DNA of 47,049 nucleotides from Spirochaetae bacterium HGW-Spirochaetae-1. GTDB taxonomy: Bacteria > Spirochaetota > UBA4802 > UBA5550. Under the pieces are notes generated by a model, which made no database searches, had not been told where the DNA came from, and saw only the letters and a list, made by a program, of their open reading frames with translations. Both the position numbers and the translations under genes were made by a program. Of the stretch, positions 1 through 47,049 are shown one piece after another. Where the stretch lies: NCBI GenBank assembly GCA_002839375.1, contig PGXY01000014.1, positions 1-47,049 on the forward strand, in the 5' to 3' direction. Numbering within the stretch: the stretch's first letter is position 1; every line of letters starts with the position of its first letter.

Positions 1-47
1 GGGGAAATATATCATCTATTTTTGTTGATAAAACAACATAACAAAAA

Positions 48-87
48 GGCCGTCCAGAATTTTGTTCTGAGACGGCCCCCTTTTTTT
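48..87 (+). terminator. Intrinsic terminator of an upstream gene
   Basis: A GC-rich stem GGCCGTC (48-54) pairs with GACGGCC (71-77). It is extended by CAGAA/TTCTG around a five-base loop with one bulged A, and followed by CCC and a run of seven T. It would end a plus-strand gene lying before the window. A short A-run before the stem means it could also work weakly on the other strand. Confidence 0.85.
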
Positions 88-134
88 ATCCTGCCTTGTT
101 TCCAGCCATGGACAGATTAAAAACAATTACTGCG

Positions 135-159
135 CCTAAAATTTTAATTGCATTTTAGG
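135..159. other. 8-bp inverted repeat upstream of the ThiF-like gene
   Basis: CCTAAAAT (135-142) and ATTTTAGG (152-159) are perfect inverted arms around a nine-base loop, about 60 bases before the ThiF-like start. There is no T-run after it, so it is not an obvious terminator. It could be an operator or a chance AT-rich palindrome. Confidence 0.3.
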
Positions 160-220
160 TCACATCCATTCCTATTAATTTTATTTCAGGAATATTAGCA
201 ATATTAAAGGGATATGGAGA

Positions 221-946
221 ATGCTAACTGATAATGAATTGAACCGCTACAAGCGACAAATGGGTATCAATACCTGGGGACGTGACGGCCAGGAGAAACT
301 AAAGAGTTCCAAGGTATTCGTAGCAGGAACAGGGGGGCTTGGCGGACCGGTTCTATATTATCTAGCTTCGGCAGGCATCGGCAGGCTTTGTTTTTGTGAT
401 TATGATATCATTGACATTTCAAACCTGAACAGGCAAATACTGCACAAAACAGACCGCCTGGGTCTTTATAAAACCGAATCGGCTTTTCAAACTCTGCATG
501 ATATTAATCCTGAGATAGAATTGATTCCTCTGCAAAAAAAAATAACGACTGGAAATGTCCACTCCCTGGTTGGCGAAGCGGATATAATCGTTGATTGCCT
601 CGATAACTTTAATACGCGACAAATCCTGAACAGGTTTGCCGTTGAGAATAATATTCCCCTTGTCCATGGCGGCATTGCTGAATTTCAGGGGCAGCTGACT
701 TTCATATCCCCTCCTGAAACAGCCTGCCTTGCCTGTTTCCTCCCGGAAAAGGATGACAAAAAAAAACCCAATGTCATTGGCGCAACAGCCGGAATAGTAG
801 GATCTATGCAGGCACTGGAGGTTATAAAATACATTACGGGCCATGGCACATTGCTTAAAAATAAACTCTTGTTCTGGGATGGGCTTGATTCATCTATTGA
901 AACCATGCAGCTCACAAAAAATCCACGATGTAAAGTCTGTGGGTAA
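221..946 (+). CDS. ThiF/MoeB/HesA-family E1-like adenylyltransferase
   Basis: E1-like enzymes adenylate the C-terminal glycine of a small beta-grasp sulfur carrier (ThiS, MoaD) for thiamine or molybdopterin synthesis. At 241 aa this has the usual length for a stand-alone member. Seen: nucleotide-binding GTGGLGGP (36-43), acidic D60, the NLNRQ arginine-finger motif (68-72), the DCLDN metal/ATP motif (125-129), and a zinc tetrad made of CLAC (C169, C172) and CKVC (C237, C240). No cysteine lies between 172 and 237, so the crossover-loop cysteine of ThiF and Uba4 is absent; MoeB-type enzymes act without it. Start ATG 221 has a GGAGA site just before. No ThiS- or MoaD-like gene lies beside it in the window, so the substrate is unknown. 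Followed 24 bases later by a small membrane protein and recG on the same strand. Confidence 0.88.
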   Translation: MLTDNELNRYKRQMGINTWGRDGQEKLKSSKVFVAGTGGLGGPVLYYLASAGIGRLCFCDYDIIDISNLNRQILHKTDRLGLYKTESAFQTLHDINPEIELIPLQKKITTGNVHSLVGEADIIVDCLDNFNTRQILNRFAVENNIPLVHGGIAEFQGQLTFISPPETACLACFLPEKDDKKKPNVIGATAGIVGSMQALEVIKYITGHGTLLKNKLLFWDGLDSSIETMQLTKNPRCKVCG

Positions 947-970
947 AATATTTTTCATAAGGAGAAATGT

Positions 971-1279
971 ATGTCGATAAAAATTAAATTAATTGGATTG
1001 GGACTTGTTGTTGTTCTTGTTGCATCAGCATTTATTTATTTCCGGTATTTTTTTACATATGAACAGAGAAATATGTTCCAGAGAAAGATCGAAACAGTAA
1101 CCGGGCAAAATCTCTCCATAACCATTTTCGGTTTTGATGGAAGGATTATTCAGAAATGGACGGGTGTTCAGAAAATCACTTCAAGTAAGCCGGGAAACAA
1201 TTATACCTATTTTTACACGAGAGAAAATAAATATGTCCAGATTCCCAATTCAGTATGGTATATAGCTGAAGAGGAGTGA
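971..1279 (+). CDS. Small membrane-anchored protein of unknown function
   Basis: This 102 aa protein is not recognised. Residues 5-25 form one strongly hydrophobic helix after a lysine-rich N-terminus, and the remainder is polar with several Tyr and Thr. It should be anchored in the inner membrane with its C-terminal part outside, or be an uncleaved signal-anchor protein. An AAGGAG site lies six bases before ATG 971. The stop (1277-1279) is immediately followed by the recG GTG start, so the two genes are almost certainly cotranscribed and translationally coupled. That placement says nothing firm about function. Confidence 0.7.
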   Translation: MSIKIKLIGLGLVVVLVASAFIYFRYFFTYEQRNMFQRKIETVTGQNLSITIFGFDGRIIQKWTGVQKITSSKPGNNYTYFYTRENKYVQIPNSVWYIAEEE

Positions 1280-1280
1280 T

Positions 1281-3374
1281 GTGCTGAATATCGGAATTGC
1301 TTCCCTGCCCGGGATTGGCCCCAAAAAATCACAGATACTTAGAACCGATGCGGGAATTGAGACCGTTGAAGATCTAATTTACTATATTCCCCGCAGGTAT
1401 GTGGATCGTTCATCCTTTAAGGCAATTAAAGACTGTTTCGTGAATGAAATTGTAACAGTTTCAGGGGAAATCATCGACATCAAGGTTGCAGGACATAGGA
1501 AAAAATTTCTTGAAGTCTCAATCGATGATGGAACGGATTTATTGAAAGGTATTTTTTTCGGCGGCATGCAGTACTTCCAAAAGATTTTTTCAACGGGAGA
1601 TCATGTTCTGTTTTCCGGAAAAATCAATTTTTTTAAATACAAACAGATCGTTCATCCCGATTTCGATATCCTTGATTATTCATCCGGTTCCAAAGGGATT
1701 AATACGGGAAGAATTGTACCCCTCTATCCTTCCACCGAAGCATTGAAGAGTGTCGGACTGGACTCACGTGGATTCAGGAGAATAATAAAAAACGCCCTTG
1801 ATATTCACGCCCACTTAATCCGGGAAAACCTCTCGTCGGAAATTATTCAGAGGAATAATCTTCTCGATCTCGGAGAAGCGTTGCAGACCATTCATTTTCC
1901 CGATTCATTTCAGCAAGCCGAGGCTGCCAGGAAAAGACTGGCATTTAATGAATTATTTTTCCTGTTATTCTATCTTTCACTATCCAAAGAATACATTAAA
2001 GCCCACTATGAAGGAACCCATTATATTACCAAAAGAGGGCTCAGCGATGATTTTATAACAAGCCTGCCCTTCCCGCTTACCGGTGATCAACTGAAGTGCA
2101 TTGAGGAGATCCGGAATGATATGCTATCCCCTTATCCGATGAACAGGCTGCTTCAGGGGGATGTGGGATCAGGAAAAACGGTTGTAGCCCTGGCCGTGTC
2201 ACTTCTTTCCGTTGAGGCCCAATGCCAGGTCGCCTTTATGGCCCCGACAGAGGTCCTGGCGCTTCAGCATTTCCAGACAATCGTGAAACTGGTCCCCGAA
2301 CATGTACGGTGCGCCCTTCTGTCGGGCAGTCTGGGTCTGTCGGAAAAACGGACCCTCTATGAAAAGCTTGAGAACGGCAGCATTGATATTGTCATAGGCA
2401 CCCATGCGCTGATACAGGAATCCGTTGCTTTTAAAAATCTAAGACTGATAATCATCGATGAGCAGCACCGTTTCGGTGTCCACCAGAGAGCCCTGCTCAG
2501 GCGAAAGGGGAATGATGCTCATCTGCTTATTATGACGGCCACACCGATCCCCCGGTCATTATCAATGACGCTCTTCGGAGACCTGGATTTCTCATCGATA
2601 CGAACAAAACCGGCAAACCGTATTCCAATTAAAACCCTGGCATTTCCCGAGTCGCGTCTGCCATCAGTGTATAATTCTCTCAAAAAGTATATGGATCAGT
2701 CCAGGCAGATTTACTATGTTCTGCCCCTTATTGAAGAATCCGAAAAAATTGATCTGAAATCAGCACAGGAAGTTTTCAATCTTCTATCGCAAAAAATATT
2801 CCCGGATAAAACGATCTCCCTTCTTCACGGAAAAATGAAGTCTGCCGAGAAGGAACGGATTATGAACTCCTTCAGGGAGGGAAAGATCGATTTACTCGTT
2901 TCCACTACGGTAATTGAAGTCGGCATCGATGTTCCCAATGCCAGTGTTATGGTGATAGAACACGCTGAAAGATTCGGCCTCTCCCAACTGCACCAGTTGC
3001 GCGGAAGAGTCGGCAGAGGCGATCACCAATCCTTCTGTGTTCTCGTGTATCCCGATGATGTACCCGCTGAAAGTAAAAAACGGATTGATATTATGACTGA
3101 AACCGATGATGGATTCATCATTGCGGAAGAGGATCTTAAGCTTCGGGGAGCTGGACATATAACCGGCATTAAGCAGCATGGACATGATGCCGATTTTGAG
3201 TTCACGGATTTGATCAATGATATGGAAATAATTACTCATGCCAGGGTGGAAGTGCAGAGAGAAATGCAGAATATTCAGGACGTTGATAAAACACTGAACG
3301 CTATCAAACAAAACAGTTACGAACGGATACTGGACGGCATAAGGAAAAAGAGGATTCTTGAAATACTTTCTTAA
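1281..3374 (+). CDS. recG: ATP-dependent DNA helicase RecG
   Basis: RecG remodels stalled replication forks and branched DNA, driving fork reversal and Holliday junction migration. The length of 697 aa is normal for the family. Seen in order: an N-terminal wedge/OB-fold region (about 50-130), Walker A GDVGSGKT (293-300), Walker B DEQHRFG (393-399), motif III TATPIPR (419-425), a second helicase domain with the motif VI-like stretch QLRGRVGRG, and the C-terminal RecG region. The start is GTG at 1281, two bases after the previous stop, so translation probably depends on coupling to the upstream small gene, although GAGGAG within that gene's end can serve as ribosome binding site. No missing motif was noticed. 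Confidence 0.97.
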   Translation: MLNIGIASLPGIGPKKSQILRTDAGIETVEDLIYYIPRRYVDRSSFKAIKDCFVNEIVTVSGEIIDIKVAGHRKKFLEVSIDDGTDLLKGIFFGGMQYFQKIFSTGDHVLFSGKINFFKYKQIVHPDFDILDYSSGSKGINTGRIVPLYPSTEALKSVGLDSRGFRRIIKNALDIHAHLIRENLSSEIIQRNNLLDLGEALQTIHFPDSFQQAEAARKRLAFNELFFLLFYLSLSKEYIKAHYEGTHYITKRGLSDDFITSLPFPLTGDQLKCIEEIRNDMLSPYPMNRLLQGDVGSGKTVVALAVSLLSVEAQCQVAFMAPTEVLALQHFQTIVKLVPEHVRCALLSGSLGLSEKRTLYEKLENGSIDIVIGTHALIQESVAFKNLRLIIIDEQHRFGVHQRALLRRKGNDAHLLIMTATPIPRSLSMTLFGDLDFSSIRTKPANRIPIKTLAFPESRLPSVYNSLKKYMDQSRQIYYVLPLIEESEKIDLKSAQEVFNLLSQKIFPDKTISLLHGKMKSAEKERIMNSFREGKIDLLVSTTVIEVGIDVPNASVMVIEHAERFGLSQLHQLRGRVGRGDHQSFCVLVYPDDVPAESKKRIDIMTETDDGFIIAEEDLKLRGAGHITGIKQHGHDADFEFTDLINDMEIITHARVEVQREMQNIQDVDKTLNAIKQNSYERILDGIRKKRILEILS

Positions 3375-3425
3375 GAAAACATTTTATTTTCTTAAACAAT
3401 TATGATTCTTTCTTACCGTACTGGA

Positions 3426-4385
3426 TCAGTGGTCGATGCTGAGATTGCCTAAAAATCTTCTATACACACATTTCTGTGAAGAAGTAAACCACATATCACC
3501 CTTCTTTTTTAAAAGTTCTGCAGGCGTAATATGACGGTCATTTCCTGCTTTGATATTAACCTGATCCATTGCCTGGTTAAATTTCTTTTTTTGTTCAAGG
3601 TATCGGTTCTGGATTGTCTGCCTGATTGACTTGTAAAGGGTCATACTGTCAAAATCAAGCTGAAGAGTGTTGACATTTTCTTCATACCAGTTGAGAATCT
3701 TCTGCTTCAGATATTCATGAGGGATAAATTTTTTCGCTCGTCTGTCAGGCAGATAATAATAGCAATCTCCGATATGCTTCTCTTGAATATACGTTTGCAA
3801 AATATTGTGGATGGTTTCAGGTCCACAATGATAGAGAAGAAGGTGTTTATTCTCACCGGTTTCGAAAAAAGAAACCACATCTTCCATTTCCTTGATTATT
3901 ATGCGATCAATGAAATCGGAGTATGTATCAAGAATACCGTACTTCTTTTTCATAAAAATAATCATTGTTCTTTTAAGTTCTTCATCAAGCACGCTTGCTT
4001 CCAGGGGCTCCTGTATGAAGAAAAATGATCTGGATAATTTTTCCATATCCTGATCAAGATTTTCAAGGGATATGTCCATGATATAGGGAGCGCCGGTATT
4101 CCAGGGCTGGGTGCCCCTGACGCTGAAGGTCATTGTGTTATAAAGTCCGGGCTGAATCGGATTTTCCCTGTTCTCCTCTCCGCCGGATATGGCCGATGCC
4201 TGGTTGTCAGGCGAATCCAGTGCGGGGGAATCATCCTCTGCCACATCAAATTCATCTCCGTCTTTTTCATCGGCTGCGGTACTATCATTATCAGGAGGGG
4301 CCTCATCAGCATCGGCTAAATCCCCGAGGCCCCTGTATTCACCGTCATCTATATCTGAAAGTAAATCATCGATATCTTTCATCAT
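3426..4385 (-). CDS. Unknown protein with acidic disordered N-terminus
   Basis: This 319 aa protein is not recognised. The first 80-90 residues are very rich in Asp, Glu, Ser and Pro and are probably disordered. The remaining 230 residues are a mixed-charge, probably mostly helical domain with several Tyr and Lys, and no signal peptide or membrane segment, so it should be cytoplasmic. AAGGA lies just before two consecutive ATGs (4385 and 4382); spacing slightly favours the second. It sits 42 bases downstream of ftsH in the same direction and may be transcribed with it. The acidic-tail-plus-domain form could suit a protein-binding adaptor, but nothing in the sequence proves that. Confidence 0.75.
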   Translation of the reverse strand: MMKDIDDLLSDIDDGEYRGLGDLADADEAPPDNDSTAADEKDGDEFDVAEDDSPALDSPDNQASAISGGEENRENPIQPGLYNTMTFSVRGTQPWNTGAPYIMDISLENLDQDMEKLSRSFFFIQEPLEASVLDEELKRTMIIFMKKKYGILDTYSDFIDRIIIKEMEDVVSFFETGENKHLLLYHCGPETIHNILQTYIQEKHIGDCYYYLPDRRAKKFIPHEYLKQKILNWYEENVNTLQLDFDSMTLYKSIRQTIQNRYLEQKKKFNQAMDQVNIKAGNDRHITPAELLKKKGDMWFTSSQKCVYRRFLGNLSIDH

Positions 4386-4427
4386 CCGTCCTTTTTACGT
4401 AACGTAAAAGGGTTAAGCAATAGCATA

Positions 4428-6335
4428 TCACTCTTCTTTTTGATCCGACGGCGTTACGAGATCAATCTTTTTCCCGTTGGAAACGGGCGGAAGTTTTTCT
4501 CCTTTCATTACCAACTTTATTTCTTCCGAATCGAGAGTTTCCCGTTCGATGAGATACTCGGCCATTTCTTTAAACGCCGTCATGTTCTGCTCAATCATTT
4601 CTTTGGCCTCGGCGCGGTTTTTTTCTATTATGGTTTTTACCTCTTCGTCAATTGCCGCGGCAGTGCCTTCACTATAATCACGGTGCTGGGAAATCTCCCG
4701 TCCGAGAAATATCTGCTCGTTCTTTTTTCCGAATGTAAGGGGACCCATCTTTTTGCTCATGCCCCATTCACAGACCATTCTTCTCGCAATATCCGAGGCT
4801 CGTTCAATGTCATTGGATGAGCCCGTGCTGACTTCTCCAAATATCAGTTCTTCCGCTATATGACCGCCGAAGAGGTGTTTTATCTGGTTAAGCCAGTATG
4901 ATTGCGTATGTATATGCCTGTCTTCTTCGGGAAGAGACATGGTGAGTCCCAGGGCTCTTCCACGGGGAATGATCGTCACCTTGTGAACAGGATCCGTACC
5001 AGTCAGCATTCCAAGGATGGTGTGCCCCGCTTCATGATAGGCGATTACCTTCTTTTCCCTTTCATTAATGAGCATGGATCTCCTTTCGGGCCCCATAAGG
5101 ACTTTATCCTTTGCCTCTTCCATCTCTTCCTTGTTCACACGCTTTTTATTTTTACGTGCTGCCAGGAGAGCGGCTTCATTTACCAGGTTGGCCAGATCTG
5201 CACCGGTAAACCCCGGCGTGCCTCGTGCGATTATCTTGAGGTCGACCTCTTTTGAAAGGGGTATTTTCTTTGTGTGAACAGCAAGGATTTTTTCCCTGCC
5301 TTTTACGTCGGGATTGTCAACAACAACCTGACGGTCAAAGCGGCCGGGACGCATCAGGGCCGGATCGAGTACATCGGGTCTGTTAGTTGCTGCAACGATT
5401 ATTACACCTTCATTTGTTTCAAAGCCGTCCATTTCAACCAGGAGCTGATTGAGGGTCTGTTCACGCTCATCGTGACCGCCGCCAAGCCCTGCTCCGCGCA
5501 GCCTTCCCACGGCGTCAATTTCGTCGATGAATATGATGCAGGGAGCACTCTGCTTCCCCTGGTCAAAGAGATCGCGCACCCGTGAAGCTCCCACACCGAC
5601 AAACATCTCAACAAAATCCGAGCCGCTGATTGAGAAGAAGGGAACACCGGCCTCACCGGCTATTGCTTTAGCAAGAAGAGTTTTTCCTGTCCCCGGAGGG
5701 CCCATGAGCAGAACGCCCGTAGGTATTTTAGCGCCGATATTAATGAATTTTTTGGGCTCTTTCAGAAATTCGATTATTTCCTGAAGCTCAACTTTGGCCT
5801 CATCAACGCCGGCAACATCATCGAATGTTACTTTTGTCTTCATTTCAGGATTCAACTTGGCCTTGCTTTTACCGAAAGAGAGAGCCTTATTTCCCGTGGA
5901 CTGTATTTGCCTGATCATGAGAAACCAGATGAATCCGAAAAACAAAAGCCAGGGAAGAAAATTCAGAATTCCTTTCAGCCAGAAATTATCGTCGTCATCC
6001 TTGCCTTCCACAACGACATTGTTGCTCAGCAGGGTTTTAATGAGATTGGAATCTTCATAGGGGATTGATGTTTCAAAGTCATGTTTTTCAGTGCGTGAGC
6101 CGAATCCACGCGATTCGGGCTTTTCAGTTTTTATGGCGGTTTCTCGATAATATCCTATAATTTTCCGATTATTTTCAATAGTGATTTTACCAACTTCCTT
6201 ATTCTCGACTTTTTTTATGAAGTCGCTGTAATTGATAAATTTATTTGTTTTTCCCGACTGGTTGACCTGGAATATGGCCAGTATAAGCATTCCAATCAAC
6301 AGGAAAAGTGCAATCTGTTTTACAGTCTTGTTCAT
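4428..6335 (-). CDS. ftsH: Membrane AAA+ zinc metalloprotease FtsH
   Basis: FtsH is the membrane-bound, ATP-driven hexameric protease that removes misassembled membrane proteins and short-lived regulators. At 635 aa it has typical length. Seen: transmembrane helix 1 (about 7-24), an extracytoplasmic segment, helix 2 (about 120-143), Walker A GPPGTGKT (212-219), Walker B IIFIDEID (267-274), the second region of homology with the arginine fingers in MRPGRFDR (328-335), the zinc site HEAGH (434-438) and the third-ligand aspartate D509. An AGGAG site lies six bases before ATG 6335. It follows tilS by 82 bases in the same direction; the tilS-ftsH order is widespread in bacteria. Confidence 0.98.
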
Positions 6336-6417
6336 TATATTCTCCTAATGTGTACTCTCGTTTAAACCGGAGGGGAGCTGACAGGCGTGATTTCGAGTCG
6401 TAACTGTCAATATCATG

Positions 6418-7833
6418 TTACATTTTGCGAATAACAAGGATTTTATTTGAACCATCATTGATCATATGGTCAATGGAAATCCGGTTTTGAAATCCTGTGG
6501 TAAAACCTGTCATTACAGCGGCAATATGCGCGCCAAATATGAGTAAAGGGACACAATTCTTGCTTTCATTGTCAAGCTTCTTTTCAATAAAGAGTTCTTT
6601 AATTTTTTTTGTTCCCGATCCCAGATGTATCCTGTCGCCCTTTCTCCTGTTCCTGATATAGAATGTAGTGTCGTCGCTGCTAATTGTTACAAAAATATGG
6701 TTTTTGTCCAACCTGTTTTCTTCGAAATAGTCAAAATCCGAAAAAAATATCTCAACCTCAATTCCCGCTTCGGGAATCCCCAGTGTCCTGCAACCCGTTT
6801 CATCAATTTCCACGGGGTAGATCCATTGCTGTGATGAAGATAACGACTGTCCGGCTTTTTCAATCCTGATGAGTTTTCCCGCTTCACCGGGAAATTTTCT
6901 CATACGTATATCTCCGGTTTTATACAGGATCATATGCGATTTCCCCGTATTGTACTTCTTCCATATTTCATTCAGCATTCCCGAATTGACATAGGGGCCT
7001 GCATGACGTCTTATGACAGATGACAGCACATGGTTGAACAGAACCCGGTCGTCGTCAATTTTATACGTCGACAGGGTTATGCCTTCATTATCCTGCTCCA
7101 CGAGCTGACCGTAATTTTCAGCAATGAGCCTGTCGGTAAGTCTGATCTGCTCCCCGGCCTGCCTGCTCATTGTATGAAGAGAGTCCAGGAAGGCGGGATA
7201 TCTTTCCCGTATAACAGGAAGTATCACATTTCTCATGTGATTGCGGAGATAACCGTTGTCGGCATTTGAATCGTCATCTCTCCAGGAAAGACCATTCTCT
7301 TCCAGATAACGAACAATGTCTTCCGATGAAATTGTCAGTAGCGGCCGTATTATCATATCCCTCGAGGCATGAATCCCCTGCAGGCCGTGGATTCCCGTCC
7401 CGGACAATATCCGCATCATAAGTGTTTCAGCATTGTCGTTTTTGCTGTGGGCCGTTGCTATTTTCGTATAATGATAGCGGTCGGCCGTTTGCTGCGCCAG
7501 CGCATAGCGGATTTTACGCGCCTGTTCTTCAAAGGAATATCCGGGGTCACGCCGCTTTTTGAAATCAAACCTTTCGGGCATGAAGGGGATCTTATAAAAC
7601 CGGGCCCTTTCTTCAAGAAACTTTTCATCAAAATCCGATGCTTCACCGCGCATAAGATGATTCAAATGAAATATGCCCAGTTCGACATCAAGGATATCCC
7701 GCAGCCCGGCCATTAGATGGAGCATCGCCATTGAATCCTTTCCTGCCGAACAGGACAGGAGTACCCTGTCTCCGGAAGCAAGGAGATGTTCTCCTTCGAC
7801 AAAATTAATTACTTTTTTTATAATATCATGCAT
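6418..7833 (-). CDS. tilS: tRNA(Ile)-lysidine synthase TilS
   Basis: TilS attaches lysine to C34 of the CAU anticodon of a minor tRNA-Ile, switching its reading from AUG to AUA; it is normally essential. The PP-loop is SCSAGKDS (27-34), a SAGKDS version of the usual SGGxDS. The N-terminal ATP-pyrophosphatase domain continues to about residue 220, with HSKNDNAETLMMR matching the conserved HxxDDxxET region. A middle substrate-binding region and a C-terminal TilS domain follow, with a run like RNRRKGDRIHLG near 390-405. The length of 471 aa is normal. ATG 7833 was chosen; GGGAAGAG upstream is a moderate ribosome binding site. Divergent from the mutase gene at 8187. Confidence 0.95.
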   Translation of the reverse strand: MHDIIKKVINFVEGEHLLASGDRVLLSCSAGKDSMAMLHLMAGLRDILDVELGIFHLNHLMRGEASDFDEKFLEERARFYKIPFMPERFDFKKRRDPGYSFEEQARKIRYALAQQTADRYHYTKIATAHSKNDNAETLMMRILSGTGIHGLQGIHASRDMIIRPLLTISSEDIVRYLEENGLSWRDDDSNADNGYLRNHMRNVILPVIRERYPAFLDSLHTMSRQAGEQIRLTDRLIAENYGQLVEQDNEGITLSTYKIDDDRVLFNHVLSSVIRRHAGPYVNSGMLNEIWKKYNTGKSHMILYKTGDIRMRKFPGEAGKLIRIEKAGQSLSSSQQWIYPVEIDETGCRTLGIPEAGIEVEIFFSDFDYFEENRLDKNHIFVTISSDDTTFYIRNRRKGDRIHLGSGTKKIKELFIEKKLDNESKNCVPLLIFGAHIAAVMTGFTTGFQNRISIDHMINDGSNKILVIRKM

Positions 7834-7980
7834 GTCAGCGGCTCTTCCCTGTGTGATAAATTATCTTTACCGCCAGGTCATGAATAAATCATATTTCATG
7901 CGGTTATTTTCTGTCTATTATAATTTTTTAATGTTCCGGCATTCATATTTTATATATATTACATGAGTTGATGTATACAT

Positions 7981-8062
7981 TATGGGCACTTATAAAAATT
8001 AGGTTTTCCAATGTTTGCGACCACAAGGGAACAGTCATATAATTAATATACAGGTTCCCTTA
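7981..8062 (-). repeat. TA-flanked structured repeat, copy A (shortened)
   Basis: Read on the minus strand this starts TAAGGGAAC and ends GTGCCCATA, like copies B (15453-15568) and C (28126-28187). It keeps the AAGGGAAC/GTTCCCTT hairpin arms and the CCAATGTTTG spacer. It lacks most of the large hairpin present in copy B, keeping a single AAAAATTAGG-type arm. It lies in the 353-base tilS-mutase divergent space (7834-8186), in which I see no gene; the rest of that space is AT-rich and could hold promoters for both genes. Confidence 0.75.
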
Positions 8063-8186
8063 TTGTAATAACAGGAAAAAGTGTTGCAATTGTTATGGGT
8101 ATTTCAGGATCATCTCTTTTTAACGGCCGCATTGAATTGTTGCTTAAATATTTCTTTTTTTCGTCAACCATGCATGAGGTACTGTA

Positions 8187-9938
8187 ATGAATCAGGAGAT
8201 TTCTGATCATATCAAGGATTGGACCAGGAAACCCTTTGACAGGGAAACCATCGATGAAATTCAATCGCTTGTTGACACTAAAAATGAAACGGAACTTATA
8301 GACAGATTTTACACCCATCTGGAATTCGGCACCGGCGGTCTTCGCGGTATTATCGGTGCAGGAACAAACCGTGTGAACGTCTATACCATAGGCATGGCAA
8401 GTCAGGGCCTGGCTAATTACATTATCGCCAACCAGGGGCAAAGCAAGGGCGTGGTTATAGCCCGCGATTCCCGTAGAATGTCCGATGTTTTTGCCAGAGA
8501 AACAGCGGCCATCATGGCGGCTAACGGCATAAAGGTCTATTACTTCAATGACATAACCCCCACCCCGCTTGGCAGTTTCGCCATTCGTGAATACGGCGCC
8601 ATGGCCGGGGTCGTCATAACGGCCAGCCATAATCCACCCGAGTACAACGGCTACAAAGTGTACTGGGAAGACGGCGGCCAGATCGTTCCTCCCCATGATA
8701 AAAATATCATTGACGAGGTAAAAAAAATCCATTCCATCTCCGAGATCAGGCGCATGGACTTTGACACCGGCGCTGCCGGGGGCGTTATTACCGTCATCAA
8801 TAACGAAATTACCGAATCATATATACGGCAGCTAGAGAAGTATACTCACCGTACGTCCACCAGTTCAGATATTAGCATCGTTTATTCACCCCTTCATGGC
8901 AGCGGATATTCCGTCATCCCGGAAGTGCTTCGCCACTTCGGTTTCAACAACATTCATCTCGAGGAAAAGCAATCCATACCCGATGCCGATTTTTCCACGG
9001 TCAAGTCTCCCAATCCCGAGGAGAAAGAGACCATGTCGCTGGCCATAGAAATGGCTGAAAAAATCGGGGCCGATATTGTTCTGGCCACCGATCCCGACGC
9101 GGACCGCATGGGAGTCGCTTTCAAGGACTCTTCAGGGAATTATACCCTTATCAATGGAAACCAGATAGGAACAATGCTTGAATACTACATTCTGGCGAGA
9201 TGCCGGGAAGACAGCACGCTGCCCGCCGGCGCCACGGTCATTAAGACCATAGTTACAACGGAGCTTCAAAGAGAAGTGGCATCGAGTTTCCAGTGCGGAA
9301 TCATTGATGTCCTTACGGGATTTAAATGGATAGCCGCCAGGATGAAGGATTTCGATGCGGATAATTCACGAACATTCCTTTTCGGCGGCGAAGAGAGTTA
9401 CGGATACCTCCCTGTTCCCTTCGTGAGAGACAAGGATGCCGTGAGTTCATGTTATTTTTTCGCGGAAATGACCGACTGGCTTAAACGGCAGGGAAAAACT
9501 CTTCACAATCTGCTCGATGAAATATATTTGAAATACGGCCTGTACCTGGAAGACCTGCATTCCCTCACCCTGAAAGGAAAGGATGGACTGGAAAGAATAC
9601 GAGATATCATGAAAAGCTTCCGCCAGGCGCCGCCCAAGGATTTTGGCGGCAGAGCCGTAAAGGAATTCCGTGACATCAAATCGGGAACCGTAACGAACCT
9701 CATTACCGGCGATGAAACAATCCTCACCGACCTGCCCTCATCCGATGTACTGCAGTTTTTATTCGTCGACGGAACAGTTATAACCATGCGCCCATCGGGG
9801 ACAGAACCGAAAATCAAGTTCTATTTCAGTGTCAAGAAAAAGACTTCGCGGGGAATGCTGAAAGAGGACAAGGCTGATCTCTATACACAGATTGACATGC
9901 TGAAGAAAGAACTGCTGGCCAAGGTGGAATCGATGTGA
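8187..9938 (+). CDS. Phosphoglucomutase/phosphomannomutase (alpha-D-phosphohexomutase)
   Basis: Interconverts hexose 1- and 6-phosphates through a phosphoserine, feeding glycogen, nucleotide-sugar and envelope sugar synthesis. At 583 aa it matches the longer PgcA/PGM2-like group. Seen: GTGGLRG near the N-terminus (48-54), the active-site TASHNP with the phosphorylated Ser147, the Mg-binding DPDADR (302-307), the sugar-binding GGEESYGY (400-407) and the C-terminal phosphate-binding RPSGTEPK. GAGG lies seven bases before ATG 8187. Substrate (glucose or mannose) cannot be fixed from sequence; GGEESYGY resembles the glucose-type group. It converges on ybeY with only nine bases between stops. Confidence 0.93.
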   Translation: MNQEISDHIKDWTRKPFDRETIDEIQSLVDTKNETELIDRFYTHLEFGTGGLRGIIGAGTNRVNVYTIGMASQGLANYIIANQGQSKGVVIARDSRRMSDVFARETAAIMAANGIKVYYFNDITPTPLGSFAIREYGAMAGVVITASHNPPEYNGYKVYWEDGGQIVPPHDKNIIDEVKKIHSISEIRRMDFDTGAAGGVITVINNEITESYIRQLEKYTHRTSTSSDISIVYSPLHGSGYSVIPEVLRHFGFNNIHLEEKQSIPDADFSTVKSPNPEEKETMSLAIEMAEKIGADIVLATDPDADRMGVAFKDSSGNYTLINGNQIGTMLEYYILARCREDSTLPAGATVIKTIVTTELQREVASSFQCGIIDVLTGFKWIAARMKDFDADNSRTFLFGGEESYGYLPVPFVRDKDAVSSCYFFAEMTDWLKRQGKTLHNLLDEIYLKYGLYLEDLHSLTLKGKDGLERIRDIMKSFRQAPPKDFGGRAVKEFRDIKSGTVTNLITGDETILTDLPSSDVLQFLFVDGTVITMRPSGTEPKIKFYFSVKKKTSRGMLKEDKADLYTQIDMLKKELLAKVESM

Positions 9939-9947
9939 TAGCGCCCT

Positions 9948-10412
9948 TCAGGAAGAAGAGACTGCTTTGAACATCTCTTCTTCTTTACGCTCCATTATTT
10001 TCTCGTCTTTTTTCGATCTCTCGTGATCATATCCCACGAGATGCAGAAGACCGTGGATTATAAGCCGCGTCAGTTCGTCCTTCAGTGTTACGCCGAACTC
10101 AGTCGCCTGCTCCATGGCGCGCTCCGCCGAAATGTATATGTCTCCCAGTTCCTCCATGGCCGTATTGACTGCGGGAAAGGGGTCCTCGCGGTATGCGAAA
10201 CTTATCACGTCCGTAGGTTTGTTCTTCTTGCGGTAAGCCCGGTTTATTTCCCGTATATAAGCATCATCGGTGACAATGAGAGAAATTGCGACTTTATCAA
10301 GTCCGAGTATATCCGAGGAGGTCGAAAGGATTTTCTTCAGGAACCGGGCCGTCACTTTTCCGTAGGGAAGTTCGATATTCTCCGTAAATATTTCAATTCT
10401 TCTTCTGGCCAT
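9948..10412 (-). CDS. ybeY: Endoribonuclease YbeY (rRNA maturation factor)
   Basis: YbeY is a zinc-dependent single-strand endoribonuclease needed for 16S rRNA 3'-end maturation and ribosome quality control. The diagnostic zinc motif HGLLHLVGYDH is at residues 120-130 (H120, H124, H130), close to the C-terminus as expected. I chose ATG 10412 (154 aa, beginning MARRRIEIF), five bases after GGAGA; a longer reading frame exists to 10466, but its extra 18 residues run through the end of the pgpH-like gene and have no support. With this start the gene overlaps the preceding gene by 20 bases, so translation is probably coupled. Confidence 0.95.
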   Translation of the reverse strand: MARRRIEIFTENIELPYGKVTARFLKKILSTSSDILGLDKVAISLIVTDDAYIREINRAYRKKNKPTDVISFAYREDPFPAVNTAMEELGDIYISAERAMEQATEFGVTLKDELTRLIIHGLLHLVGYDHERSKKDEKIMERKEEEMFKAVSSS

Positions 10413-12678
10413 TTTTCTCCAGTTTCTTTTCCAGGCTTTTAACTTCCTCTGCGTCGGGATATTCAAGCCGGGTGTGGTATATGCCGTTCAGGATGCTCAG
10501 GAATGATTTCTGTATTGTATTGAGGTCGGCCATGGAGAGGTCCGTATCTTCCAGCTCGCCCTCGTTTAGTTTATTGTAGATGATTTTCCTCACCAGGCCT
10601 TCGAGCTTGGCCTGCGTCGGCTCCTGGATCGACCGCGATGCAGCTTCGATCGAATCGGCCAGCATGACAATCGCCGATTCCTTGGATTGCGGTCGGGGGC
10701 CGGGATACTGAAAATCCACCTTGCTGATTTCCTCGCTGTTTTCGTCATCGGTCATGGATTCCAGGGCCTTGTGGTAAAAATAGGTCATAGTGGTTTTTCC
10801 GTGGTGTTCCTTGATGAATGCTATGACCGCCGGCGGGAGTCCGTGTTTCCTGGCCAGGTTTACTCCCTTGTTTATATGGGATATGATGAGCTGGGAATAA
10901 TACTTCGGCGACAGGGTCTTGGCCCGGGGATCGGTGACCTTGTTCTCGATGTACATTCCTGCGTCCTCTATCTTCCCTATATCATGATAAAAAGCGCCTA
11001 CCCTGGCCATGAGATGGTCGGCATGTACGTCCTTGCAGGCCGTCTCTGCCATGTTTGACACCAGCAGGGAATGGTGATAGGTTCCGGGAGCCTCAACAAG
11101 CATTTTTTTGAATATCTCGGCGTTCAGGTCAGCCAGCTCCAGGAGCTTGAATTTTGTGGTGATTCCGAAGATGCTTTCATAGAGGGGAAATATCCCCAGG
11201 ACAAGAATTGAATTGAGTATGCCGTGGGCCAGGGCCAGCTGTACGTTTTTAAACATGATTATTGCCGGTATTTCCTGGATGAGGTACGCCGCGATGATAA
11301 CCAGGGAATTGATGACTCCCAGTATGAGGCCGCCGCGGAGAAAATCCGTCCTGCGCTGGACATTGTAATTGACGAAGACACCCAGGATTGCGGAACTCAC
11401 TGACAGAATGATGGTGACAAGGTCGCCGCCATGGATAAGCGTGCTGAAAAAAACAACATGCAGTCCGATTATCATGGCCATGTAAATATTGAACAGGATC
11501 GCTATCATCATGGTAACGAAGGGAATAGGCAGGAGCAGTGCAAAGGTTATATTGACATTGTTCAGCACCTCGTTCCTGGCCACCATGTATGAATACAGCA
11601 TGTACAGGAAAAGAAGAGAAAAAATTACAATGGCTCCCTGCTTGTCGGGAATGAGGATGCTGTTATATTCGACAAGGAAAAATCCCATGATTACGACAAA
11701 GATAATCTGGAGCAGAAATATGCCGCTTATATAGCTGACATTTGAAGATTCAGCGTAATTGTTAAGAATCCTGATTTTCCCCAGGCTCTCCAGGGTAATG
11801 GTGTCGCCCTCCCTGACAATGGTCTGTCCCTTTTTGAGCAGGCCCATGACGGGCTTGACACCGGTCATAGCCTCGTTGATGCGCCGCTGTGTTTCTTCTT
11901 CATTGAAATATGTATTGGGTTTCAAACCGGCCACGATGATCTGCGTAACGGCATTGAGCGTTTTCCGCGGCATATTGGGGGCAATGGAATAGCCGATGGT
12001 ATACACCCTTTTTTTCATGTCATGAATGGTGTACAGGTCGTCAAGGGTTCCGGAAATTTCTTCGGTTTCAGTGCCGGTATTGATTATTCGTATGGATACG
12101 TTTTTGTTCTGGAGCTTCAGGGGATTGATGTACGGGGATTCAAGAATACTCATTTCCTTGTTATCGTAAATGTATATGAGAATTCTCGTCACGGTTTTGT
12201 TCAGTTCAACGGGATCGCCGTAACTGAGCAGCTGAAGAAGTATTTCATCGTTATATGTGAGATAGCGCGGAAGCCTGGACTTCAGGGCCATGAGCTGGAA
12301 CGTGAGGTCATCGGTGCCGATAACGGGATTGTCCTTCAGTGTGGTGATAATGGTGTTGAACAGGATGCCCGTCAGTTTTATACGCTCCATGAGGACCGAC
12401 GAGTCGCGGTCGAAAACAATGGGAATTGATTCGGCGATGCGCTTTTTCTTTATCTCTGTATCTTCGTCTTTCCGGTAATGTATGTCCTTGGGAACGCGGA
12501 TATCCTCCGTGGAGATATCGCCGATGTTGTACTCATAGGTAGCGCCCGTATTGTTCAGGGCTAGCAGAACCGTGGCAATTATAATGATTGCCAATGTGCC
12601 GGCCATGGAATAGCGGATATTCCTGTCCATGAAGACACGGGATATCTTGTCGGCGGTGTTTTGCGATACTATTTTCAT
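10393..12678 (-). CDS. pgpH: PgpH-like membrane HD hydrolase (7TM-7TMR_HD family)
   Basis: Family members hydrolyse the second messenger c-di-AMP (PgpH of Listeria). Here 761 aa contain one N-terminal helix (about 24-42), a large extracytoplasmic 7TMR-HD sensor region (about 45-310), a seven-helix block (about 315-500) and a cytoplasmic HD domain. The HD domain shows YHHS (534-537) and FYHDIGK with H565-D566, then HI and EHHG motifs further on. The start ATG 12678 lies only three bases after the phoH stop and has no visible Shine-Dalgarno sequence, so it probably relies on coupling. The phoH-pgpH-ybeY order is common in bacteria. Activity on c-di-AMP is inferred from the family; no diadenylate cyclase gene is in the window. 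Confidence 0.9.
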   Translation of the reverse strand: MKIVSQNTADKISRVFMDRNIRYSMAGTLAIIIIATVLLALNNTGATYEYNIGDISTEDIRVPKDIHYRKDEDTEIKKKRIAESIPIVFDRDSSVLMERIKLTGILFNTIITTLKDNPVIGTDDLTFQLMALKSRLPRYLTYNDEILLQLLSYGDPVELNKTVTRILIYIYDNKEMSILESPYINPLKLQNKNVSIRIINTGTETEEISGTLDDLYTIHDMKKRVYTIGYSIAPNMPRKTLNAVTQIIVAGLKPNTYFNEEETQRRINEAMTGVKPVMGLLKKGQTIVREGDTITLESLGKIRILNNYAESSNVSYISGIFLLQIIFVVIMGFFLVEYNSILIPDKQGAIVIFSLLFLYMLYSYMVARNEVLNNVNITFALLLPIPFVTMMIAILFNIYMAMIIGLHVVFFSTLIHGGDLVTIILSVSSAILGVFVNYNVQRRTDFLRGGLILGVINSLVIIAAYLIQEIPAIIMFKNVQLALAHGILNSILVLGIFPLYESIFGITTKFKLLELADLNAEIFKKMLVEAPGTYHHSLLVSNMAETACKDVHADHLMARVGAFYHDIGKIEDAGMYIENKVTDPRAKTLSPKYYSQLIISHINKGVNLARKHGLPPAVIAFIKEHHGKTTMTYFYHKALESMTDDENSEEISKVDFQYPGPRPQSKESAIVMLADSIEAASRSIQEPTQAKLEGLVRKIIYNKLNEGELEDTDLSMADLNTIQKSFLSILNGIYHTRLEYPDAEEVKSLEKKLEKNGQKKN

Positions 12679-12681
12679 AGA

Positions 12682-13644
12682 TTATTCACTATGCACTTTT
12701 GCCTCGTAGGCTGCAACTATTTTTTCAACAACGGGATGGCGGGAAATGTCCTGTTTTGCGAAGACGATGAACTCTATCTGGGGTATTGCCGACAGGATTT
12801 TCATGGCATGCAGGAGTCCCGACTCGCGGGGTTTATCCAGGTCTATCTGGGTAATGTCGCCTGTTATTACGAATTTCGATTTATTGCCCAGGCGGGTCAG
12901 AAACATCTTCATCTGGGAGCGCGTCGTATTCTGAGCCTCGTCGAGTATTATGAAAGCGTTGTTCAGAGTCCGGCCCCGCATATAGGCCAGGGGCGCGATT
13001 TCTATTTTCCCCTGTTCAATGAGTTTATACACCTTCTCGAATCCGAGAAACTCAAATAGCGCGTCGTAAAGAGGACGGAGATAGGGATTTATTTTCTGTA
13101 TGAGGTCGCCGGGCAGAAAACCCAGGCTCTCCCCGGCCTCGACTGCAGGCCGGGTGAGAACGATACGCTCGACCTTTCCTTTCAGAAAAAAGTGCAGGGC
13201 CAGGGCCACGGCAAGATAGGTTTTTCCCGTTCCGGCGGGCCCGACGCCGAAAACAACATCGCCCTGGTGAATGGACGAAACATAGCGGGCCTGGTTCAGG
13301 GTTTTGGGAACAATGACCTTCCCCGTTTCATTTATGGTGATCTTCAGCCTGTTGATGTCGTCGGAACGTATCTTCTTTCCCTCGAGTACGGCCGTGGCGA
13401 GATAGCGCAGGTCGAACTCGCTCAGTTCATAAGAGGCTTCCCGGTCGTGGAGCAGATCGGTTATAAGATGGAGCGCCTGGAGCGTTTTTTCCGGACCGTC
13501 TTTAGCCGCCGAGATGATGAGAGTGTTCCCCCTGGGAATGATCTCCACGCCCAGGACGGACTCAAGGATATGAATATTGGCGTCATTGTTCCCGCACAGC
13601 TTTTTATACAGAGAGACATCATCTATCTCAAACGTATGCTCCAC
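12682..13644 (-). CDS. phoH: PhoH-like ATPase
   Basis: PhoH-family P-loop ATPases are linked to RNA metabolism and often sit next to ybeY. This 320 aa copy has an N-terminal KH-like/PhoH-N region (about 20-100), Walker A GPAGTGKT (135-142) and Walker B ending LDEAQN (about 232-240). The start is GTG at 13644, read from the AAAGG that overlaps the last codons and stop of aspS five bases upstream. Its end nearly touches pgpH. The precise substrate of PhoH proteins in this setting is unsettled. Confidence 0.94.
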   Translation of the reverse strand: MEHTFEIDDVSLYKKLCGNNDANIHILESVLGVEIIPRGNTLIISAAKDGPEKTLQALHLITDLLHDREASYELSEFDLRYLATAVLEGKKIRSDDINRLKITINETGKVIVPKTLNQARYVSSIHQGDVVFGVGPAGTGKTYLAVALALHFFLKGKVERIVLTRPAVEAGESLGFLPGDLIQKINPYLRPLYDALFEFLGFEKVYKLIEQGKIEIAPLAYMRGRTLNNAFIILDEAQNTTRSQMKMFLTRLGNKSKFVITGDITQIDLDKPRESGLLHAMKILSAIPQIEFIVFAKQDISRHPVVEKIVAAYEAKVHSE

Positions 13645-13649
13645 CGCTT

Positions 13650-15425
13650 CTACCTTTCAATGACCCTGATTCCGAGCTCCCGCAGCTGTTCCAGATCAAC
13701 TGGAGACGGTGCGTCGCTCATGAGGCACTGCCCTTTCTGAGTCTTGGGGAAGGCGATGACGTCGCGTATGGAATTCCGTTTCAGTAAAAGCATCATTATT
13801 CGGTCCAGTCCAAGGGCGAGTCCGCCATGAGGCGGTGCGCCGAACTGCAGTGCCTCAAGGAGAAAGGAGAACTTGATTTTCGCCTCCTCGTCGGAAATAT
13901 TCATGAGAGAAAATATCTTCTTCTGCGTTTCCGAGTCATGGATCCTTATGGAGCCGCCGCCGATCTCGGAACCGTTCAACACGATGTCATAGGCCTGGGC
14001 CTTCACCTTCCCGGCATCTTCCGGTTTCAGGTTGTCGAGCATGGGGAGATATTCTTTCTGTGGCGCCGTAAAGGGATGATGCATGGCCGCGAAACGTTTT
14101 GCCTCCGTATCGTATTCGAAAAGAGGAAAGTCCGTGACCCATACAAAGGCCAGCTTGTTTTCATCGATCATACCCAGGTCAGCGGCTATCTTCTTCCTCA
14201 TGTTGGCCAGAGTGGCATTCACCACGCCGGGTTTGTCCACGGAAAAGAACAGTATGGCGTCATTCTTGAGGTTGAACCGTTCGATGACCGCCGCCTTCTC
14301 TTTCTCGCTGAGGAACTTGGCGATGCCGCCCTCGAAGGCGCCGTTCTTGTAGCGGAACATGGGAAAGCCCTTTGCCCCGTATATTTTCACGTATTCCGTG
14401 TAATCATCGCTCATTTTACGGGAAATCTTTCCTCCGTCCTCGACAGCCAGGCCCTTCACTACGCCGCCGTCGGCCAGGGTGTCAGAAAATACCTTGAACT
14501 CCGATTCGGTGAATATATCTCCGCAGTCCGTGAGCTCCAGGCCGTAGCGCAGGTCAGGAGCGTCCGTACCGTATTTTGACACGGCCTCGTCATAGGTCAT
14601 GCGCTTCATGGGAAGTTCCACATCACGGCCCGTGATGTCCTTCACGATGTCCCGCATGAGTCCCTCGATGACCGTGATGATCATGTCCATGTTTATGAAG
14701 GACATCTCCAGGTCTATCTGGGTGAACTCGGGCTGTCGGTCGTTGCGCAGGTCTTCATCCCTGAAGCATTTGACGATCTGGAAATATCGGTCGAAGCCCG
14801 ATACCATGAGAATCTGTTTGAAAAGCTGCGGCGACTGGGGAAGCGCGTAGAACTCGCCGCGGTTGATGCGGCTGGGCACGAGAAAATCACGGGCGCCTTC
14901 GGGAGTTGATTTGTTCAGCATGGGAGTCTCGATCTCAAAGAAACGGTTCTCCGAGAGGTAGCGACGCGCCGTCTGCATGAGGCGGTGCCGCTGTATGATG
15001 GATTCCTTCATTTCTTCACGGCGCAGATCCAGGAAACGGTATTTGAGCCGGACTTCCTCGCCCAGGTTGTCACGGGTGTTTATCTGGAAGGGAGGCACCT
15101 TGGCAGTGTTGAGAATATCAATACTTTCGGCGACGATTTCAACTTCCCCGGAAGGCACATTGGGATTGATTGTTTCCTTTGACCGCAGCCTGACCTTGCC
15201 GGTAACTTTTACCACATACTCACCGCGCGTCTGGTCGGCCTTGCGGGCATTATCCTCGGAAAATGAAGAATCGAACACGGTCTGGATTATTCCAGTCACA
15301 TCGCGGACTTCGAGAAATATGATTCCCCCCAGGTCGCGCTTGGCATCGACCCATCCAGTCACGAGCACATCTTTGCCCTGGTCAGCTTTTGTTATTTCGC
15401 CGCAATACGTTCTGTTTTCGAACAT
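13650..15425 (-). CDS. aspS: Aspartyl-tRNA synthetase
   Basis: Charges tRNA-Asp (possibly also tRNA-Asn if non-discriminating) with aspartate. From ATG 15425 the protein is 591 aa, the usual length of bacterial AspRS. Seen: N-terminal OB anticodon-binding domain (about 1-105), QSPQLFKQ (197-204), class II motif 2 FRDEDLR (221-227), a GAD insertion domain in the middle, and motif 3 GGLALGLDR near the C-terminus. GAGGA lies five bases before ATG 15425. A longer frame to 15470 adds 15 residues that run into repeat copy B and is rejected. It heads the aspS-phoH-pgpH-ybeY run. No gatCAB-like genes are visible here to settle the tRNA-Asn question. Confidence 0.97.
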   Translation of the reverse strand: MFENRTYCGEITKADQGKDVLVTGWVDAKRDLGGIIFLEVRDVTGIIQTVFDSSFSEDNARKADQTRGEYVVKVTGKVRLRSKETINPNVPSGEVEIVAESIDILNTAKVPPFQINTRDNLGEEVRLKYRFLDLRREEMKESIIQRHRLMQTARRYLSENRFFEIETPMLNKSTPEGARDFLVPSRINRGEFYALPQSPQLFKQILMVSGFDRYFQIVKCFRDEDLRNDRQPEFTQIDLEMSFINMDMIITVIEGLMRDIVKDITGRDVELPMKRMTYDEAVSKYGTDAPDLRYGLELTDCGDIFTESEFKVFSDTLADGGVVKGLAVEDGGKISRKMSDDYTEYVKIYGAKGFPMFRYKNGAFEGGIAKFLSEKEKAAVIERFNLKNDAILFFSVDKPGVVNATLANMRKKIAADLGMIDENKLAFVWVTDFPLFEYDTEAKRFAAMHHPFTAPQKEYLPMLDNLKPEDAGKVKAQAYDIVLNGSEIGGGSIRIHDSETQKKIFSLMNISDEEAKIKFSFLLEALQFGAPPHGGLALGLDRIMMLLLKRNSIRDVIAFPKTQKGQCLMSDAPSPVDLEQLRELGIRVIER

Positions 15426-15452
15426 GGTATCCTCAATTATACATACATAAAA

Positions 15453-15568
15453 TAAGGGAACATTAATCAATCATTATTTGGATGTTCCCTTGTGGGCACA
15501 AACATTGGAAAAATCAGGTTTTTCAATCTTATTGCTAATGAAAAACCTGATTTTTTGAGGTGCCCATA
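15453..15568 (+). repeat. TA-flanked structured repeat, copy B (fullest copy)
   Basis: Bounded by TA on both sides, this 116-base copy has two hairpins. The first pairs AAGGGAACAT (15454-15463) with ATGTTCCCTT (15482-15491). The second is nested: TGGGCAC (15493-15499) with GTGCCCA (15560-15566), and within it a 17-base arm (15509-15525) perfectly complementary to 15539-15555. The ends AGGGAAC and TGGGCAC are imperfect terminal inverted repeats. No coding potential. Same family as 7981-8062 and 28126-28187. Confidence 0.85.
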
Positions 15569-15790
15569 ATGAACAAAATCAAAGGAATATCGAGGCTTTT
15601 TCCGTTCGCTGCCGTCAAAAATTCCTCTAAAAAAGGTCTATCAGTCAAATGACATCGACAAATAGCCCATATTTGTCAAGCTGAAAAATGAGAGGAATAT
15701 TCCAGGCTGAAGATGTTACAAATATGTAATAATCATGCCCGATAATGACGAACATAAAGCATATCATCTCAATCGCCTCATGTTTATCCA
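15569..15790. other. Intergenic stretch without a recognised gene
   Basis: Between repeat copy B and the promoter at 15791 there is no convincing reading frame on either strand and no RNA gene that I can recognise. Some short AT-rich inverted segments are present, none with terminator form. Confidence 0.5.
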
Positions 15791-15819
15791 TTGACAAAAA
15801 AGGAATGTTTGCTTATTTT
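15791..15819 (+). promoter_or_regulatory. Sigma70-type promoter of the CsgG/PEGA/barrel gene
   Basis: TTGACA (15791-15796), a 17-base spacer, then TATTTT (15814-15819). A transcript would start near 15826 and carry a leader of about 90 bases before ATG 15915. Confidence 0.6.
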
Positions 15820-15914
15820 ATCACAGGCTCACTATAAAAATAAAATGTATCGCCCACCGCTCCGGGAAAACAGGAATGGTGCGGCGAACAAGCTTATACG
15901 TATCCGGGGGAGAT

Positions 15915-17174
15915 ATGCCACAGCGAAGATTGATTCTTTTTGTACTGATGCTCTGCCTGAGTGCTCCTGCCATGGCTGCAAAAAAGAGCGTGGCAGTGCT
16001 CAATTTCACCAATTACGGCTCCAAAGACATCAAGTTCCTTTCCAGCGCCATACCCGAATCGGTCTCCACGACCCTTTCGGAAAACGAGGATATTTCCGTG
16101 GTGGAACGGCGGAATCTGGGACGTGTCATAGACGAGTTATCACTGGAGCAGACGGGCCTGGTGGATACCAAAGACGTGTCGCGCGCCGGACGCCTTGCCA
16201 AAGCCGATGTGCTCATCCTGGGCTCCGTGTCGGGAGACCGGAACAACGTAATCCTCACCATGAAAGCCGTTGACGTTGCCACGGGCAAGGTCCTGGATGG
16301 AAAGACCGTCAAGGCCTCCATGGCCGACATCTTCGACAAAAGCAGCCAGGCCGCCCGGACCATGGCGGCCCTCATTTCGGGAAAAAGCATCGGCCGCCTC
16401 AGCGTGTCGTCAACGCCGTCCCGGGCCGAAGTGTACATTGACGGCATGAGCGTGGGCCAGACCCCCATCGTGGAATACAAGCTTACGCAGGGGAAGCACC
16501 GGGTGAAGGTGGTGAAAGACGGGTATATAGATTTTGAAGCGTCCTTTAAAATTGACGCCGATGAGCACATGAAATTTTCACCGGTACTGGGAGAAAGCAA
16601 CTTCCAGAACAGAACCGAGATTGGCTTTGGAGTCTCATTTCTCCAGCCTGTCAGTGATAAATTTAATGGAGTTCCCCATTATTATATTTTAGTCGGCCAT
16701 ACTTTTGAACGCCTCATTGTTTCGGGAGAACTGGGATTCAGTCAGTTCGATCATAGCCAGACACATTTTTCTACCTTCGATCCAAATTTAACTCTTGAAA
16801 GATGGTATAATACTTTCTGGTTTCATGGCCATCTGAGCTATATGCCCTTTCCAAACTGGACAAAGTTTACTCCTTACTTTGGTGTTATGATCGGAATGAT
16901 CAATTTAAATGACTATAAATACAATACCAATGTTAAAAATGACAAAGAGAAAGTAGATGACCAGACTATGTTCAGTTTTGGCGGAAAAGTCGGTGCCAAT
17001 ATTCTGCCCTTTGGGAATGTGGCTCTTTTTGTAGAAGCTCGATACTACTTCCAGCCCTATAAATTAAATCGCATTGAATACGAAAGCGATCTGTTCGGCG
17101 CATTAAGTGAAACACAGACAAAACTATATCTGCATATATTCACAATCGGCGGAGGGGTGAAATACTTCTTTTGA
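15915..17174 (+). CDS. Outer-membrane protein: CsgG-like domain, PEGA domain, beta-barrel
   Basis: A 419 aa exported protein. Residues 1-21 are a signal peptide ending APAMA. Residues 24-155 look like a CsgG/FlgO/TolB-N-like fold, with VAVLNFTN, VVERRNLGRVIDELSLEQ and the 'adv.i.G.v' pattern ADVLILGSV. Residues 160-215 form a PEGA domain (STPSRAEVYIDG, GQTP, HRVKVVKDGY). The rest is strand-rich with Tyr and Phe and ends in GGGVKYFF, the terminal-Phe signature of outer-membrane barrels. ATG 15915 follows GGGGGAG and begins a proper signal peptide; a frame extending to 15876 adds 13 residues with no such site and is rejected. PEGA domains often bind surface glycans. Role is inferred as a surface or secretion-linked envelope protein. 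Confidence 0.82.
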   Translation: MPQRRLILFVLMLCLSAPAMAAKKSVAVLNFTNYGSKDIKFLSSAIPESVSTTLSENEDISVVERRNLGRVIDELSLEQTGLVDTKDVSRAGRLAKADVLILGSVSGDRNNVILTMKAVDVATGKVLDGKTVKASMADIFDKSSQAARTMAALISGKSIGRLSVSSTPSRAEVYIDGMSVGQTPIVEYKLTQGKHRVKVVKDGYIDFEASFKIDADEHMKFSPVLGESNFQNRTEIGFGVSFLQPVSDKFNGVPHYYILVGHTFERLIVSGELGFSQFDHSQTHFSTFDPNLTLERWYNTFWFHGHLSYMPFPNWTKFTPYFGVMIGMINLNDYKYNTNVKNDKEKVDDQTMFSFGGKVGANILPFGNVALFVEARYYFQPYKLNRIEYESDLFGALSETQTKLYLHIFTIGGGVKYFF

Positions 17175-17238
17175 GTATTTCAAAATTTTTTCATTAGCCA
17201 CGCATAGTTGAATATATTTCTTAATGATGAGGAAAATT

Positions 17239-17682
17239 ATGAAAATAAGTAAATTTATAAAAATCATTACGATATTCGCCGGGTTGTTATATTTTTTAAG
17301 TTGCAGTAATGTTGTTGAGGATACAGCGAGTCCGCTTTTCAGTGATGTAGAGCCAATGAATGCTAATGCAACAGGGCCGAAAACCGTTAGCTTCACAAAT
17401 GTTCCATCGAATGCAAAATATTTAATAATATTTATATCCAGTTCAGCTTTCGATGTCGATGAGAATAATCGTATTATTAATGACACAATTGTTGGTGGGA
17501 ATAGAACAGGACTTGATGGAATTACTCGTAACGGCACAACCGAGTTACATACATATTCAGTTGCTGATGGTGATTTTACAAACGATAACGGGTATTCATT
17601 TATTAATGACCACTATTGGGTTGTATGGGGGTTAGATAAGTATCTAAATGTTGTTTGTTCTACTCCAAGATATCAGTATTGA
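17239..17682 (+). CDS. Small putative lipoprotein
   Basis: A 147 aa protein of no recognised family. A hydrophobic N-terminus ends in YFLSC, a lipobox with the modified Cys at residue 22, so it should be anchored in a membrane. The remainder is hydrophilic and rich in Asn, Asp and Thr. ATG 17239 is chosen because GAGG (17229-17232) lies seven bases before it; ATG 17224 in the same frame has no site. It follows the barrel gene by 64 bases on the same strand and ends before a strong terminator, so the two may form a short operon. Confidence 0.72.
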   Translation: MKISKFIKIITIFAGLLYFLSCSNVVEDTASPLFSDVEPMNANATGPKTVSFTNVPSNAKYLIIFISSSAFDVDENNRIINDTIVGGNRTGLDGITRNGTTELHTYSVADGDFTNDNGYSFINDHYWVVWGLDKYLNVVCSTPRYQY

Positions 17683-17701
17683 TAGAGATTGAATATGAAA
17701 A

Positions 17702-17728
17702 AACCCGCCCTAAACCGGCGGGTTTTTT
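17702..17728. terminator. Bidirectional intrinsic terminator
   Basis: AACCCGCC (17702-17709) pairs perfectly with GGCGGGTT (17717-17724) and runs into six T. A run of A precedes the stem, so it also works on the minus strand. It lies between the converging lipoprotein genes ending at 17682 and 17823. Confidence 0.88.
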
Positions 17729-17732
17729 CACC

Positions 17733-17766
17733 TCACCCCCCGGCCCCCTCTCCCAGAGGGCGATGG
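17733..17766. repeat. Short GC-rich intergenic repeat-like segment
   Basis: A C-rich segment followed by CCCTCTCCCAGAGGGCGATG contains the small inverted repeat CCCTCTCCCAGAGGG. It resembles the C-rich 'ccccctctccc' dispersed repeats found in many bacterial genomes. Only one copy is seen in this window. Confidence 0.4.
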
Positions 17767-17822
17767 GGAGTCTGTCGATGGATAATTGCATCAGCCGTGT
17801 TCCGGTTCCGGGACATTACATG

Positions 17823-18701
17823 TCACTGCCAGTGAAAATACCGGCCGTCAACATCGAGAATAAGCCGCCTGTTCGTTCCATCCACATCCATGCCCCAGAT
17901 CTCACCTGAATAGGCATAAACAAATTGCGTTCCGTCGGGTGAAATTGCCATGTCACCTTTTGATACATCGTTGTCACTGGTTATACGCAGCACATCGGTG
18001 CCATCGGTATTCATGGAAAAATATTCATTAATCCTTCCAAGACCGTGAGTACCGGAAAAATAAATCTTTGTGCCATCGGGAGACCATAGAGGACCGCCGT
18101 CATTTATATCCGCATTGGTCAGGTTCGTCACGTTATCTCCATCAGCGTCCATGACGAAAATATTGAGATATCCCCCGGCATTGCGTCCGGAATAGACAAT
18201 TTTTGTCCCGTCAGGTGAAAACGATGGACGGGCATCATTCACTGAATTTGCCGTCAGCTGTGTCTGGTCGCTGCCATCGGCATTCATGACAAAAATTTCA
18301 GCATCGCCGTCACGCTCACTGACAAAGACTATTTTTAATCCATCGCTCGACCATGAGGGACTGCTATCAACGGCGGCGTTATCGGTAATGCGTGTCTGAT
18401 CACTCCCGTCGGCGTTCATGACATATATATCAAAGATATTATCACGGTCACTGGCAAAGGCGATTTTAGATTTATCCGGTGACCATGCGGGCTGCATATC
18501 CGATGCGGGATTATCGGTGAGCCGGATTACACCGCTTCCATCGGCCTTCATGGCGTAAATATCATAATTTATTGCGGCAGTTTCGCTGTTCGTCACGAAG
18601 ACGATATCACGAACAACCTGTTCATCATTGCTGTCGCCGAAACAGCCCGTGAGTATTGGTAATGCCATTGTCAGCACTATAATAAAATTTTTAACTTTCA
18701 T
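17823..18701 (-). CDS. Lipoprotein with PD40 (TolB-type) beta-propeller repeats, paralog A
   Basis: A 292 aa protein with a lipoprotein signal ending LTGC (Cys20). About six repeats of about 42 residues follow, each with a block like IYVMNADGSDQTRITDN and a block like PSFSPDGTKIVYSG, which is the PD40/WD40-like propeller of TolB and DPP4-type proteins. It is a likely periplasmic or surface binding propeller; no catalytic domain follows. Start ATG 18701 lies after AGGAGG. It is a paralog of 20675-21547: near-equal length, the same repeat wording and the same C-terminal HWQ. Upstream of it lies a decayed fragment of a neighbour gene, showing that it arose from a segment duplication. Confidence 0.85.
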   Translation of the reverse strand: MKVKNFIIVLTMALPILTGCFGDSNDEQVVRDIVFVTNSETAAINYDIYAMKADGSGVIRLTDNPASDMQPAWSPDKSKIAFASDRDNIFDIYVMNADGSDQTRITDNAAVDSSPSWSSDGLKIVFVSERDGDAEIFVMNADGSDQTQLTANSVNDARPSFSPDGTKIVYSGRNAGGYLNIFVMDADGDNVTNLTNADINDGGPLWSPDGTKIYFSGTHGLGRINEYFSMNTDGTDVLRITSDNDVSKGDMAISPDGTQFVYAYSGEIWGMDVDGTNRRLILDVDGRYFHWQ

Positions 18702-18743
18702 GGGAACCTCCTTTTGTTTTGGATTCCTGATATGGAAAACATC

Positions 18744-18907
18744 TTATAATCCTATTCCGAAACAGAAACCGTCGTCGCTGCCTTTTCGTCCCTTGCCTTG
18801 AGCAGCGCCGACAATTGTTTCAGGTTCTCCGCCAGGCCTGCCATGCTGCAACCCTTGACAGTGTAATTTACTTTTATTTATTCATCAACCAATGAAGACC
18901 TGCATCT
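18744..18907 (-). pseudogene. Decayed 3' fragment of the 21577-22362 lipoprotein gene
   Basis: Bases 18744-18888 match 21570-21715 closely (e.g. TATAATCCTATTCCGAAACA and AGGTTCTCCGCCAGGCCTG occur in both). Then after a deletion of about 90 bases, the last part AATGAAGACCTGCATCT matches 21808-21825. No intact frame remains. The fragment sits upstream of PD40 paralog A just as the intact gene sits upstream of paralog B, and its outer edge coincides with the stop codon of the LRR gene. Confidence 0.85.
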
Positions 18908-20462
18908 ACGGCATGGTCGCCACATCGAAAATTTGATCGACATAGGTTATCCAATTTACAGCTTCTTTATAATCATCTACAAAACCCGTTGGAACATAGA
19001 TCGCCAGAGTTGAATGAGCTCCCGAAAAGATTCTGTCTCCCGTTATCACAGGTGGAGCATCACTTCCCATGACCACGGTGTTCAGCTGACTGCAGCTTTC
19101 AAAAACACGGTAGCCCGTGCTTTCCAGAGTTGAAGGGAGTGTTATTTCAGTCAGCGAAGTGCATTCATAAAAAGATAGATTTCCGATATATTCAAGACCT
19201 TCATTGAAGGTGATATCCTCAAGAGTTGAACAGCCATAAAAGGCATATTCCGCTATATCGGTAACGGCTGCAGGAATGACATAGGATGTATCCGTTTTAC
19301 CAATGGGATACATAAGCAGAGTGGTTCCCGTTTTATTGAAAAGCACTCCTGATGATGATGAATAATTGGGATTACCGGCGGCTACAGTGATTGCCGTGAG
19401 CACTCCTATATTGGAGAAAGCCCCTGCTCCAATCGAGGTCACCGATACGGGTATATGAATACTGGTGAGGCCGCTATTTACAAAGCAATAGCTGCTGATG
19501 GTCGTCACCTGTTCCGGGATTGTCATTGTTTTCAACATCGTACAACCGTCAAACAGATATGAAGAGAGAGTCGTCACAGATGATGGAATGGTAACCGAGG
19601 ACAGTTTTGCACACTGGGTAAAAAGCCCCTGGCTCAGTTGAGACAACTCTGCGGGTAGTGTAATACTTGTCAGGTTGACGCATTGACGAAAGGCATAACC
19701 CTCTATCGATGTTACATTGTCATCAATAATGATAGTTTCGAGATTTTTAGCGTCAAATAGAGCGAAGTAACCGACTGTTGCTACACTGACCGGAGTGGAA
19801 TATGATGTACCCACTTTTCCCGGCGGATAGGCGATGAGTTTTGCTACCTCTTTATCGTACAGAACGCCGTCAACGGCCTTGAGAGATTCATTTTCATCAA
19901 CAACATAAATAGCAGTCAGATTATAACATTGTTCAAACTGTGGGGTTGCTATTTCAGTAATGGACCTTCCGATTGTTATGGTTTTTATTGTAGAATTAGA
20001 TGAAACAGCATTCCCATCAATGGACGTCACCGGTTTACCATTGTAGATAAGGGGAAGTACAAGGTCTTCCACTGTTTCACCCTCATCTGTCATGCCCGTG
20101 ACAGTGGCTTCAGTATCCGTCTCGGAAAATGTAAAATAGGGTATCCATTTTGCAAAGAGCGTGGTATTCCCCGATATGGTTGTACCGCCATCACCGAAAA
20201 TCCATCGGCTTTCTTCCTCAAAAGTTTCCGATGAGAACCATCCGTCGAATAGACTTCCCGTTTTATTAATTATATCAGGCTGGGGAACGGTAACACCTGC
20301 TTCAAATCCCGTTAAGTCAGTCAGTAACGTGTCCGCATCATTTTCTTCGAAAACCACTGAATAGGTATTGGTATCGCCAGTACCTCCACCCCCCACACAC
20401 GATACAAAAATCATCAGGAACGGCAAAACCAGCAGCGCTATCAGCCATTTTTTAATCTTCAT
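18906..20462 (-). CDS. BspA-like leucine-rich repeat lipoprotein with InlB-type repeat
   Basis: From ATG 20462 (preceded by GGGAG) this is 518 aa. The lipoprotein signal ends MIFVSC with Cys22. Next comes one Listeria-Bacteroides (InlB B/Flg_new) type repeat of about 75 residues with a GWFSSETF core and an AKW end. Several LRR_5 (BspA/TpLRR) repeats follow, with recurring patterns such as IPSSVTTLSSYLFDGCTML and ITLPSTLE. Such proteins are surface adhesins or binding proteins in treponemes and Bacteroidetes. A frame extending to 20564 adds 34 residues without a site and runs through the duplicated leader; rejected. Its signal peptide and leader closely match those of 23708-24298, although the mature parts are unrelated. 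Confidence 0.85.
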   Translation of the reverse strand: MKIKKWLIALLVLPFLMIFVSCVGGGGTGDTNTYSVVFEENDADTLLTDLTGFEAGVTVPQPDIINKTGSLFDGWFSSETFEEESRWIFGDGGTTISGNTTLFAKWIPYFTFSETDTEATVTGMTDEGETVEDLVLPLIYNGKPVTSIDGNAVSSNSTIKTITIGRSITEIATPQFEQCYNLTAIYVVDENESLKAVDGVLYDKEVAKLIAYPPGKVGTSYSTPVSVATVGYFALFDAKNLETIIIDDNVTSIEGYAFRQCVNLTSITLPAELSQLSQGLFTQCAKLSSVTIPSSVTTLSSYLFDGCTMLKTMTIPEQVTTISSYCFVNSGLTSIHIPVSVTSIGAGAFSNIGVLTAITVAAGNPNYSSSSGVLFNKTGTTLLMYPIGKTDTSYVIPAAVTDIAEYAFYGCSTLEDITFNEGLEYIGNLSFYECTSLTEITLPSTLESTGYRVFESCSQLNTVVMGSDAPPVITGDRIFSGAHSTLAIYVPTGFVDDYKEAVNWITYVDQIFDVATMP

Positions 20463-20615
20463 GTTATGCTCCCTGAAATAAATATGTGTCTTTATACAGA
20501 AAGTATATACAATATGGCAGTATTTGTCATCGTGGAAAACCCGTATATCTGGAAAAATATTCAATATGGGCGCAATGACAAAAGGTCGACATAAAATCTA
20601 TTCCACAGCGCCGTT
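20461..20615 (-). repeat. Duplicated upstream leader, copy 1
   Basis: This region before the LRR gene is clearly homologous to 24297-24452 before the DUF1566-like gene. Shared pieces include CTCCCTGAAATAAATA, CATCGTGGAAAAC, AATGACAAAAG and TCGACATAAAATC in the same order and spacing. It contains the ribosome binding site (GGGAG) and presumably the promoter. Confidence 0.8.
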
Positions 20616-20621
20616 ACAATC

Positions 20622-20659
20622 ACCCTGTAGAGATGCCAGGCATGGCGTCTCTACAGGGT
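20622..20659. repeat. Long perfect-arm palindrome (REP-like hairpin)
   Basis: A 16-base arm (20622-20637) pairs with 20644-20659 with one G-T wobble and a six-base loop. No T-run follows on either strand, so it is not a typical terminator, but it lies just downstream of the PD40 gene ending at 20675 and may protect or stop that transcript. The sequence style (CCCTGTAGAGA) resembles dispersed palindromes of other genomes. Confidence 0.7.
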
Positions 20660-20674
20660 TGCCGCATCATCATA

Positions 20675-21547
20675 TCACTGCCAGTGACATGCTCCGTTTT
20701 CATAACCGGTCTCAGTTATACGATCAAGACCGGAACCGTTGGTACTCATCATGTAAATTTCCCCGTTTCCATCACGGGTGCTGAGAAAAATAATTTTTCT
20801 CCCGCAGGGGGAATATGAAGGAACTCCATCAAATGCGGCATTATTGGTAAGCCGCACAGGAGCGTTGCCGTCGGCGTTCATGGTATACACTTCAGCCTCT
20901 TCATTGCCATCATATTGAAATACAATTTTTGAACCATCAGGAGAATACCGGGGCCAGGATTTAATATTATCGGTGGTTGTGATGCGTGTTACATTGCTCC
21001 CGTCGGTATTCATCGTGTAGATTTCCATTCTTGTTCCATCCCGGAGGCTGGTAAAAATAATTTTCGTGCCATCGGGAGAGAAAGCCGGATCAAAATCTGT
21101 GACGCCATTAGTAGTCAACCGCGTCTTACTGCTGCCGTTGGCATTCATGATATACACTTCTCTATCAGAAATATAAACAATTTTACTCATGTCGGGAGAA
21201 TAGGAAGGATAATATTCATCTACTGCGTTAGTAGTCAACCGCGTCTGGCCGCTCCCGTCGACATTCATTGCATATACTTCCAAGTTACCATCACGATTGC
21301 TGGTGAAAAGAACTTTTGTTCCATCGGGGGACAGTGTCGGATTACGGTCATCATAAGCGTTGTCCGTAATCCGCGTCAATCCGCTTCCATCGGGCAGCAT
21401 TGTATAAATCTGGTATTGGCCGTCTCCGTCAGGATCGCTTTCAAAAACAATTGTTCCGTAAAGAGCTGCATCTCCGGAAGAATCATCACAACTGATGAAC
21501 GTCATTATCGTTATCATGAGCAAAGTTAAAAACATTAATTTTTTCAT
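20675..21547 (-). CDS. Lipoprotein with PD40 beta-propeller repeats, paralog B
   Basis: A 290 aa protein with signal MTFISC (Cys20) followed by about seven propeller units. Each has a YTMNTDGSNVTRIT-like block and a PSYSPDGSKIVF-like block, typical of PD40. One unit carries SPCGRK instead of SPDGTK. It lies 29 bases downstream of the unknown lipoprotein 21577-22362 and may be cotranscribed with it. Same family as 17823-18701. Likely a surface or periplasmic binding propeller; no enzyme domain is present. Confidence 0.85.
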   Translation of the reverse strand: MKKLMFLTLLMITIMTFISCDDSSGDAALYGTIVFESDPDGDGQYQIYTMLPDGSGLTRITDNAYDDRNPTLSPDGTKVLFTSNRDGNLEVYAMNVDGSGQTRLTTNAVDEYYPSYSPDMSKIVYISDREVYIMNANGSSKTRLTTNGVTDFDPAFSPDGTKIIFTSLRDGTRMEIYTMNTDGSNVTRITTTDNIKSWPRYSPDGSKIVFQYDGNEEAEVYTMNADGNAPVRLTNNAAFDGVPSYSPCGRKIIFLSTRDGNGEIYMMSTNGSGLDRITETGYENGACHWQ

Positions 21548-21576
21548 ATATCATTATCCTTTATCATTTTATAATC

Positions 21577-22362
21577 CTATTCCGAAACAGAAACCGCCGC
21601 AGCGGCCTTTGCGTCCCTTGCCCTGAGCAGCGCCGGAAGCTGTTTCAGGTTCTCCGCCAGGCCTGCCGTGTTGCAGCCCTTGACGGTATAATTTACTTTT
21701 ATTTCTTCATCAACCACGGTCTTCAGCTTATAGTAGCCCTTTTCATTGGGTTCGCCGTCACGGACCTTGAGAGAAACCGAGATGTACGATCCCAGGGGCG
21801 CCAGAACAATGAAGACCTGCATCTGGTCGCTTTTGCCCATTTCCACCTTGTAGCGGAAATCCATGGTTCCCACTTTTTCCCGGTACTCGCTCCAGTTCAC
21901 AGCAAGCCACGATGTTCCGGCCAGGGCCATGATCAGGTAGGGACCGCCGGATACGCTGGTGCCGTCCAGGGCCATGCGGTCGGAATACAGCAGGGCCTGT
22001 TTATTGCCTTTTTCATCGGCACTCACCATGACCTTCAGGTCGCCCTTTTTCCGGAGCGCTTCGAACTCAGTAATGTCGATTTTCACGCCGTATTTCTTCT
22101 CCATGTATTCCTTCATTTCCCGCGCCGGGAACACATCGATGGAATTGCGTGAATCGAGATAGTCCACGCACACGATGCCCACCTTGAGGTTCAGCTCCGT
22201 GGCGAAGCACTTCAGGGGAAAGGTACGGGTCCCGCTTTTTGACTGAGCATATTTCTGAAAATCATCCCTGGTCCATTTCGCCGAAGACGCGCAGCCCGCG
22301 GCTGCCAGGGCGATAATGGCGATGAGGGAAATGATGCTGTTTCTAAGAATTTTGTGTTTCAT
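21577..22362 (-). CDS. Lipoprotein of unknown function
   Basis: From ATG 22362 the protein is 261 aa. AGGGAGG lies five bases before it, and the frame's extra residues to 22404 are rejected. A lipoprotein signal ends AAAGC (Cys24). The mature part is a soluble domain of about 235 residues with alternating strands and an Ala-rich C-terminal tail. No family recognised. A damaged second copy of its 3' end lies at 18744-18907. Adjacent to PD40 paralog B, with which it was probably duplicated as a unit. Confidence 0.75.
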   Translation of the reverse strand: MKHKILRNSIISLIAIIALAAAGCASSAKWTRDDFQKYAQSKSGTRTFPLKCFATELNLKVGIVCVDYLDSRNSIDVFPAREMKEYMEKKYGVKIDITEFEALRKKGDLKVMVSADEKGNKQALLYSDRMALDGTSVSGGPYLIMALAGTSWLAVNWSEYREKVGTMDFRYKVEMGKSDQMQVFIVLAPLGSYISVSLKVRDGEPNEKGYYKLKTVVDEEIKVNYTVKGCNTAGLAENLKQLPALLRARDAKAAAAVSVSE

Positions 22363-22406
22363 GGAGCCTCCCTTGCGATGAACAAAAAGTCTCTTAACTG
22401 CCATTA

Positions 22407-23660
22407 CTATGGCTTTACCGCAATTCTGAATCCGTATGTATAAGATCTACTATTAGAAGGATTTGAACTTATATAGCCAAGTTGAAGATACTGTGAATTA
22501 TTAGCGAAATCTCCCTGAAACTGATTTCTGGCTGTGCCGGAGGCAATGTCAAACAACCATTCGGCTGCATTGCCGCACATATCGTATATAGTCAGGGCGT
22601 TTGCACTTTTTGTTATTACAGGATGGGATGTATCACCGCTGTTATCGAAATACCAGGCATAATTTCCGAAAATCGTACTAATAGTTGCACCTGAAGACGA
22701 ATAGCAGGGATTTGTCGTGTCACCGCTCACATGGGTAGCAGGGTAAAACTCTCCCGCGTCCTTCACGTCTCCGTCATCATTGCTGTCAATTATATAAGTG
22801 GCAGCGAGTTCCCATTCATTCCGTGCGGGAAGCCTGAAACCGCCGGTATTGATATATGCGGTCACTGCGTCACATACCGAGGCATTAGCATCGCGTGAAT
22901 CACGGATAGGAGAACCTGAAGCGCGATATGCGCATTCAAGAGAGGTGCCGTTCATTTCGTTATAGTATTCTGAAAGGGCGTTGCACCATACCATGGCATC
23001 CCGCCAGCTCACTGACATGACAGGGTGCTGGTTTGTTGTGGTACTGTCGTAATAATTACCCTGACATCCCTCATTTTGAAAATAATAACGGCCGACTCCC
23101 CTGTCACTGTGAATTGCCCAGTCGTAAATTTTTTTCCAGAGTTCATAGGTAACCTCGGTATCACCTATAGCAAATGACCTGATTACCTCGCTGTTTGTAC
23201 TCCCATAGACACCGCTATAAAATTGCTTTGCCGGGACGCACCTCATAGTAAAGGCTGTGCCGTCTACGGAACAGGCAATCCCGTGACCCGCAGCATAGGG
23301 CTTTTGTTTTATTTGAACACCTGTTGATATTTTCCCCGTGCTGTCCACTGTCTGGACAGTGAATGTATATTCAGTCCCATTAATGAGCCCCGTAGCTGTA
23401 AATGATTCAATTCCACTGCTTATAGTCTGTTCTGCAGTCCCGGTTGGACTCCAGGTTATCAGTACATGATCAAAATCCGGGTCAGAAGGGTCTTCCCAAA
23501 TCAAACGTATGCGTTGATTATCGAAGCTTGTCTCAAGGCTTGTCACCTCACCGGGTGACGTATCCACAGGACTATTTCCCCCGCCCCCATCGCACGAGGT
23601 AAAAACCAGCAGTAAAGATAAAACGAAAAAAAATGATAAGGCGTGTTTAAAGGTCTTCAT
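22407..23660 (-). CDS. FN3 plus FGE-sulfatase (SUMF1-like) domain lipoprotein
   Basis: A 417 aa lipoprotein (signal ends FTSC, Cys23, then a Gly/Asp linker). Residues about 35-120 form a fibronectin type III domain (RIRLIWEDPSDPDFDH, GLINGTEYTFTV). Residues about 130-417 match the formylglycine-generating-enzyme-like fold: GDTEVTYELW, HPVMSVSWRDAMVWCNALSE, GFRLPARNEWELAA, GNAAEWLFD and the terminal GFRIAVKP. Many bacterial members of this fold are not sulfatase activators but binding or structural proteins; no sulfatase gene is nearby. Surface attachment through the lipid and an FN3 spacer suggests a display role. Function is inferred only from the family. Confidence 0.85.
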   Translation of the reverse strand: MKTFKHALSFFFVLSLLLVFTSCDGGGGNSPVDTSPGEVTSLETSFDNQRIRLIWEDPSDPDFDHVLITWSPTGTAEQTISSGIESFTATGLINGTEYTFTVQTVDSTGKISTGVQIKQKPYAAGHGIACSVDGTAFTMRCVPAKQFYSGVYGSTNSEVIRSFAIGDTEVTYELWKKIYDWAIHSDRGVGRYYFQNEGCQGNYYDSTTTNQHPVMSVSWRDAMVWCNALSEYYNEMNGTSLECAYRASGSPIRDSRDANASVCDAVTAYINTGGFRLPARNEWELAATYIIDSNDDGDVKDAGEFYPATHVSGDTTNPCYSSSGATISTIFGNYAWYFDNSGDTSHPVITKSANALTIYDMCGNAAEWLFDIASGTARNQFQGDFANNSQYLQLGYISSNPSNSRSYTYGFRIAVKP

Positions 23661-23707
23661 AAATAAAACTCCTTATTGATATCGTACATAACGAAAACAA
23701 AATATTT

Positions 23708-24298
23708 TCAAAAAGCCCTGATGGCCCTGACCCTTTTTAGCAGGGTTTTAGGCGCAGAAAAACTGCTGTCCTCAGAGAAGCTGTGTCCTCCCGAAGCAGT
23801 GGTTGTGTGATTGGATGAACTCCAGTACTCAGCCGCGGAAAAGCCTCCCGCTCCCTGTGTATACAGATTATCATACATTAAAATCAGCTCATCCGAGGAA
23901 GGAAGAAACCAGTCGCTGTAATCATTATGCGTCAAGGCATCACATAAATAAGCGGCACGATCAGTTTTATTTGTTACATCACCACTCGTATCATCCGTAT
24001 TGCTATCCAGCCATGCGACGATATTATCTGTATTATCCTGGCCGGAACCTGTAGTGATATCAGTCGTGATCCAAGTTTCATTCGCACCCCACTGCTTTGT
24101 AGTCCATTCAGTTGACGAAGGCGCCGCTTCAAGGTATGTCCATCCGTCTGCGCCAGAGTCAGGATTTACATAAAATATAAGCCCTCCGGCAGGGCCTGTA
24201 TCGCCAATACTGTATCCATCATCATCCTTTTCACATGAGGAAAGAAAAAACAGAAGCGGTAAAACCAGAAGCACTATCATACATTTTTTGATCTTCAT
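23708..24298 (-). CDS. DUF1566/Lcl-type domain lipoprotein
   Basis: A 196 aa lipoprotein (signal MKIKKCMIVLLVLPLL ending SSC, Cys22). The mature part has GPAGGLIFYV, GWTYLEAAP, DWFLPSSDEL and AEYWSSSNH, followed by a C-terminal VRAIRAF, which is the pattern of DUF1566/Lcl C-terminal domains related to C-type-lectin-like and FGE folds. Likely surface-displayed and binding; no enzyme residues recognised. The signal peptide and upstream leader closely match those of the LRR gene (18906-20462). Ends 47 bases before the FN3-FGE gene. Confidence 0.8.
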   Translation of the reverse strand: MKIKKCMIVLLVLPLLFFLSSCEKDDDGYSIGDTGPAGGLIFYVNPDSGADGWTYLEAAPSSTEWTTKQWGANETWITTDITTGSGQDNTDNIVAWLDSNTDDTSGDVTNKTDRAAYLCDALTHNDYSDWFLPSSDELILMYDNLYTQGAGGFSAAEYWSSSNHTTTASGGHSFSEDSSFSAPKTLLKRVRAIRAF

Positions 24299-24452
24299 TC
24301 TTATATCTCCCTGAAATAAATAGGTGTATTTATACAGGAAGTATAGAAAAACCGGAGAGATTCGCCATCGTGGAAAACTCGTAGACGACTAAAAATAATC
24401 AATACGGGCGGAATGACAAAAGATCGACATAAAATCACTTCATAACACCGTT
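24297..24452 (-). repeat. Duplicated upstream leader, copy 2
   Basis: Homologous to 20461-20615 (see there) in order and spacing of conserved blocks. Beyond the shared ACACCGTT-like edge the two loci diverge: a palindrome follows at the first copy, the 11-base tandem array at this one. Confidence 0.8.
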
Positions 24453-24516
24453 CTACCGAGCTTCTACCGAGCTTCTACCGAGCTTCTACCGAGCTTCTAT
24501 CGAGCTTCTATCGATC
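24451..24516. repeat. 11-bp tandem array, six copies
   Basis: Six head-to-tail units of TTCTACCGAGC. Units 1-4 are identical; 5 and 6 carry TTCTATCGAGC and TTCTATCGATC. No spacers of CRISPR type exist. It is intergenic, between the divergent DUF1566-like lipoprotein (leader copy 2) and the MFS gene. The 11-base period is close to one helical turn. Confidence 0.9.
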
Positions 24517-24592
24517 ATAGTACGCAAATATTTATCCCACACGCTAAGGGTTGAAATGTAATATGATTGACCTGAAATGACATACATCGTAT

Positions 24593-25783
24593 GTGATGCC
24601 AGTTATGGAAAAACAACGATTATTCCTGAATAAAAACCTGCATATACTTTTCACGGTGACACTCATCGCGGTCATGGGGGTCACCAGTATTGCCCCGGCC
24701 TTCCCGAAAATTTCCCGTGAACTGGGCATTTCTTCGGCCCGTGTCGGGCTTCTCATTACGGTCTTCACCTTTCCCGGAATATTTCTTTCTCCTGTCATGG
24801 GTGTCATGGCCGACCGCCTGGGGAGGAAAACCGTGCTGGTGCCCTCACTTCTGCTTTTCGGCATAGCCGGCACAGCCTGTACCTTCACTCATGATTTCGC
24901 GGGCCTGCTTATCCTCAGGTTCTTCCAGGGGATTGGAGCGGCTTCCATTGCCTCGCTGAACCAGACCATCATCGGTGATGTGTTTACCGGAAAAGACCGT
25001 ATTCAGGCCATGGGATATAATGCCACGGTCCTGAGTTTCGGTACGGCCCTGTATCCCGCCATTGGCGGCGCCATTGCTCTCCTGGGCTGGCATTATCCCT
25101 TTCTCCTGTCACTGTTCGCCTTTCCCGTGGCGTTCCTGGTGGCCCGAACACTGGAAAGCCCCGAACCGGAGAATACCCAGGATGTTCTGGATTATCTTAA
25201 AAGCGCCCTGCACCACATGAGAGGCGCCGATGTTATCGGCCTGTATTTTGCCAGCTCAGCGACCTTTATTCTGCTCTATGGCGTACTTTTATCATACTTT
25301 CCCTTTTATCTGAAATCGACCTACGATGCCACGTCCTTTTCCATAGGCATAATCATATCGAGCGCTTCCATAGGCACGGCCCTGGGTTCATCCAACATCA
25401 GGTACCTGAACAAACGATTTTCCATAAAGCAGCTTATCATCACGGCATTCCTGCTGTATGGAACGGCAATCGTACTCACTCTCGTAATAAAAACCCTGCT
25501 GCTGCTCCTGGTCCCGGTAATGCTCTACGGCTTCGCCAACGGGATCAACATGCCCGCCGCCCAGACCGCGCTGTCCAACAGCGCTCCCATGGAATACCGC
25601 GGCGCTTTCATGTCGCTCAATGGGATGGTCCTCCGCCTCGGCCAGACACTGGGACCTGTCCTGACCGGCCTGTCCTTTGCCCTGTGGGGGCTTCCCGGCG
25701 TCTTTTATTCAGCGCTGATCTTTATCGCCTGCACAATATTTATCCTGGCCTTTTTACTAAAAAGCAGGCCGGAAAATCCCTGA
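24593..25783 (+). CDS. MFS transporter, drug:H+ antiporter type
   Basis: About 396 aa and 12 predicted membrane helices, the usual length for a DHA1-type major facilitator. The loop 2-3 signature is seen as GVMADRLGRKTVLV, and the antiporter-type motif C region as GTALYPAIGGAIALLGW. The first helix begins after KNLHILFT, and VTSIAPAFPKISREL is typical of the Bmr/EmrD-like group. Substrate unknown; probably exports a small molecule. The start is uncertain: GTG 24593, ATG 24596 and ATG 24605 are in frame and none has a clear ribosome binding site. A short palindrome ACATAC-ATC-GTATGT (24580-24594) lies across the start region and may be an operator. Confidence 0.88.
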   Translation: MMPVMEKQRLFLNKNLHILFTVTLIAVMGVTSIAPAFPKISRELGISSARVGLLITVFTFPGIFLSPVMGVMADRLGRKTVLVPSLLLFGIAGTACTFTHDFAGLLILRFFQGIGAASIASLNQTIIGDVFTGKDRIQAMGYNATVLSFGTALYPAIGGAIALLGWHYPFLLSLFAFPVAFLVARTLESPEPENTQDVLDYLKSALHHMRGADVIGLYFASSATFILLYGVLLSYFPFYLKSTYDATSFSIGIIISSASIGTALGSSNIRYLNKRFSIKQLIITAFLLYGTAIVLTLVIKTLLLLLVPVMLYGFANGINMPAAQTALSNSAPMEYRGAFMSLNGMVLRLGQTLGPVLTGLSFALWGLPGVFYSALIFIACTIFILAFLLKSRPENP

Positions 25784-25837
25784 TTTGACGAGAATAATAC
25801 AGAGATGATTCGTCTCCCGCGATCAAAATTACTATTA

Positions 25838-25866
25838 TTGACTTTCCACAACCGCTATACTATTGT
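25838..25866 (+). promoter_or_regulatory. Sigma70-type promoter of the oxidoreductase gene
   Basis: TTGACT (25838-25843), a 17-base spacer, TATTGT (25861-25866). It lies 65 bases before ATG 25932. Confidence 0.5.
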
Positions 25867-25931
25867 ATGCTTGACATTAACAGGAAAGGGGAGTAAAAAC
25901 TCCTGAAACAACTTTAACCGGAAGGACGTAT

Positions 25932-26936
25932 ATGCAAAAGACAACACCAGCCATCTGTTTTATCGGCAGCGGCACCATGGCCCGGCGGCACTCAGCCACG
26001 CTGAAAAAACTGTATCCCCATATCAATCTTTTTTACGCCGATATAGACCCTGAACAGTCACGCCGGATGAATGATGATCTTAAGGGTAAGGGCAGCTATG
26101 CCTCCTGTGAAGAGGCCCTTCAGTCCGGTGATTTCCAGATAGCCTTCATTACCACGCCCCACGCCTGGCATGCCGAACTGGCAGTCATGGCGGCAAAAAA
26201 CGGGAAGGATATTATCATTGAAAAGCCCGTGGCGAGAAACGGCAAAGAGCTGAACAGCATCCTGAAAGCCGTGACGAAATACGGTGTCCGTTGTGCCGTG
26301 TCGGAAAACTATTTCTTTAAGCCCTTCCTGAAGCCGCTGAAAAAATACATTAGCGCCGGACTCATCGGCGATGTTCTCTTTGTCGAATTGAACAAGGTCA
26401 ACCGCGATTCCATACAGGGCTGGCGCACCGATCCTGTTCTCATGGGCGGCGGGGCCCTTCTGGAAGGCGGTGTCCACTGGGTGAACCTTCTTGTATCACT
26501 CGTGGGAGCCGATCCCGTAGATGTTATCGCCTTCAAACCGGAAGTCAGCTATGAAACGAATATCCCCGTCGAAGATTCTCTCATGGTCACGGCACGGTTC
26601 AGCAACGGTGTAACGGGGAAACTGCTTCATTCATGGCGAATTCCCAATTCGCTGAAGGGAATGGCCCATTCCAAGATATATGGCACAGAGGGAGTTATAA
26701 CCTTTGAAAGCAATGGTCTCTTCATATCCGTATCGGGGAAGAAGCGCCGTCTATGCGTGCCCAATCCCCTGGATTTTCTCGGATTCAAGGCAATGCACAG
26801 GAGTTTCATACAGAATTATATGGACGGCAAACCCTGGGAACCGTCACTGGAGCGTATTACCATGGAATTCGGACTTGTTGAAGCGGCTTATCGCTCCTTA
26901 AAGACAAAAAAGCTGGAATCAATAAAAACAGTATAA
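25932..26936 (+). CDS. Gfo/Idh/MocA-family NAD(P)-dependent oxidoreductase
   Basis: A 334 aa two-domain dehydrogenase. The Rossmann nucleotide-binding motif is GSGTMA (12-17). EKPVA (97-101) carries the family's catalytic-dyad lysine (K98). GGVHWVNLL (179-187) contains the conserved His182 of the active site. The C-terminal alpha/beta half is normal in length. The family oxidises or reduces sugars, inositols and related compounds; substrate is not readable from sequence. GGAAGGA precedes ATG 25932. It follows the MFS gene by 148 bases with its own promoter, so a shared job (sugar or polyol use) is only a possibility. Confidence 0.92.
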   Translation: MQKTTPAICFIGSGTMARRHSATLKKLYPHINLFYADIDPEQSRRMNDDLKGKGSYASCEEALQSGDFQIAFITTPHAWHAELAVMAAKNGKDIIIEKPVARNGKELNSILKAVTKYGVRCAVSENYFFKPFLKPLKKYISAGLIGDVLFVELNKVNRDSIQGWRTDPVLMGGGALLEGGVHWVNLLVSLVGADPVDVIAFKPEVSYETNIPVEDSLMVTARFSNGVTGKLLHSWRIPNSLKGMAHSKIYGTEGVITFESNGLFISVSGKKRRLCVPNPLDFLGFKAMHRSFIQNYMDGKPWEPSLERITMEFGLVEAAYRSLKTKKLESIKTV

Positions 26937-27027
26937 TGGGACTGATTTTTGCTTGATTTATATAGACCTTATAAAAAGATGAGCCTCGTATACTTTTTAT
27001 CAAATTCATACTTTTATGGAGCGGAAA

Positions 27028-28128
27028 GTGAACAATATCGAGAATAATTATAGCTCAATTGCCGAACAGATTTCTCTTAAAATCGACTCGCTGCTTGAAA
27101 CTATCGGAGACTCCTCAAAACGCGAAGCAGTCAAAAATTTCTGGAAGAATGACATTGTTGAATACTTTCTTCTCTGGCACAAACTGGGAGAGGAACTTAC
27201 TGCAGGAACTATTTCTCAGGACGAAGCCAGTGAAAAGATAATAAAAGCAACAGACGAAACCCTTTATAAAGGGGATATACTGGAAGAGAGCCTCCATGAT
27301 GATGAACTGGTAAAACAGCTGAAAAATATATTCAGGATTACCGGTGCACCCTATGGCCTGAAATCCAATGCCGTACGTCACGCCCTGGTGAAGCCGGGCG
27401 GATATCCCGGTGATTATGAACTCCTGGAATTCATATATAACAATGTCCCCACTTCGGATCACCTGGGATACTGCGCAGACAGGACATTCCTCGCCGACGG
27501 ATATGCCCGGGCAGTTAATGCCAGAAAAGATCTCATGAAGGATATACTCAAAAAGTATCTGAAATCCAGGGAAAACAGCGATACACCTGTTGAAATTCTT
27601 AACATTGCCTGCGGCGCTTCAAGGGACCTGCGGGAAATGTTTAAAGAGGAATCCTTTAATTTCAAATCGGAAATAAAATTTACCCTGATTGATAAATCTA
27701 CCGACGCCCTGAACTTTTCCCGGGAAAATCTGACCGGCATCCATAAAAATGTCAATTTCGATTTTCTGAACCACAGCGTCTACGATTACCTGAAAGAGCC
27801 CGATACCTACTTTAAAATGCTTAAAAACAAGGATATAGTCTATTCCATCGGCCTTGCCGATTATATTCCCGAAGAACCGCTGAAGGCCCAGACAAAGTTC
27901 TTCTTTGATCTCCTCAAACCCGGCGGATTGCTCATTATTGCCCACAAGGATTCCAAAAACTATCACCCCATTACTCCTGACTGGTGGGCCGACTGGACAT
28001 TCCACATGAGAAATGAGGATGAAGTGGTGAATATATTTAAATCAAGCGGTATAAATAATTATTCATTGACAATTGAACGGGAAAAGAAGACAAATATTAT
28101 ATTCTTCGTCATAATAGAGAAGAAATAA
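27028..28128 (+). CDS. SAM-dependent methyltransferase, PhcB-like family
   Basis: From GTG 27028 (GGAG six bases before) the protein is 366 aa. ATG 27016 in frame has no site but remains possible. The N-terminal half is helical, then GGYPGDYELL (124-133), a motif I recall from the PhcB-like group that makes 3-hydroxy fatty acid methyl ester signals. The Rossmann SAM-binding motif is ILNIACGASRDL (190-201), with the acidic motif II in LIDKS (220-224). No membrane segment, so cytoplasmic. The stop codon TAA is supplied by repeat copy C. The next gene, 83 bases on, is a seven-helix histidine kinase, as expected if the pair is a signal maker and sensor. Methyltransferase fold is confident; substrate is inferred. 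Confidence 0.85.
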   Translation: MNNIENNYSSIAEQISLKIDSLLETIGDSSKREAVKNFWKNDIVEYFLLWHKLGEELTAGTISQDEASEKIIKATDETLYKGDILEESLHDDELVKQLKNIFRITGAPYGLKSNAVRHALVKPGGYPGDYELLEFIYNNVPTSDHLGYCADRTFLADGYARAVNARKDLMKDILKKYLKSRENSDTPVEILNIACGASRDLREMFKEESFNFKSEIKFTLIDKSTDALNFSRENLTGIHKNVNFDFLNHSVYDYLKEPDTYFKMLKNKDIVYSIGLADYIPEEPLKAQTKFFFDLLKPGGLLIIAHKDSKNYHPITPDWWADWTFHMRNEDEVVNIFKSSGINNYSLTIEREKKTNIIFFVIIEKK

Positions 28129-28187
28129 GGGAATCTCAATAAATCATTTTATTGTTAATGAAAAACCTGATTTTTGAGGTGCCCATA
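28126..28187 (+). repeat. TA-flanked structured repeat, copy C (shortest)
   Basis: Begins TAAGGGAA and ends GTGCCCATA as in copy B, and keeps TGAAAAACCTGATTTTT from the second hairpin. It lacks the middle about 54 bases. Its first three bases form the stop codon of the methyltransferase gene, so it was inserted at or just inside the end of that gene, between it and the kinase. Confidence 0.8.
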
Positions 28188-28211
28188 CTTTAATACGGCA
28201 AAGGTGCATAC

Positions 28212-30356
28212 ATGTCCTTTCTGGGAATAACCGGGCTGGTTAATTTTGTAACCAGCACAATCCTGGGGATTTTTATCCTGTTCAAAAATCCCCAAAAAAA
28301 TCTCAGAAACACATACTTCCTATTAAATGCCAGTGTTGCCATTTTCAGCCTGGGATACTTCTTCTGGCAGATGTCGACGGATCTCATTTCCGCCACGATA
28401 TGGTTTAAAGTCCTTACCGTCGGCATTATCCTTATCAACGTATTCTTCATACATTTTGTCTTTGTTTATGTAGGTATCGCCAAGCGGAAAAAATACGAGC
28501 TTGGTATTTATTATCTCATAAGCCTGGTATTCATTTTCTTAAACATCAATTCACAGCTCTATACCTCAATGGAACCCCGTCATGGTATGGGATTCTGGCC
28601 GAATCCAACGGTTTTTTTTGACGTATACCTGATCTTCTGGTTTTTCCTCTGTTTTTACGGCTTTGGCTGGTTTCTCAAGAGCTATTATGATAGTTTCGGA
28701 TTTCAGAGGGAACAGAGGAAATATCTCACCCTTGGAGCTGCCGTGGGCTTCATCGGCGGTGCGTCAAACTGGCCCATGTGGTATGACGTTTACTTCCCCC
28801 CCTATGTCAATTTTTTCATCAGTATTTATGTTCTCCTTATTGCCTATGCCATAATCAAATACCGGCTCATGGACATAAAAATATTGCTCACCCGCGCCGG
28901 GATATTCCTTATTCTGTACACTGTAATACTGGGCATACCATTCTTTATGGGGTATCAAACCGACTTTGGTTTCGAATCATTCCTCCTTATTTTCGTATTC
29001 GCCACACTTGGCCCGGTGATCTATCAGTATCTTCAGAAGAAAGCAGAAGATGTCCTGCTGGGCAAACAACGAACCTATCAGAACATGTTTCTCCAGGCCG
29101 GAAAGGAGTTTCTCAGAGAAAAGGATCTGAACCGTATTCTGAAAATAATAGTCAATGGCGTGAAATACCAGATTCTTGTTGAATATGCCGCAATTTTTCT
29201 TCTCGATCAGGATAGCGGTGTTTATAAACTGAAATACATCAAGGGAGAGCATTCATTCCCTGAAGGTTTTTCCTTTGCCGCCGCTGACGATCTGATTATT
29301 CTCCTGCAAAAAGACAGAAGAATTATTTCTCTCGAAGAAATACCCAATTACATAAATAAATACACCATGACCCCGGTACAACTCATTGTTCCTTCCTTCA
29401 TGGATGACAAAATGCTGGGATTTCTCATCCTTGGTGAGAAAATGGACAAGACTTTCTATACCAATGATGATATTCAGACTTTCGATATTATTTCTCATCA
29501 GGCGGCACTGGCCATAGAAAACTGTCTTTATTACGAAGAAAAGGAACGCTTCCAGGAGAGAATATTTCAAAATGAGAAAAGTGCCTTTATCGGCGGCATG
29601 GCCGAGGGTGTGGCTCATCAGATAAATAACCGTCTTAACCACTTCTCCCTGGCAGCAGCTGAGATTGAAATGCTTATAAAAAAGTATCAAAATGATTTTC
29701 CCGCACCGGTTAGAGAAAATCCTCCCATAAAAGAAACCTTTGAGTCGCTGCAGACCATCAGCGAACAGCTCATCGATAACGTAAAAAGAACAAATGGCGT
29801 CATCAAGGGCGTGCTGAACTACGCGAATCTGACGCGGCGCGATGATGATATCGCTGAAATATTTTTTAACGAGATAATAGATGCCGCCATAGACCTGGCT
29901 CAGATCAAGCATGAAATCGAGGAATTCCCCATACAGGTCGATGTGGTTGGATCGTCCAACATTCTCTACGGAAAAATGACCCAGCTCCTGGAAAGTATCT
30001 TCAATATTCTGGACAATGCATACGAGGCCATTGAGGAAAAACGCATGTTCAAACTGAACGAGGAGGAAAGACGGAATTTCTCGCCGCGCATATCCATAAA
30101 ACTCGTTCAGAAGGACAATGTAAGCAGGATAGAGATTTCAGATAATGGTATTGGGATCAGGGAAGAAGACTATAAAAAAATATTTGCCCCTTACTATACG
30201 ACAAAATCTTCTTTTAAGACAACGTCGAGTTCCGGCATCGGTCTGTACGAAGTGAGCCGATTCATCCAGGAAAACCACAAGGGGAAAATCTGGTTCGAAT
30301 CGAAATACCTGGAAGGCACAACGTTCTTCCTGGAAATTCCCCGCATAATTTTCTGA
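28212..30356 (+). CDS. Sensor histidine kinase with 7TM N-terminus and GAF domain
   Basis: A 714 aa kinase. Residues 1-270 form a multi-helix membrane block of the histidine-kinase 7TM type (AYAIIKYRLMDIKILLTRAG is characteristic). About 295-445 is a GAF-like domain. The H-box is AEGVAHQINN with the phosphoacceptor His469. The N-box is around N598 and N602, G1 DNGIGI (644-649), F-box APYYTTK (659-665) and G2 SSGIGL (673-678), so ATP binding is intact. No receiver domain is present and no response regulator gene is adjacent. The ATG has AAAGG seven bases before. Partner is the upstream methyltransferase by position; ligand unknown. Confidence 0.93.
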   Translation: MSFLGITGLVNFVTSTILGIFILFKNPQKNLRNTYFLLNASVAIFSLGYFFWQMSTDLISATIWFKVLTVGIILINVFFIHFVFVYVGIAKRKKYELGIYYLISLVFIFLNINSQLYTSMEPRHGMGFWPNPTVFFDVYLIFWFFLCFYGFGWFLKSYYDSFGFQREQRKYLTLGAAVGFIGGASNWPMWYDVYFPPYVNFFISIYVLLIAYAIIKYRLMDIKILLTRAGIFLILYTVILGIPFFMGYQTDFGFESFLLIFVFATLGPVIYQYLQKKAEDVLLGKQRTYQNMFLQAGKEFLREKDLNRILKIIVNGVKYQILVEYAAIFLLDQDSGVYKLKYIKGEHSFPEGFSFAAADDLIILLQKDRRIISLEEIPNYINKYTMTPVQLIVPSFMDDKMLGFLILGEKMDKTFYTNDDIQTFDIISHQAALAIENCLYYEEKERFQERIFQNEKSAFIGGMAEGVAHQINNRLNHFSLAAAEIEMLIKKYQNDFPAPVRENPPIKETFESLQTISEQLIDNVKRTNGVIKGVLNYANLTRRDDDIAEIFFNEIIDAAIDLAQIKHEIEEFPIQVDVVGSSNILYGKMTQLLESIFNILDNAYEAIEEKRMFKLNEEERRNFSPRISIKLVQKDNVSRIEISDNGIGIREEDYKKIFAPYYTTKSSFKTTSSSGIGLYEVSRFIQENHKGKIWFESKYLEGTTFFLEIPRIIF

Positions 30357-30359
30357 CGG

Positions 30360-31721
30360 CTATTTCCTGAACATTCCCGCGAAATGATCGTATATCTTAG
30401 CTGTCTGTACTGCGCTTTTACCTTCAGCTATGATCCTGAAAATGGGCTCCGTATTTGATGCCCTGAGATGAACCCATCCGCCTTTAAAGACTTCATGTTT
30501 TACGAAATCGATTCGGAGTCCGTCCAGTGTTGATATTTTTTCTCCCTTGAACTCACCCTGGAGCCTGGTCATGATTGTCGCGCTACCGGCGTTGCCGCGT
30601 ATGCTGACCTTGCCCTTCTTCATCACATAGGATGGCAGAGAGGCAACAAGTTCCGATAATGTTTTGTTTCTCTCGGCCATCATGTCGAGGATATACCCGA
30701 TTCCCACAAGGCTGTCTCTGCCCAAGTGAACTTCCGGTGAGATCACACCGCCATTACCCTCACCGCCGATTCTCGCGCCGTTTTTTCTCATTTCATCTAC
30801 AACGTTTATTTCCCCGACCCTGGTTCGTTTTACTTTTACTCCATATTTGGCTGCGATGTCTTCAACGGCTTTTGTCGTGGACAGATTTATCACGACCCGC
30901 CCCTTTTCCCTTGAAAGAAGATGTTCCGTAACCAGGGCGATGGTGTTTTCTTCCCCGATAGGATTTCCGTTTTCATCAACGATTGCCAGCCTGTCGGCAT
31001 CGGGATCCTGGGCGAATCCCAGGTCGGTACGATTTTTTTTGACGGCCAGAGACAGGTCCGTAAGATTTTCCGGAATAGGCTCAGCGCCGCGGGGGAACCG
31101 GCCGTTTATCTCGCAGTAAAGCGGCACTGTTCTGCAACCCAGTTTTGCCAGGAGCGTCTGGGTGATTATAGAACCGGCTCCATTAACCGAATCAAGAACA
31201 ATGGAAAACTTTTTCTTCCTGATGCGGGCAGCATTGACTATATTCAACACTTTCCCAATATGAAGATCTGAAGCGCTGTTGTCTCTCGTTATAGTTCCGA
31301 TTTTATCCCATTTCACATAGCTATGGTCATCTTCCATATATTTGAAGAATTTCTGTATTTCAGCAGAATTAAGAAATGTTCCGCTTTTATTGATGAGTTT
31401 AAAGGCATTCCATTCAATGGGATTATGTGACGCTGAAATTACAATCCCTCCCGCTGCCTTTTTTTCTTCCACCATGAGCTGTACTGTGGGCGTGGGAACG
31501 ATCCCGATATCAATGACATTGCACCCACACAGTGACAGAACCGAAGAAACCAGGTCTGAAATAACCTGGCCCGTGGGCCTGCTATCCCTTCCGATTATGA
31601 TATTGCCCCGACCTGCATACCGGGCAAAAGCGGAACTTATAGAGACTATCAGTTCAGGAGTGAGTGAGTCCCCAACGACACCCCGGATACCGGAAACACT
31701 TTTCATTAATGTAGACGACAT
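30360..31721 (-). CDS. glmM: Phosphohexomutase, probable phosphoglucosamine mutase (GlmM-like)
   Basis: A 453 aa alpha-D-phosphohexomutase. GlmM converts glucosamine 6-phosphate to glucosamine 1-phosphate for peptidoglycan and lipopolysaccharide precursors. Seen: ISASHNP (active-site Ser98), DPDADR (about 237-242), GGEGNGG (sugar loop) and the C-terminal phosphate loop ending in NTEPIFR. The sugar loop GGEGNGG is of the GlmM or archaeal-type phosphosugar mutase group, not the glucose type. Start ATG 31721: the site AAAGGAGA overlaps the last codons of secA, two bases upstream, so the two genes are coupled. It converges on the histidine kinase with only three bases between. Phosphomannomutase remains an alternative. 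Confidence 0.85.
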   Translation of the reverse strand: MSSTLMKSVSGIRGVVGDSLTPELIVSISSAFARYAGRGNIIIGRDSRPTGQVISDLVSSVLSLCGCNVIDIGIVPTPTVQLMVEEKKAAGGIVISASHNPIEWNAFKLINKSGTFLNSAEIQKFFKYMEDDHSYVKWDKIGTITRDNSASDLHIGKVLNIVNAARIRKKKFSIVLDSVNGAGSIITQTLLAKLGCRTVPLYCEINGRFPRGAEPIPENLTDLSLAVKKNRTDLGFAQDPDADRLAIVDENGNPIGEENTIALVTEHLLSREKGRVVINLSTTKAVEDIAAKYGVKVKRTRVGEINVVDEMRKNGARIGGEGNGGVISPEVHLGRDSLVGIGYILDMMAERNKTLSELVASLPSYVMKKGKVSIRGNAGSATIMTRLQGEFKGEKISTLDGLRIDFVKHEVFKGGWVHLRASNTEPIFRIIAEGKSAVQTAKIYDHFAGMFRK

Positions 31722-31723
31722 GG

Positions 31724-34465
<2,742 letters not shown>

Positions 34466-34607
34466 ACCGTTTCCCTGATATATTATTTGATGTCGATTGT
34501 TATGATACCCGAAATATACACAACTGATTATTTATCAACCATTATTTAAAGATGATGTTCAATTTTAAGCGACATAAAGGATATAAATATTATCGTATGC
34601 AAATACG

Positions 34608-35768
34608 CTAATGACAGGCGGGATTGCATGTCTCCTGTTTCTGTTGACATGGCCCACGCACTTCATCATGAATCGCTCCCAGACGTTCCCGCAGTTCTTC
34701 CATCCCCGTTTCCTCTTTTACGGAACCGATCACCGCGCCGTGATACCTGTTTTTTATCATATTGATCCTGGTATCATCGGGCAGCAGATCCGATTTATTG
34801 AAATAGAAAATCAAAGGCTTGTTCATGCAATCAAGCGTGGCTAGCTCCTTCTCTACTGTCTGAACGTTCACTTCGACATCGCCGGCATTTATATCCACGA
34901 CATGTATAATATAATCGGCGTTTACGATATCCTCCAGGGTTGACCTGAAGGATTCGATGAGATTCGCCGGAAGATTCCGGATGAAACCCACCGTATCGGT
35001 CAGCAGTGTCCTGCGTTCGCGATCGATATAGACTGTTCTTGTATATGAATCCAGCGTGGCAAAAAGACGGTCTTCGACAAATAGATCGTCACGCGCCAGA
35101 TAATTGATCAGCGTGGATTTTCCCGCATTGGTGTATCCCACAACGGCGCCGATCAGTTGGCCGCTTCGTCCGGACCGTGTCCGTGCCCGGTGTTTCTGGT
35201 GTTTTACGAGTTTTGCATCCAGGGTATGTATGCGTCTCTGAATATGACGGCGGTCCGTTTCCAGCATTTTCTCACCGGGACCGCGTGTCCCGATGCCCCC
35301 TCCCAGCCGCGATAGGACACCTCCAAGGCCTTTAAGCCTGGGAAGAATATATTTGAGCTGAGCCAGTTCCACCTGAATTTTGGCCTCGGCGCTCCTCGCT
35401 CTCCGGGCAAAAATGTCCAGGATCACCTCGGTTCTTCCTATGACCCGGCACTTAAGCACATCTTCAAGATTCCTGATCTGGGCCGGACGGATATTGTTTA
35501 TATCGAAGACAACGAGCCTTATCTCATTTTCTTCGATGATATCCTGCAGCCGGGGGATATACCCTTTGCCTATTATATATGCGGCATCAATTTTATCCCT
35601 GTTTACTGTCATGGCGTCAACAGTAATCCCGCCCGCTGTCTTTATCAGCAGTTTCAGTTCTTCAAGCGAGTATTGTACCTGGTCAATGTTTTCTCCCTGC
35701 ATCCGCAGGGCTATGAGGAGAGCTCGTTCATCCCGGGAGGATGGGATTCTATTTACCGATGCATCCAT
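34608..35768 (-). CDS. hflX: Ribosome-associated GTPase HflX
   Basis: HflX splits stalled or stressed ribosomes in a GTP-dependent way. The length of 386 aa is within the family range. Seen: the HflX N-terminal domain with the conserved GGIGTRGPGE (157-166), G1 GYTNAGKS (211-218), G3 DTVG (258-261), G4 NKSD (324-327), and a short His-, Cys- and Pro-rich C-terminal end. The start overlaps the DUF192 gene by 20 bases and no strong ribosome binding site is seen, so coupling is likely. Stop is 20 bases before the end of an AT-rich space; secA follows 142 bases downstream. Confidence 0.95.
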   Translation of the reverse strand: MDASVNRIPSSRDERALLIALRMQGENIDQVQYSLEELKLLIKTAGGITVDAMTVNRDKIDAAYIIGKGYIPRLQDIIEENEIRLVVFDINNIRPAQIRNLEDVLKCRVIGRTEVILDIFARRARSAEAKIQVELAQLKYILPRLKGLGGVLSRLGGGIGTRGPGEKMLETDRRHIQRRIHTLDAKLVKHQKHRARTRSGRSGQLIGAVVGYTNAGKSTLINYLARDDLFVEDRLFATLDSYTRTVYIDRERRTLLTDTVGFIRNLPANLIESFRSTLEDIVNADYIIHVVDINAGDVEVNVQTVEKELATLDCMNKPLIFYFNKSDLLPDDTRINMIKNRYHGAVIGSVKEETGMEELRERLGAIHDEVRGPCQQKQETCNPACH

Positions 35769-36207
35769 TCAGATTTATACTGCATCCTGTTTTAATATTA
35801 TTTCGCTCAAACCACCCGCTTTTCATTTCAAGGGCATATTGGGCCGGTTTTTTAGATGGATACGTTACGGATATATCCAGCGGTTCCATTTCATAAATTT
35901 CGTTAATAATGCCGTTTTTCCCGATATAGGCTATACTCAGTGGAATGTACGTGTTTTTCATCCAGAAATTCTGTTTTCTCTCGAAAGGAAACACAAAAAT
36001 CATCCCTTCATTTTCATCGAGAATTCGACGAAACATGAGTCCACGCTGACGGCTGTCATCATTGTCCGCAATTTCCACATGGGCTATAATCTTTTTACTT
36101 TCCGCATTTTTAATTGTGATGACACAGCTTTTATACTGAGAATATGAATCGGCAGCGACAATAATAGTTACAAAAAGGACTATAAATATTTTTTTAAAAG
36201 CGGTCAT
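35749..36207 (-). CDS. DUF192-family exported protein
   Basis: From ATG 36207 the protein is 152 aa. GTG 36228 in frame is an alternative that overlaps the previous gene more, without an advantage. An N-terminal hydrophobic signal-like segment (about 3-22) precedes the DUF192 pattern RGLMFR, GMIFVFP, FWMKNTYIPLSIAYI, PAQYALEMKSGWFERN. DUF192 proteins are small exported beta-rich proteins of unknown biochemical role, found in many phyla. It overlaps the outer-membrane protein gene by 14 bases and hflX by 20 bases. Confidence 0.88.
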   Translation of the reverse strand: MTAFKKIFIVLFVTIIVAADSYSQYKSCVITIKNAESKKIIAHVEIADNDDSRQRGLMFRRILDENEGMIFVFPFERKQNFWMKNTYIPLSIAYIGKNGIINEIYEMEPLDISVTYPSKKPAQYALEMKSGWFERNNIKTGCSINLNGCIGK

Positions 36208-36931
36208 AATATTCAATCCTGAGAACACGGTTTACCCCGTCATTGAACTGATAGAGAATATCAAACTCAATGCCCAGTTGATCCATATACGTATACCTGA
36301 TGCCAAAATTCATGAGCCACTCTCCAGGATCACGAAAGCTCCAGTATACACGCTCAAATTCAGTTTTCACCCTGAATAATTCGTTGAGGGGGAAATCCAG
36401 AGCCAGGTAATATGATGTATCGTCGGGAACAAAATCGGGCTGCGTCGGGAGTCTCACGCCATAGCTCACATATTGTTCATCATCAAAAAGATAAATGGGC
36501 TTGGTGATGGCAAGATAAGGGCCGTACATCATCCTGTTTAAAGAATTATGAGGATTGTCACGCTTTCCCTGCTGACCTATAAAAAATGAATCATACCCGA
36601 TGGCTATTGATATGGGCCACGATTCCCAGCCGTCGGTGAATTTTATCCGCGCGATAACACCGGGGATATTGGGCTGAGGCTTATCCTTTCCCAGAGCATT
36701 CTGCAGGTCAAGGGAAACACCCAGGTACAGGTTTTCATGGAGTCCGATGAGCCCCTTAATTTCCATGCCGCCATTGTCGTAACCGAGCAGCGAAAAGAGG
36801 TAGGTCCCCTTACCTATTGTAAAAGCTGTGGGCGTATCCACATTGGAGATGTTCCTGGTCTGTCCAAGTGCAGACGAGATTAACACGAGGTTTATTATAA
36901 TAGTTGATACCGACAGTATTATTTTCTTCAT
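36194..36931 (-). CDS. Predicted outer-membrane beta-barrel protein
   Basis: From ATG 36931 the protein is 245 aa; a frame to 37075 adds 48 residues with no site and no signal peptide at its start, so is rejected. The signal peptide (about 1-22) ends SSALGQ. The rest alternates aromatic and polar residues in short strands (GKGTYLFSLLGYD, ENLYLGVSLDLQN, YYLALDFPLNEL) and ends RIEYYDRF with a terminal Phe, as in barrels assembled by BamA. No family recognised with confidence. It leads the overlapping run with DUF192 and hflX. Confidence 0.75.
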   Translation of the reverse strand: MKKIILSVSTIIINLVLISSALGQTRNISNVDTPTAFTIGKGTYLFSLLGYDNGGMEIKGLIGLHENLYLGVSLDLQNALGKDKPQPNIPGVIARIKFTDGWESWPISIAIGYDSFFIGQQGKRDNPHNSLNRMMYGPYLAITKPIYLFDDEQYVSYGVRLPTQPDFVPDDTSYYLALDFPLNELFRVKTEFERVYWSFRDPGEWLMNFGIRYTYMDQLGIEFDILYQFNDGVNRVLRIEYYDRF

Positions 36932-37108
36932 AAACAATTCTTTCACTCTTCCGATGATATTTATTACTCTCTTAGATCCTGTTATTATTATCGGTAATGC
37001 CACCTGTTTTTTGATACAATCCTGGCGGGTTAAGGCGAAAAACCCCGCATTATGTCTCATTATAGAGCATTGCAATCAACATATGAATATTAGCTCTATA
37101 ATGAATGA

Positions 37109-37810
37109 TCAGATACTGTTCTGAATTTCAACAAGCTTCAGTATACCGTTCCCTGCCAGAGCCACCATTTCATTCATCTGCCCAATGGAAAAAGTCTTCT
37201 TTTCTCCCGTTCCCTGTATCTCTATAATATCAAAGCTGCCATTCATAACGATATTCATATCCACATCGGCCCTGGAATCTTCGTAAAAATCCAGGTCGAG
37301 CAGCATTTCCCCTTCAACCATCCCCACCGATATGGCTGCAACATTTTCAATTATGGGACTTTGTTCAATCATGCCTTCTTTAATCATCCGCGAAACGGCC
37401 TGTTCCAATGCTATATATCCGCCCGTTATAGCGGCAGTCCTGGTCCCCCCATCGGCTTTCAGAACATCGCAGTCAATGGCTATGGAATAATTCTGCATCA
37501 TCGCCAGATCAACGGCACAGCGCAGAGATCTGCCGATGAGTCTTTGTATCTCAACGGACCGGCCATCGCGCTTGAGCAATTCCCGTTTTGTTCGGGGACT
37601 GGTCGAATAAGGAAGAAGCGAATATTCGGCTGTGAGCCAGCCGTTTCCTTTATTTTTCGCATGATCAGGGACATCGGTACTGACGCTGGCAGCACAGATT
37701 ATCTTTGTTTCACCCATTTCAAAAAGTACTGACCCGAAGGAACTACCGGCGAAATCGGGAGTGACCCTGATGCTTCTCATCTCACTGCTGTTTCTGGATT
37801 TCCTCTTCAA
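37109..37810 (-). CDS. rph: Ribonuclease PH
   Basis: RNase PH is a phosphorolytic 3'-5' exonuclease that trims tRNA precursors. At 233 aa it has the usual length. Seen: FEMGETKIICAAS, GWLTAEYSLLPYSTSPR with the RNase PH loop, the conserved RDGRSVEIQRLIGRSLR, and D-L-KADGGTRTAAITG for the catalytic site. The start (37810) overlaps the end of the PorV-like gene by 29 bases, so expression is coupled. Stop at 37109; 177 bases then precede the outer-membrane protein start. Confidence 0.96.
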   Translation of the reverse strand: MKRKSRNSSEMRSIRVTPDFAGSSFGSVLFEMGETKIICAASVSTDVPDHAKNKGNGWLTAEYSLLPYSTSPRTKRELLKRDGRSVEIQRLIGRSLRCAVDLAMMQNYSIAIDCDVLKADGGTRTAAITGGYIALEQAVSRMIKEGMIEQSPIIENVAAISVGMVEGEMLLDLDFYEDSRADVDMNIVMNGSFDIIEIQGTGEKKTFSIGQMNEMVALAGNGILKLVEIQNSI

Positions 37811-38972
37811 GCTTTTGGTTCTCCTGCATTAAATTCTGTATTTCCCTGAGGTCTTCAATTTTACGGTCAATATTTTTATAATAGGGATCATAATCCCTGG
37901 TCAACTTGAATTCGTTTATGGCGGCTTCAAGATCGTTGGATACAAAGTATTTTATTCCCATTTTATAATGACTCTGAGCCTCAATCCGGTCCTCATATGT
38001 TACGATTTTTGGAATAAGCTTGAATGACATGGTAATGGAATAGGTAGGACCAAAAATCCCTGAATCGGCATAGGATGTATCGATATTAAAGGCTACATTC
38101 TGTATTACATAATTAAATCCGATTCCCATGGTCAACCGGTTTCCTTCATTGACCTGGTACCCCGCTCTCAGGGCAATGACATCGAGGTATGAAACCTCCG
38201 CTCCGATGTTAACCCTGAAACTTTCATCAAAACCATAGGAAAAATCATAGAGGTCTGATGCGCTGATAATATCCTCTGTGAAATCCATGTTAATCCCAAA
38301 CCAGTTAGTCAGTTTATACGCGAGACCCATGCGGAGCATGCGCGGCAAAGGATTATCTTTTGCCCCGGATCCCAGATTCAATATCGATAATCCCAGGTGC
38401 AGGTTTCGGATCGGTGCATCAAAGGGAGAATACATATACATACCCTTGGTTACCCCCAGATCAAATGCCACGGAATTGATAAAAAGTGTATCTATTTTCT
38501 GATATACATATTTCATCGATGCTCCCACGTACATAAACTCCAGGTCATAACCATATCCGACGGTGAATGCACCGTTCATAAAAACAACATCACCGGTTTT
38601 ATTGCCATTGATATCGATTTTATCGAAGGGAGGAACCCAGAAGATGGTATTGGAAACGCCGAGAAAACCCTTGTAAATAGGATAGCAGAAGTTAATATTT
38701 TCAAGCCGGGAATCCATGATCAATTCCTGGTGCATAACCGATAGCATGGGATGGGACATGGAACCAAGACCTGCCGGATTGTAATAGATAACACTGAGAT
38801 CATTGGTCTCGGCAGTAAAAGCCTCGCCCATGGACAATGCGCGGCTGCCGATACCCAGTTCCAGGAAATCGGCTCCCGATGTACCTGCCGTTCCAGCAGC
38901 CTGAAGTATCTCCCAGGCAAATAATTGCATGAGAAAACATAAAATTATAATATGTATTTTTGAGTATTTCAA
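37782..38972 (-). CDS. PorV/UPF0164-type outer-membrane protein with helical C-terminal extension
   Basis: A 396 aa exported protein. The start is TTG 38972 (with weak GGTAAAG), giving a signal peptide to about residue 25, ending LQAAGT. Residues about 30-330 match the UPF0164/PorV barrel family known from Treponema: GADFLELGIGSRALSMGEAF, NDLSVIYYNPAGLG, later repeated barrel strands. Residues after about 345 (EDRIEAQSHYKMGIKYF) form a TPR-like helical stretch and a charged coiled coil (KNIDRKIEDLREIQNLMQ). In related systems PorV acts at the outer membrane in secretion of surface proteins; here no secretion genes are adjacent. Next gene is rph, overlapping by 29 bases. Confidence 0.88.
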   Translation of the reverse strand: MKYSKIHIIILCFLMQLFAWEILQAAGTAGTSGADFLELGIGSRALSMGEAFTAETNDLSVIYYNPAGLGSMSHPMLSVMHQELIMDSRLENINFCYPIYKGFLGVSNTIFWVPPFDKIDINGNKTGDVVFMNGAFTVGYGYDLEFMYVGASMKYVYQKIDTLFINSVAFDLGVTKGMYMYSPFDAPIRNLHLGLSILNLGSGAKDNPLPRMLRMGLAYKLTNWFGINMDFTEDIISASDLYDFSYGFDESFRVNIGAEVSYLDVIALRAGYQVNEGNRLTMGIGFNYVIQNVAFNIDTSYADSGIFGPTYSITMSFKLIPKIVTYEDRIEAQSHYKMGIKYFVSNDLEAAINEFKLTRDYDPYYKNIDRKIEDLREIQNLMQENQKLEEEIQKQQ

Positions 38973-39084
38973 TTAAACTTTACCGGTTATGTGGAGCAAT
39001 ACTATATTTTATTCCCTATTTAGCAAGCAATTTCGATGATACTGCTGTATTTATAATATACCTTTCTTTCTGCAGATTAAGGCA

Positions 39085-39132
39085 ATAAGCAGTCATTAAA
39101 TAGCCCTGATGGGCTTTTAAATGACTGCTTAT
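39085..39132. terminator. Long hairpin downstream of the nadA-unknown operon
   Basis: ATAAGCAGTCAT (39085-39096) pairs perfectly with ATGACTGCTTAT (39121-39132). An inner AGCCC/GGGCT stem makes a near-continuous long hairpin. It lies just after the minus-strand gene ending at 39141 and before the PorV-like gene. There is no strong T-run in the minus direction, so it may be a terminator or a stability hairpin. Confidence 0.55.
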
Positions 39133-39140
39133 CCCAAATA

Positions 39141-40331
39141 CTATGCGAATAATGCATATAAAATATGATGAAATTCCGAGGAATCCTTATAATCGATTCC
39201 TTCAATCGATATGGAGTTGTCAGTAATAGAAATGAATTCTTCCAAAGCCTGTCTTATCTTGCTATCCGTACTTTTTTTACAGAACAGACCAAAACCTTCG
39301 GGATTTAAACGAACAGGAAAAACAGTATCCTGAAATTTCTGTTTCATTGCCCCAAAAATATATTCCAGTATGAAGATCGTATCGATGCGACTGTTCTGGA
39401 GTTTTACAATATATATTCTATCGAACCCGCTGTTCCTCACCCTCTGACAGAAATATTCCATCTTATCAAAAAGCACCTTCATGGTATCGCTGGATTTAAA
39501 GGAAAAATCGTTGATTTCATTTTCTTCCAGGATACTCAGTGGAAATGTAAGTTTTTCCATTATTGCGCTGTAATAATAGGACTCATCAAGAGGTTTATCC
39601 CTGTCACACAAGATAATCAGAATCGGGTATGGCAGATATGAAGACAGTTGGTCCGGAGTCTCGTTACTGAATTCGTTATTGAGCTGCTCAGTAATATACA
39701 ATAGATTGATACAGTATATCTTATCGAAGGTTTTTCTTTCCGAGACACTCTCGAGAAGACGCTTGAATGTCGATTCATCACTGAGATCATTAATTTCCAC
39801 GAAGCAGCCCTGCCGATGATCCATTATCATCTGAAAAACTGCATCATGAAGGCCGATGACTGTTGTATGCGTCGATAGTTCTTCAACGGTGCTGGAAAAA
39901 ACAGTATATCCTTTCTGTTTCAAATCATAGGAAAAGAGGGAAAATCCCGAAGGGGCAATATCCTCCATGATCTTCACTACTAGTATCTTTATTGCTTCAT
40001 TAATTTTATCAGTTAAAACTTTGCCCTGGAAGGGGTCAAACCGTATATCGGCCCCATCCAGTGAGGATAAATTTTTTGTACGATAAAACAGCCGGTGAAA
40101 CCTGAGGAGAAGTTCATTGGCTGATATTTTATCGATATCGTCACCACTCTCTTCCATGTGCTGATTTTTATCGTCAGCCTCCCTCCCCGTTACCACATCA
40201 ACGAGACGCCTCAATTCATCATTGAAGGTCCTTTCTCTCAGTATATTAACCGCCTGTTCATTTTCAGGCATATCCTTTTCCCCGTGAACATCAGAAAAAT
40301 TTTCCTGTTCCAAAGAATCACTCCCTTTCAT
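39141..40331 (-). CDS. Unknown cytoplasmic protein coupled to nadA
   Basis: A 396 aa protein that I do not recognise. The first 60-70 residues are acidic and polar. Then a helix-and-strand domain follows with INLLYITEQL, LPYPILIILCDRD and YIVKLQNSR. No membrane segment or signal peptide. The start ATG overlaps the nadA stop as ATGA (40328-40331), so translation is coupled to nadA and the gene is real. The repeated alpha/beta look could suit GAF- or response-domain folds, but this is not firm. Function in NAD synthesis is not implied by coupling alone. Confidence 0.75.
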   Translation of the reverse strand: MKGSDSLEQENFSDVHGEKDMPENEQAVNILRERTFNDELRRLVDVVTGREADDKNQHMEESGDDIDKISANELLLRFHRLFYRTKNLSSLDGADIRFDPFQGKVLTDKINEAIKILVVKIMEDIAPSGFSLFSYDLKQKGYTVFSSTVEELSTHTTVIGLHDAVFQMIMDHRQGCFVEINDLSDESTFKRLLESVSERKTFDKIYCINLLYITEQLNNEFSNETPDQLSSYLPYPILIILCDRDKPLDESYYYSAIMEKLTFPLSILEENEINDFSFKSSDTMKVLFDKMEYFCQRVRNSGFDRIYIVKLQNSRIDTIFILEYIFGAMKQKFQDTVFPVRLNPEGFGLFCKKSTDSKIRQALEEFISITDNSISIEGIDYKDSSEFHHILYALFA

Positions 40332-41227
40332 GACAGGGCCAGCATTCTGTCAAGCGCCTTCCTGGCCTTTTCCCGTATGTCTGCATTAACGGTTACAACT
40401 GTTTCCTCATTTAGCAGAGAACTGTACAATTTTTCAAGCGTAATTTTCTTCATATTGGGACAAACAAAATTGGACGAGGCTGGAATGTACCGGATGTTGG
40501 GAGCCGCGGATTTCAGCTTATGAATCATATCCATCTCCGTTCCCACGATCACGGCTGCGGCATCCGTTTCCCTCACAAAGGAAACCATCTGTCCCGTCGA
40601 AAGCACGTGGTCCGCGGCATCGATCACCTCGGGTCTGCATTCGGGATGCACAATGGTAACGGCATCGGGATATTCCTTCTGCTTTGACTCCAATTCTTCC
40701 AGTGTGAACTTCTCATGTGTCGGGCAGAACCCTTTCCAGAGAATTATCTTTTTATCGGTAAATCTCTGGACGTAACTTCCAAGGTTTTTATCAGGAATGA
40801 AAATGATCTTTTCTGTATTCAGTTTCTGTACTATCTGCACGGCATTGGACGAGGTGCATATTACATCGGACAGGGCCTTTGTTTCGGCCGTTGAATTGAT
40901 ATAGGTGACAACCAGCGCATCGGGATGTTCATTCTTCAGTTCCATAAGATCCCGGGGATTAACCATGTCCGCCATGGGACAGCCGGCCGATGGTTCCGGC
41001 AGGAGTACTTTTTTATGTGGAGAAAGTATTGAAGCCGATTCCGCCATGAAATGTACCCCGCAGAAAACTATAATATCGGCATCATTTTTCGCCGCAACGC
41101 GTGAAAGCTCCAGGCTGTCGCCCGTAACATCGGCAATATCCTGAATTTCTCCGGGCTGATAATTGTGAGCCACGATGAGAGCATTTTTACTTTTTGCCAG
41201 TTGTTTGATTTCCTTTGTTAAATCCAT
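40328..41227 (-). CDS. nadA: Quinolinate synthase NadA
   Basis: NadA condenses iminoaspartate and dihydroxyacetone phosphate to quinolinate in NAD synthesis, using a [4Fe-4S] cluster. The cluster cysteines are C83 (GCPMADM), C168 (GFCPTHEKF) and C256 (VCPNMKK), at the spacing expected. Substrate motifs IVAHNYQ and VTYINSTAETKAL are intact. ATG 41227 (299 aa) is chosen with AGGAG five bases before; a GTG at 41242 adds five residues. No nadB or nadC is in the window, so other steps are encoded elsewhere. It is followed by an ATGA-overlapping unknown gene. Confidence 0.95.
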   Translation of the reverse strand: MDLTKEIKQLAKSKNALIVAHNYQPGEIQDIADVTGDSLELSRVAAKNDADIIVFCGVHFMAESASILSPHKKVLLPEPSAGCPMADMVNPRDLMELKNEHPDALVVTYINSTAETKALSDVICTSSNAVQIVQKLNTEKIIFIPDKNLGSYVQRFTDKKIILWKGFCPTHEKFTLEELESKQKEYPDAVTIVHPECRPEVIDAADHVLSTGQMVSFVRETDAAAVIVGTEMDMIHKLKSAAPNIRYIPASSNFVCPNMKKITLEKLYSSLLNEETVVTVNADIREKARKALDRMLALS

Positions 41228-41430
41228 GGCATCTCCTATCACCCACTAAGTAACCGGTAAGAACCTGTATTTTCATTGTAATGCTATAGGGAAAAATAAA
41301 ACTTCAAAAAAGATTTAAGTAAAATTATATTATTACCGCTACTATTACCATACGGTTATGTAAAGTGATTTTCCCAGTTGTGCAAGGCAAATTTTTTTAA
41401 TATGATGCAAGATTTCATAAAAAAAATGTA

Positions 41431-41460
41431 TTGACACTTATTGACCATGTTTGCTATTAA
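41431..41460 (+). promoter_or_regulatory. Sigma70-type promoter of tRNA-Asn
   Basis: TTGACA (41431-41436), an 18-base spacer, TATTAA (41455-41460) with the extended TGC before it. The tRNA begins at 41502, about 35 bases after the probable transcript start. Confidence 0.7.
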
Positions 41461-41501
41461 CCATATGTCTTTTTGAAGGACAAATTTTTAAAAAACAATA
41501 T

Positions 41502-41574
41502 TCCCCTGTAGCTCAGTCGGTAGAGCAAATGGCTGTTAACCATTGGGTCGTAGGTTCGAATCCTACCGGGGGAG
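41502..41574 (+). tRNA. tRNA-Asn (anticodon GTT)
   Basis: A 73-base cloverleaf. The acceptor stem TCCCCTG pairs with CGGGGGA, with one G-T pair. The D-stem is GCTC/GAGC, and the anticodon arm AATGG-CTGTTAA-CCATT contains anticodon GTT for asparagine. The T-arm GTAGG-TTCGAAT-CCTAC is complete. The discriminator base is G and the CCA end is not encoded after it (CAT follows). Confidence 0.95.
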
Positions 41575-41617
41575 CATAAAGGTCTGCTCCTTACCTTCGT
41601 TGAAACAGGAGCCTTGG

Positions 41618-41658
41618 AAAAGGGCTTTTCCGGTGAACCGGGAGAGCCCTTTTCTTTT
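41618..41658 (+). terminator. Intrinsic terminator of tRNA-Asn
   Basis: AAAAGGGCT (41618-41626) pairs with AGCCCTTTT (41645-41653), with an inner CCGG/CCGG stem and a TGAA loop, followed by CTTTT. It lies right after the tRNA and before the HigB remnant. Confidence 0.88.
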
Positions 41659-41669
41659 AATAGCCTATT

Positions 41670-41752
41670 TTGTTATTAAGCGGTAATTGGAGATATCATT
41701 CAAATTCGAGGGAGAAGACGCTGTTGTCGACGACTATATTGATTATCATTGA
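41670..41752 (+). pseudogene. HigB toxin C-terminal remnant, frameshifted
   Basis: SGNWR is read in one frame (to 41693), and ISFKFEGEDAVV-DDYIDYH followed by a stop in the next frame (41693-41752). Together these give the C-terminal pattern of HigB/RelE-type toxins (GNWRI-F-FEG-DA-DYIDYH), with one base missing between the two parts. Only about 25 residues survive; the N-terminal two thirds are gone, replaced by the tRNA terminator region. It lies 19 bases before the HigA-like gene, as in a normal higBA operon. Confidence 0.78.
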
Positions 41753-41771
41753 ATTTAGAAGGATAAACATC

Positions 41772-41993
41772 ATGAACGTGACCAAAACAAAACCTGTACA
41801 TCCGTGCGTCGTGCTTCTTGACGACGTGATAAAACCCCTTAACCTGAAAATCACCAGGGCATCGGAGTGCATGGAAATATCCAGGACAACTTTGTCAGAG
41901 CTGGTACATGGTCATTGCACACTGACGCCTGAAATGGCTGTCCGGATAGGTGAAGCCACTGGCACCACGCCGGAAAGCTGGCTGAAAATGTAG
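41772..41993 (+). CDS. higA: Truncated HigA-family antitoxin (helix-turn-helix)
   Basis: A 73 aa protein whose N-terminal pattern VHPCVVLLDDVIKPL and HTH region (ASECMEISRTTLSELVHG) are of the HigA/VapI XRE type. AAGGA lies nine bases before ATG 41772. Normal HigA continues about 20-25 residues beyond WLKM; here a TAG stop follows WLKM, and the next codons (AAC AGG) would read N-R as in a Q-N-R continuation, as if a CAG had become TAG. With its toxin partner reduced to a fragment, this is either a free regulator or a decaying gene. An ATG further upstream (41670 frame) belongs to the toxin remnant and is not used. Confidence 0.7.
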   Translation: MNVTKTKPVHPCVVLLDDVIKPLNLKITRASECMEISRTTLSELVHGHCTLTPEMAVRIGEATGTTPESWLKM

Positions 41994-42025
41994 AACAGGT
42001 TATTCCTAACTTATATATTCCTGCG

Positions 42026-43084
42026 TTACCAGTTGACTTCCTGATTCTTCCATAATTTGAAAAGGGTGACAAAAGAAAAAATCAACATGCCAATGCCACC
42101 GATAATATTTATTACAAGAATTGTTCCTGTTAAGTAGAAAAATCCCAGCACCATAAAATAAAGGGTAACAAGGTTTCTTTTCAGGGCAACGGTTACAATT
42201 TCAACAAGAAGACCTTTTTTCTTAAGCTCTTTACTGATAGCCTGGAGGCTCCCTGAATCGGTAGTTTTTGAAAGGGTCAGGAAAAGGAATAACACATTTA
42301 ATATATATATGATAATAGATACTATTCCCAGAATCATGCTGGCCTGTGTCTGGTTTATCTCATAATTCTTATATGCAATGGCAATCACAAAAAACAGTGT
42401 ACAGAAATTGTCTCCCACCGTATCGAGCCATTCACCTGACTTTGAGTAAGCATATTTTACTCGTGCCAGTTCTCCGTCAACACAGTCAAATACAATAGCC
42501 ATTGGCTGCAAGATAAGTCCTAAGTAATAGATATACCACTTATCACTGACTAACATTATGCTACCCACGAGCCCGACAAGGACAAAAAACGCCGTAACCA
42601 TATTGGGAGTAATAAAGGTTGTTCTGCATACATATTTTGTAAAGAAGAGTGACAGATAACGGTAGTAATGACTGCTGAAGGCTTCGCCCGGCTTTCTGCA
42701 GCTGTTTAAAATAGCTTTCTCGGCTATTTTATACGATGACGGGTCTGTCAATTCCTGGTAGACCGTATTCGGGGCAGTTGGTTTACCCGTCAGTTTCACA
42801 ATATATTCCTTGTTGATTATCGAAGATACATTAATACTGAGGATTCCTTTTTTAAAGTTGTTTTCTTTGTAGGGTTTTTCTTTTGATATTTTTATACCTA
42901 AATTCAGGTCAGAAAGTTTTTGAACACTTTCCGGTATAATGATAGTGTCATTTTCATGAATTATTTCAATTTTTTTAGATCCTGCATAATAGCATGAGAG
43001 TATTGCCCTCTCTAATACAGTAAGTCCGCAGATTTTCTGATTAAAGTCAACACCTGTGTTGCAGTTTAATTTTGCTGTTGTCAT
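42026..43084 (-). CDS. CDP-alcohol phosphotransferase with degenerate nucleotidyltransferase N-terminus (1)
   Basis: A 352 aa membrane protein. The C-terminal half has the CDP-alcohol phosphotransferase motif D-x2-DG-x2-AR-x8-G-x3-D-x3-D, seen as D200, D203-G204, A207-R208, G217, D221, D225, in a block of about six helices. This family joins an alcohol phosphate to a CDP-activated alcohol (phospholipid heads, or di-inositol phosphate). The N-terminal 130 residues (CGLTVLERAILSCYYAG) resemble the core of a sugar-nucleotidyltransferase fold, but lack the usual LAAGxGxR nucleotide loop. The architecture recalls archaeal IPCT/DIPPS fusions. A weak GGAA site precedes ATG 43084. It diverges from the cytidylyltransferase; the space between is AT-rich. 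Product unknown. Confidence 0.85.
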   Translation of the reverse strand: MTTAKLNCNTGVDFNQKICGLTVLERAILSCYYAGSKKIEIIHENDTIIIPESVQKLSDLNLGIKISKEKPYKENNFKKGILSINVSSIINKEYIVKLTGKPTAPNTVYQELTDPSSYKIAEKAILNSCRKPGEAFSSHYYRYLSLFFTKYVCRTTFITPNMVTAFFVLVGLVGSIMLVSDKWYIYYLGLILQPMAIVFDCVDGELARVKYAYSKSGEWLDTVGDNFCTLFFVIAIAYKNYEINQTQASMILGIVSIIIYILNVLFLFLTLSKTTDSGSLQAISKELKKKGLLVEIVTVALKRNLVTLYFMVLGFFYLTGTILVINIIGGIGMLIFSFVTLFKLWKNQEVNW

Positions 43085-43477
43085 AATGTTTTTTCCAGTT
43101 TAATTATAATAGAGGTTAAAGTCAGCAGTTTATAAAATTTTTGAAAGGCTGGCTTTAAATAATAAAATAATTCACAAGTGCTACAAAAATTTGCAAAATA
43201 TTTTTCAATCATTCATTTAAATATAATTTTTCTGCCAAAGTCAATTTCCTGTGATCATTTTAATATAATTATAAAAAATTATTTACACCCCGATACAATA
43301 TAAATAACATGTTAATTGTTATTTCAAATGACTACTAAATGACTTTTAGTACTAATTTATGTCAATATTAATTTGACTGAACAGAAGCACCTGCGGTACT
43401 GATAATTCCGCAAGTGCACACAACATATTCTGTTGGATGAATTGTTTGAGTTTTTAACCACATGAGGAGTAATTGCC
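43085..43477. other. AT-rich divergent intergenic region with a hairpin
   Basis: No gene is seen in these 393 bases. GCAC-TGCGG (43387-43396) pairs with CCGCA-GTGC (43408-43417) in a hairpin with an 11-base loop, about 60 bases before the cytidylyltransferase start. It lies in that gene's untranslated leader and could influence its translation. It is not followed by T and is not a terminator in appearance. A TTGACT at 43373-43378 is a weak -35 candidate with no clear partner. Confidence 0.5.
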
Positions 43478-43909
43478 ATGGTGAAAATAGGATATACAAC
43501 TGGTGTTTTTGACCTTTTTCATATCGGTCATCTTAATGTCCTGCGCAATGCAAAGCTTGAGTGCGACTTTTTAATTGTAGGCGTTACCACTGATGAATTA
43601 TCAGAAAATGAAAAAGGTAAAAAGCCCATAATTCCATTCACTGAAAGAATGACAATTGTTGAAAGCATCAAATATGTTGATATGGTAGTGCCCCAGACCA
43701 GCTATGATAAATTTGAAGCCTGGAATAATCTGAAGTTCAATATTATGTTTGTAGGTGATGACTGGAAAGGGACGCCAAAATGGGACAAACTTGAAAAAGA
43801 TTTTAACGAGAAAGGAGTCATCATTCATTATTTTCCCTATACACAGCATACATCCAGTACGAAGTTAAGATCTGTTCTTGACAAGATTTATGGAGCGGAA
43901 AAGGCCTGA
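43478..43909 (+). CDS. Cytidylyltransferase, glycerol-3-phosphate (TagD) type
   Basis: A 143 aa enzyme of the nucleotidyltransferase superfamily. HIGH (15-18) binds the nucleotide. ERMTIVESIKYVDMV follows the RMxxVxxxxyVD pattern, and TSSTKLR closes the active site, in the TagD/glycerol-3-phosphate cytidylyltransferase group. It would make CDP-glycerol or another CDP-activated alcohol from the phosphate and CTP. GAGGAG lies nine bases before ATG 43478. It sits between two CDP-alcohol phosphotransferases, both of which lack an intact nucleotidyltransferase site, so it may supply their substrate. The substrate is not fixed by sequence; ethanolamine or inositol phosphate types remain possible. 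Confidence 0.88.
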   Translation: MVKIGYTTGVFDLFHIGHLNVLRNAKLECDFLIVGVTTDELSENEKGKKPIIPFTERMTIVESIKYVDMVVPQTSYDKFEAWNNLKFNIMFVGDDWKGTPKWDKLEKDFNEKGVIIHYFPYTQHTSSTKLRSVLDKIYGAEKA

Positions 43910-43990
43910 ATTACCACAGACCTCTGAAGTTTAATTATTTATCATAAGCCCTTAATGTGACATGATTAAAGCAATACAAGGAAGCCCACT

Positions 43991-45187
43991 ATGTTTGTTA
44001 TAATAAAAAACACCGAATATGCTAAGCAAAAAATCTGGGGCATGACGCTGCTGGAGAGAAATGTCCGAATTTTTTCTCAGAATGAAAATATATCTGAAAT
44101 ATACATTTTAACGGATAGATCCATTACTCTAAGAGATGATTATTACAAATGGAACAAAAAACCCTTCACTGAAATCCACAATGTATCACAAATAAAAGGA
44201 AACGGGAAATTCATTTTTGCCGATGCTAACCTGGTTTTTGATGAAAGGCTCATCGACAACTGCCTGAAAAAAAACAATGTATTTGTGGATTTTGCAAACA
44301 ACAGAGAAGGGATGTTTATTGTATCTGATTTTTCATATGAAACACTCAACTTTATTTTAAACTCAAACCTTGAACAATTGAAAGAAAAGTATGCTCCTTA
44401 TAAAACAGCGGATATGGAGAAATATATACTTAAGCTTCGCAGAATCCAGGAGCCTTTTCTGCTCTATATTAAAAACAGAGCAGATGTTAAATTTGCTGAA
44501 GATCTATCTTTTAAAAGATCATACAAAGGGGTAACGGATATTGTAACGCAATATGTTTATCCTCCATTGATTAAACGATTGGTCAAATTGACCTCGCCAA
44601 CCAATATCACACCAAACCAGATTACATATGTTTCGATGTTCCTTTCTTTTGGTAGTGTTCCTCTTTATTACTACGGATCTTTTGCACTGGCGATAGCCTC
44701 AGGAATTATAATGTCGATTCTTGACAGCTTGGACGGTAAGCTGGCCAGACTCACATATAGGACCTCTGACAGTGGGGATAAACTTGATCATTTTTCCGAT
44801 ATAATTTATTTATCGCTATGGTATATATGTATAGGTCTTTTTCTTGCAAATGCCTTCCCTGAACAAGCTACTACAATACATGTATGGAATGTTGTTTTAA
44901 ACACATGTTATTTCGCTGATAGGATTACAACCGGGCTTTTCAAAAAAATTTACAAATATGAACTTCACGATTTCAATTCAATTGATAGGTTTTTCAGACG
45001 CATACAACAGCGGCGCAATATAACGCTCCTCTTGCTTTTAACCGGCTATTTCGTTCCGGGAGGTTTTTTATCGGCATTCCTGTTCAACACAGCATGGATG
45101 CTAATTTCCTTCGGGTTTCATCTTTACAGGTTTATTTTCCTTGCGGTATTTCAGCTGGTGAGCGGAAGACCCCTGGAAAAACGCTAA
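43991..45187 (+). CDS. CDP-alcohol phosphotransferase with degenerate nucleotidyltransferase N-terminus (2)
   Basis: A 398 aa membrane protein. The C-terminal domain carries the motif as D245, D248-G249, A252-R253, G262, D266, D270. The lead-in KGVTDIVTQYVYPPLIKRLV and ITPNQITYVSM is typical of the family. The N-terminal 170 residues resemble a nucleotidyltransferase (WGMTLLERNVRIF, FIFADANLVFD), but have no GxGxR loop. Same overall plan as 42026-43084, though the sequences differ clearly. AAGGA lies eight bases before ATG 43991. It follows the cytidylyltransferase by 81 bases on the same strand, so the two probably work together. Confidence 0.85.
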   Translation: MFVIIKNTEYAKQKIWGMTLLERNVRIFSQNENISEIYILTDRSITLRDDYYKWNKKPFTEIHNVSQIKGNGKFIFADANLVFDERLIDNCLKKNNVFVDFANNREGMFIVSDFSYETLNFILNSNLEQLKEKYAPYKTADMEKYILKLRRIQEPFLLYIKNRADVKFAEDLSFKRSYKGVTDIVTQYVYPPLIKRLVKLTSPTNITPNQITYVSMFLSFGSVPLYYYGSFALAIASGIIMSILDSLDGKLARLTYRTSDSGDKLDHFSDIIYLSLWYICIGLFLANAFPEQATTIHVWNVVLNTCYFADRITTGLFKKIYKYELHDFNSIDRFFRRIQQRRNITLLLLLTGYFVPGGFLSAFLFNTAWMLISFGFHLYRFIFLAVFQLVSGRPLEKR

Positions 45188-45213
45188 ATTTGTTTGTAAA
45201 AATGAACTCTGCC

Positions 45214-45254
45214 TTTCCCACCCTGCTCTTCACCATTGAATCCAGGATGGGAAA
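45214..45254. terminator. Hairpin between converging genes
   Basis: TTTCCCACCCTG (45214-45225) pairs with CAGGATGGGAAA (45243-45254), with one mismatch. It lies between the genes ending at 45187 and 45280. The T- and A-runs are not well formed, so the terminator role is probable only by position. Confidence 0.5.
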
Positions 45255-45279
45255 TCGTGGAAATGGCTCGTTAAGTAGA

Positions 45280-46872
45280 TTAAAATAATTTTTCCATACC
45301 TTCCATATATTTATCATTGCTCATGGATAAAATATCAGCACAGTTTTCATCTACTTCAATCAGGCCCATTTTCCATAAATTGCGAATAAATGATATTTGT
45401 GATATCAAATCATGGTAGGTAAGAAGAGGCAATGCGTTCGGAAATTTGGGAGTTTTTTCATCGAGAATAATCCCAGGATAATTTTTATGATAAGGTTTTT
45501 CAGAAAGAAAAAAATTACTATGAAAAATTTTTATTTTTGATGTTTCATAGTGAAGTATATCATATACTATACAGGGAATAGCATTAGGCTTTTTATTAAA
45601 AAACATCTTGTTTTTTATTAATACTTTTGCTTTTCTTTGCTTGACATCAATGTTGACAAAGCCCGAAAATGGATGCTTAACAAAATAATAATCAAGGTCT
45701 TTCACAAATTGCTTCGGTTGCTCTTTTTTCATTTTCAGAAAGGTGGCTGCATAAAGAGTCACATTTGTTTTTGCACCGAATTCATTTTGTGACAAGCGGA
45801 CATCTCCCCCCATATAATTCATGCGGATAACAATATCACAAGAATCAATCTCGCTGCCGGTACTCAAGCCAGTTGGAGCAGGACCTACAATTGCTACCTT
45901 TTTATTTCGAAAATAATCAGCAAAGATTTTATCTGATTTTGTCAGACTCTTTTCCCAGAGCTTTCTCGCATTATTGATATCGCCGGTTAATAAAAAAAAG
46001 TATGCCTGCAAATCCTGATATTTTTTTAATAAAATTATTTTTTCTAATCGCTTTAACAGTTTTTTAGCAAGAGAGAAGTCAGCTATTTCAAAAGCAGCGA
46101 AAAGAGCCCGTTCATTATATACAGGATTTTCAGGTTCTGATTCAGCTTCGGCAAATACCTGATCAATTGCTTTATTCCTGGCCACAAAACCACTTTGAAG
46201 TAATCCATTAAATATCAGAATATTATACAAACACATCCATGTTTCAGATGAATAAATCGGGTTATGCACTTCTATATCGATTTTAAACTTATCAAGCACT
46301 TCACTTCCCGATTTTTTATGAAGAAGATAACTTTCAAGATTTACCAAGAAATTAGTTATAAATATATCTGCTGAATCAATTCCGTGAGCTCTAAGTATAT
46401 TTTTTACTGCCGAAAGAACTCCATCATTATCCTTTTTATTTTTAAGTTCTTCAGCCCAATAAAGATGAGAATGAGTCAATTGCATAAGCATTTTTTTATT
46501 CATCTTTATGCCGTTTTCTGCGGCATCCATAAAAAAAACAGAAACAGTGGCCCAAGAAGGTGTTTTAAAAACAACCTCAGGGTGAGAGGTTCTGTAATTA
46601 TAGGCAAAGAGCGCACTACTGTATAAAACTCCGCCGTAGTACCTGCAAATTCTTTGATTTTTCCATATAAAATGTTTTGGCGGGAACTTTGTTCCATACT
46701 TGTCAACCAGCATGTTAACAGATTTAAGAACTTCATGCAAATCCCTTTTCCATAATAGAACTCCAGCTAAAAGAATATTTATTTTAAATGAAATTCTGGG
46801 AGTCCATATTGCAAACTTAAGCAGTAATTGCAAAATATTAAAAACAATATTTTTTATGTTAAGACAAAGCAT
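45280..46872 (-). CDS. GT29 (sialyltransferase)-like glycosyltransferase with helical N-terminus
   Basis: A 530 aa protein (ATG 46872 with AGAGG six bases before; GTG 46887 in frame is rejected). The N-terminal 300 residues are helical with TPR-like pairs (AFEIADFSLAKKLLKRLEK, LTGDINNARKLWEKSL). The C-terminal part has VAIVGPAPTG (about 326-335) and EIDSCDIVIRMNYM, the L-motif of family 29 sialyltransferases. A later PNALPLLTYHDLI stretch could be the S-motif area. No signal peptide; the first hydrophobic segment (about 12-26) may be a membrane anchor. It would transfer a sugar, possibly sialic or another nonulosonic acid, to a surface glycan; no sialic-acid synthesis gene is seen in the window. 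AT-rich like its neighbours. Confidence 0.72.
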   Translation of the reverse strand: MLCLNIKNIVFNILQLLLKFAIWTPRISFKINILLAGVLLWKRDLHEVLKSVNMLVDKYGTKFPPKHFIWKNQRICRYYGGVLYSSALFAYNYRTSHPEVVFKTPSWATVSVFFMDAAENGIKMNKKMLMQLTHSHLYWAEELKNKKDNDGVLSAVKNILRAHGIDSADIFITNFLVNLESYLLHKKSGSEVLDKFKIDIEVHNPIYSSETWMCLYNILIFNGLLQSGFVARNKAIDQVFAEAESEPENPVYNERALFAAFEIADFSLAKKLLKRLEKIILLKKYQDLQAYFFLLTGDINNARKLWEKSLTKSDKIFADYFRNKKVAIVGPAPTGLSTGSEIDSCDIVIRMNYMGGDVRLSQNEFGAKTNVTLYAATFLKMKKEQPKQFVKDLDYYFVKHPFSGFVNIDVKQRKAKVLIKNKMFFNKKPNAIPCIVYDILHYETSKIKIFHSNFFLSEKPYHKNYPGIILDEKTPKFPNALPLLTYHDLISQISFIRNLWKMGLIEVDENCADILSMSNDKYMEGMEKLF

Positions 46873-47049
46873 TATAATCCTCTCCACTTATTACGTCATT
46901 CGATGTATAGGAGTTTATTGACAAATATTAAAAAAATATTCTTTTTCCCTCTATACCCTGTTTTAATAATTCTTAGATTCAACAATTAAGTGCAACACCT
47001 TTCTTCAAAAACAATTCCATCGGTGTTGAAAAATCAAGCCGTTTTCTCG

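Follow-up and report, generated by a model that had tools for sequence, protein, structure and literature searches.

A methyltransferase and a HisKA_7TM histidine kinase paired in a spirochaete: a candidate signalling unit comparable to Phc

Phc signalling, in which a 3-hydroxy fatty acid methyl ester is made and sensed and the LysR regulator PhcA is controlled, is the closest described counterpart of the gene pair reported here. In the available excerpts of PMC8578825, the operon runs phcB, phcS, phcR, and phcQ, with a PhcB protein of 464 to 468 amino acids, a PhcR that joins a receiver to a kinase domain, and a PhcQ that is a receiver, and the signalling chemistry is worded as specific to the genus Ralstonia; an excerpt of PMC11960443 places the H-box histidine of PhcS at His 230. 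Titles and abstract openings, from a literature in which subscription papers were mostly outside the search, held no report of Phc-like systems in other phyla or of HisKA_7TM sensors with methyltransferases. Phc signalling itself being known, what we regard as new is a second receptor class and the breadth of the pairing between methyltransferase and receptor. Signal-making enzymes paired with a kinase are also represented by CqsA and LqsA, synthases of another enzyme family. To our knowledge, the HisKA_7TM family has no established ligand. As is proposed for the present pair, the alpha-hydroxyketone systems CqsA/CqsS and LqsA/LqsS employ a membrane histidine kinase that senses a lipophilic signal (PMC4821796, in excerpt), but CqsS and LqsS are 6TM receptors and are likened to our kinase by description, not by sequence. 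A further comparison is offered by FmtB (BPP1064), a Bordetella fatty-acid methyltransferase orthologous to the protein of structure 3OCJ, whose cavity holds what is likely palmitic acid; according to the excerpted text, methyl esters in B. pertussis rose when wild-type FmtB, but not a variant mutated in the SAM site, was overproduced, and the purified protein had no activity in vitro (PMC5426589).

The window, by which we mean the whole stretch of DNA analyzed (47,049 nucleotides), is contig 14 of a 5.2-Mb spirochaete genome in 14 contigs. The gene pair comprises the following features.

27018..27021, + strand: GGAG, Shine-Dalgarno-like, found by eye 6 nt before the GTG at 27028
27028..28128, + strand: SAM-dependent methyltransferase of the PhcB superfamily, proposed signal synthase (open reading frame, Pfam, motifs, model)
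27391..27414, + strand: methyltransferase family motif KPGGYPGD, residues 126-133, pattern KPxGYxGD
27601..27627, + strand: methyltransferase SAM-binding loop NIACGASRD, residues 196-204 (sequence motif)
27841..27864, + strand: methyltransferase family motif YSIGLADY, residues 276-283
28212..30356, + strand: 7TM-GAF-histidine kinase, proposed receptor (open reading frame, Pfam, model)
28242..28877, + strand: HisKA_7TM membrane sensor domain, PF16927, kinase residues 11-222 (Pfam)
29124..29516, + strand: GAF-like domain, kinase residues 305-435 (Pfam and model fold)
29616..29618, + strand: phospho-acceptor His 469 within GVAHQI (invariant in 22 homologues)
29979..30344, + strand: HATPase_c catalytic domain, kinase residues 590-711 (Pfam)

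Translation of the methyltransferase, whose stop codon ends at 28128, could begin at an in-frame ATG at 27016 or at the GTG at 27028, and the GTG, which is also the start taken in the earlier note, is the better candidate because GGAG lies 6 nt upstream of it. The two genes lie on the same strand and are separated by 83 nt, in which no terminator-like site was found. Upstream of the pair are genes for a Gfo/Idh/MocA oxidoreductase and a major facilitator superfamily (MFS) transporter, both assigned by Pfam, and downstream is a convergent phosphoglucomutase-like gene, recognized by eye. No response regulator or receiver gene is present among these neighbours, as the earlier note had already stated.

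The first protein is a class I SAM methyltransferase, scoring above the Pfam cut-offs for Methyltransf_31 (31.9 bits; cut-off, 27) and Methyltransf_20 (30.6 bits; cut-off, 21); the GGYPGDYELL stretch and SAM site that had been read from the DNA were located at residues 128-137 and 196-204, respectively. An NCBIfam search with this protein returned no family, a PDB search with its sequence alone gave a single chance match (streptokinase, E 0.018), and its AlphaFold2 model has a mean pLDDT of 94.4. The second protein was likewise correctly described as a seven-helix, GAF-containing histidine kinase with all ATP-site boxes. Pfam assigned HisKA_7TM (PF16927, 52.5 bits; cut-off, 28.6) and HATPase_c (67.5 bits; cut-off, 26.4), and the GAF match fell just below its cut-off (21.7 against 22.4 bits); the model (mean pLDDT, 81.4) has a GAF fold that aligns with 3trc over 159 residues at 3.0 Å (Z 18.6), and matches in the fold search were dominated by kinase cores and not by the 7TM part. 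Across 22 homologues there was no variation at His 469, at Asn 602, or at the G-box positions D644, G646, G648, G675, and G677. Judged by sequence, the protein is thus a HisKA_7TM kinase with an intact core.

Close relatives of the methyltransferase (E <= 1e-40) were found in 9 of 392 Spirochaetota genomes, and close relatives of the kinase (E <= 1e-60) were found in the identical nine. With stricter thresholds among 118 relatives, the methyltransferase (E <= 1e-90) occurred in nine genomes, the window's own included, and the kinase (E <= 1e-110) in the same nine, the next-best kinase match having an E value of 7e-56. The methyltransferase gene directly preceded the kinase gene in every one of the nine, that is, in the window and in 8/8 fetched neighbourhoods, and this bore out the maker-then-sensor order noticed at the outset; these nine genomes are related and do not represent nine independent events. 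The flanks of the nine pairs are unlike those of the window, one weak transporter match excepted. Adjacency that is kept while the flanks change indicates that the two proteins work together, and the pair is a real evolutionary unit. The check for kinases without the methyltransferase, for which the earlier note had asked, had a mixed outcome. No member of the kinase's orthologous group in the 392 genomes lacks the enzyme, but HisKA_7TM proteins further removed from the group do lack it: of 13 such loci fetched, 12 had a 7TM match and none had a methyltransferase match.

Beyond the Spirochaetota, a mixed methyltransferase alignment was run against 84,980 species, and 380 relatives were confirmed. 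The best 80 of these 380 were kept, copies were removed (seven loci, L039 to L044 and L095, duplicated contigs already included), and spirochaete and plasmid loci were added, giving 101 methyltransferase rows. A PhcS-type 6TM gene adjoined 36 of them and a HisKA_7TM gene adjoined 31, so that 67 of 101 were next to one or other membrane domain; five more had a receptor gene within two genes, three were at a contig end, and the remaining 26, mostly from Planctomycetota, had neither. As a control, a 6TM or 7TM gene adjoined 66 of 100 methyltransferase genes, compared with 70 of the 781 other genes that these loci contain, a rough contrast and not a test, since the loci were chosen by their methyltransferases and many of the 70 are presumably far-side neighbours of the same receptors.

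The relation to Phc was examined through a named Paraburkholderia cluster and locus L145, which served as the PhcB anchor, no PhcB named as being from Ralstonia having been found. The Paraburkholderia plasmid methyltransferase (468 amino acids) matches the window enzyme by tblastn (E 6e-19, 24.5% identity over residues 90-353); its gene is followed by that of a kinase, whose H-box histidine is residue 233, compared with His 230 in PhcS, and then by two receiver genes. Locus L145 encodes a methyltransferase, a 6TM kinase, a receiver-kinase, and a receiver, matching phcBSRQ in order and domains. PhcB-like methyltransferases sharing 52 to 59% identity were present in 25 of 399 genomes of the Paraburkholderia family, and in 24 of the 25 a 6TM kinase gene is next, the last being cut by a contig end. 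We regard this group as PhcB and PhcS. With up to four mismatches allowed, the phcS primers given in PMC11960443 matched nothing in 25 of the 27 loci L119 to L145; L127 and L141 each gave one weak single-primer match with four mismatches, which was not taken as identification. The window enzyme is about 21 to 25% identical to the PhcB-like proteins and shares with them KPxGYxGD, R170, CG, D226, GLxDY, W327, and R332.

A careful phylogeny of 98 methyltransferase rows was calculated after the removal of long or fragmentary sequences (L045_8131, L055_1759, L053_2841, L038_3695, and L036_4599) and near-copies (L113_3221, L085_5236, L105_5242, and L087_5740) and the addition of six of the 25 PhcB-like sequences. 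The window enzyme fell into a clade of 33 rows (support 99/94), and the pairing reaches beyond the phylum, with record titles naming Spirochaetes, Omnitrophota, Nitrospiria, Margulisiibacteriota, Saganbacteria, and a Clostridia metagenome-assembled genome (MAG); of the 33 rows, 27 adjoin a HisKA_7TM gene, two have one within two genes, one is at a contig end, and three are without. For two of these three (L045 and L067), a 7TM gene is present at another place in the locus, and the third, in a Desulforapulum MAG (L061), is a close relative with no such kinase in the locus or genome-wide. A quick tree of all 101 rows recovered nearly the same clade (34 rows, SH-aLRT 94) and placed L045_8131 and L055_1759, divergent methyltransferase-like proteins encoded beside 7TM genes, outside it on very long branches. 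In the 98-row tree, seven PhcB-like rows grouped in a separate clade (100/99), in the half opposite to that of the window enzyme. The phylogeny that the earlier note had proposed as a check put the enzyme in no clade of known other substrate and also outside the PhcB clade.

By these alignments and trees the window enzyme is distantly homologous to PhcB without being a PhcB itself. The pair resembles the Phc system in having a homologous methyltransferase directly before a membrane histidine kinase, in the same gene order, but its enzyme is in a separate clade and is about 100 residues shorter, its sensor is of HisKA_7TM-GAF and not PhcS type, and it has no PhcR or PhcQ neighbours. The pair does not belong to the Phc system, because the enzyme lies outside the PhcB clade and both a PhcS-type 6TM sensor and PhcR and PhcQ are absent. 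Of the suggestion that this is a Phc-type module, the homology of the enzyme stands, while the closer equivalence gives way to the separate clade, the unrelated sensor domain (itself anticipated as different), and the missing PhcR and PhcQ. Distant kinship of the 6TM and 7TM domains was also considered, and a profile comparison left it unsupported (probability 0.6%, E 0.09).

The membrane domain is the constant partner of these methyltransferases. The 6TM domain beside superfamily members is joined to at least eight output types, among them kinase (L035), hybrid kinase (L088), Hpt-ATPase (L116), SpoIIE phosphatase (the window's own genome, L027), adenylate cyclase (L032, a spirochaete), HD-GYP (L091 and L097), and GGDEF-EAL (L038), and in the own-genome cluster a 6TM domain joined to a methyl-accepting chemotaxis domain lies just beyond the phosphatase gene (L027 4654-6294). 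Units of both kinds, 6TM-linked and 7TM-linked, occur in the window's species. Methyltransferase and receptor domain are therefore the constant part of these units and the output domains vary. Most simply read, the adjoining membrane domain senses the product of the enzyme. In a tree of the 7TM domains, the window kinase, a HisKA_7TM member by the Pfam cut-off, differs from the rest of that family in belonging to a 14-row clade (100/97, with the bootstrap not fully settled) in which all 14 are linked to a methyltransferase. Partners of 6TM type are also seen in 4 of the 21 rows of the sister clade of the window enzymes, as well as in the deeper half of the methyltransferase tree, and this distribution, in an unrooted tree, suggests that the receptor may have been exchanged in the window clade while the enzyme was kept.

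On balance we lean towards a private signalling unit in which a signal resembling a fatty-acid methyl ester is made by the methyltransferase and sensed by the 7TM kinase; by analogy, the unit most likely works like Phc quorum sensing through an unrelated receptor domain. We infer a fatty-acid ester as the product. With SAM as methyl donor, the enzyme would act on the carboxyl group of a fatty acid, perhaps a 3-hydroxy one, or of an acyl precursor, and the resulting lipophilic methyl ester would partition into and across membranes, by which it could be released from the cell. It would then be bound by the seven-helix domain of the adjoining kinase, the signal running from enzyme to sensor, and the kinase would autophosphorylate at His 469 and then phosphorylate a response regulator whose gene lies elsewhere and which would set the output.

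The same gene facts would serve an unlikely alternative in which the methylated lipid stays in the cell's own membrane and the kinase reads the status of SAM or free fatty acid, so that the cell would sense its own metabolism and not its neighbours. Related methyltransferases with N-terminal PilZ (L046) or cNMP_binding (L088, L106, and L118) domains suggest control by internal state, and the unit includes no exporter; methyl esters, though, may cross membranes without one. The homologous Phc system, moreover, is truly intercellular according to excerpts of PMC8578825 and PMC6989110.

Structural comparison bears on the chemistry of the proposed ester signal. The best PDB match of the methyltransferase model is 3ocj (Foldseek E 2.1e-10), aligned over 262 residues at 5.8 Å (Z 19.5). 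The alpha-keto acid C-methyltransferase SgvM comes within 1 Z of it (Z 19.0 over 203 residues at 3.2 Å), which makes the two a tie; in a profile search 3ocj (E 3e-4) ranked behind a phosphoethanolamine methyltransferase. The FmtB/3OCJ protein is the closest solved fold by both aligners, some N-terminal helices included, and has similar R-x-R, CG, and GLxxY stretches, but sequence identity is 15%, the fold match is tied with other methyltransferases, and FmtB is described as membrane associated, with no sensor partner reported in the excerpted text (PMC5426589). The 3ocj match may thus hint at fatty-acid chemistry. A superfamily methyltransferase that follows a carrier-protein domain in a polyketide synthase on an Enterobacter ludwigii plasmid is a hint of acyl substrates. 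The tie with SgvM and the breadth of a superfamily that includes this fused form and the receptor-free Planctomycetota forms would also suit a signal of another chemical class (a methylated keto acid, a polyketide, or something else) for which the kinase would be the receptor; we consider this rather improbable, as the closest members whose chemistry is known or proposed, namely, PhcB by homology and FmtB by fold, act on fatty acids. Finally, a CheR-like enzyme that tunes the adjoining kinase by methylation, which strict pairing and sub-threshold CheR matches in two distant members (P0005, E 0.0011; an own-genome paralogue, E 1.3e-5) would allow, is very improbable, given that the window enzyme has no match to CheR (PF01739) in Pfam at E <= 1 and that superfamily partners (kinase, PP2C, cyclase, HD-GYP, EAL, and MCP), having wholly different cytoplasmic parts, share the membrane domain only and thus no common cytoplasmic methylation site.

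In arriving at our estimate for fatty-ester signalling, we counted against it the low identity to PhcB-like proteins, the separate clade, the unrelated receptor, the lack of an adjoining regulator, the tie of 3ocj with SgvM and its 5.8-Å deviation, the inactivity of FmtB in vitro, the kinase-free L061, the 26 receptor-free methyltransferases, and the wide occurrence of HisKA_7TM without a methyltransferase.

A broader proposal is advanced tentatively, and we would sooner doubt than assert it: that fatty-acid methyl ester signalling could be a language of several phyla, in which a single enzyme superfamily is combined with either of two unrelated membrane receptor domains, PhcS-type 6TM with its at least eight outputs and HisKA_7TM, with the receptor exchanged in the window clade and both units present in the window's species. 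If this is true, chemistry called Ralstonia specific would occur widely, and would probably be ancient, in lineages known chiefly from metagenomes, and communication between cells by such lipids may be much commoner than is recognized. Candidate ligands would also follow for orphan receptors, namely, HisKA_7TM kinases and the L032 6TM adenylate cyclase, the latter bearing on whether 6TM cyclase anchors are receptors (PMC4821796, in excerpt). The gene pairs are compact and testable in E. coli.

A distant response regulator to accompany the kinase was sought in the window's own genome with an Omnitrophota receiver, which gave 14 matches at E <= 1e-8, none of them distinctive. Several Omnitrophota units carry a stand-alone receiver beside the methyltransferase-7TM pair, much as phc operons include receiver genes.

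Methyltransferases of the PhcB-related superfamily, proposed makers of fatty acid methyl ester-like signals, adjoin PhcS-type six-helix (6TM) proteins with outputs other than a histidine kinase, both in other genomes and at a second locus, L027, of the window's own genome.

L032 (G101:C2), 8549-9961, plus: superfamily methyltransferase
L032 (G101:C2), 9958-11232, plus: PhcS-type 6TM adenylate cyclase
L116 (Spirochaetia MAG), 5308-9695: methyltransferase, then 6TM-Hpt-ATPase (CheA-like), stand-alone receiver and CheX-like protein (the last recognized by eye)
L038 (Rhizobium plasmid NZ_CP092352.1), 1517-4732: methyltransferase and 6TM-GGDEF-EAL protein, genes divergent
L027 (G000:C7:38000-56000), 8326-9735, minus: the genome's second superfamily methyltransferase
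L027, 6955-8310, minus: 6TM-SpoIIE phosphatase, directly after the methyltransferase
L027, 4654-6294, minus: 6TM methyl-accepting chemotaxis protein, just past the phosphatase

The two L032 genes overlap by 4 nt. Given the putative signal maker encoded beside it, the L032 cyclase is an obvious candidate for a 6TM cyclase under ligand control. Two Desulfobulbaceae MAG loci (L091 and L107) each carry two methyltransferase-6TM units in tandem, the first 6TM protein of L091 being a 6TM-PAS-HD-GYP protein, an arrangement that suggests two signals or a duplicated circuit. Methyltransferase matches were present in 117 Rhizobium plasmid records, and the neighborhood was examined in one of these, L038. 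The counterparts of the L027 cluster in relatives also include SiaC-like and anti-sigma-type ATPase genes (L030).

Some superfamily methyltransferases carry additional domains or form part of a larger enzyme.

L046, 1457-2809: methyltransferase with N-terminal PilZ domain
L088, 2660-4216: methyltransferase with N-terminal cyclic-nucleotide-binding domain
L106, 452-2155: the same architecture as L088
L118, 5296-6762: the same architecture as L088
L037 (Enterobacter ludwigii plasmid NZ_CP134637.1), 3625-6762: type I polyketide synthase with KS, carrier protein and C-terminal superfamily methyltransferase

Because of these N-terminal domains, second messengers may control signal making by the first four enzymes; neither domain is present in the window methyltransferase. 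In L037, release of the polyketide chain as a methyl ester is possible.

Other members were found without the paired kinase or without a membrane receptor.

L061 (Desulforapulum MAG), 5941-7047: close relative of the window methyltransferase (53-55%)

The L061 enzyme falls within a spirochete clade, and no kinase of the kind in the window pair was found in that MAG; possibly the enzyme was transferred alone, or the locus is a binning or assembly artifact. In five Planctomycetota loci (L071, L074, L076, L082, and L098), which represent a different circuit, the methyltransferase is convergent with an adjoining receiver-containing gene (receiver-HD-GYP in L071, by eye), no membrane receptor is present, and very large proteins lie nearby in some.

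Another part of the window is AT-rich (~35% GC versus 40-50% elsewhere) and contains a pair of oppositely oriented genes resembling CDP-alcohol phosphatidyltransferases.

Window, 42026-43084: first gene
Window, 43991-45187, opposite strand: second gene

Follow-up and report, generated by a model that had tools for sequence, protein, structure and literature searches.

The three-gene block analysed here combines known parts in a modestly new way and does not constitute a new system. It comprises two CDP-alcohol phosphotransferases, CAP1 and CAP2, and a stand-alone TagD-like cytidylyltransferase, and, to judge from their sequences, a transferase and its activating enzyme probably decorate a surface sugar or lipid with a small alcohol linked through phosphate. 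The genes, their motifs, the loss of the nucleotide loop, the families, the base composition and the recurrence of the pair elsewhere are directly established. The window, i.e., the whole stretch of DNA that was analysed, is a complete contig of 47,049 bases from a 5.2-Mb genome. A sequence-only reading made earlier had claimed three open reading frames at 42026-45187, and all of them are present there. The block and its surroundings contain the following features:

41502..41575, plus strand: tRNA-Asn(gtt), bordering the AT-rich block and lying outside the pathway; a possible integration site
42026..43084, minus strand: CAP1, a CDP-alcohol phosphotransferase of 352 residues with a loop-less head (about residues 1-115) and a membrane domain
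43085..43477, no strand: divergent AT-rich spacer of 393 bp (26% GC) from CAP1 to the TagD-like gene
43478..43909, plus strand: TagD-like stand-alone cytidylyltransferase of 143 residues with a HIGH motif and GDDWKG
43991..45187, plus strand: CAP2, a CDP-alcohol phosphotransferase of 398 residues from a branch termed CpgA-like by gene content, with a loop-less head and a membrane domain
45280..46887, minus strand: convergent neighbour of 535 residues with a weak GT29 (sialyltransferase)-like C-terminal domain, in the same AT-rich block

The GC content of positions 42000-46900 is 34%, as compared to 42-51% (about 46%) in equally long stretches elsewhere in the window. On this compositional evidence the block was probably acquired horizontally next to tRNA-Asn; within the window the 3′ end of the tRNA was found only once, with no integration repeat. 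A possible HigBA remnant occurs in the vicinity of the block. CAP1 is transcribed divergently from the TagD-like gene, which is co-directional with CAP2 and separated from it by 81 bp. With CAP1 facing the other way, a joint transcript is possible for the TagD-like gene and CAP2 only. The promoters of CAP1 and of the TagD-like gene are presumed to be in the divergent spacer, and promoter-like and terminator-like matches turned out to be no more numerous than expected by chance. The GT29-like gene, which ends about 160 bp before the contig does (position 47049), may belong to the TagD-like/CAP2 module, as a candidate only.

Both transferases carry the full catalytic motif D-x2-DG-x2-AR-x8-G-x3-D-x3-D, exactly as the sequence-only reading had proposed. 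It is located at residues 200-225 of CAP1 (DCVDGELARVKYAYSKSGEWLDTVGD) and residues 245-270 of CAP2 (DSLDGKLARLTYRTSDSGDKLDHFSD), and none of 200,000 shuffles of CAP1 and none of as many shuffles of CAP2 reproduced it. With 38.5 and 46.3 bits, respectively, against a cut-off of 22, CAP1 and CAP2 are members of the Pfam family CDP-OH_P_transf (PF01066). Their scores with the NCBIfam model of the IPCT/DIPPS fusion (NF041135), 56.7 and 41.6 bits, fall far below its cut-off of 580. In a tree of membrane domains, CAP1 forms a long branch amid AF2299/DIPPS-like proteins, with no firm position, and lies outside the orthologues of the host's own order. CAP2 groups with L006, a protein of a Cytophagales metagenome-assembled genome, and with proteins of certain plasmid clusters (support 97/90). 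By sequence, the two transferases represent separate branches, or subfamilies. L006, 40% identical to CAP2 and adjoining a flippase-like gene, is the sole close relative of CAP2. A full-length match to CAP2 was obtained in one of the 393 genomes of the host phylum, namely its own, and, among 390 genomes of the L006 order and 395 of its phylum, only in the L006 genome; a scan of viral contigs with CAP2 gave nothing.

The nucleotide loop is absent from the heads of CAP1 and CAP2, as had been noticed earlier, and from every other aligned member (31 rows in total, with the loop in 0 of 24 CAP1-type and 0 of 7 CAP2-type proteins), whereas seven of nine control nucleotidyltransferases have it. That the heads are nonetheless nucleotidyltransferase-like, another claim of the sequence-only reading, is well borne out for CAP1: a profile of 24 CAP1-family proteins matches AF2299 (4o6m) over residues 35-332, head included, with an E-value of 3.8e-43, which makes the CAP1 head homologous to the loop-less cytidylyltransferase-like head of AF2299. 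For CAP2 the relationship is suggested by weaker profile evidence. The CAP2 profile matches the 4o6m membrane domain, its alignment to the AF2299 head being below significance, but it aligns with the CAP1 profile across the heads with a probability of 99%, and the CAP2 match to the IPCT/DIPPS fusion begins within the nucleotidyltransferase domain of the latter. Compared with a small mixed set of genuine nucleotidyltransferases, the CAP1- and CAP2-family profiles gave probabilities of 5% and 24%, low values that are probably due to the small size and mixed nature of that set; AF2299 served as the link to nucleotidyltransferases instead. A Pfam scan reported NTP_transf_3 in two of the 24 CAP1-type members (best E-value 0.0078), and the AlphaFold2 models were of low confidence, with pLDDT of 44 for CAP1 (single sequence) and 48 for CAP2 (two sequences).

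According to the literature (PMC4634129), AF2299 has a cytosolic cytidylyltransferase-like domain which is devoid of the loop and accommodates CDP-glycerol. Loop-less heads are thus already known from this crystallised protein, and they are widespread: CAP1-type proteins with the same head type occur in many genomes of the host family, order and phylum. No TagD-like gene was found near CAP1-type transferases in the stretches read, from about two dozen genomes. By these alignments, the empty head is a trait of the family in general and no sign of a new pathway. Since the heads are loop-less in general, also where no TagD-like neighbour is present, they were not emptied by a takeover on the part of this TagD-like enzyme. 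The sequence-only reading had suggested that activation moved to the separate enzyme; its causal story was not borne out, while a division of labour between the TagD-like protein and CAP2 is plausible, as the two genes are co-directional and such a pair recurs.

The protein encoded between the transferases is indeed a TagD-like HIGH enzyme. It belongs to CTP_transf_like (PF01467; E-value 3.5e-19, 69.8 bits vs. a cut-off of 21) and has G-x-FD-x-FHIGH, with HIGH at residues 15-18, and GDDWKG as in TagD. Its score with TIGR01518 (glycerol-3-phosphate cytidylyltransferase), 96.8 bits, is well below the equivalog cut-off of 165.4, so the alcohol may differ from that of TagD. By family, the protein would be a cytidylyltransferase, with CDP-glycerol as a first guess at its product since, of the characterised enzymes, TagD comes nearest in terms of family models. 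No other gene of this kind was found in the host genome. CDP-glycerol glycerophosphotransferase (PF04464) was not detected in the genome, with controls from B. subtilis, Bacteroides and L. lactis all matched, which makes CAP2 or CAP1 the likelier user of the TagD-like product.

TagD-like enzymes and CDP-alcohol transferases are found paired repeatedly in surface-polysaccharide loci, namely in two independent examples. Within the phylum, the TagD-like protein is most closely matched by that of G764, at 79% identity; there a CDP-alcohol transferase gene starts 2 bp later, and the surrounding exopolysaccharide cluster (L131) also encodes glycosyltransferases, a flippase and an EpsG polymerase. 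In Actinomyces oris, a headless transferase and a TagD-like gene are 3.6 kb apart, with a flippase in between; this was the only relative of the G764-type headless transferase among 72,556 plasmid records. Further TagD-like relatives (44-57%) belong to capsule loci, where their neighbours are genes for CDP-glycerol glycerophosphotransferase or LicD, and others adjoin asparagine-synthase-like proteins in polysaccharide loci.

Based on these results, the following scheme can be proposed. With CTP, the TagD-like enzyme would convert a small phosphorylated alcohol, at a first guess glycerol 3-phosphate, to its CDP-activated form. CAP2, a membrane CDP-alcohol phosphotransferase of the six-helix type, would then join the phospho-alcohol to a hydroxyl or phosphate of the acceptor, probably a lipid-linked saccharide or surface glycan, and displace CMP. 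The head of CAP2 would be a loop-less nucleotidyltransferase relic that activates no nucleotide and probably has a docking or stabilising role in the cytosol, like the head of AF2299. CAP1 would be a separate, divergently transcribed AF2299/DIPPS-like transferase using a donor and an acceptor of its own. The acceptor of CAP1 may be inositol phosphate, since the genome has inositol-phosphate synthase; this is encoded at two loci, with no obvious transferase adjoining either. The reaction, its substrates and product, and the role of the heads are what we infer from the data above. The scheme is favoured because the signature is complete in both transferases, the TagD-like gene and CAP2 are co-directional, and the pair is recurrent. 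Counted against it are the content of the window, which has no glycan-assembly genes besides the weak GT29-like one, and the setting of the CpgA-like branch, the nearest for which one has been worked out, in which the donor is CDP-glycerate and the acceptor a sphingolipid, hence neither TagD nor a glycan (PMC12275187). Taken as a whole, from TagD-like donor, CAP2 transfer and relic head to separate CAP1 and acquired block, the scheme is tentative, and we put it a little short of an even chance.

That setting also provides the alternative which survives best, possible but rather unlikely, namely that CAP2 is a CpgA-type enzyme transferring phosphoglycerate or phosphoglycerol onto a phosphorylated, ceramide-phosphate-like lipid, the TagD-like enzyme replacing CpgD. 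In Caulobacter, CpgD makes CDP-glycerate, and CpgA is needed for CPG2 and is the proposed user of CDP-glycerate (PMC12275187, PMC11324152, PMC13228409). The plasmid transferases with which CAP2 and L006 group come from ceramide-phosphoglycerate-like clusters of Diaphorobacter, Pseudomonas and Roseomonas, and all these proteins share F-x3-YKG-x-TD (residues 174-183 of CAP2) and a C-terminal RRN. All four plasmid records contain a nucleotidyltransferase, LptF/LptG permeases, a metallophosphoesterase and a diacylglycerol-/acylglycerol-kinase-like gene, and a ceramide-type fatty acyl-AMP ligase is present in three of the four. Beside CAP2, however, there are no CpgB-, CpgC- or CpgD-like genes or Lpt permeases. 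A search of the genome with a Roseomonas serine palmitoyltransferase, run without a positive control, returned no match, and this makes a sphingolipid acceptor less likely.

A role of CAP1 and CAP2 in the synthesis of compatible solutes is quite improbable; they would then produce soluble phosphodiesters akin to di-myo-inositol-phosphate or glycerophospho-inositol, and the TagD-like enzyme would provide CDP-glycerol. The inositol-phosphate synthase of the genome would fit such a role, as would the closest solved relatives, AF2299 and IPCT/DIPPS, whose substrates are soluble (PMC4634129). However, neither a fused nor a stand-alone inositol-phosphate cytidylyltransferase was identified, and in bacteria the homologues of CAP2 and the TagD-like protein reside in lipid or polysaccharide loci, not in solute pathways.

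The sequence-only reading had treated the three genes as one functional island, i.e., a co-evolved pathway in which two empty-headed transferases share the stand-alone cytidylyltransferase. The genes are clustered and have a low GC content in common, but CAP1 is on the opposite strand and on a different branch from CAP2, and the heads are just as empty in relatives with no cytidylyltransferase nearby. The co-occurrence check came out against the island, as the set of CAP1, TagD-like gene and CAP2 was found in no other genome surveyed, and this explanation appears very improbable. Least probable of all, the genes would have accumulated here by chance, as decaying or transient horizontal acquisitions that do nothing together in the host. 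The presence of CAP2 in one of 393 phylum genomes, the adjoining tRNA, the apparent HigBA remnant and the contig end would suit such an accumulation, but three intact open reading frames and complete active-site motifs are at odds with it.

With the support of anionic sphingolipids, Caulobacter can grow without LPS; CpgA, the CDP-alcohol transferase of these lipids, has a reaction yet to be demonstrated. A presumed distant relative of CpgA accompanied by a small soluble cytidylyltransferase offers a two-protein system, the donor and reaction of which could be assayed in vitro. One may further speculate, although we regard this as rather doubtful, that a CpgA-like headed transferase has been rewired here and, instead of a CpgD-type donor and a sphingolipid acceptor, would use a CDP-alcohol donor of the TagD type, the outcome being an undescribed phospho-alcohol-modified glycan or a non-sphingolipid lipid of the outer membrane.

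Among characterised proteins, the best solved relatives of CAP1 and CAP2 are the IPCT/DIPPS fusion (4mnd) and AF2299 (4o6m), in agreement with the likeness to archaeal fusions pointed out earlier. AF2299 of Archaeoglobus fulgidus (PDB 4o6m/4o6n/4q7c) has a loop-less head followed by the signature membrane domain, as does CAP1; it is archaeal, however, its description includes no stand-alone TagD-like partner, and CAP1 is distant from it (long branch). The IPCT/DIPPS fusion (PDB 4mnd; NF041135) likewise joins a nucleotidyltransferase-type head to a CDP-alcohol phosphotransferase, as in CAP1 and CAP2, but IPCT heads perform cytidylyl transfer, whereas those of CAP1 and CAP2 lack the nucleotide loop. 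TagD of Bacillus subtilis (1coz) aligns over the full length with the TagD-like protein at 35% identity and shares HIGH and GDDW-x-G with it, while the RTEGIST motif of TagD is replaced by YTQHTSS.

The G764 and Actinomyces oris pairs bring together the same two activities as the window, and their TagD-like proteins share 79% and about 44% identity with that of the window. Their transferases are headless proteins of 236-244 residues from another branch, whereas CAP2 is headed, and the functional analogy to CAP2 is therefore indirect. A further parallel to CAP2 is found in CpgA of Caulobacter crescentus (CCNA_01217/CC_1159) and the CpgA-like plasmid proteins. The plasmid proteins were termed CpgA-like by gene content, which is the same as that of the Caulobacter ceramide-phosphoglycerate cluster, and not by comparison with the Caulobacter CpgA sequence; CAP2 matches them in branch, head type and extra motifs. 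The CpgA-like proteins have a CpgD-type nucleotidyltransferase as a partner and ceramide as an acceptor, whereas the partner of CAP2 is TagD-like and no sphingolipid genes are nearby. Both CAP2 and the CpgA-like proteins are thought to work with a separate cytidylyltransferase.

The genome carries, at locus L047 on another contig, a second gene of the same type as CAP1, the minus-strand CDP-alcohol phosphotransferase of the island:

L047, 9743-10870 (contig C1, about 129742-130869), minus strand: the genome's own CAP1-type gene, encoding a full-length protein

The gene neighbourhood is common to many related genomes, and this is the genome's own, vertically inherited copy. The protein is full-length and its phosphotransferase signature is broken: it reads DGVNDEVSK...GDWIETIGN, which has substitutions at D, G, A, R and the two final D; its orthologues retain DGVDGEVAK...GGWLD...D. 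Judged from its sequence, the protein could be a pseudoenzyme, for which the island's intact copy, CAP1, may or may not compensate. In most order-wide orthologues (L048, L050, L051, L053, L055, L058-L060, L062, L064-L066, L068) K replaces the signature arginine, with motifs otherwise intact; this DGVDGEVAK form is a consistent deviation from the eight-residue consensus.

Straight after tRNA-Asn, window 41699-41993 (plus strand) reads like a remnant toxin-antitoxin pair:

41699-41752, plus strand: apparent last codons only of a HigB toxin, FKFEGEDAVVDDYIDYH, which we take to resemble the HigB end
41772-41993, plus strand: downstream HigA-family antitoxin gene (NCBIfam TIGR02607)

TagD-like cytidylyltransferases with 55-64% identity to that of the window adjoin asparagine-synthase-like-domain proteins within polysaccharide loci at L092, L132, L133, L137 (domain shown) and L135 (domain judged by eye). 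This is a recurrent pair.

The island has a further neighbour:

45280-46887, minus strand: protein of 535 aa, residues 340-460 of which weakly match GT29 (sialyltransferase)

Its long N-terminal part matches no family, and a plasmid search found no relatives of the protein.

Clusters like the Caulobacter ceramide-phosphoglycerate pathway are borne by four plasmids, L088 (pDCB2), L089 (pPNP1), L090 and L091, two of which come from Diaphorobacter and Pseudomonas of soil or sludge. Two transferases encoded on pDCB2 are called CpgA-like from gene content, after the Caulobacter enzyme needed for CPG2.
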